A DNA stretch of 64,000 nucleotides from Pelecanus crispus (Eukaryota > Chordata > Aves > Pelecaniformes > Pelecanidae), in contig NC_134659.1 of the NCBI RefSeq assembly GCF_030463565.1, forward strand, positions 7,448,511 to 7,512,510, in the 5' to 3' direction. How positions within the stretch are numbered: position 1 is the stretch's first letter; each line of letters starts with the position of its first letter. A model generated the notes under the pieces. It was not told where the DNA came from and did no database searches. It saw nothing but the letters and a program-made list of their open reading frames with translations. Both the position numbers and the translations under genes were made by a program. Below, piece after piece: positions 1-64,000 of this stretch.

Positions 1-15441
<15,441 letters not shown>

Positions 15442-15978
15442 TCAGGGGACAAATCCAGATTAAAATCACAAAAGATAAAAGAACAAGGTTTTTCGGGAAG
15501 AAATATTTATGTTTATTCAGGGGAAAAACTTCAATCGGGGGAAAAATTAGAAAGGAATCAGGGAAAAAAAAAATTAAATAAATCATGGAGGGGGCAAAAA
15601 TAAATCGGGGAAAAAAATTAAAAATTCAAGACTATGGAGAAATCACGGGGAAAAGTCAGAGGAGGTGGGATGGCGGCAGAGCAGGATGCGGGCAGGCAGC
15701 CCCGCGGCGGGCACGGCCCGTGGGAGCGGGGACACGGGCCTGATCCTGCCCCGCTCTCGCCTGCGAGCCCGGGAGGGCAGAGGGAGAGGGGTCCCAGGGA
15801 CATCGGGGGGTGGGGGTCCCCGGTGGGTGCTCAGCCCCAGCTGGGTGCACGACCCAGGTAGGTGCCCGGCCCAGAGTGGGTGCCAGCACCCACCAGCACG
15901 GCAGCCCCCGGCGCAGCGCCAGCGTAGGGTCGGGTCCATGACCTCCCCGGCCCTCGTTACCCATTAACAAGCTGAGCC

Positions 15979-16590
15979 CTGAGGTCCCCAGGGATCACCC
16001 GCCTGCATCCTCAGCCTGGGCACAGGGTGCTGAGGTCCCCCGGGATCACCCGCCTCCATCCCCAGCCTGGGCACAGGGTGCTGAGGTCCCCCGGGATCAC
16101 CCGCCTCCATCCCCAGCCTGGGCACAGGGTGCTGAGGTCCCCGGGGATCACCCGCCTCCATCCCCAGCCTGGGCACAGGGTGCTGAGGTCCCCGGGGATC
16201 ACCCGCCTCCATCCCCAGCCTGGGCACAGGGTGCTGAGGTCCCCCGGGATCACCCGCCTCCATCCCCAGCCTGGGCACAGGGTGCTGAGGTCCCCGGGGA
16301 TCACCCGCCTCCATCCCCAGCCTGGGCACAGGGTGCTGAGGTCCCCCGGGATCACCCGCCTCCATCCCCAGCCTGGGCACAGGGTGCTGAGGTCCCCGGG
16401 GATCACCCGCCTCCATCCCCAGCCTGGGCACAGGGTGCTGAGGTCCCCCGGGATCACCCGCCTCCATCCCCAGCCTGGGCACAGGGTGCTGAGGTCCCCA
16501 GGGATCACCCGCCTCCATCCCCAGCCTGGGCACAGGGTGCTGAGGTCCCCGGGGATCACCCGCCTCCATCCCCAGCCTGGGCACAGGGTG
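15979..16590. repeat. 51-bp minisatellite, 12 copies
   Basis: Twelve head-to-tail copies of a 51-bp unit (12 x 51 = 612 bp) with very little divergence. Most variation is in one SmaI-like site, CCCCCGGGA, CCCCGGGGA or CCCCAGGGA, which nearly alternates between copies. Because 51 is divisible by three and the unit lacks stops, both strands show open frames of a 17-residue repeat; I do not regard these as proteins. Confidence 0.97.
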
Positions 16591-17384
16591 CTGAGCCCTG
16601 TTTGGGGGTGCTGGGCCCAAGCAAGGCTGCCTTCCTCCCTTCCTCCTCCTCCCCAGCAGGGTCCCCCACAGTGGGGGGACACCCACACCCTGTCCGTAGG
16701 GTGACGGAAACCGAGGGGCCGCATCCTGCACCGCAGCCGGGGCTCAGGGAAGAGTGCCAACGGGGGCACCCGCCCGGGACCCTCGAGAGCCCCCGCACCC
16801 CTCCGGCAGCATGCAAGGGGGGGTCTGAGGGCGCAGGCATGGGTCCTGGCAGTGCCGATGGGTGTCCGTCTGTCCTGCTGGGCATCGCCCCACTTCTGGC
16901 CCTGCCGATGGGTGCTTGCCCACCCTGCCCGAGCATCACCCCCAGGTCCGTAGGGTCCCCAAAGGGGCGCTGGGGATGGGTTGGGGTCTGTCCCAGGACA
17001 GGCAGGACAGCAGCAGCCCTGCCCGGGGGGCACCCTGACCCCGTCCCCAAACCCCCCAGGCAGCCGGTGGCACGGTATCCAAGCCCCACTCGGGCTTCAC
17101 TTTCCCAGGGGCATTCCCTTAAAATACTGGGAAAACAGCAACATTTGGGTTAAAACCCCAGAGGGGGGGGTGCGCAGATAACATTTTTTAACCAAAATTG
17201 CTACGTCTGGCCACAAAACGGCTTCTGGCCACCAAAATCCTCCAGCAGCTCCTTGGCCAAAACCTTGTCCTGGACCCGCTGTGCCCCGGGAACCGCGGCC
17301 CCGGGGCCCTTTCCGGGCGCCTCTGCCCCGTCAGCAGCTCTGCGGTGCCCGCAGCGGCGCTGGGGGACTTTCCCAGGGTGGGCA

Positions 17385-18960
17385 AAGCCTTCTTGGGGTG
17401 CTTGGGGGGTCTCGGAGTGCTTGGGGGTCTTGGGGTGCTTGGGAGGGTCTCGGGGTGCTTGGGAGTCTCGGGGTGCTTGGGGGATCTCGGGGTGCTTGGG
17501 AGTCTCGGGGTGCTTGGGGGATCTCGGGGTGTTTGGGGGTCTCGGGGTGCTTGGGGGGGTCTCGGGGTGCTTGGGGGTCTTGGGGTGCTTGGGGGGGTCT
17601 CAGGGTGCTTGGGGGTCTTGGGGTGCTTGGGAGGGTCTCAGGGTGCTTGGGGTGCTTGGGGGTCTTGGGGTGCTTGGGGGCATCTCGGTGCTTGGGGGTC
17701 TTGGGGTGCTTGGGGGGGTCTCAGGGTGCTTGGGGGTCTTGGGGTGCTTGGGGGGTCTCAGGGTGCTTGGGGGTCTTGGGGTGCTTGGGGGGTCTCGGGG
17801 TGCTTGGGGTTCTTGGGGTGCTTGGGGGGGTCTCGGGGTGCTTGGGGGTCTTGGGGTGCTCGGGGGGGTCTCGGGGTGCTTGGGGGGGTCTCGGGGTGCT
17901 TGGGGGTCTTGGGGTGCTCGGGGGGGTCTCGGGGTGCTTGGGGGTCTTGGGGTGCTTGGGAGGGTCTCGGGGTACTTGGGGGGGTCTCAGGGTGCTTGGG
18001 GTGCTTGGGGGTCTTGGGGTGCTTGGGGGCATCTCGGTGCTTGGGGGTCTTGGGGTGCTTGGGGGGGTCTCAGGGTGCTTGGGGGGTCTTGGGGTGCTTG
18101 GGGGTCTCAGGGTGCTTGGGGGTCTTGGGGTGCTCGGGGGGGTCTCGGGGTGCTTGGGGTTCTTGGGGTGCTTGGGGGGGTCTCAGGGTGCTTGGGGGTC
18201 TTGGGGTGCTTGGGGGCATCTCGGTGCTTGGGGGTCTTGGGGTGCTTGGGGGGGTCTCAGGGTGCTTGGGGGGTCTTGGGGTGCTTGGGGGTCTCAGGGT
18301 GCTTGGGGGTCTTGGGGTGCTCGGGGGGGTCTCGGGGTGCTTGGGGTTCTTGGGGTGCTTGGGGGGGTCTCAGGGTGCTTGGGGGTCTTGGGGTGCTTGG
18401 GGGGGGTCTCGGGGTGCTTGGGGTTCTTGGGGTGCTTGGGGGGGTCTCAGGGTGCTTGGGGGTCTTGGGGTGCTCGGGGGGGTCTCGGGGTGCTTGGGGT
18501 TCTTGGGGTGCTTGGGGGGGTCTCAGGGTGCTTGGGGGTCTTGGGGTGCTCGGGGGGGTCTCGGGGTGCTTGGGGGTCTTGGGGTGCTTGGGGGGGGTCT
18601 CGGGGTGCTTGGGGTTCTTGGGGTGCTTGGGAGGGTCTCAGGGTGCTTGGGGGGGTCTCAGGGTGCTTGGGGTGCTTGGGGGTCTTGGGGTGCTTGGGGG
18701 CATCTCGGTGCTTGGGGGTCTTGGGGTGCTTGGGGGGGGTCTCAGGGTGCTTGGGGGGGTCTCGGGGTGCTTGGGGGGGTCTTGGGGTGCTTGGGAGGGT
18801 CTCGGGGTGCTTGGGGGTCTTAGGGTGCTTGGGGGGGTCTCGGGGTGCTTGGGGGGTCTCGGGGTGCTTGGGGGTCTTGGGGTGCTTGGGGGGGTCTCGG
18901 AGTGCTTGGGGGTCTCGGGGTGCTTGGGGGGGTCTCGGGGTGCTTGGGGGGGTCTCAGGG
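17385..18960. repeat. G-rich 17-20 bp minisatellite (~1.6 kb)
   Basis: Roughly 80 copies of a short unit, GGGGTGCTTGGGGGTCT(C/T), often in pairs of about 40 bp. The plus strand is strongly G-rich with G-runs of 4-7, so it has high G-quadruplex potential. All three forward frames stay open for 540-708 codons of GVLGGLGVLGG-type repeat purely because the unit contains no stop. The array lies in the gap between AHCYL1 and CSF1. Confidence 0.97.
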
Positions 18961-19152
18961 CAGCAGGAAGAGCCTGGGAGGTCCCAGCCCACACCCCCGA
19001 TGTCGCAAGCACCGGGGATGCGGGTGACGCCCGGGTTCGGTGCTGGGGTGTTGGGGCAGGGTGCCCCTGCTCTGTGCCACCCCGTGCCAGCCCAGTGCCA
19101 CTACCCGGCAGGTCCCAGGGGCCACTCAGCGATGCCTTCCTCTCTTTTCCTG

Positions 19153-19184
<32 letters not shown>

Positions 19185-21054
19185 CCTTTTTTCAGCCTGT
19201 CGAGGCAGCTTTTTAAGGCACAAACACCCATTTTGCACCCCAGGAGGGACCCCGGGGCTGCCACCACCCTCCGTGCCCCGCTCAACCTTGGTGGGGTGGG
19301 ATTTCTTTTCCACCCTCCCCTACAAGTGCGGAGGGACAGGGACACGGCTCCGTGTCCCCCCCAGCTATGGGATCCCTGACGTGGGGGGCTGAGGGCAGGT
19401 TTTGCCCCCCAAAATTGCAGGGGGCTGGGAGGGGGGAGCTGCTCGGGGCAGGGAATCACCTCTCTGCTCCCAGCCGGCTCGGTAATAGGGTGGGGAAGAG
19501 GCCACCGGCTGGGGACATGAGAAGCAGAGGGACCCTCCTGGCCCAAACCCTGGGGCAGGGGGACCGGTTTTTGCTTTTTTCCTGCATTTTCCATGTGCCT
19601 TCATACAGGTTTGGGCTGCTTGAAGCAGCCGGGGGGGGTCAGGGATGAGGGTTTGTGGGGTATAAATTTGGATGGGGCTTCTCATATCCCCCCAGCAGCC
19701 AGGGACCCTCCCACCTCTGCTCGTCTGAGCTCTACCAAAGCGTTAAACCGCTGTCATAGCCCTGCCATCATTCAGCTCCAGAGTTAACGCGCTCTCTTGT
19801 GCAGCCGGCTTCCACCTGGAGCTGCCGGCAGCGCAGGGGCTCGCTGTCCCAGCACCCAAGCCCAGGCACCCTGCCCACCCGTAAGAGCAGCCTCTGACCT
19901 AAATACCCCCCAAATCCAACCATAATGACTGTGGCCTGAAGCCGGCGGGATATATATAGGTCCCACTTCCCTGGGAAGGGGATGTGGACCTGGGAAACCC
20001 CCAGCTGCTGCTGGGGAGAGGAAGGGCTGGGCTGAGTCAGCTCCCCTCGAGGAATCCTGTTTGTCAGCAAACGCGGCAGCGGGCTCAGCACCGACACCCG
20101 CAAAAGGCTCCCGGGCCCCATCCTGCCCTTCCCGTCCCCCCTGGGCGAGCGATAGCGGGGCTTAACCCTGCACCCCCCCACCACCAACCCCCCCTGCCAT
20201 GAGCATGCTGGTGGGGGGCTCGGGATGGCGTCGAAGCCCCGGGGACCCCCCTGGAGATGCTGGATCCATGCAAGGGGAGCGGGATGCGGGGCTCCCCCGT
20301 TCCTGGAAGGCAAGGGGAGCCTGGGGGGGGTGGGGGGGGGAGGAAATGCCTCTTCAAGTGCTGCCTCTCCAAGCGAAGTGTTTGCAGGAAGCTCTGCGAA
20401 GAGCAGCCTCAGTGTGTTTGCATTAAACAGCTGCTTCCCACCCCTTCGTATGGATCTCAGGGGGGCCCCGCTGCTGGGAAGGGGACCCCACGCCTGGAGC
20501 CCCTCAGCCGGGCGATGCCAGAGGGATGCGGGTGGGCTGGGGGGCAGGAAGGCCGGACCCATCCCGCTGCCCTGGCGCTGCTGGCCATGAACTCCTGCGT
20601 GCATCAACAGGAAAGCGGGTCAGGGCAGCACGGCCGGCAGCCTGACCCCGAGCCCTCGCCACGCCGCCGGCCACATCCAGACCTCTGCCCCGGGCTCCGG
20701 CAACTTCCCCGGGGGGACCCCCCCACATCAGCTCCTGGGGACCCCCCCATTGCAGGACGCCACCCCGGCGCGGGGCGCAAGCAGGAGGGGACGCAGCCCT
20801 GGGTCCTGGATGGGGCCCGGGAGCATCCCCGAGCCAGGATGGGGGCAATTCCATCCCCACCCCCCTTCACATCCCAGGGTGTGGGGGGGCTCCGGCAGGA
20901 CCCCTGTGTCTCCCCCCAGTACTCAGCCCAATGCACTGGGGACGGGTCCCCTCTCCACCCCCCCATCAGGGACCCCAGGGCTGGGACGGGGGGGTCCTAG
21001 GTTGCGTCCCCCCCTCACCCACCTCCCTGTCCCCCCCGGCAACTCCCACGCTTC
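18961..21054. other. Intergenic DNA downstream of CSF1
   Basis: No gene is supported. The stretch includes a 29-base poly(A) run at 19,153-19,181, a GATATATATAGG TATA-like word near 19,949, an HNF1-like GTTAAC near 19,785 and a perfect AP-1 site TGAGTCA at 20,033-20,039. These could be scattered cis-elements, but I cannot show function. Confidence 0.5.
19153..19181 (+). repeat. Poly(A) homopolymer, 29 A
   Basis: An uninterrupted run of 29 A. I see no SINE body or target-site duplication next to it, so it may be a simple microsatellite or a decayed retroposon tail. Confidence 0.9.
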
Positions 21055-22704
21055 ACACAGCGCTACACATCTTTGTTTATTAATAATATTAAATATACAA
21101 GCTGTTTGCTATTATTTTCTTTAAATAGACTTCTATAAATGACTTTGTATAAAATATTTAAACACTTCGTTGTATCAAAAAAAAGAAAAAAAAAAAACCC
21201 AAAAAAACAACAAACCGAAACAACACACCAAAACCCAGAGACAAAATAAATCCGACACAGCTCGAAGGTAAGCGTTCTCCCCCAGGAGCGGGGCCAGCGC
21301 GGTGTAAGCGTCTCCTCCACCGTGCAAATGGGCGCTGAGCCGGTGGCTTACACCGGCGGCGAGTTTGGCCCCAGCCTCCCTGCTGTGGTCAGGGCTTTCT
21401 TCCCGATTCACACCAGTCCTTCGCACTGAAAACCCCTCCTTTTGGCAGTTATAAATACATGTATAGATAAAAAAAAAAAAAAATTAATAGTAATGTTTTC
21501 TTTAAAAACAGTTTGGTTTGTCCACATTTTCTTCCGTCGTATAAAAATAATACTTCAAAACCCAAAAGCAGTGCGGGCCACGCTTCACATTTGGGGCCGG
21601 AGGGATGCTGCGGTCAGGCAGGATGCGGCCCAAGCCCGGGATTTGGGGTATCCAGGGGGGGTGGTGCACCCCAAACCAGGCTCCTCCCAAAGCCGGGCAG
21701 GGGGCTGAGCCAAAAAGCCCCCGGGTCTCTGGCTGGGGCACCTCCAGCTCTTACGCCCACGTCGATCCAGTCCTTCCCCAGCCCCGTTTCCCTTCTCTAA
21801 AGCGCAGTCACCAAAAAAAAAAAAAAAAAAATCCAGTTGCAAGCAAGGCCAGCTCGCAGCAAAAACCCTGTGAGGAGGCAGGACGGGCCCCCCGTAAAAT
21901 AATTCTGTGGGATAAAGACCTTCATCCGCTATATTAAAATAAAACCCTAACAGCATGACGGCAAGCCGAGGCCAGCTCGGCGTGCAGGACCAGAGCCAGA
22001 TCTCCGGCGGCAGGAGGATCGGGATCGGGACTGGGACGGTGCCAAGCATCACCCCCCCCACGCCCGGCCCCACGCGGGGACGCGGGCACGGGTGGGCTTT
22101 AAATATTCACAGTGTAAGGGTTGAAGTTGGGAGTCGGGGCTGGGGTCGTGCAGCCCGGCGGGGGTGGGAGTCCCGGCGACTGGCCGCACCCCGGCATCTG
22201 GGATGCTCCGGCATCTGGGATGCTCCGGCTAAAGCCTCGGGAAAGGCAGGGTGAAGGTGAGGGGCGATGGGTGCTGCTCCAAACGCCGCTGCGCTGGGGT
22301 GGGAGACGAGCCCGGGGATTCAGGGAGCTGGTCCTCTCCATCTTCAGCCAGCGCTGGCCATGTCCGAGTGGGATCCCTCATCCCGCATCCAGTGCCAGCC
22401 TCTCCGTTATCCTGCTCGGCACCACGGTGTCACACCAGCCACCACCGCCGTCCCGGCAAAGCCCTTCGGTGACGGTCTGACGCCTTCCAGCCCTTCGCTT
22501 CCCGGGGGTCCCGCTCAGGGCGCATCCCCCCATCCTTTCATCCCTGCCTGGGAGCTTTTTTTGCAGTCTCTGGCGCGGAGCGAGGGAAGAGGGAGCGTCA
22601 GCATCATGGTGGGACCGGAGGGGTCAGCGCGTGCCAACCCTCCTTCGCGTGGCGAGGAGCATCCAAATCCGTCCCCCAAGCAGCTTCACATCCCGCCTCG
22701 GGCC
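21055..22704 (-). other. CSF1: CSF1 3' UTR exon with AU-rich elements
   Basis: On the minus strand a strong acceptor (a long pyrimidine tract ending CCGCAG) precedes 22,704. From there an untranslated exon runs to a poly(A) signal at 21,081-21,076. The terminal part resembles the end of mammalian CSF1 mRNA: ACAAAGTCATTTA, then CTATTTAAA, then CTTGTATATTTAATA, in the same order and spacing. At least five AUUUA words occur (for example near 21,092, 21,123, 21,137, 21,248 and 21,452), as expected for a rapidly degraded cytokine mRNA. The exact 5' boundary is inferred from the splice site only. Confidence 0.8.
21076..21081 (-). terminator. CSF1: CSF1 polyadenylation signal AATAAA
   Basis: TTTATT on the plus strand reads AATAAA on the CSF1 strand, just after the conserved AU-rich end of the 3' UTR. 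Cleavage is expected about 15-25 bp further left. Confidence 0.85.
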
Positions 22705-23047
22705 CTGCGGAAAGGAGGAGAAGGATGAGTGGGAGCTGAGGCTCTGCCAGGGAGGGCGGGGGGGTGGAGAGCAACACATAAAAACCACAGGAAAAAATGC
22801 TATATATATTAAGAACATGCTGGTAATGGATTAATGGGCTGCAAAACCGCATGCTGGCAGCGCCGGGGCACAGACCTGCTCCTCTCCGCGTCTTCCCACC
22901 CCATCCACTCCCTGCCAGCAGCCGAATTTTCCCTGCCCGTGGCTGTGGTCAGTGCTGGGGGGGCCGGTCCCGGGGACTCGCCGTTGTCCCCGCTCTGCGG
23001 GGGCTCAGACCGAAGCCCTGCGAGGTCCCATCCAGCCCCTGCTCACC

Positions 23048-26000
23048 TTAGAGGTCCTGAGTCTCCAGCTCTGGAAATCCCCTTGCTCCCTGCAGCGCCC
23101 TGCGAGGGAAAAACCGGGGGGGGTTTAGGGCAGGGTGGCCCCAGGGGGGTCCCCCCAAAGCCCCCCCAGGCAGGAGGGTATCACACCCACCTCCTCTCCG
23201 GCTCCTCGGGCTCGCAGCCTCCGTCTTCCAGCGGCCGCTCCAGGACCTGTGCGGAGGGAAGGGGGGAGATGAGCCCTGGGGAAGGGCAGGGGGCTGCGGC
23301 AGGGGGGGCTCTCACCCCCAGCCCATTGCGTTGGGGGGGGGGGGAATCTCCCAAACAACATCCGCCCAACCCCACTCAGCACCACCACTGTGTCCCCCCC
23401 CCAAATCCCAAAATGATGGGGAAAGGGGGGGCTCAACCCACACAGACCAAGAGGCGAGTGGGGAAACTGAGGCAAGAGAGGACGCTTGCGCCCGGGGAGG
23501 GGGCTTACCCTGGATTTATACTTGTAGAAGAGCAGCCCTCCCATGGCCAGCAAGACGGCTACCACGCTGGCCACTATGACGTAAATCAGGGGCTCCCAGC
23601 GGTCCTCCCTGACGGCCGGCTCCTTCCTGCGCTGCTCTGCGCTCGGAACAAAGCTAGAGTCAAAGCTGGGGCCGGCCCCACCATCCTCGGGCCCCCGCAG
23701 CCGGCTCAGCCCCCAGCCTTGCACCCTCGCCCACTCCCCGGGGCCGCCCGGCGCTCGGCCCCGCATCTCCGGGGCCATCCTGGAGAACCGGAGCTGCGTG
23801 ATGGGCTCGGATGCCTCAGTGGGACGGATCCTGGCTCCGCCGCCTGCCAAGCCGGCGCTGGGGGATGCTGCCGGCGTGGTGGTCCTGAGCCTGCCGGGAT
23901 GATCCAGGAGGACGGAGGCTCCCCGTTGCTGGGCCAGATCCTGCGGCGAGTGGCTGGCCACCATTTCGGTGGCCCCCTCCACCAGTTCTCCATCCCCACG
24001 CAGGATGGAGACGTCCACCGCCATCAGGCTGAGGGTCCCAGCCGGATCCAGGAGGGCTTCGGCATTGTCGGCTGGAGCTGTCTGCTGCATCGCGGGGGAC
24101 GGCGCCGACGCCGTGTCACCTACCCCGGCACCCAGGACCTCCTCGGCCCCCGAGCCGCCGTCCGTGCTACTGGGGGGCTGAGATGGGGCGTCTAAGTCAG
24201 TGAGGGTGGCATGGAGGAGGCTGTAAGGGACCTGGGTGCTAGCGGGTGCCACCTCCCTGCCAGCATGGGTGGCAGCGGAGAGGGAAGGCTGGGTGGCAGA
24301 AGGGAGGGCAGGGGACAGGCAATTGCAGTCAGGATCTGTCCCCACACCTGAAAGAAGCAGAGAGAAGAGACGGCCGTAGGGTCACCAGCCTCCAAGAGGG
24401 GCACAGCCAGCAGATCTGAGGTCGGGGGCAGCGTCCCCGTCCCTCCCCGCAGCCCCGGGCAAGCGGGTCAAGCGGCCCCCCGCAAAAAAATAGGGAGAGC
24501 GAAGGTGAGGCAGGGAACAGGCAGGGAGCAGGCAGGGACAGACGCGGCAGCACAAAGATGACAAGCAGCGGACAGGATGAAGCAAACCCGGATCACCGGG
24601 TCTCCTGAGCCGATGGCAGCGGGTTATCCACGACCGGCAGGAGCCGGACAGCCACATTTAACATCCCCCATGGCACAGGGACACGGCACGGCTCCGACAC
24701 ACGGACGACAGCGAGAGGTCTCCTCCGCAGGCATGCAAACACACGGCACGGGCGCTTGTGAAAGCACGGACGGCAACATGGGCTCTTCCACCCCGGCGGG
24801 CAATGCTCTCCCCAAAGGCTTGGTCAGGGGAAACTGAGGCAGGGGGGCAGCTGAAGTGACGCAGCCGAGGTCATGCAGCACGTCGGTGGCAGAGGGGTCC
24901 CGGCGCCTCGATTTCTCCGTGTTAGCTCAACCCAGGCGCTGCGGCTTGGAGACGGAGCCCAGCCTGATGCCTCCGGCTGGGCCGATGAAGGTGCCTCCTT
25001 ATTCCCCTCCAGCATCTCTCTGTGGCCTTGTTTCCAGCAGGATTCGGCCCAAATCTCCCCCCGAAAGGCTGGCCAGCCCCCTCGTCCCACCCCCGGCTCT
25101 CTCCAGACACAGACGCAGAGCTCACCGACACACCGCCAAGGCCACCCCGCAGGGCCGGCCACCAGCCGAGCGACAGAGACGGGGACCAACGCAGACACGT
25201 GCCGTGCCCACGGCGCCCGCGTGTGCCCACGGACGGGGACACGCGGCTGTCAAGCTGCTCCATGCAGGCGAGCCCCAGCCCCCCAGCCCGGCACAGGTTG
25301 GCCGGGCAAAGGCAAAGCCTCGGCATCTCACCTGGGGAGGATCCGGCTTTCCGGGGCCCCAGGCAGGTCCTGCGGTAGACCTGGCTGCAATCCTTCTCGA
25401 AGGTCTCCTGTTTCTGCAGCAGCTGGTTGATGTCCTGGAAGAATTGCTTCACCAGCACCAGCATCTCATAGGGGGAGGTGGTGAACTCCTCGAAGCACAT
25501 CTGCGAGAGCTGGAGGAAGAGCCAGGCTCACCATCAGCTCCACGACCGTGCCGGGCAGCCGGTGGCACCGCCACGGGGGTACCACGCTGCACCCAGGGTT
25601 TGACCCCCCCATGGCTCCCTGCATCCACGCACACCCCATCTCTGCTCCACTTCAAGGTCCTGCCCACGCAGCTACCCCAGGATGCTCTGGACACCCCATT
25701 TCACCCAAGGAGGAGGACTCAGACCCACATCCCTGCAGATCCGGCACCCCGCGAGGCAGGGGACACCGTACCTTTCTCTCCTCATCATCCTCCTCCCTAA
25801 TGCAGGGGTCGACGTTCTCGTCGATGCGGTCATACATCCTGCGCACCATCTGCATCTTCTTGGCGTTGGATGAGTTCTCCTTGAACTCCGTTCGCTCCAG
25901 GATCTCGCCCAGCAGAGGAAAAGCAGCTTTCACGTAGCAGACGGAGTCGTTCTGTGAGGACACGGACGCCCCCCCAAAAAAAAAAGCAAGTCTGGTTACT

Positions 26001-29000
26001 TGGGCAGAGGCAGCAGCACCCATCCCACTGTGCCTGGGGGAAACTGAGGCACGGAGCCACAAAATGCCTTTCTATGGTCCCACAGGCTGCCCAAGCTGGG
26101 ACTCGACAGCCGCCTGGCCAGGAAGGATGGGTCCCTCCTGGGCCACCTCCCACAAAGGGGGACAGGAGAGGGGAGGCTGGGGACCCAGGGACCCCCCGTG
26201 CACCAGCCAGCCCTGCTCCCTGTCCCCCTGTGTCCCCCCGTGCCCAGCAAGGAGCCACTCACCAGCCGCATCTTATTGATGAACTTGAAGGAGACCTTGC
26301 CCGGGTGCTGCATCTGGGTGTCAGCCTGGAAGGAGAGAGCAGGATGTCACCCCACGGCCCCGGGGAGGCAGGGATAACGCAGCGGGAAAGGGCAGCGGAG
26401 CCAACGCCGGCACCCCGAGGGCATGAAGGGGTGCCTGAGCCCCCCCATGAATCCGCAGGGCTGGAGGGGTTCTGCTCCCACCCCTGCTTCATCCCACACC
26501 ATCCTCCTCCTCCTCCTCACACAGATGCTTCCCTAAGGTCCAACCTCTGCTCCCACCCGGACATTGCGCTCCCCGCACCAAGGATGCCTGCCTCCACCTC
26601 TATTCCTCCTCCTCCTCTTCCTCCCAGAGCCCAGCCCTGCTCAATTCTCCCAAATCTGCTTGCTCGCTCCGCTAAAGCCGAGCTGCGAAAGAGCATCCTG
26701 CCATGCAGGAGGTGGTCGTGACACCGAGGTCACGTATCCCCTGGCGTCACACAATGCCGGCGTCCCGCACACAGCGCTGCCGCCCCCCCCCCCCCCCAAC
26801 CCCATACCATGACCCTTTCCGATGGGGGTGAAAACCCATCCCAAAAAAAAAAAAAAAAAAGCCCCCTGCCTCCGGGCCGGCATCCCAGGCTGGGAGGGCG
26901 AGGGCTGCCAGAATTGCCGGCCGGCAATTCTGGCAGCCCTCGCCCTCCCAGCCTGGGATGCCGGCCCGGAAACAATTGCTCCATTATCCCGCAGGGGCTG
27001 GAGCGAGGGCCGGCTTCTCCGCCAGCGGGAAGAGGAGAGGGCTGCAATCCCCGGCAGGGAAACCAACAACTTCCATTCAAACCTGCTCCCTCCCTTTCTC
27101 TCCCCCCAAGCACACCCCCACTTTTAATCCCCGGGGATTGCAAAGCAAAGGTTCCTTGGGGATGTGGGGTGCTGGTGCTGCAGGGACAGCTCGGGGCAGA
27201 GGAAGCTGAGCTTGCACATATCTGCCAGCTCCTGGCATCACAGCTCGGTGCTTAAAGAGGAAGAGGTAAAGCGAGCCCGGACACAGCGGTTACGTGCTGC
27301 GAGACAGAGAGCTCGATGCAAAGCAAGCGGACAGCAAGGATTCGGGAGGCACCGCTGTCGCCTCTCACCCGCGCACCCAGCTCGCTGCAACGGCAGCATT
27401 TAATCTGTGACAACCGTGCAAATCCCTGCGTGCCCCCGATTCCCATTTCTCTCCCAAGCATCCGCGTGATTTCCCCACTCAGAGGTGAGCCAAGGGCCAG
27501 GGTGGGATATGGCCCCAGCAGCCGGGACGGAGCCAGGAGTTGCCTCCCTTTGGGGTGGGTGCGAGCACCCAGAGCTGCCCACGGGATGAAGGCACCCATC
27601 GCCCCAGCCTGGCTGGCTCCATCGCCCAGCTAGCCTGGCCAGCGGCCCCCCTCGCTGCCTGCCACCCACCCACAGCCCCATTGCCAGCCCAGCTTCCAGG
27701 CAAGCAGCTGGACTCAGGAATGCAGCCGGATTCCTCAGCTTAACCCCTGCGCAGCCGCCCGGAAAACGCCACAGCCCCACAGCACCGGTCCCCTCCACCG
27801 CTTCCCCATCACCCCCGCACCCATCCAGCCCCACTCATGCCCCCTTCCCGGCCATGCTCCCGCCAGCTCCCGCTTCCCCTCTTCTTCCATTTCTCCCCCG
27901 GCACCTTTCCGTGGCCACCCTTGCTAAAGGCACCATGGTGCATCACCCCCCCAGCGCCCGCCTGTCCCTCGTGCCCACGGATGCTCAGCTCCTGGGTACC
28001 ACCACTTTGCTGGTGGAGCTGAAAAGAAGCGGATTTGCTGCTTTTCAGCCCTAAATAAGGGCTGATTTCCGCCTGCCTGGCCCCGTCGAGCCCCCCGTCC
28101 CACAGCGGAGCCCGGGGAGGGCACTCACCAGCTCCTCCAGCTCGTCCAGGTGCTTCTGCGTGATGATTTGCTGGCAGTAGCTGTTCTGCTCCGTCTCATG
28201 GATGCTGCAAACCAGGAGGAGGAGGAAGGACGACAGCAGGGTGCAGCGGAGCAGGCACACCTGAGCATGGCAGAGCAAAGGCTTGGAGCAGGGTTAACCC
28301 CCCCCCCCGAGCCCCCCTGCCCTTCCCCACCGCCCCCCGGAGCGGCCACTTTTGTGGCGAACAAGGCTCGACCACGATCCAGCGGTGTAACCCCACCACC
28401 GTCCTCCAACCCCGTGCCCGTCCCCATCCTGCTATTTTTAGGAGCGCCAGGGCAGCGGGGAATTTCCCAGTGCCCAGTGCGGGGGCTGCGTGGCCGCGGC
28501 CCGGCTGGCACAAGCCCGGACACGGCTCTCGGCCACCTCCACATTCCTTATCCAGTCCTTATCCCCTCTCCCACACCATTTCTCCGTCTCTCCTGCAAAG
28601 TCTTCTTCTCCACCCCGGCTCCGGGGAGCTGTCTGACGCACTGACCCACCCATCCCCAAAAATCCTCTTCCCACCCTCCGGACCCCCCCCAGCCTCCAAG
28701 TGCCTGCACCCGCCGGGCTCTTTCCACGCAGCGGCTCTGGCGTCGCCCCAAATTCCCCTCCCAATCTCCCTGCAAAGAAACGGGGAGGCCCCAAATCGTG
28801 GCAGGACCCCAGTGGGCAACGGGGCTTGTCCCAGGGCCGGGACCCCCGAGGCGGGGATGGAGCAGACCCCCGGGGTGGGTGCATGTGCCCCCCAACCCCC
28901 GGTGCACCCGGCACCGAGAGGGTGCCTGGGTGATTGGGGCGGGGAGGGGGGGGGAATTTCCCTTGGAGCTCGTCCAGAAATCCTCCCCTCTTGTGAAACT

Positions 29001-29718
29001 GCAAGATGCCGCCCGGGCCACAGCCGAGCCCCGGCCACGGCTGGCCGGAGCCTCACCCCGCCGGGCAGGGCTGCAGCCCGGGGCCGGGGATGGAGCCGGG
29101 GGGACGGGACGGGGCCGGGGATGGAGCCGGAGCCGAGAACCGGGGCCGGGGATGGAGCCTCACCCCACCGGGCAGGACTGCAGCCCGGGGCCGGGGATAG
29201 AGCCGGGGGGACCGGACGGGGCCGGGGATGGAGCCGGGGGGACCGGACGGGGCCGGGGATGGAGCCGGGGGGACCGGACGGGGCCGGGGATGGAGCCGGA
29301 GCCGGAGCCGAGAACCGGGGCCGGGGATGGAGCCGGAGCCGGAGCCGAGAACCGGGGCCGGGGATGGAGCCTCACCCCGCCGGGCAGAGCTGCAGCCCGG
29401 GGCCGGGGATGGAGCCGGGGGGACGGGCCGGGGCCGGGGCCGGGGCTGGAGCCGGAGCCGAGAACCGGGGCCGGGCCGGGGCTGGAGTGGGAGACCGGAG
29501 CCTCAACCCGCGTTGCCGGGAACCGAGCCGGGGCCAGAGCATCACCGGGCCGGGAGCCGGGACCCCCGCGGAGGGGCTTTACCACGTCCCCCTGCGTGAC
29601 CGAGCAGCGGGGGGGGGGGGGGGGGGCGCGGGGGCTGCTCCCCACGGGGACCCCGCGCAGGTGGCAGCGGGCGCCGTGCCGGGAGGGGCCGCCGTACCTT
29701 GGCTCCGAGGCGGGGCAT
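23048..29718 (-). CDS. CSF1: CSF1, macrophage colony-stimulating factor 1 (membrane precursor)
   Basis: This gene encodes the CSF1R ligand that drives macrophage and osteoclast growth. Eight coding exons, all GT-AG: 29,698-29,718; 28,129-28,260; 26,263-26,325; 25,772-25,951; 25,332-25,509; 23,509-24,347; 23,191-23,246; 23,048-23,099. The phases join to a 506-residue protein. A signal peptide (about 1-30, hydrophobic LLSSFLLLLVC) is followed by the four-helix cytokine domain (about 31-185). That domain has six cysteines at the family's intrachain positions (36, 77, 122, 137, 173, 181) and N-glycosylation sites NDS (73) and NSS (98). A conserved PDCNC lies at 197-201. Next comes a long Ser/Pro-rich stalk, which includes an acidic-flanked SG possibly used for glycosaminoglycan. 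A transmembrane helix (446-466) precedes a 40-residue tail ending LETQDL. The stalk lies in one large exon, the one mammals splice alternatively. The TAA is followed one base later by the last 5' splice site. The identity is secure. Confidence 0.97.
26871..26970. repeat. Perfect 100-bp palindrome, no spacer
   Basis: Two 50-base arms, 26,871-26,920 and 26,921-26,970, are exact reverse complements with no spacer (centre GCCGG|CCGGC). I checked all 50 positions; pairing stops abruptly at both outer ends. It lies in CSF1 intron 2, ten bases after an 18-base poly(A) run (26,843-26,860). Such a sequence could extrude a cruciform, or form a long RNA hairpin in the CSF1 pre-mRNA. A fold-back assembly artefact is the main alternative. 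Confidence 0.97.
29046..29545. repeat. GC-rich composite minisatellite in CSF1 intron 1
   Basis: Tandem and interspersed copies of a 31-bp unit (GGGGCCGGGGATGGAGCCGG followed by a GGGACCGGAC-type end) alternate with a longer block carrying CCTCACCCC and a GCTGCAGCCCGG word, which occurs three times. A G-run of about 18 follows near 29,610-29,626. The array begins about 150 bp inside intron 1 from CSF1 exon 1. Confidence 0.9.
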
Positions 29719-29876
29719 GGGGGCTGCCGGGGGCTGCGGCGGGGCCGGGCGGTGCAGGCGAGGCGGCGGCGGGGCCGAGCGGGGCCGAGCTGAGCCGCCG
29801 CCGCCGCCGCGCTCCCCTTTATAGCGCCGCGGCAGCATGTGGTTTATGAGAAAGGGCTGGCGGCCCGCCAGCGCCC
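29719..29876 (-). promoter_or_regulatory. CSF1: CSF1 core promoter with TATA box and 5' UTR
   Basis: On the minus strand GCTATAAAGGGG places TATAAA at 29,823-29,818, about 100 bp upstream of the CSF1 ATG. Initiation is therefore expected near 29,790-29,795, with a short GC-rich 5' UTR containing GCC/CGG repeats. Fewer than 60 bp separate the TATA box from the pentanucleotide array upstream. The start codon context is weak (C at -3). Confidence 0.8.
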
Positions 29877-31615
29877 GCGGCTCGGCTCGGCTCGGCTCGG
29901 CTCGGCCCCGCTCGGCTCGGCCCGGCCCCCTCGGCCCGGCCCCCTCGGCCCGGCCCCCTCGCTCGGATCGGCTCGGATCGGCCCCGCTCAGGATCGGATC
30001 GGCTCGGATCGGCTCCGCCCTGCTCGGCTCGGCTCGGCCCCGCTCGGGTCCGCTCGGCTCGGCCCCGTTCGGCTCGGCTGGGCTCGGCTCGGCTCGGCCC
30101 CGCTCAGGATCGGATCGGCTCCAGCCCGCCTGGGCTCGGCCCTGCTCGGCTCGGATCGGATCGGGTCCAGCCCGGCTCGGCTCGGCCCTGCTCGGGTCTG
30201 CTCGGATCGGATCGGATCGGGTCCGCTCAGCTCAGCTCCGCTCGGCTCGGCTCGGCCCCGCTCAGCTCAGCTTGGCTCGGCTCAGCTCAGGTCAGATCGG
30301 GTCGGGTCCAGCCCGGCTCAGCTCGGCCCTGCTCGGCTCGGGTCGGATCGGATCAGATCAGGTCCACTCGGCTTGGCTCCACTTGGCTCCGTTCGGCCCC
30401 GCTCAGCTCAGCTCAGCCCTGCTCGGCTCAGCCCTGCTCGGCTCGGCTCAGCTCGGATCGGATCGGGTCCAGCCCGGTTCGGCTCGGCCCTGCTCGGCTC
30501 GGGTCAGATCGGATCAGATTGGGTCCGCTCGGCTCAGCTCCACTCGGCTCTGTTCGGCCCCGCTCAGCTCAGCTCAGCTCGGCTCGGCCCTGCTCAGCTC
30601 AGCTCAGGTCAGATCGGATCGGGTCCAGCCCAGCTCGGCTTGGCCCTGCTCGGATCGGGTCGGATTGGGTCGGATCGGATCGGGTCCAGCCCGGCTCGGC
30701 TCAGCTCGGCTTGGCTCGGCTCCACTTGGTTTGGCTCGGCTCGGCCCTGCTCAGCTCGGCTCGGCCCCGTTCGGCTCGGCTCGGCTCAGCTCCACTCAGC
30801 TCCGCTCAGCTCAGCTCGGCCCCACTCAGCTCGGCTCAGCCCTGCTCGGGTTGGGTCGGATCGGATAGGGTCCGCTCGGCTCAGCTCGGCTTGGCTCGGC
30901 TCCACTTGGTTCGGCTCGGCTCGGCCCTGCTCAGCTCGGCTCGGCCCCGTTCGGCTCGGCTCGGCTCAGCTCCACTCAGCTCCGCTCAGCTCAGCTCGGC
31001 CCCACTCAGCTCGGCTCAGCCCTGCTCGGGTTGGGTCGGATCGGATAGGGTCCGCTCGGCTCAGCTCGGCTTGGCTCGGCTCCACTTGGTTCGGCTCGGC
31101 TCGGCCCTGCTCAGCTCGGCTCGGCCCCGTTCGGCTCGGCTCGGCTCAGCTCCACTCAGCTCCGCTCAGCTCAGCTCGGCCCCACTCAGCTCGGCTCAGC
31201 CCTGCTCGGGTTGGGTCGGATCGGATCGGGTCCGCTCGGCTCAGCTCGGCTTGGCTCGGCTCCACTTGGTTCGGCTCGGCTCGGCCCTGCTCAGCTCGGC
31301 TCGGCCCCGTTCGGCTCGGCTCGGCTCAGCTCCACTCAGCTCCGCTCAGCTCAGCTCGGCCCCACTCAGCTCGGCTCAGCCCTGCTCGGGTTGGGTCGGA
31401 TCGGATCGGGTCCGCTCGGCTCGGCTCGGCCCTGCTCGGCTCCGCTCAGCTCGGCTCCACTCGGTTTGGCTCGGCTCGGCCCTGCTCGGCTCGGCTCGGC
31501 TCGGCCCTGCTCGGGTCGGATCGGATCAGATTGGGTCCAACCCAGCTCGGCTCGGCCCCGCTCAACTTCGCTTGGTTCGGCTCGGCTCGGCTCGGCCCCT
31601 CGGCTCGGCTCGGGA
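29877..31615. repeat. Pentanucleotide (GGCTC)n satellite upstream of CSF1
   Basis: About 1.74 kb of CTCGG pentamers with variants (CTCAG, ATCGG, CCCTG, TCCAC). Between about 30,690 and 31,410 it is organised as four 180-bp higher-order repeats (36 pentamers each) that are nearly identical. One visible difference is GATAGGG versus GATCGGG. The unit lacks stops, so several frames stay open for 300-700 codons of SARLGSA-type repeat; these are not credible proteins. Many pentamers carry a CpG. Confidence 0.97.
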
Positions 31616-31659
31616 TACCCGCAGCGCTGGGCACTGTGTGCGGGACCCAGGCACCCCTG

Positions 31660-32310
31660 CACCATCACGCACACACACGCATGCACACCCCGGGCACACG
31701 CACACGCACACACACATACATGCATATATGTGCCTGCGCTGGAGACGGACACCCCCCCAGTATGTGCGTGCACACCCCTTGGAACACGTACATATGCACA
31801 CACACATGCACGCCCAGCACCGGGGCATGCACGTGTGCACACACTGCTGTATGCGCAGCTTGCACACGTGTATGTGCATGGTCACCCCCGGGCACTTGTA
31901 CCCATGTGCGCGTGTGCCTTGGGGCTTGCACGCATGCATATGTGCATGCTTACCCCTGAGCACATGCACACACGTGACACCACGTGTGCACGCATGCACA
32001 GCCACGCCGGCACACCCATGCACACACACCCCCCACCCGCATACACACTGCATGTCTGCATGCAAACACACACCCGCTGCGCACACATGCATAAACTCCT
32101 ACGTGCACACACACTTGCACACGCACACGTGTAACCATGCAGCTGTGCGCGCACCCCCACACATGTACACTCCACACTCACAGGGTTACACGTGTATATT
32201 CGCGCGCAACCCACAAACACACACGCATACCCCACGCGCGCAGGTGTGCACCCACAGTCCCGTGTGCAGCGCGCACAAACGCGTTCACACGCACACCGAC
32301 ACGCACTCCA
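31660..32310. repeat. CA-rich alternating purine-pyrimidine tract
   Basis: About 650 bp of degenerate (CA)n with frequent CACACGCATGCAC and CGTGTGCAC words. It is an interrupted dinucleotide microsatellite with strong Z-DNA-forming character. No coding sequence is supported in it. Confidence 0.85.
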
Positions 32311-32744
32311 GTGCATCGGCGAAGCCGACGCGCAGCCCCTGCTGCGACGTCGTGCCTTGCTCCTGGGCCACGCCCTAAGTTTTCCTGCAGAAAATCCTGC
32401 ACGGCTTTGCAGCGTGCGCCCGGTTCCTCCCCGAAACCCCGCCGTGCGCGACCCGTCGCAGCCGAGATGCCCTCGAGAGACGTTTCTGCCACGCAGAGGT
32501 TGCAGGCGATTCGGGAGCGGGGTGCCCTCGCCGTGCCGGGGTGCAGGGCGCAGGGCTCGTAGGTGCGCTGGGTGCTGCGAGCAGCGGCAGGGGGGAATTT
32601 GGGGCGTCGGGGTGCATGAGCGGGGCAGGAGCCGGGGACAAGAGGGTGGTGAGAGGCCCCAGGGCGTCCGGCAGCAGCTGATTCAGGCTCCCCCGGCTGC
32701 TTTTCCTATTGCTGGGGCCAGGCAGGCAGCAGGCACAGAGGTGT

Positions 32745-33380
32745 GAGTGGATCCGTGCGCGTGGGCGTGCACGGACAGATCCGTGTGTGCAGGGATGGGT
32801 CCGTTGGTGTGGGTGTGCGTGGACAGATCTGTGCGTGCATGGATGGATCTGTGTGTGCATGGATGATGCCCACGTGCATGGATGGATCTGTGCGTGCATG
32901 GATGGATCTGTGCGTGCATGGATGGATCTGTGTGTGCATGGATGATCCCCACATGCATGGATGGATCTGTGTGTGCATGGATGATCCCCACGTGCATGGA
33001 TGGATCTGTGTGTGCATGGATGGATTCCCATGTGCACAAGCAGATCCATTTGCATGGGCGTGCATAGACAGATCCACGTGTGCAGGGATGGGTCCATTGG
33101 CGTGAGCGTGCGTGGACAGATCTGTGTGTGCATGGATGGATCCCTAAGCACATGGATGGATCCCGATGTGCATGGAGGATCCCCATGTGCACAAGCAGGT
33201 CCAGTTGCATGGGTGTGCATGGACAGATCTGTGTGCACACGTGCGTGGATGGATTCCCGTGTGCATGGATGGATCCCCATGCGCACAAGCAGCTCCATTT
33301 GCACAGGCATGCAGGAAGGGATCCATGCCCATGCAGACGGATCCGTGGGAGTGCACGAACAGATCCATCAGAGACGGATC
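32745..33380. repeat. ~20-bp minisatellite (GCATGGATGGATCTGTGTGT)
   Basis: Degenerate tandem copies of a 20-bp unit, GCATGGATGGATCTGTGCGT, interleaved with GATGATCCCCACGT and ATGTGCACAAGCAG variants. The regular unit is clearest at 32,875-33,020. Open frames across it are repeat artefacts. Confidence 0.9.
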
Positions 33381-36300
33381 TGGGGACAGAAACCAAGCGG
33401 CGGCGGCGGGCACGCAGAAAGCCCTGTCTGCTGCTTCGGGGATTTTTCTGTTTGCTGCCTGTTTGTTTTGCAGGCGCCTGGAAACAATTAGTCACCATGA
33501 GGTGAACCGTTGCCTTGCAAAGCGTTCATCACCCCAACAGAAGCCGAAAGCAAAATACTCCGCAACTGGATGCAAGCGGCGGCCCCGGGCTGCGGCTGTG
33601 ACAAGGGTACGGCGGCAACAGGGCCACGTGTCGGTGACAGCCGCCACATCCGTGCTTCGAGGAAGCAGCAGTATCTGTTCCTGCGGCCAGAAACGCCGAC
33701 GGACTTTCCGAAGCTGCTGAGAGTTTTTCTTGGAGCTGAGAGAACTCCAAGCGAGCGGAGGGCCAGGATCGAGGAGCTGGCGGAGGAACGACGGGGATTT
33801 GGGGTTTGGGGAAGAGCTGGGAGCCATCCAGAGATGGGGACAGCAGTGACAGCCCCGCAACGGCATCAAATCTGCACCGGTTTACGGGTGCCACTTGCAC
33901 CCTTATCACCCATGGGTGGCCTCTAGCAACTGCACACAGATAAACATCGATGCTGACGCTGATGAGGACGGGGGGGGGGGGGAGGAAGGATGCTGGGGTT
34001 AAGAATGAGCCACGCTCACAGCGTAACCCCCTTTCTCCTCCCAAATGCTGAGACATTATCTGCATTTTCTCCCACGAGCTGTCCTGGCAGCCCCAGGAGC
34101 ACCCAGCAGCGGAGGGCACCGGGGTGTGCGCCCAAGGGACGCAGCTGGGTGACGCCAGCGGCGGTGGGGGTGACTCAGGGGGACCCCGTGCCAGCGCGTG
34201 AGGCCCCTTTACGCTGGCTGAGGACCACGCTCCTTCTTATCTCCTGCACACTCATCCTGCCCCCCACCCCCCCCAGCTTTTTAAGTGACCGGAAAAGTGT
34301 CACATCTCCGAGTCATGAGACAAGCGAGCGCGGGCAGGGGGACGGAGCGACAGAGGGACGGCGTTGCGCTTGGTTAATAATCCACCCCCTGCGTGACGGA
34401 GGGCGAGAGCTGCAGCTGCATTTTTTTTTTTTTTTTTTTTTTGGCAAGGAAGTGGCTTTTGCCCCTCCTCCCCTCCCAAACCTGCCAAAAATCCCTGAGT
34501 CAAGGGGCAGAAATAGAGACCACATCAAGAACGGCGGTGGGTGACAGCAGTGACAGCACCCCTGTGCCTGCACCGTGGCCAGCCTCAGCGAGGCAAAATT
34601 TGGGCTGGGGTGGACCTGGCTGTGCCTCTCCCGGTTGCAAACTGGGACCAGTGGCACCGTCACCACTCTGGTACTGCCTGGAGGCTGCTGTCCCCATTTC
34701 CCCCGCAGCCATGTCCAAGCCCTGGGGCTGTCACCCGGGGCGGGGAAGGCAGGATGAGGCCGTGGGGGTTCGTGGGCATGCCGGGGGGGGGTCTCCAGGT
34801 CTGCTGGCCCCCAGCGCAGGGGGGATGCAGGCGGAGGGGATGCAGGATGCTCCCGGCTCCGAAGAGCTTGGCCCAGACGCTGGTACCATCCCACTTCGAA
34901 CCCCATCTCCTCCGTGTCGGAGGTTAGAGCATCCCTGGACCTCGACGCTCAGGGAGCTGGAGGAACACTGGCCGGGCAGCTTCAGCAGCAGCGATTCCCC
35001 CTCTTCCCATCCCCGATGGGAGCGGGAGCACATCCCAACCCAAGGCCTCATTTTGGGAGGCTTTTTCAGGCCAGCAAGCACCAAAGTGCGGGGGGGGGGG
35101 GGTAAAACCTGCAGAACATCCGAAGCCCCCCCGGCTGCATCGGTGGACCAGCCTTGGGCTGCAAACTGCCTCTGTGGAGAAAGTTATTTCCAGCAAGAAA
35201 GTGCTGCGAGCTCTTAATCAGTTCCTTCCCCGGTGATTCACCGCGGGGCCGGGACGCTCTCCCCACAGCCGGTGGACCAGTCTCCCCGAGCGCTGCAGCC
35301 GAGCCAGGACCGCAGGGCCCTCCTAGCACGATCCGGGTTGGAGCGGTGTGTTGCCCAGGCTGGAAATCCCCGTGGGAAGGTCCCGAGCCGGTTCCTTGAG
35401 GAGCAGAGGAATGCGGGTGGCAGGCGCTCGTCCCGGCCCGCTGCCAGCGGTGGGGACTCAGGATGTCACGAGCAGGCGGCAGGATGAGGCTGGAGCCTTC
35501 GTTCCGCAGCAAGCCCCCCGCTTCCTCCCCTCCATCCCTCCCGTGCCGCCTGCTCCAGACCGGGACCCTCTGTCCTGCTCTGGATGTCCCCATCCAGCCC
35601 CAATCGTCCCCATCCAGCCCCAATCGTCCCCATCCAGCCCCAATTGTCCCCATCCTCGGGGTCCCCCAGCAGCAGCCCCCTCCCCGTGGGACAGGCACCC
35701 ATGGGAGCGGAGCGCTGGCTGGATCTGGGCGCAGGGGAACCGGGGGCTGTCGGCTGGCCAGGCTGGGAGCACGGGAACCGCAGGGTCAGGCTGCATCCAG
35801 CACTCGCAGAGAAAGTCCCTTTTTAGAGTTATCATAACCCAGGGTCCGGCCATCCTCGACCGCGGAGGCTCCCGGGGGACCCACCACCCTCCTCGGCGCG
35901 CGCCAAGGGGGGTCCCTGGGCAGGGACAAAGCTCAGCCCTTGGCTTGGGGAGGGGTCGCCTGCGCCAGGGGTGCGTGCCACGCGGCCTGGGGGGACAGAG
36001 GGTGGGTTATGGCCCCACATGGGTCACCAGCGCGTCCCCAGCCCTCGCAATCAGGGTTGAGTCACAGCAGGCTCCGGCTCCGCTCCTCCCTCCACCGAGG
36101 AATGTGGCCGGTGCTGGAGCCAAAAACCTTCCCGGGCGGCTGCCCGCCGGCACCCACCGAGGCCAGGGGGGACAACGGGGGGCAGGAGGTGCCACCTGCA
36201 GCCCCTCTGCTGCAGCGGTTTTGGGGCAGTGGCAGGAGGCTGCCCACCCTGCAGCATCTCCGTGTGCCCACGCTCCGGGGGGGCTGCACCCATGGGTGCT

Positions 36301-39300
36301 GCCAGCACCCCCAGTACACCCTGAAGCAGGGTGATTGGGGGGGGGGGGGTTCACAGCCCCCCGCTGTGCCCCATCCCCTGCTCAGCCCCACACAGGGAGT
36401 GCCCACCGGCTTGGCATCACCCGGTGCTTGTGGCATGGTGCCGCGTGGGTGCAGCCCCGGCACCCTCCAGCTCAGCCCGGCTGGAGCCAAGCGGGTGCCG
36501 ACGCATGGCGGGGGGGTCTGGGGGCTGCGCCGGGAGCAGCTGGGCACAGGTGGGTGCGGGCGGCCGAGCGGCGGTGGGGGGAGCGCGGCTCTGCGCCAGG
36601 ACCGGGGGCAGGATGGGCAAAGGGCTTGGGAGCGCTCCGGGGAAGCCTGGCCTTGGCGCCGGGGATGGGCACAAGCTCCTGCCAAAGCCTCGCCGGGATG
36701 CCGCGGCCCTCGGGCTGCTGTGATGGATGGAGACAGCATCATCCCTGACCTCGGCACGTGTCCAAGGCGGCTAAATCCCCCCCTCTCCCCCAAATCAGGC
36801 ATCTGCACCCCACGTGGGTCCAGCCCCAGGCTGGCAGCCCTGTGCCACCCACAGATGTGGGGCTGGAGCGGGCGTTTCAAGCCACCGACCCCGAGCGACG
36901 GAGATGCTGCTGGAGCATCGTGAGGAGGGTCCAGAGCCGCCCCGGCCACAAACAGAAGAGCTGTTTGTCCTCCCCGCTGGGACTGGTTGTTTATCTGCAG
37001 CCGGAGCCGTTTACATCAGCGACTGGCCCCGATCTCCACCACGGACACCCACACGTGGGGCCCCAGCCCCGGCTGCACCCCCCGGGTCCCCCGGTGCAGC
37101 CGGGGCTTTGCCCGGGGCAGGAGGAGGAGAGGGGACGGATCGGGGCGTGCGAGAGCCCTGGCGAGGGCTGAGTTATGGCCTCATCCTGCTCCACACCCAG
37201 CAGCCGTCCCACCCTGCCGCCAGCAGCAGCTCTCCCCCACGCAGGATCCGGCCCCGGGACCTGCGGAGCCCCTTTCCCTGCTCACATCCTTGAAAGCAGG
37301 GGGGACCCCCAGCCCCAAGGGACATCTCTGCCAGCCAAAGTGACACCCTGGGGGACAAGGATCGGGCCCCGGGTGTTGCAGGGGGCAGAGGGGCTCAGCC
37401 CCCATCATCTTCCTCACTGTGGATGGAGGGAGACCGAGACAAGTGCCTATGGGGCAAGCTGGATGGATGGGCATGGGGTTGGACAGACAGACAGACCATC
37501 ACCCACCAGACCCCCTGCAGCATGCAAAACCCCGTAATTTTAGTGCTGTCGGGGGTAGCTGGGTGCCGACTGGTCCCCAAGAGGGGCTCAGCCCCCAGGA
37601 GAGCCCCGTGCCCGGGGGGGGTCACGAAGGGCCCTGCTCGCCGGGGAAGGAGCCCTCGCCTCCCGAAAGGAAGCAGCTCCTGCCAGGAATTCGAGGCATT
37701 ACTCAGCCCAGCGGCCGCGGATCAGCTGTTTTGGCTGTGCAGAGCCTGTTTTTCATTAACAGCAGAGGTTTTAGCACCGTAAAGCTGCCTCCTCCCTCCC
37801 GCCTGCGGCTCCGGGATGGCCCCCGAGAGCCCGAGCCCTACCTGGGGGGACGGGATGCCGACGGCAGGTCGAGGGAAGCCGGCGGTGGTTTGGCCCTAAT
37901 GAGCCTTGGCCATGAGAGCTCCCCGTGGCTCCGCGCCTGGATCCGGCCCTTTTCCCTTGCAGCCATGCATTTCGGGCGGCTGTTCGGAGGCATCGCGGTG
38001 CTTGGGGAGCTGCCAGTGCCGGGTGTGCCGATGCCACGGTACGCACGTGCTGCAAACCCACCCGCGCTGGCAGCCCTGCGCCCTGGCCCGAGTGGTTCAT
38101 TTTGGGTTGAAAACAAGAGATTTGGACCCACTGCAATGGCTGGTGGGGGCGAAGGTGGCAATAAGGGGGTGAAGAGGAGTTTGAGGAGTGTTGCAAAAAG
38201 CTCTCCAGCCTCACACTTCTCCAGACAAACTGCACTTGGGAAGGGTCTGGAATCCACTCAGGTTTATTAAAAAGCATCTTTTGGGCTCTGGGAAACCAAA
38301 TAAATGCATTACACCCACTCCAGTGTCCCTCTCGGTATCACGAGAAGGGACACAGCAGGACTGAGCACAACCAGCATCGTGCCGGCATCTCCCGGCGAAA
38401 AGCCACTAACTGGTGAGCACAGCCCCTTCCCACACCAACACTAAACCCAGCCTTTCCCACCTCCCTTGCAGCTGGACAAGGTGCTCCTGCCTCCATCCTG
38501 GCAGCCTCGGCTTCCCTCCCGGGGACATTTCCCATCCTGACACCTTCACCCTTTTCCCACTCCTCTTCCCCCGCACCCATCGCAACATCTGAGAACATCC
38601 CCATCCGAGAACAGAACCGAGCAGCCCCCGGCGATGGGGCGAACCAGCTCCAGCTGTTTGCGTGTGGTTGGAGACTCCAATTTTTGATGCATTTGCTGCT
38701 TTTTTCCAAGAAAACTAATGGTCCTTTCAGCAGGTGAACCGTTTCCCTGCTCGGGCATGGAGCAAACACCTCATCCCACTCCAGGAATCATCGGCCGTGC
38801 CACAGAAGCAAGGAGGGGATCGAGCAGAGCTGGAAAGTGGGGTGCTCATGCAGGCATGCAAAGCTGGTCAAAAATAGGGTCCCACAGCAGTTTTGGGGGG
38901 CTGTGGCTCACGCTTAGAGGAGTAGATGCTGCAGTATAGGCCAGATCACCGTCCTCCCCGGCCGATAGCACCGCGTGTGCCCGGCCGCCAGATCATGCAC
39001 CTACGCCAAGAGCATTGTATCATCGCCGGGACAGCACAAACAACCTTCAGCCGCCACCAGAAAAACACAGGCTGATGCATCTTGGCATGCACTGCTGCGC
39101 CTCCGCCCATCTTCCCGCCTGACAGCCCTCCAGCCCGGGGGACCGCCGGCAAAAACGGCCCCACGGCCCCTTCGAAACCCCGTGGAGCAACACACTGTCG
39201 CAACAGGGTGGGCGGAAACGGTACCCGGCGAGGCTGAAGAGCGCGAAACCACAACAGAGAAGGTGTAAGGGCGCTTGTGGCCCTGGAGAGCGGGCGATGC

Positions 39301-42300
39301 TCGGGGGGGCCCCTCGCCTGGACCCCGAGTTTGGGTCATCTTCCATGTCCTTGTACGGGGAGGGTGCAGGATGGGGGCCAGGATGCTGAGTGCCTCCAAG
39401 TCATGGAGAGAGTCAGCAGCCCCCAAGCAATGGGATGCACCAAGGATCCACAGAGATCTTGGAAAAAGCTTAAATTTAGGGGCTGAGATGAGCCAGGCAA
39501 GTCCCAGCTCAACAAGGAGACCCAGGTGTGAGCCAGGACCCATCCGTCCCCAAACCTGCTCCTGGCCATGGGGAAGGGGCTCCACACCGCTCCCCCCAGC
39601 CCGGCGATGCCACCGGGGCCAGTCTGCTGCTTCCAACCCCCCCTCGGCACTTGTAATTAAATATAATCCAGTGGAATTTCATCCCGCGGCCACTGCTGTC
39701 GCATCTGGAGGCTGGTGTGGTCTGGTCTTAGCCGTGCTTCATTTCCAAACAACCACAAGAGTTTTCCATCCTCTTTTGATTAGCGTGCAGTTCCCACCCC
39801 AGAGCCCTCTGCCAGTTTGCCCCGAGCAGAGCCAGCAGCCCCACGCTCAGCTGGGGACCTCGGCCACAATGTCCCCAGGGGTCCCCAAGCGTCCCTGATC
39901 TGTTAAAATTCACGATGACCCCCCCCAGTATGGCTGTGCCATTGGCTGGGGAGGGAGCCCGGCTCCCAGCAGCTCTGCCAGGGAGGGTGGTGGCACGGCG
40001 ATGGGGACCTGCCTCCTGCCAGCAAGCGATCCTGCTTCCCAGAAAAGAACCCAGGATCAGAAACAGCAGCTGATGAAAAGGGAGCTGCTCCACGGCCTCG
40101 CAAGCCAAGGGCTGCACGGCCAAGCTGGAGGCCGCGCCGGGCTCTTGTACGCAGCCAAAATATCGGGGCTTTGCTCGGCCCCATGCTGGTGGCACCGCTC
40201 CATAGCCCAGTGGCTGTTCCCAAGGGTGGGGGAGCCCCTGGGTGCCCCCGTCACCCTTCCCTGGGGAGCACCCAGCTGCAGAGGGGACGCTGTCCCCCTG
40301 CCCATGCTCCCTGATGGGTGGGATAAACCCCTCCAGGAGCTACGGGCTCCCAGGTCCCAGCCACCCAACAGGTCCCTTCTGCAGTCCCCATGTCCCCAAG
40401 CCCTCCCCGGGCCCCATCCCCGTTCATGGCATTGCAGCAGCGGCAGCCCAGCCACATCTGGGGCCGATTTTCCATGCAAAGCCGCATTCGCCTCTAGGAC
40501 GCAGGAAGCCGCGCCGGGAAACCCCGCGGGAGCGAAGGAAACAACCCGAGGGCTGGCTCAGGATGTGGTCGCTTGACCAGGAGAAAAGTGGAGCTGGAGG
40601 GGCAGCGGGGGAGCGCTGCTGGATGGGGGCAGAGGCAGGAGAAAAACCTTTCCCCGCCGCTCGCCCAGACCCCGCCAAGAACAGTCTCGTAGCGGCCCTG
40701 GGGATGGGATTACGCCGAGCTGGAAGCATGTCCTTCTGCGAGCCCAGGCGCTCCATGACCTCACCACCACGTGCATCCGACAAGGAAGGAAAAGAGGAAA
40801 CTTATCTCTTTTTTTTTTTTTTTTAAGAATAACCTTCGCCCAAGCTTTTTGTGGGGGAGAGAGTGTGACCCACAGCCAGCGCCACTCACCCTTTCCACGA
40901 CAGCAAGCATCACCCCGGGGTGACAGCAAACCCTCCCAGCCCACGCGCTGCTCTGGCTCTGCCCCCGCATCCCCAGGCCACGGGGACAGACATGGGATCA
41001 TCGCTCCCGGCCATGCTGGAGCTGCGATCCACCTCCCCAAACCCACCTCTGCCTTGTCCCAGGGGCACAGCCACCCCAGGCACTGGATGCGGTCAGCACC
41101 GTGCACCCATGGGTGCTGCATCCCCCCCACCCACCCATTGCACACCCTTGATGCACGTAGAGGTGAGCTTGAGCGGCTTTGCAACGCGGCGGGGCCAGCG
41201 TTAGGAAACGAGGCCAGGGGAAGTTGTGCCCAGGCTAATAAACACATCGAAACCGTTTGTGGTTTCCGCGTGGGTTGCGTCCTCCCTCTCCCACCCCCAC
41301 GGTGATGTCCCCCAGGGAACATGGAAGGCAGAGCCGGCAGCTGAATTCCACCCCAGGGCTGGTGCTGGAGCCACCAGCAGGTGCAGGAAGGGAAATGCCA
41401 ATTAAAAAAGAAGAAAAATATTAATTCCTCCCGGTGAAAATGGCACAGCGCTGGGATGGAGCCCACCTCCATCCCCAGGGCTGCCAAAATTACACCTGGC
41501 TGCAGCAGGGACCTGGGCAGGATTCGGAGCAGGGACCTCTCAGTTACCCCAAACTGCTGGAAACGCTCCGGAAAAGTGGGACATGAGCTGGGATCTGCTC
41601 CCTGGGAAAAGCCCAAATGATTTGGAGCTGCTAATTCCTCCTGCCCAGCGCCAGGTCTCTTGGCTGGGGTCCTGGGGTGGTTTGGCTTCACGTCAGCCCT
41701 TCCCCTCGCAGCTGAGGTTCAATGTCACCGTGAGGTAGCAGCACCTTTGCTTCAGCGGGGGGGGGAAAGGAGCCAAATCCCAGGAAAGCAGCTGGAGCCA
41801 CGGCTGCCCCACAGCCCTCCCAGTATGGAAAAATGAAACTGGAGCCACTCATGGGCTGAAATCCCTTTTTCTTCTTGCAGAGGGGGGAAGGTTTACAGCA
41901 AGGGGAGCTGAGCAGCACATGGGGTGCTTCCCTGCACCCCCAGCCCCTGTCCCGGGGGGGGGATTTCACTTCACCCACCCCCCCAGGCCAAACATCCCAG
42001 GGTGCAGATGGAGCCTGAGCATCAACCCCCTCCTGAAACACCCCATGAGCCACCGTGGCACCAGCCATGTGGTGACAACGGGCGATCCCGGGGACTCAGC
42101 GGGAGGGAGCACGTGCCCCATCCCCACCTCAGGGCCCCCCCAGTGCCACCACGCTGCCCTGGCCCCAAACTCCCCTCCAGACCCCAGCCCGGGCGCTGCG
42201 AGGACAAACACAGCTCCAGGTGCGCCTGCCCTGTGCAGCACCCACAGCCACCCCCAGGGCCAGAGGATCCCCCACACCACCACCATTTCAAGGCAGGAGG

Positions 42301-43149
42301 CATTGGCAGCAGGATCACCTCCAGGCTGCGGATTTAAGAAGAAATAAAGCTTTATCCCTACTTACAACAGCGCGAACAAGCTGCCAGCTCCTCTTTGCAC
42401 AGCGCCCAGCACCGGGAGCAAGCAGGACCTGAGCTGCTATTGCAATAGAGAAAAGACGGATTAGGATGGGGACAGGTTGGGATGAGAGCCCAACAGCCTC
42501 CTTCCATCCCTCCAAAACCCTTTCCTTGAGCCAGGGAGGCAGATTTATCCTCCCTGATATCAGGGCCAACACTCAGCAGCTGGTTGCTGTCAGCTCCCAG
42601 GGCTCACCTGGCCCAGGGCAGCCGTGCAGGATGCGGCCAAGCATCAGCCAAGCAGGTTTTTTTTCCCCTTGGAAAGGGAAAAGCAGATCCAGGTTTGCTG
42701 CGGGGCTGAGCAGGGGGGATTTCCTGAGGCGAAGCCCAGGAGCAGGGCAGGGGGATGAACTCAGCCTCCCCGGTGGCACCGCGGCTTCCACCGCCTTCCC
42801 GTGGGCTGGGAGACGGGGCTGTGCATGCAGCAGGATTGCTGCTGTCACGGGACAGGATACGTCCCCTGGAGGGGCTGGGGCGGGGAGCTGGGTTTGGGGG
42901 TGTCCGGGCAGATGTTTCGCATGCCAGAGTCACAACTCACCCCCCACACACATCCCCAGGGTGCTGCTTTTGGGTTGTTTTCACCCCCGATCTTCACACA
43001 TTCCAGCCGGGTTCGGGTGCTGAGTCACGCTTGGCTGGCGGAGGAGCGAGGGACCTGCCGGGGGACAAGGGACCTTCCCACCGCCTGCCCCCCTCGCGAG
43101 GACAGACTCGTCAAAACCGCTCCAGGGAGGAGAAGCACCCAGCACCCTC
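33381..43149. other. Intergenic DNA between CSF1 and EPS8L3, first part
   Basis: No gene is supported on either strand. The stretch contains a T-run at 34,421-34,442, a 20-bp triplicate at 35,587-35,655, AP-1 sites at 34,171-34,177 and 36,058-36,064 (the latter followed by a TEAD-like GGAATG at 36,099-36,104), and a TGAGTCA at 43,021-43,027. The unique AT-containing parts around 33,480-33,760 and 36,970-37,030 might be distal CSF1 regulatory elements, but nothing proves it. Confidence 0.5.
35587..35655. repeat. 20-bp tandem repeat, ~3.5 copies
   Basis: TCCCCATCCAGCCCCAATCG is repeated three times with one substitution and then a partial fourth copy. Confidence 0.9.
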
Positions 43150-44075
43150 AGCTCTTGGGTGTCCTCGTCTCCAGGGCACCCTCGTTAATGGGGCACCCAT
43201 ATAACTGGGGCACCCACATCACTGGGGCACCCACATTGCTGGGGCACCCTCATTAATGGGGCAGCCACGTTAATGGGAGACCCTCACCTCTAGGGTGTCC
43301 TCGTCTCCAGGGCACCCTAATTAATGGGGCACCCACATCACTGGGGCACCCACATCGCTGGGGCACCCTCATTAATGGGGCAGCCACACTAATGGGAGAC
43401 CCTCACCTCTAGGGTGTCCTCGTCTCCAGGGCACCCTAATTCATGGGGCACCCTCATTAATGGGGCAGCCACGTTAATGGGAGACCCTCACCTCTAGGGT
43501 GTCCTCATCTCCAGGGCACCCTCATTAATGGGGCACCCTCGTTAATGGGGCAGCCACGTTAATGGGAGACCCTCACCTCTAGGGTGTCCTCATCTTCAGG
43601 GCACCCTAATTCATGGGGCACCCTCATTAATGGGGCAGCCTCGCCCCCCTGGCACCCTTAGTAATGGGGCACCCACATTAATAGGGCATCAGCATATCTG
43701 GGACACCCTCATTAATGGGGTACCCACCACCTCAGGGCACCCTTATTAACGGGACAGCCACATTAATGGGGCACCCTCACCTCTGGGGTGCCCTCATCTC
43801 CAAGACACCCTTACTAATGGGGCACCCTCATCTCTGGGGCACCCTGACCTCCGGGGCACCCTCATCTCCAGGGCACCCTTGCCTCCATGGCACCCTTAGT
43901 AATGTGGCACCCACATTAATGGGTGGCAGCATCTCTGGGACACCGTCACCTCAAGGGCACCCTCATCTCGGGGGCAGCGGCATCTCTGGGACACCCTTAT
44001 TAACTGAGCACCCATCTTAAATGGGCAACCTCACCTCCCGGGCACCAGTATTAACCGGGCACCCTCATTACGTGA
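43150..44075. repeat. Complex minisatellite (GGGGCACCCTCATTAAT units)
   Basis: About 0.9 kb of 17-20 bp units: GGGGCACCC(T/A)CATTAAT and GGGGCAGCCACGTTAAT, plus a TCTAGGGTGTCCTCGTCTCC segment that recurs about every 80-140 bp as part of a higher-order unit. The right half becomes more diverged. It is intergenic, with no coding support. Confidence 0.92.
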
Positions 44076-44454
44076 CACCCTCCCCTCCAGGGCACCCACC
44101 CCTTCCATGGCATCCCCCTCACTCCCACCCATGCCCTGTTTCAGCAGCCCCAGGGGTGCTGCATCCCTGTGGAGCATCCCTTGGGCATCGGGGCTGGGCA
44201 CCCCCGCGGGTACCCCGAAGGCAGCCGGAGGGTGCAGGGGCTGGGGAGCACCCACCACCTCTCTGCCCCCCCAGCATGTGAGCAGCTCCGGGCCTGGCTT
44301 TGTGCTTGCAGAGCAGGAAACCAGCTGTGGTTTGGAAAAAAAGAGGAAAATTTGAGTTTTCCTCCTCCGTAGGAATGAGACTGGGGGAAGGAGAAGTAGC
44401 TCTGGGTCCTGGGCGGCCCCGGCGAGCCGCTGCTTTACTTTCCTCCCTGTGTGT

Positions 44455-44640
44455 TTGGGGGAGGATTTTATTTAGCTGATATAAATGATATTTGGGGCAC
44501 TTTTCATTCCGGTTTCCTCCTGGCAACAGTCTGAGATGAGTCAGAAATCAAAAATAAAGAAAAATAATTTTTTTTTAAAAAAAAAAAAGGAAGCAAAGGC
44601 GAAACTCCCACCCCTCTTGTAAATAAAAACAGTGCAGCTT
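44455..44640. promoter_or_regulatory. Candidate enhancer: AT-rich block with AP-1, TEAD and ETS words
   Basis: An AT-rich island in GC-rich surroundings. It contains CATTCC (TEAD, about 44,507), TTTCCTCC (ETS-like on the other strand), TGAGTCA (AP-1) at 44,537-44,543, and two TGATAT words. The clustering is suggestive of an enhancer, possibly of CSF1 or EPS8L3, but it rests on motif words only. Confidence 0.3.
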
Positions 44641-44833
44641 TTGTACCGGAGCTGCCGGATGGAGCTGGGGTCAGCACAGGCACCCCGAGTGCTGAGCGGT
44701 GCTCCGGGGCCAGATCCTGTGGGATTTTGGTGTGCTGGCATCAGCCGGCCAAGGCCAGGTTATGCTGGGATGTATTCCCCACTCCGTGCTGCTCCGTGCC
44801 CCAGCACTGCCAGGCATCAAGCATCGCTCTTCG

Positions 44834-45520
44834 GGCAGAAAAACCCTGCGCTGGCCTTCAGCGCCAAGCAGGATTTTGGCAGGGTGCTGGGCTTACTCAG
44901 GCTGGAAAGGAGCCGGCCCTTCCCCGGAGCAGGGGAGGAGATTTAACCCTTCCAGCCACCTCCATCTCTGCGCTGGCCGGGGACCGGAGGTGACGCTGGC
45001 ATCCCCCCTCCCAGCGCAATGGAACCAGCTGCTTTCCGGGCCCCCAAAATTGGGGGCCGGGCAGGTGGTCCATGTGGGCATTTGAAAATAGCCAGCATGG
45101 TTTGGCCAGACACACTGCCCGGCGCTGCTGTGGTGTTTCTCGTCCTCACCACGGCCGCAAATCCCCGCTGTCCTTCCAAGGGGTTTTGCCAAATATGACC
45201 CCAAAACGGCGGCGGGGACAAGGGCAGCTGCAGAGCCCCCCCAGTGCCTCCTCCACGGCTGGTTCCCACCCCAGCATCTGGGTAGCGCCTCTTGCCAGCT
45301 CTTAATTAACGAACGTTATCAAAACACCTTCTGGTTTGAGCGGTGCTGGCCCCGTGGGTCGTGCGGCACCATCAAGTAATGCTGTTTACAGCCGAAAAAA
45401 CCCCACAACAGCCTTTGGCGCCGGGTTTTGGCAGGAGCAATGGGCTTACTCAGGCTGGAAAGGAGCCGGCTCTTCCCGGGAGCAGAGCTTTAACCCCTCC
45501 AGCGAGCCAGGCTCCATCTC
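44834..45520 (+). repeat. Diverged direct duplication, ~130-bp copies 553 bp apart
   Basis: The segments about 44,834-44,970 and 45,387-45,520 align along their length. They share a 29-base identical core (44,889-44,917 and 45,442-45,470) reading GGGCTTACTCAGGCTGG and continuing AAAGGAGCCGGC. The flanks GCC(G)AAAAA, GGTTTTGGCAGG and TTTAACCCCTCCAG are also shared. This could be a local duplication or two copies of an unrecognised element. Confidence 0.85.
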
Positions 45521-45955
45521 AAATGCATCTTCCCGAGCCCCTTCCTCTTGGCATGGGGTCACCCCGGGTGCTGGTGGGTGCGGAGCCCCGCGCTGTGCAC
45601 CCCAGTGAGTCCCCCGGGACCTGTAATCCCCATTTCTGCTCTTCTGCAAAGCGGCCACCACCTGCGTGCCGGGGCTGGGTGTATCTTGGTCCTCCCCGGG
45701 GCAGCGAGATGCTGCTCAAAAATTAAAAACAAAAGGGGAAAAGTTATAAATAACCAAAATAAACAGCCAAAAATACCTAGCTGCAAGGGCCACGGCGAGG
45801 ACGGTGCCATATGGAGCGTGCCTTATGGGGTCGGAGCCGCCGCGGAGCTGGGCTTTCCTCTCCCTCTGCCCCAGACTGCCCATAGCCCCGGGACTTTGCA
45901 GTCTGCTCTTGATGTCTGGGTTTGCACCACCCTGAAAGCCAGAAGCATGCTGCTT

Positions 45956-45983
45956 TGTTATTTTATTTTATTTTATTTTATTT
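45956..45983. repeat. (TTTTA)n microsatellite
   Basis: About five TTTTA units in tandem. Confidence 0.9.
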
Positions 45984-48900
45984 AAATGCAAGCTGACATT
46001 TTCAAGCAATTGCCTGATTTCAGCATCTGGAGCCAGAAGATCCCTTTGTATGGGCCGGGGTGTCTACGAGCCTGAACCGTCCCGGCTGCCGCCCCACGTT
46101 CAGCCCTTCGCCGTGGCCTCCTCTGAAGGACCCGATGAGCATCCTGCACCGCTGCTCCGGCCCTCACCTGGAGGCAGCTGAGCCCCAGCTCCTCCGTTGA
46201 CTTCTCCATCTGCCAGACCCTGAGATGGCTCAGGGACTCTCGGCTCCCTCACGTCCCACAGACCAGCCTTGGCCAAGGTGTCTCCAGCCAGGCTAGCAAA
46301 GACTGGGGAGGTCTAAATCTGCAGGCACCAGCTCAGACCCACCACATCCCTCCAGGACCATCTACGTCCCGTATGAGCATGACGCAGTTTGCTCTGTGAC
46401 CCCAGGAAGCTGCTGGAGGCATCTCAGGAGGCATCAGTCATCTCCCAGCTTCATGGACCTTGGCCCTTATCTCATGCCTGTCCCCTACAAGCTGCTTTGG
46501 AGGCTGAACTAAGCACTGGGAGATGCTCAGGTGGCAAAATCACCCTCAGGGGACGCAGAGCCGCTTGGCAGCTCCTCTCCCCAGCCCCGCTGGCTTCTCC
46601 AGCCCTTGCTGATGAGGGACCTGGGGACTCATAGGGATGAGTTATTTTCAAAACCATCGATGAATCACCTGGGGTTGCTACTCCCTTACCTTTGCCATAT
46701 CCATTGGTGGCACGGCCATGGAACACCTTCCAAACCGGGAGAAAAAGGCTCTGGCTTTTGGCTGAATTCACGCTGAAGATGCCGCCTGGGGCTTGCAGGT
46801 AGGAAGAGACCAGAGGCATGCCAAAAAAAAAAAGAAAGAGTGAGCATCCAAGCCTTCGGGGATTTGGATACTCTTCTCCGCAAGCTTTCGCGGAGCAATT
46901 TTAGGACCTGATCAACCCTGTTCCAGCTGGCAAACAGTCTTGGACGCTCATGGCATTCAGGCACACGTCCCTCCTGGTGTCCAGCAGAAGCTGCACTGGG
47001 CTGAATAAGATGGGTTAGCCAATGGTTTCTCCTCCCCAGCCAGCTTCCCATGGGAGCCAAACAATAGGGAAGGTCAAACACTTTCCATTCCAATTATTTA
47101 TAGATGGAATGACATTTTCTGGCAGACAACAGTTGCCTTTTGGCAGAAAAACCAGCCATTTGTGTCCCAGCAAGCCCTGACTATGTCCGTCTGGAAACAG
47201 CGCTGGGGGACTTGGGGCTCTCGTGGGACGGGGGAGCATGGACAAGTGTGGGAGATGCCGCCTGATGGCAGGAGCAGGAGTTGGGATTTTGCTTAAAACA
47301 CCTCATAGTGCTCCTAATCCTGCTCCAGTTCCCCCTTTTCCAGCTCTGTGCCCATCTGCAACCACCTTTTACGCAGCTCCCACCTCCCAGGGTAGGAAGG
47401 ACCCAAGACACTACACTGAGGATGTATCCGACAATGTGTGAGGAGAAACCCACCCCACCCAATGTCCTGGGAACCTCCTGCCATGGGCTTTTCCCCGCCC
47501 AGCTCACGCCGCGTCTCCCACTGCCCCACGCAGATAGCATCTGGTCGCCCTTTCACAATTTCCTCCGGAGCTTCTCCATCAAGCAAGACACCACAAACCC
47601 GTGCTCGGCGGCATGCTCCTCGCCTGGCCCCTGCCAGGGACCTCCCAGTTGGCTCCCAAACCAATCCCACCACCCACGAGGTCTCTTTGAGCGTTGACTC
47701 AGCAGCACATCACCTCAGGAAGGGAACCGCTCATCACAACCCACTGCTGCGTTGCCTGCTCGCAGCCTTTTTTGGCTGTGCCCTCTGCACCCTGACCAGC
47801 TCAGCATCATGTGCTGCCATCACCCATGTGTCACCTCATTCACCGCCTTCATCACCCTCCCTGGAAAGATGCTGGTGAAAATGTGTTTTCCCTGGAAACA
47901 CCTTCGGTTGTGCCTCTTGACCCCGCCGTCCTCCTCCCCTTCGTGGCCTCAGGCTCGATGTCTAAAGACAAATCTCACAGCCAGGCTACATTGGTCAATG
48001 GTGATGGGTTTGGGTCCCCGACCGGCTCCAGCTGCTCCGTCCAGGCAAGAAACTCTGCTCATTTTCTTTGAGGGAAGAGATGGGGCTCCCGGGCTCTTTG
48101 CCGAGCTCCTTTTGCTGCTGTGCCGAGACCCAGCTGGGTCCCACAGCTTCCCAGGATGAGGGATTTGGTGGCTGAGCTCTGCTCACCCCTGAATTTGTGG
48201 GGTTTTAAGGGTGGAGGAAAGTTCCAAGGGCCAGATCCTGCTGCTAGAGAGGGTGCTGCTCTGGGAAGCTTTTGGGTTTAAGTCGACCCCTGGTTTGGGC
48301 AGCGATGATGAGGAGGGAAGGGGTGGGAAGCAGGATGGAGGGGCAGCACCGGGGCAATGGAGACACCAGCTCTTCCCACGGGGGAATTCATCCCAAATGC
48401 CAAAACCGGAGTGGAATAAACCCCTTCCCAAGCTCTCCTTGGGCTCACTGGGGTCCCCGGGCTGCACAGGCTTCCCCGCGCTCCGTGCATCAGGGACCCA
48501 ATCCCCATCTCGGAGAGGGACGCGTCCACGGGCAGCGCTGACTTTGGCGGTCCGACCTCCCCGACCCACCTCCCCGCCCTCTCCCACCCCAGCCGCATCT
48601 CCCAGCCGGTGCTCACCCCAAAACCCATCCTTCCCCCGGCACCCAGGGCATGGGAAACACCGAGAAGCACCTCCAAAGCCTCCAGGGATTTGCAACAGCT
48701 CGGCCGCCCCCAAACGCGCCATAACCTGCTCGTTCGTGTGCCCTCGTCACCGCTAAGCAAAGCCTTTCGGCCCCCGTCACCTCTGGAAATCCCTGGGCCA
48801 CGGCCGGGCTGCGCTGCCGGGATGAGAGATGTTGGGGAGCAAAGCAGGACGCGTCCCACGCATAGAGGGGTGGCCCTGGGAACACTGGTTTTCCCTCTTC

Positions 48901-51900
48901 ATCCCAAAAGTAAGATGCATTTGCAGGTTTGGGGCCAAAGCCATGGGGCCGGCTGCTTCTCTGGAGGTAAAAAAGCTTTTTACGTAGCCATATGCGCCTT
49001 CAGGGCTCCTGCCCTGTCCGTGGGCTGGGATGATGGCTCAGGATTTGGGGGGGACCCAAGTGATGCTTGCATCCCTGATTCTCCGCAGCACCTGCAGCTC
49101 CCCCATTCCTCTTTTCCATTTCAGCCTCTTCAATGAAAAAAAAAACCCTCAAGATGTGAAGGTCAGCGGTCTCCAGCCAGGTCCCTGCAGCTCAGCCAGG
49201 AGCCACCGGCTGTGGGCATCCTCGGCTGAGCCGGGCATGGGTGCCTGCCGCCCTCGTAACCCCCGGTGCATCACCTGCTCGCCAGCAGCTTCTCCATCGT
49301 CCTCCAGAAATGAGAGAAAAAAAAAAAATCAGCAGCAGCAGGTTAAAAAGCAGAGGAGGATGGTGCTGCTTCTAGGGTGCTGCTTCTGAAAACCCTGCAA
49401 GGATGTTGCTGGAGGGATTTTTTGGAAAGCCGACGGACTAGAAAAGCGCCAGAGACCTCCTCCTGCTCCACCGAAGAGACAGAATTCAGCGGCACGCTGG
49501 CAAATCCGGGATAACGCAGAGCAACGAGGGCCAGGACGCCCCACAGCCGCGGAGCTCGGGGCGCTGGGCTTGGGGCTGGGACCCCAAGGGGCCTTTCCCT
49601 TTGGGTGACCCCAGGGATATTCCCGGGATAGCGAGGGGTTTGGTGGTGGTGCTGAGCACCCACCCGGGACTCCCCCTGCTCGGTGGAGAGGGGTCTGAAA
49701 CCACGGGCAGGGACAAGGCAGCGGGGTGACCGTGGACAGGGACACGGCGAGCGGGATGCAGGGTGACAGCGGGGTGTCACCGAGCATCTCTCCATCTGTC
49801 CCCCCGCGTCACCCCAAAACAGTTTCCGAGCCTGGCTGCTGTGATGGTTGGGACGTCGGCTTGTCACCGTCACCACCAAAGAGACCCCAGGGAGGACAGA
49901 AGGATTTGTGGATTTGGGCATCGCTGAGAGGGACATCCTGGCCTTGGGGCTGTGCCATGCCATTCCTCCAGCCCGGGGAAGAACAATCCACCAGTTTCCC
50001 AGTCCCCAAGGGGTTAAACCATCCCCATGCGTCCCCCAAGTGACAGGGAGCAGCTGGTCCCCAGCAATTAGGTGGCAGGTCCGGGTACACCGCGGTCTGC
50101 CCCGCGCTTCGCCTCGGTGACGTGGGGATGGATCCCGGCTGGCCGGTGGTTTGTGCCGCTGGCCGGCACCCAGCAGCCGGGGCCACAGCTGCTTTCCGGC
50201 ACCGTGGCCCCGGTGGCACCTGACCGGGAGAGATGTGTCACCGGTAATTCCAGGAATCGGCGGCCCTGTGGACCCCGCTCCGCCTGGGTACCCCCAAATC
50301 TGCACCGAGCCCCCGTGGGGCCCGTAGGGCCTGATCCTGCATCCCCAGTGGGGACAGGGTGGGTGGCCGATGGCTGGTGCGGGGCATCAGCCTGTGGCCC
50401 CAGGGTCCCCTTGGCAGGGGTGGGTGTCCCCCCCCACCCAGGAGCCTTCCAGGGCAGAAAAGGGGGTGCAGGATGGGGCCATTTTCCTCCCCAGAACAGC
50501 TGGATTTTGGGGGTCAACTCACGGATTTAGCACATTTTAACACCCGGGGTTTCCTAAACCTGAAATGGCAGAAGGCTTCGGCGTCACCCCGGGCCGGAGG
50601 GGTGGGAGAAGCCCCCGAGCCCCTCCCTGGCTCTTCCCAAGGGGGTTGGTGGCCCCTGGAGACTTCCCAAGCCTGGGGAAGGGTGAGGGGGGGGGCACGA
50701 CAGGGCTGGGGGCTGCGTAGGGAGGTGTCGCCTCTGGTGGAAACAAAAAAAAAAAATTAAAAATGTTTTTCTAATCGTATTTCTGCAGCTGGCACCATTC
50801 CCAGCTTACCCAGTGGGGTGACTGGGAGGAGCTGGGAAGGGGCGGGGCGAGCACCCTGTCCCTGCGGAGGGGTGGACAGGGGTGGGCCACGGTCCTCCCC
50901 GTGCCGTGGGTGCTGCCGGCGGGGGGGGGGAATCAAGCCCACCCCGCACCCATGGGTGCCATAAAGAGCCGGGGAAGGAGCCGAATTCCTCCAGCCTGAC
51001 GTAGCCCCTGCGCCGCGGCCGAGCCCGGAGAGGCAGCTGGATGCGGCTGGGGAAACTGAGGCACGGCCGAGCTGGCGTCAGGGCTGGGGAAGCGGTGGCG
51101 GGGTGCCTTGGTTCAGCCCCTGGGACGTGGTTTGGGTGCTGGGGGAGCTTGGGGTGGCTGGGGACACCCCAGGGTGCACGATTCGGGGCTGAGCCAGCAT
51201 AATGAGCGCTGATGGGGTTTGTTGTCCTCGTCGCAGGGACTTTGCTTCCTCCTCGCAGCTCGTCACGCCTTCCAGGCCCCGGCGCTGGCCATCGGCACTG
51301 GGAAGGACCCAGGGATCCGGGAGCGCCGGGAGGTGCGGGAGCCAGCGGAGCTGGGGGTCCTGTGGCACCCGCTCCCCCCGCTGCACCCCGGTGTGGCCCA
51401 GCGCTGGCTGGGGGGGGGGGGGTACTGGGTGAACTGGGGAGCAGCGCAGGGACAAGCACGCTCCAGCCAGCACCCACGATCCTAAATGGATCCCAAACGC
51501 CATTTAAATCCCCCCCCCCCCCGAGCAGGACAGGGCCTTCGGGGGGGGGGGGCTTTTTGGCCCATATCCCAAGAGGCACCCCCCCCTTTGCTCCCCAAAG
51601 CGCTCCCCAAGCCCCCCCCCCTCCAGGCAGGGTGCCTGGTCCCTAAGGAGGAGGGGACAGGGGGACAATGTCAGGGACCGCCCCCCCCCCCCCCCCCCCG
51701 CCAATTCCCTTCCACAGCAGTAGATGTACTGGGGGGGGGGCTGGCTTACTGGGGGGCTGTCACCCCAAATCCCCACGGGGACCGTGATGCCGCAGAGCAG
51801 GCGGCTGCTTGTGCCCCCCCCCCCCCCCCTTGAGAAGTGTCACCCAAATGTCCCCAGCGCCAGGGACCCCAGTGGGGGCGGTGGTGCCAGCAGGACCTGG

Positions 51901-53550
51901 GGTGGCACCGGGCACATCTGGGACCCTGCACCTCTGGGGGCCTATATATGGGGCGGGGCGGCACATCTGGGGGGGGGGGGCACATGGAGGGGGCACATCT
52001 GGGGACAGGGGTGCTGTAGGGACCTACTGCCCCCTCGTGGCCGCAGGTGGGAACTGCACCCCCCCAAGTGGGGAAACTGAGGCACGGCCCCAACCCCTGC
52101 ACCCCCTCCCTGCTCCCTGGGGCCATTCCCAGCCCCCCCTCAGCCTTGAACCCCTCGGTCCTGCTCGTACCTGTCCAGCGATGGTCCCCGAGCACCCCCA
52201 AAGGGGTGTCACTGCCTGCTCCGTGCCCTGGGGTGCAGGATGCCGGGGTCCCTCCGCTGTGGGGCCAGTTTGGCCCAAAAATCTGGAAAGCAAATGGAGA
52301 GGGGGAGAGGGTCAGCCGGGGTGTGACAGCCTGCGGGGCTGGGGGGGGCACAGATGGGACCCTGGGCACCCGGCGATGCCTCTGGGGACACTGTGGCCGC
52401 AGCCCAGCCCACCCATCACCCCTCCCCGGCTGCACCAGGACCAGCCCGGAGAAGCCAAAAGGCTCAAAATGCACCCAAAACCCACCTCGCTGCGCCGGGG
52501 GAAGGAGGGCCAGCGCCTAACCCCGGTCGCAGGGACACGACCCCCGCCAGCGTCAACCACGCCATGGCCACCCAGTGTCCCCCCGGCCAGAGCGGGGGGG
52601 ACAAACTGGGTCCAGAGCTCTCCCCACAGCTCTTTGGGGTGCTAAGGGACCCCACAAAGGGGACCCTGCGGGATGGAGCGGGAATGGCGACCCAGGGGCA
52701 GGAGGGACACCCTGGGGACAGCGACCCTGCTGCCGCCAGCCGTAACCCAGGTCACGGACACGCACATGGGCTCCGGCCTCTTCCTTGGCACAAAGCACCC
52801 TGGACGGGCTTTCCCAGCAGTTTCAGGGCGAGCCCGGGGTTACCCGCCGGGCACGGCACAGAGGTCTGCGGGAGACAGGGTTGGGTGCTGCCGTGCCAGG
52901 CTGTCACCAAGGCTCAGCCCCGGGGCAGGGGGGGGCCAGGCTGGCCTTGGGGTGAGTGCCACCCTGCCCGCTCCCCGGGCTGCAGTCCCACCTGGGTGCC
53001 CCCGATGCGAGCAAGCCCTGCGGCAGGGTGGGCAGCCCCGGGGTGAGCGGGGAGGGTGGTGGCGGCTGTGCCACCCCCTTCCCCGTGTGTGTGTGTGCGC
53101 GTCCCCCCCCCCGCCTCGCCTTGAAGCAGACGCCATGGGGCAAAGAGCAGGCGGGTGCGGTGCCGACGTCAAGCCCTTGCCCCCGCCCGTGCCACCCTCC
53201 GCTGCGCACTTCCAGCCTGGGCAGCCGAGCCAGCGGCAGCGGGATTGGGGTGAGTGGGCCCACCCCGGGTGCCCCCCAGGACAGGGGGACAGGGACCCCG
53301 TCTAGTGACACAGTGTGGGGGGGGGGGGGTTGGCTCCAGCCACTGGGTGAACCCCATGGGGCTGGGATGGGGCAGGATGGCTGGGGATGGGGGGGCAGGG
53401 GGGGTCCTGCTGGGGAGCAAGGGGATGCCACCCTCCTGGGGGGGTGGGTGGCATGGGAGGGGCCCCAGGTGGTTGGGGACACGCTGCGGGGGACACAGGG
53501 ACCGTGCTCAGCCCAGGACCCTGTAGCAGGATCAAGCTGCCCCCGGCAAG

Positions 53551-56500
53551 ATGGGAGACCCCTTCGGCCGCTGGAGCAACGCCCCGTCCCGGTGAGTACC
53601 CCCGGGGTGGGGTGTCCCCTCCTTGAGGACCCCCAAGGGCTGGGTGGGGAGAGGGGATCATGCTGCAGGGCACAAAGGTCCGAGTCCGTCTTTCCATCCA
53701 GGAGTGAGTATGACGACAGCTCCGCGCTCCGACGGTCCAACAGCTTCGCCCGCCCCAGCGGGAAAAGCATCTACAGTGAGTGAGGGCTGCACCCCAAAAC
53801 CCCCTCTGCTCCCGTCCCCAACCTGTCCCCGTCCCCTCACCCCGCACGTCCCCGCAGACCAGCGCAAGGACTACGGCCAGACCCTGCTCAAGCCCCAGAG
53901 CGATGTCCAGTACCATGTTGAGGTAAGACACCCCCAAACCCCCCAGCTTTGCCAGGGTGCCCCCGGTTTGCAGGCGGTGGGGTGGGCACAGGGCACCCGG
54001 TGACGCCCGGTGACACCCGGCGCTGTGTCCCCCGCCAGCACCTGCTCACCGTGCGCCTGGAGAGGGACATCCGCGGCACCGACGACTGCCTGGCGCACCT
54101 GAAGGCACTGGAGGCCCAGGGTCGGGTCTGGGGGCAGGATCTCATCCTGCAAGTCAAGGATCAGGAACTGGTGCTGAGGGATGTGGAGAGCAAGGTACCC
54201 CCCCCCCATAGCACCCCCCGAAGCCTGGTACCCCCCCTGGCCGTGGCACCCAGCTTGGCCATGGCACCCACTCTGGACCCAGCACCCTGTAAATCTGGCG
54301 TTCCCCCAGCTGTGGCACCCGCTGCAGCTCTGGCACCCCCATAACCCTGGCACCCCCACCCCCCCAACTGGCCCTTGCACCCCGCCTTGGCCCCAACACC
54401 CGCTCCAGCCGTGGCACCCCGTTAATCCTGGTACCCCCCTTCACCCCAGCCTCATCAGCCTGTCAACACCCCCCAGCCCTGGCAGCCCCCCTGCACCCCT
54501 CGCCCTAGCACCCAACTGGCCGTAGCATCCACCTTGGCCATGACACCCCCCCGGACCAAAACCCCCACAAATCCAGTGTTCCCCCAGCTACGGCACCCCC
54601 GTAACCCTGGTACTCCCCAACCCCTGCACCCCCCAACCCCTGCACCCCCATAAACCTGGCACCCCCCAACCCTTGCACCCCCCAACCCCTGCACCCCCGT
54701 AACCCTGCTACCCCCCAACCCTTGCACCCCTGTAACCCTGCTACCCCCCAACCCTTGCACCCCCCAACCCCTGCACCCCTCTAACCCTGCTACCCCCCAA
54801 CCCTTGCACCCCCTATAACCCTGGCACCCCCCAACCCTGGCACCCCCTATAACCCTGGCACCCCCTATAACCCTGGCACCCCCAACCCTACCCCATGCCA
54901 CCCCCCCCAGACTCAGCACCCCCAAAAACCCGGCATTCCCCTGCCTATGCCACCCATAACCCCACCACCCCCCATTAACCCTTACCCCCCCTCAACCCTG
55001 CAAGCCCCCCATGCCCTAACACCCCTATAACCCTTGCAGACCCTCCTAGCCATTTGGGGGGGGCTGAGCACCCTGTTATCCATTCTGGGGGGGCTGAGCA
55101 CCCCATTAGCCATTCGGGGTGGGTCTGAGCACCCCGTTAGCTATTTGGGGTGGGGCTGAGCACCCCATTAGCCATTCGGGGGGGGGGCTGAGCACCCAGT
55201 TAGCCATTCTGGGGTGGGGCTGAGCACCCTGTTATCCATTCAGGGTGGGGCTGAGCACCCCGTTAGCCATTCTGGGGTGGGGCTGAACACCCCGTTAGCC
55301 ATTCAGGGTGGGGCTGAGCACCCCGTTAGCCATTCTGGGGGGGCTGAGCACCCCGTTTCCCCCCCCCTGGCTAGGAGGAGCTGGAGGTTTACCCCACTGA
55401 GCAGCGTGCAGGGGTGCTCGGCCGCGCTGGACGTCTGCAGCTACAACTCGGTGTTGGCCATCAGCGTGCAGGAGCAGAGCCCCCCAGGGACCAGCGTCCT
55501 GCTCTTCCAGTGCCAGCAACTGGGGGTGAGCCCTGAGGGTGGGCGGGGGGTGGGGGGGCAGCACCCCGAGCTGGGGGGGTTGATGGTGGTGGGTCTGTGC
55601 CAGGCAGAGGCGGTGAAGAGTGGCCTGAACAAGCTGGTGAAGCAGTGGAAGGAGGAGCAGAGGAGTCAGTATGGGTACAGGTAAGGGGCTACGTGGTGGT
55701 TCTGCCCCTCACCCCCCCAGGGACAGCCAGGCCTGGGCCCGCAAGTCTGCTCCCCCCCCCCAAGTTGTGGGGGGGGTCTCCCCATGGGTGGGGGATAAGC
55801 CCACGCTGCCCTCACGTCCCCCAAAGAGTCCCTCCCGTGGGTGCATACCCCCTTCTGCCCTCCTGCCTCTTGGCAGAGACCCCCCCTCACCCTCCTGGGG
55901 GGGTGGACCCCCCCTTTTTGCCCCAGTACCCCAGCTCCTAGCTCAGACCCCCTCCTACCCCATCCCCATGGGCACAGACCCCCCCCATACCCCCTCCCAC
56001 ACCTGTACCCCATCCCCGGGCTCAGCCTCCCCGCATCCCCATGGGCACTGTCGTGTCCCCCCCCCCGTCCCCTGTCCCCAGGCTCAGCCCCCACCCCATA
56101 CCCACGGGCACAGACCCCCATACCCCATCCCCAGGCTCAGCCCCCCCCCCACTATATCCACAGGCACAGACCCCCATACCCCATCCTCGGGCTCAGCCCC
56201 CCACCTGCTACCCCCCCCACCCCATATCCACAGGCGCAGACCCCCATACCCCATCCCCAGGATCAACTCCCCCCTCCTACCTGTCCCCCACACCCACTGC
56301 CACAGCCCCCCCGTATCCCATCCCCAGGCTCAGCCCCCCCCCCTACCCCCACCACCCCACACCCACTGCCACAGCCCCCCCGTACCCCATCCCCAGGCTC
56401 AGCCCCCCCCTCCTACCCCCACCACCCCACACCCACTGCCACAGCCCCCCCCGTACCCCATCCCCAGGCTCAGCCCCCCCCACCTACCCCCACCACCCCA

Positions 56501-59500
56501 CACCCACTGCCACAGCCCCCCCGTACCCCATCCCCAGGCTCAGCCCCCCCCTCCTACCCCCACCACCCCACACCCACTGCCACAGCCCCCCCGTACCCCA
56601 TCCCCAGGCTCAGCCCCCCCCTCCTACCCCCACCACCCCACACCCACTGCCACAGCCCCCCCGTACCCCATCCCCAGGCTCAGCCCCCCCCACCTACCCC
56701 CACCACCCCACACCCACTGCCACAGCCCCCCCGTACCCCATCCCCAGGCTCAGCCCCCCCCTCCTACCCCCACCACCCCACACCCACTGCCACAGCCCCC
56801 CCGTACCCCATCCCCAGGCTCAGCCCCCCCCTCCTACCCCCACCACCCCACACCCACTGCCACAGCCCCCCCGTACCCCATCCCCAGGCTCAGCCCCCCC
56901 CTCCTACCCCCACCACCCCACACCCACTGCCACAGCCCCCCCGTACCCCATCCCCAGGCTCAGCCCCCCCCCTCCTACCCCCACCACCCCACACCCACTG
57001 CCACAGCCCCCCCGTACCCCATCCCCAGGCTCAGCCCCCCCCTCCTACCCCCACCACCCCACACCCACTGCCACAGCCCCCCCGTACCCCATCCCCAGGC
57101 TCAGCCCCCCCCACCTACCCCCACCACCCCACACCCACTGCCACAGCCCCCCCGTACCCCATCCCCAGGCTCAGCCCCCCCTCAGCCCCCCCCAATCCCT
57201 CCTTCCCCAGGAGCAGCCTGGACGCGCCGCCGAGCCCGGCCCCCCCGTACAGGCAGGGTCCCTACGCGGTCCCGGAGCGGTGGGCAGAGACCCCCGAGCC
57301 CGACTTCCGCAGGCCCCCGCAGCGTGGGCTGCCCCCCTCGGACTACAGTGAGCCTTGGGTGGGGTGGGGGGGGGCGCAGCGTGCCTCAGTTTCCCCAGCA
57401 GCAAGGGGTGGGGTGAGGGGGTGCAGAGCTGGGACCCCTCTGCTCTCACCAGGCTTGCAGGACACCCAGCAGATGCCGTGGACCAACCCTCCGGGCCAGG
57501 TCAAGTCCGGAGTGGACCGTGACATTGTAAGTCCCATCCCACCTTCACCCCACCTCAAATGGGGACCCCCCCCGCCCTCCCCACCAGCACCCACCGGCTC
57601 CCATCCTGCTCCCGCAGGAGGTCCTCAACCACGTCCTGGGCGACTTGGACTTCTTCATGGTCCAGCTGAAGACAGCCCTGGGCTTGGTCAGCACCGCCAA
57701 CATGAAGAAGAGGAAGAAGATGAAGAGTAAAGGTGGTGAAGGAGGGCTGTGCCCCGGGGGGACCTGGCGGGGGTCCAGGGGGGACCACCCCGGTGCCAGC
57801 CCCCCCTCTTTGCCCCTCCAGCTCTGCCCTCCAAGGACGACTACGTGGACTTCTACCAGAAGGTGAAATACGCCCTCAACCTCGTGGTAGGTCCCGTTGG
57901 GCTGGATGCGACCCCCATGGCTCGTGGGCATCCCTGGCCGGGCTGGGGGGCTGCGTGGGGATGGGGGGCTGTGTGAGGATGGGGGGGCTGCGTGGGGATG
58001 GGGGGGGGCTGTTTGGGGACACCCTTTCCCCCCTTCACGCAGGGAAGGACCCACCAGTACGTGCGGGAGCCGGACCCCTCCGATCTGCTGCACCTCATCT
58101 TCACAGCCCTCTCCTTCGTGAGTGTCCCCAAAAGCGGGTCCCAGCCCCCCACCCAGGGGTGAGCGGTGGCCCTCCCCCCCGCCCCCCCAAACCTGGGGGG
58201 GCAGCTGTGGGGGTGCTGCTCCATCACCGCCCGCCCCGAGCAGGTCCTGGGCCACTGCCCCAACCCCAGCCTGGCCCCGGCAGTGGTGGCACCGCTGCTG
58301 GTGCCGGAGGCGGTGGAGCTGCTGGAGCAGACCCTGCACCAGGATGACTACAACACCTGGAAGACCCTCGGCATGGCCTGGAACAAGACCAGGTGGGGTC
58401 CAGACCCCCCTCCCAGCACCAAGAAGGGGGGACGGGGGTCCAGCCTGGGGTGTTGGGGGGGGTCACACCACCCACCTTGGCTTTCTCCCCGCCCGTTGCA
58501 GGGCAGAGTACCCCAACAGCGAGCTGGTGCCCGGCTACATCCCCGTCTTCTCGGACGGGTGGCTGCCCCCGCCCTTGGAGGAGGTCCCGCACAGAGGGGA
58601 CCAGGGGGTCCTGCCGCCTGCCTCAGTTTCCCCAGCTCGTCCTCAAAACCTGACCTTCTCTCCGCTCCCCCCACGATCACCAACCACCGGCTGGAGGGAC
58701 AACCACGGCCACGTGTAAGTGCTGCCGGGGCGGACGCTGAGGGCCGGGGCAGGATTTGGCCCCCGGCTGGGTGCTCAGGTACCCCCCCCTCCACCATCTC
58801 CAGGGCCCCCCTCCCTGCGGAGCGGCTGGCGCAGGCCCTGTACGAGTTTCAGGGCAGGAACCCCCAGGAGCTGAGCGTCAGGATGGGGGACACGCTGCAG
58901 GTAAAACCGGGGGGTCCCCCCCACCATGGGTGCTCCCGGGGAGGATGGAGAGGGGACCCTCACCGGGGTCCCCCCCCCACCCCCATGGGTGCTCCTGCGG
59001 AGGATGGAGAGGGGACCCTCACCGGGCCCCCCCCCCCACCATGGGTGCTCCTGGGGAGGATAGAGAGGGGACCCCCACCAGGGTCGTCCCCCTCCCTATG
59101 GGTGCTCCTGGGGATGATGGAGAGGGGACCCTCACCGGGGTCGTCCCCCCCACCATGGGTGCTCCTGGGGAGGATGGAGAGGGGACCCTCACCGGGGTCG
59201 TCCCCCCCCCCAGGGGTGCTCCTGGGGAGGATGAAGAGGGGACCCTCACCGGTGTCCCCCCCACCATGGGTGCTCCTGCGGAGGATGGACAGGGGACCCC
59301 CACCAGGGTCATCCCCCCCCCATGGGTGCTCCTGGGGATGATGGAGAGGGGACCCTCACCGGGGTCCTCCCCCACCCCCATGGGTGCTCCTGCGGAGGAT
59401 GGAGAGGGGACCCTGGTGAGGGGTCCCCCCCCCCATGGGTGCTCCTGGGGAGGATGAAGAGGGGACCCTCACCGGTGTCCCCCCCACCATGGGTGCTCCT

Positions 59501-60443
59501 GGGGAGGATGGAGAGGGGACCCCCACCGGGGTCCCCCCCCCCATTGGGTGCTGCTGGGGAGGATGGAGAAGGGACCCTCACCGGGGTCCCCCCCTCATTG
59601 GGTGCTCCCGGGGAGGATGGAGAGGGGACCCTCACCGGGGTCCCCGTCCCCCACCGTGGGTGCTCCTGGGGAGGATAGAGAGGGTACCCTCACCGGGGTC
59701 CCCCCCCCATGGGTGATCCTGGGGACGATGGACCCCCAGCCTGCCTTGCTGGGGGGGTCCTGGGAGGGGGTGACAGCAGGATGCTGTCCCCCGCCCTGTC
59801 ACCGCGCACCTTAGGTCCTGGACCAGCGGAATAAGTGGTGGCTGGTGCAGGACGGCCAGGGGCAGAAGGGCTACGTCCCCAGCAACATCCTGGAGCCCCT
59901 GGGGTACGGCAGCGGGGGGCACAGCCAGGTGGGTGTCCCCTCTCCCCCTCGCTGCACCCCCCCCCAGCACCAGGAGGGGCTGGCAGGGGGGGTCACCCCG
60001 CTGTCCCCTCCCCTCGTCCCCCCGCTCCAGGCCAGCCCCCCCAACCTGCACCCCAACTCCTCGCCGGCGGAGGTGACGGCCTGGCTGAAGGACAAGGGCT
60101 TCTCGCGGATGTAGGTGGACCCTTGAGCCCCCCAACCCGTGTGGCTTCATTTTGGGGGGGGGGGAAGCCCTGCTCACCCTGTCTGTCTGTCCATCCGTCC
60201 ATCCGCAGCACGGTGCGGTGCCTGGGGGTGCTGTCGGGGCACCAGCTGCTGCAGATGAGCCCGGAGGAGCTGCAAGCCATCTGCCCCGAGGAATGGCGGC
60301 GAATCCTCTTCAAGCTCTCCTCCGTCAAAACATCCCTGGGGGTGAGGGACCCCCAGCCTGCGCCCCCTCCCCACCCCGGGGCTCCCCCACACCCCCCAAC
60401 CCTTCTCCCTTCCCCTTCTCTGCAGCTGAGCCCCAGGGACTGA
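53551..60443 (+). CDS. EPS8L3: EPS8L3, EPS8-like signalling adaptor (frame interrupted in this sequence)
   Basis: This is an EPS8-family adaptor, implicated in receptor tyrosine kinase to Rac/actin signalling. Coding exons: 53,551-53,591; 53,702-53,775; 53,858-53,922; 54,039-54,194; 55,375-55,525; 55,604-55,680; 57,211-57,347; 57,453-57,526; 57,618-57,732; 57,822-57,886; 58,043-58,117; 58,244-58,392; 58,502-58,714; 58,804-58,900; 59,815-59,928; 60,031-60,110; 60,209-60,341; 60,426-60,443. All introns are GT-AG and all phases match except in exon 5. About 610 residues would result if that exon were in frame. The PTB domain (about 55-185) has [12 protein letters not shown] and [13 protein letters not shown]. 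The EPS8 middle region follows, then SH3 (about 473-527; [30 protein letters not shown]) and a C-terminal SAM-like domain ([15 protein letters not shown]). The order matches human EPS8L3. ATG chosen for its good Kozak context and RKDYGQ-type EPS8 N-terminus. Confidence 0.95.
54570..55365. repeat. Two tandem arrays in EPS8L3 intron 4
   Basis: From about 54,570 to 54,900 there are C-rich units of about 16-35 bp built from CACCCCCCAACCCTTG and TAACCCTG(C/G)(T/C)A. From about 55,045 to 55,365 there are some nine units of 31-36 bp, GGGGTGGGGCTGAGCACCCC followed by GTTAGCCATTC. The second array stops about 10 bp before the acceptor of the frame-broken exon and reduces its polypyrimidine tract to a C-run. 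Confidence 0.9.
55375..55525 (+). pseudogene. EPS8L3: EPS8L3 exon 5 with +1 frameshift
   Basis: The flanking exons join in phase 0 on both sides, so this exon should be a multiple of three, yet it is 151 bases. Translation begins EELEVYP in the expected frame. Family-like sequence then continues one frame over as [18 protein letters not shown]. The switch falls on the CCCC at 55,392-55,395, where three C would keep the frame. Left uncorrected, the reading stays open to a TGA in the exon at 57,453-57,526 and loses the SH3 and SAM-like domains. A sequencing or assembly indel in a homopolymer is the likeliest cause; real loss is possible. All other exons are intact. Confidence 0.85.
56270..57190. 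repeat. 70-bp C-rich minisatellite in EPS8L3 intron 6, ~13 copies
   Basis: About 13 copies of a 70-bp unit with the landmarks CACCCACTGCCACAG, CGTACCCCATCCCCAGGCTC and (C/A)(T/C)CCTACCCCCACCACC. Copies differ mainly by CTCCTACC versus CACCTACC and by C-run length. A looser, older repeat of similar words precedes it from about 55,940. Because 70 is not divisible by three, the frame rotates between copies, giving 430-630-codon Pro-rich open frames that I reject as genes. Confidence 0.95.
58915..59740. repeat. ~57-60 bp minisatellite in EPS8L3 intron 14, ~14 copies
   Basis: Units contain CATGGGTGCTCCTGGGGAGG, ATGGAGAGGGGACCCTCACC and a C-run of 5-9. The array fills almost the whole intron between the two exons that encode the SH3 domain. 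Confidence 0.95.
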
Positions 60444-60860
60444 GCCACCGTCCCCGCGTCCCCCACTGTCCCCACCACACACGTCCCGGACGGAGCACCC
60501 CAAGGCACTGCAGGACTGGGGAGGGGGCTCAGAACCCCGCGCCCCCCATCCCGCCTGGCCCCCCAGGATGGAGAGCCCCTCCTTGGGGGTTGGGGGACAC
60601 AGCCCCCCCGAAAGCCACCAGTGATGCTCCTCAGGGGTTAGGGGGCCACAGCCCAAAGCCACTGGTGACGCAAGGCTGCTGGGACCCCGCCACCGCACCT
60701 CAGGACATTTGGGGAACCCCCCCTCGGGGGGATGCGCTGCCGGACCCCCCCATGGCGAAGTGGGGGGCAGGCAGCCCCCCCCGGGGGGGTGTGAAACGTG
60801 TGCGCACCTCTCCAAATGTAAAGCGATTGCTGTGGAAAATAAAGAGTGACAGCAGCAGGA
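60444..60860 (+). other. EPS8L3: EPS8L3 3' UTR
   Basis: Sequence from the TGA to just past the poly(A) signal AATAAA at 60,838-60,843 (context GGAAAATAAAGAG). The 3' UTR is about 0.4 kb, compact and GC-rich, with no further introns evident. Confidence 0.85.
60838..60843 (+). terminator. EPS8L3: EPS8L3 polyadenylation signal AATAAA
   Basis: A canonical hexamer in a short AT-rich patch (GCGATTGCTGTGGAAAATAAAG) at the expected end of the EPS8L3 transcript. Confidence 0.85.
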
Positions 60861-61049
60861 TCTGGGGGGGCACACCGGTCCCCATGTCACCCGTGGGCCA
60901 CCCCGGCGGGGCAGGGAGGGGGACAGGGCAGGGGGGGAGACACGGAGAGCCCCCCCTCACCCCGCACCCACCAGCCCCCCACATTTGGGGGTGGGGGGGG
61001 AAAGCCCAAGGCACCCTCAGCCACCCTCTCCAACACCGCAGCACTCGGC

Positions 61050-61186
61050 GGGGGGCTCATCTAAAGCACTTTATTGTTTTGGGGGGCTTCACGCCAGCGG
61101 TACCCACCCCACCCCACAATGGAGGGTGCTGGGGGGGGGGGTCAGGTCAGGACCCCCCCCAGCTCCCCTCGCCCCACACTGGGCCC
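61050..61186 (-). other. 3' UTR of the mu-class GST gene
   Basis: A short 3' UTR between the GST stop codon and an AATAAA read from TTTATT at 61,070-61,075 on the plus strand. The gene ends tail to tail with EPS8L3. Confidence 0.8.
61070..61075 (-). terminator. GST mu polyadenylation signal AATAAA
   Basis: TTTATT on the plus strand, about 115 bp beyond the GST stop codon, is the only canonical hexamer in this position. Confidence 0.85.
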
Positions 61187-63158
61187 CTACTCCTTCTTGT
61201 TGCCCCACTTGGCCATCTTGTTGTTGATGGGCATCTTCAAGAAGCAGCTGGACTTCATGTAGGCAGCCACCTTCTCCAGGGCCTGCGGGGGCAAGGGGAG
61301 CGTCAGGGACCCGTCCCACCAGGCCGCCCCCCACCCTTGGGTGCCCTCAGGGACCGGGCTCCTTCTCCAGGTAGGGGAGGGCAATGCCCGGGGTGGCCCA
61401 GCTCACCCCAAAGCGGTCCATGAAGTCCTTGAGGTTCTTGAAGGGCTCCAGGCACTTGGGCTCGAAGATGCGGTTCTGCTCCAGCACGTCGAACATGAGG
61501 AAGTCCACGAAGGTGAGCTGGGGACAGCGGGGGGACACGGTGAGGACCAGCGTGGGGACAAGCCCCCTCCCCAGCCCCCCCCCACCCTCCTCCAGGGTCC
61601 CAGTGGTACCTTCTCCCCCGCAAACCACTTTCTGTCCCCCAAGAAGTTGGAGAAGAGCTTCAGCTTCCCCGGGAGCTGCTCCAGGTAGCCCGGCTTGAGC
61701 TTCTCCTGCAGGAGGAAGGGGTGGAGGGGTGAGGCTGGGCACCCTGGTCCCCCCCACCCCAGGGGACAGCACCTTCTCCATGTAGGGTCCCCGATGTTGA
61801 TGCAACCCAAGGCATGGCCAGGGAGGACCCCGGCACAGGCACGGTCACCAAACCCCACAGCACAGGGGCACTCACGAAGTCGGGGTTGTAGCAGACCATC
61901 ACCAGGCTCATGCGGAAATCCATGATCTGGTTCTCCAGCATGTCCACGCGGAGGATCTCCTCCTCCGTCTCACCGCCTGCGGGGTGGGGAGATGTCAGCG
62001 CTGAGGGGGTGCCCCCCAACCCAACCCCAACCCCAACCCAAGCCTAACTCGGCTCCAAGCCCAAGCCCAACTTCAACCCCAAGCCCAACTCTATTCCAAA
62101 CCCAATCCCAACTCCAGGCCCAACCCCAAGCTCAACTCCAAGCCCAAGCCCAAGCCCAAACCCAAATAACTCCAAGCCCAACACAACTCTAATCCCAATC
62201 TCAATCTCAAATAACTCCAAGCCCAAACCCAACCCAACTCCAGTCCCAAGCCCAAATAACTCCAGTCCCAAGCCCAAACCCAAACCCAATCCCAATCCCA
62301 ACTCCAAGCCCAAGCCCAAACCCAAATAACTCCAAGCCCAAACCCAATCCCAACCCCAAGCCCAAGCCCAAACCCAAATAACTCCAAGCCCAAACCCAAT
62401 CCCAACCCCAAATAACTCCAAGCCCAACACAACTCTAATCCCAATCTCAATCCCAAATAACTCCAAGCCCAAACCCAACTCCAGTCCCAAGCCCAAATAA
62501 CCCCAGTCCCAAACCCAAATAACCCCAGTCCCAAGACCAATCCCAAATAACTCCAAGCCCAAGCCCAAATAACTCCAAGCCCAAGCCCAAATAACTCCAA
62601 ACCCAAGCCCAAATAACTCCAAACCCAAGCCCAACTCCAATCCCAATCCCAACTCCAAGCCCAACCCCAAGCCCAAACCCAATCCCAACCCCAAATAACT
62701 CCAAGCCCAAGCCCAACGCCAAGCCCACCCCAGCACTCACACATCTTGTGCTTGCGAGCGATGTAGCGCATGATAGCATTGCTCTGCGTCAGCTTGGTGG
62801 TGCCATCGATGAAGTAAGGGAGCTGGAGGGGACATCAAGGCATGGGGCCACCTGGGCATGGGGCCACGGGGCACCCCCACCATAATCACCCCCCAGCTCG
62901 AGACCACCTACATTGGGGAAGTCCAGCCCCAGCTTCTCCTTCTCGTTGATCCACTGGCTCTTGTCGTAGTCGGGAGCTGGAAGGAGGGAGGGGGGGCGTG
63001 TTGGGTGACAGCAGGTGACACCCCCCCCCAAAAACCCAGAGAGCTTGAGGGTGGCGTGGGCCCCCCCCGGCACCCCCCTCACCTTCCCCGCAGCTGTAGA
63101 GCTTGTCCTCGTAGGGCGTCTCGGTGTACTCCAGGAGCAGGCGGATGGCATGGGCGAG
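61187..63158 (-). CDS. GSTM: Mu-class glutathione S-transferase, exons 2-8 (partial)
   Basis: This is a cytosolic enzyme that conjugates glutathione to electrophiles. Exons: 63,083-63,158; 62,912-62,976; 62,741-62,822; 61,876-61,976; 61,610-61,705; 61,407-61,517; 61,187-61,282. All are GT-AG and in phase, giving 627 coding bases. With the usual 36-base first exon (MxxTLGYWDIRG, catalytic Tyr) beyond the right edge, this makes 220 residues, the normal mu-class length. Visible landmarks are [12 protein letters not shown], the mu-loop region ([15 protein letters not shown]), the glutathione-site [33 protein letters not shown] with the Tyr equivalent to Tyr115, ITFVDF-like [11 protein letters not shown], and the end [10 protein letters not shown]. 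The seven introns follow the mammalian GSTM plan. Its C-terminal half looks closer to mammalian GSTM1-5 than to the classic chicken GSTM2 as I recall it, so the paralogue is not assigned. Confidence 0.95.
62010..62735. repeat. CCCAAG/CCCAAA hexamer array in GST intron 4
   Basis: About 0.7 kb of six-base units CCCAAG, CCCAAA, CCCAAT and CCCAAC interrupted by ATAACTCCAAG. The GST sense strand reads GGGTTTGGGCTTGGG, so the nascent RNA has serial GGG runs with 3-base loops and strong G-quadruplex potential. The array nearly fills the intron between exons 5 and 4, up to about 6 bp from the exon 4 splice site. Confidence 0.95.
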
Positions 63159-63309
63159 CTGGGGGGGGCGGGCAGGGATCAGTGAGCCCCCCCCAAAATT
63201 CCCCCCCAGCCCTGCCATGGGGAAACTGAGGCACAGAGGAGGGCGAGCCACCCACCCCGCAGCACCCCCAGCCACACCCCCCCCCCCCCGCAGGCACGGG
63301 GGGTCCCAC

Positions 63310-64000
63310 CACCCTATTGGGTGCCCCCAAAAGTAACAGGGGCACCCCCAGTCCCCCCCCATGTGCAAGGGGACCCCCGCAGCCCCCACAAAAGATCAAG
63401 GGGACACCTGCAACCCCCCCCACGTGCAAGGGGACCCCTGCAGCCCCCCCCAAGACCAAGGGGACACCCCCTCCAGCCCCCCCAAAAGACCAAAAGGGAC
63501 CCCCACAACCCCCCCAAGAACAGGGGACCCCTGCAGCCCCCCCCCGCAAGACCAACGGGACCCCCCCCCAGACCAAGGGGACCCCCGCAGCCCCCCCCCA
63601 GGAGCAGGGGGACCCCCGCAGTCCCCCCCAAAAGACCAAGGGGACCCCCGCAGCCGCCCCCCCAGGAGCAGGGGGACCCCCGCAGTCCCCCCCAAAAGAC
63701 CAAGGGGACCCCCGCAACGCCCCCTACATGCAAGGGGACACCCGCAGCCCCCCCCCAAGAGCAGGGGGACTCCCGCAGGCCCCCCAAAAGACCAAAGGGA
63801 CCCCCTCAACCCACCCCACATGCAAGGGGACCCCCGCAGCCCCCCCCCAAGAGCAGGGGGACTCCTGCAGCCCCCCCAAAAGACCAAAGGGACCCCCTCA
63901 ACCCACCCCACGTGCAACGGGACCCCCGCAGCCCCCCTCCTAAGAGCAGGGGGACCCCCGCAGCCCCCCCAAAAGACCAAGGAGACCCCCACAACCCCCT
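63310..64000. repeat. ~35-60 bp minisatellite in GST intron 1 (runs off right edge)
   Basis: Units contain CAAGGGGACCCCCGCAGCCCC and alternate CCCCAAGAGCAGGGGGAC, CAAAAGACCAAGGGGAC and CCCACATGCAAGGGGAC forms. The pattern continues to the window edge, so the GST first exon is not visible. Open frames across it are repeat artefacts. Confidence 0.93.

Follow-up and report, generated by a model that had tools for sequence, protein, structure and literature searches.

How does a perfect palindrome of 100 bases, with nothing between its two arms, come to stand in an intron of a bird gene? The case arises in Pelecanus crispus, in a 64-kb stretch of DNA (the window) that carries CSF1 on its minus strand. 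We confirmed that the palindrome is genuinely present in the assembled sequence: positions 26871-26970 equal their own reverse complement, with arms of 50 bases each, a spacer of 0 bases and 0 mismatches. Its GC content is 74% and it includes eight CpG. Symmetry stops on both sides, where CTGCC borders the left end and AACAA the right end, and neither flank pairs with the other. Exact complementarity of the arms and an abrupt end of the pairing had both been claimed in the initial annotation, and both claims held. We read the palindrome as probably the product of a single, fairly recent short-range template-switch mutation in CSF1 intron 2. The features that this reading draws on are collected in Table 1.

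Table 1. Coordinates of the palindrome, its parts and its surroundings in the window.
Feature	Position	Strand	Remarks
Left arm	26871..26920	+	Exact palindrome; somewhat likelier the original (template); resembles the diverged direct stretch at 27007-27054; direction weakly supported
Right arm	26921..26970	+	Exact palindrome; somewhat likelier the added reverse-complement copy, with a net gain of ~40-50 bases
Centre, CCGG|CCGG	26917..26924	.	Presumed first switch point; contains the predicted four-base hairpin loop GGCC
Two further CCGG (26961, 26966)	26961..26969	.	Candidate return points; microhomology with the centre
Diverged stretch	27007..27086	+	Like the left arm up to 27054; also, weakly, like the right flank
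CSF1 intron 2 (host of the palindrome)	~26326..28128	-	Between exon 2 (end 28129) and exon 3 (start ~26325)
18-A run	26843..26860	+	10 bases from the left arm; no role shown

Arms of this length did not arise by chance. The runner-up among zero-spacer palindromes in the whole window has arms of 9 bases, and in 100 simulated windows (first-order Markov) the longest zero-spacer arm measured 7 to 11 bases, with none above 11. Elsewhere in the window the arm recurs at best over 13 exact or 16 near-exact bases. One exact 24-base pattern from the arm gave 0 matches in viral contigs and 0 in bacterial and archaeal genome contigs, as expected for such collections, and literature titles and abstract openings yielded no account of this palindrome. 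In E. coli, palindrome instability turns severe at lengths above the 100 bases found here. Human perfect inverted repeats with spacers of up to 8 bases are reported with arms of up to 140 bases, and among eukaryotes AT-rich sequence is over-represented in those with longer arms (PMC13155455); a human palindrome catalogue counts 783 of 100-200 bases, with the longest AT-rich (PMC7680136), and tolerates up to four mismatches according to PMC7999016. Given such numbers, the size of the CSF1 palindrome is uncommon but known. It shares a zero spacer and an intronic position with the long perfect inverted repeats of eukaryotes described in these sources (PMC13155455, PMC7680136), whereas the longer ones tend to be AT-rich, so that the GC-rich make-up is the less usual feature of the palindrome at CSF1. 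With its 100 bases and its GC content, it is not a PATRR, a class defined by several hundred bases and more than 90% AT (PMC7999016).

The host gene was identified from a peptide joined from the minus-strand exons, which matches Pfam PF05337 (CSF-1) with an E value of 1.9e-19. Exon 2 ends with GTGAGT following it, exon 3 starts with AG before it, and these borders place the palindrome inside intron 2, as had been proposed, more than 500 bases from exon 3 and more than 1100 from exon 2. The first coding exon would be the one with MPRLGAK near 29698-29718, and the exon numbering depends on this placement. Just upstream of the presumed first exon, a long array of CGGCT-type pentamers occupies 29878-31613, with a higher-order unit of 180 bases between 30660 and 31502 (4.7 copies, 95% matches). 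Across this array the forward-strand reading frames run on for hundreds of codons; the repeat itself causes this, and it is no evidence of a gene.

In favour of a template switch, the locus itself shows arms that match perfectly, CCGG both at the centre and close to the outer end, and non-symmetric sequence resuming on both sides. A perfect reverse-complement copy lies close to its source, as expected of a short-range template-switch mutation. The right arm opens with CCGG (26921), and the same tetranucleotide returns at 26966, one base short of the arm end, and at 26961 as CCGGC. Once the 45 bases 26925-26969 are removed, what remains is the left arm followed by CCGG, A and then the right flank, so that a four-base direct repeat may be taken to bracket the extra sequence; the palindrome being symmetric, removal from the left arm gives an equivalent CCGG-bounded reading. 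CCGG at the centre and near the outer end fits a template switch with microhomology where the strand left and rejoined its template, a match that could be chance since the window holds 492 CCGG. The initial annotation had taken the nearby 18-A run as a possible hint of template switching. We retain template switching as the likeliest cause and regard the CCGG tetranucleotides as better switch-point candidates than the 18-A run.

The event may be pictured as follows. During copying, the new strand would reach the end of one arm at CCGG (perhaps CCGGCCGG) and would then switch to backward copying, with either itself or the opposite strand as template. Some 45 bases of reverse complement would be added in this way, after which the new strand might re-pair with the original template through the CCGG at the far end and copying would resume. 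The product would be a perfect 100-base palindrome that has not yet decayed. The zero spacer would present no difficulty if the strand turned at the central GGCC, itself palindromic, or if copying moved to the opposite strand. That the change is recent, that replication was the process, where the switch points lay and that the palindrome lacks a function are all things that we infer. Recency has to be understood loosely: at assumed substitution rates of 1.0, 1.9 or 3.0e-9 per site per year, the probability that 100 sites all stay unchanged drops to 0.05 at 30, 15.8 or 10 million years, respectively, leaving aside CpG and conversion between the arms. The perfect match is thus compatible with any age up to some 10-30 million years, a loose ceiling.

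Comparable events have been described in other genomes. Short-range template switches, described by a four-point model, are numerous in the great apes and often leave perfect inverted repeats (PMC7954356); the likeness with CSF1 lies in the copying of a nearby sequence as its reverse complement, so that source and copy form a perfect inverted repeat side by side. The great-ape events are reported in surroundings more AT-rich than random (PMC7954356), whereas the CSF1 arm is 74% GC and its ancestor is deduced rather than observed. For yeast rad27 (FEN1) mutants, a route has been proposed in which the nascent strand doubles back at a short palindrome, uses itself as template and then rejoins the original one, so that palindromes are extended and bases inserted (PMC5677150). 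The proposed CSF1 event would go through the same fold-back, copying and return, likewise starting from a short palindrome and ending in a net insertion; the yeast events, however, came from a repair mutant, and nothing at CSF1 points to such a defect. New RNA stems and hairpins, microRNA loci included, have also been traced to template-switch patterns (PMC8794818).

The template-switch reading is independent of which arm is original. On that matter we compared the arms with 300 bases of right flank and 200 bases of left flank, taking significance from 500 resampled queries. The left arm, which resembles 27007-27054 in direct orientation along most of its own length, scored 41 against the right flank, a value reached by one of 500 resampled left arms and by none of 2374 other 300-base stretches of the window on both strands (best 34). 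The remaining pairs were unremarkable: 26 for the right arm and right flank (64/500 resampled as high), 18 for the left arm and left flank (268/500) and 22 for the right arm and left flank (191/500). With 15 bases of right flank added, the left arm scored 45 against the rest of that flank (0/500), and the mirror-image query, 15 bases of left flank plus the right arm, scored 25 against the rest of the left flank (265/500). When the left arm was joined to the right flank and aligned with 27003-27110, the score was 46, reached by 3 of 5000 and 3 of 3000 resampled targets and by none of 3504 other stretches outside tandem arrays (best 45). This alignment of the joined unit with the downstream stretch has 54 identities, 9 mismatches and 23 gap positions. 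Resemblance of this kind is common locally: 300 of 2000 unmasked positions, and 231 of 1067 GC-matched ones, score at least 41 against their own next 300 bases, and outside tandem arrays 8 of 1258 GC-matched ones do. Positions 26871-26920 and 27007-27054 may represent a diverged local direct duplication within CSF1 intron 2.

Deletions of 45, 44 or 40 bases from the palindrome before the alignment, picked in part after a deletion scan, gave scores of 54, 60 or 63, matched by 0 or 1 of 3000 resampled targets. The best single deletion in the scan, 26931-26970, falls within the right arm and raises the score from 49 to 63, a gain that is not unusual in itself (at least 13 in 14 of 150 resampled targets); when the scan was repeated for the opposite reading, with the right arm as original, the score peaked at 55. 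The right flank alone extends the resemblance with a score of 18 (112/5000), compared with 10 for the inverted left flank (2690/5000), and upstream of the downstream stretch we found no continuation resembling the left flank (3700/5000). In direct orientation, the opposite join, with the right arm as original, scored 23 against 27003-27110 and 25 against the upstream side. Other comparisons do not separate the two directions. Left arm plus inverted left flank, which is how the resemblance would look had the right arm been original, also scores 46 and ties with left arm plus right flank; the score with the right arm kept in place (49) exceeds that with it wholly removed (46) because the alignment can extend into the right arm. 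The deletion scan and the flank continuation together make us lean toward the left arm as the original and the right arm as the copy. That lean is weakly supported, since the opposite reading ties in one fair comparison.

Could the inverted copy have been made in the laboratory rather than in the bird? Polymerase template switching during library preparation or gap filling might have produced it, to be retained in the consensus, and we consider this unlikely. Whole-genome amplification is known to yield artificial palindromic reads (PMC6218980, PMC13265396), a total of exactly 100 bases is a round length, and the homopolymers nearby (15 C at 26783-26797, besides the 18-A run) may make the site hard to sequence. 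Such an artefact would, however, presumably need to dominate the reads or the consensus at the site, in a window that contains 0 Ns, and the symmetry is lost after 50 bases. The initial annotation had allowed for an assembly fold-back; a plain one is the less likely because the symmetry should then carry on through the reverse complement of the left flank, whereas other sequence resumes there, and the suggestion survives only in the broader form of an artefact of some kind. Quite improbable, in our judgement, is a history in which an inverted repeat with mismatches, or an inverted triplication made of the arm, its inversion and the diverged arm at 27007, existed first and was perfected later by template switching or by gene conversion between the arms. 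Correction of a quasi-palindrome to a palindrome is documented (PMC5677150), and the succession of left arm, inverted arm, 36-base gap and diverged direct stretch resembles the DUP/INV/DUP order of small inverted triplications (PMC13334657), which likewise have an inverted copy adjoining its source and a direct resemblance downstream. Those triplications, however, average 148/160/148 bases with a 30-base spacer (PMC13334657), while the CSF1 arms have 50 bases and no spacer. Moreover, the two adjoining arms are identical while the third copy is strongly diverged, as the gapped alignment above records, so that the copies differ in age, and no residual mismatch marks an older palindrome. In place of the near-identical direct third copy of a small inverted triplication there is only this diverged stretch.

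A functional role would require that the hairpin act in the cell. As single-stranded DNA, the palindrome is predicted to fold into a 48-pair stem with a GGCC loop (-74.5 kcal/mol, z -19.5 against shuffles), and as RNA with its flanks (26821-27020) the predicted fold has a z of -15.0, both far stabler than shuffles; a transcript of either strand would be the same because the palindrome is perfect. On such a stem, the CSF1 pre-mRNA might carry a young microRNA, an endogenous siRNA or an ADAR substrate, and template switching has been connected with the birth of microRNA loci (PMC8794818), but we give this very little credence. Rfam returned 0 matches at gathering score in the whole window, which speaks against a known RNA family rather than against an undescribed RNA. 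The analysis gave no support to active maintenance or to processing by Dicer, Drosha or ADAR, all raised in the initial annotation. A four-base loop and a bulge-free stem are poorly suited to Drosha, and the distances to both flanking exons given above also speak against a role. Similarly slight is the chance of a bolder version, in which a newborn, still-perfect hairpin, left by one template switch and caught before decay, would be transcribed and then processed to small RNAs or edited, altering CSF1 output in this bird lineage. Barely credible, lastly, is a short palindromic transposable element of MITE-like kind. Inverted-repeat elements of about 100 bases do exist, which is the point in its favour, yet the ends of the palindrome carry no target-site duplication (CTGCC against AACAA) and the window holds no second copy of the arm beyond the short matches noted above; we set it aside on these two grounds. 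The palindrome probably has no function, and a neutral mutation is the simplest reading.

If real, the palindrome would give a clean GC-rich instance of a vertebrate intron carrying a perfect palindrome with no spacer, one that probably arose in a single event, and it would offer a natural site for measuring the rate at which such palindromes decay or shrink. It tells little about CSF1 itself. Two minisatellites lie elsewhere in the window. The array at 15979-16595 has a 51-base unit in 12.1 copies and, with 98% matches, was probably expanded or homogenised recently; the other, at 17391-18950, is GC-rich and has a 38-base unit in about 41 copies with 86% matches.
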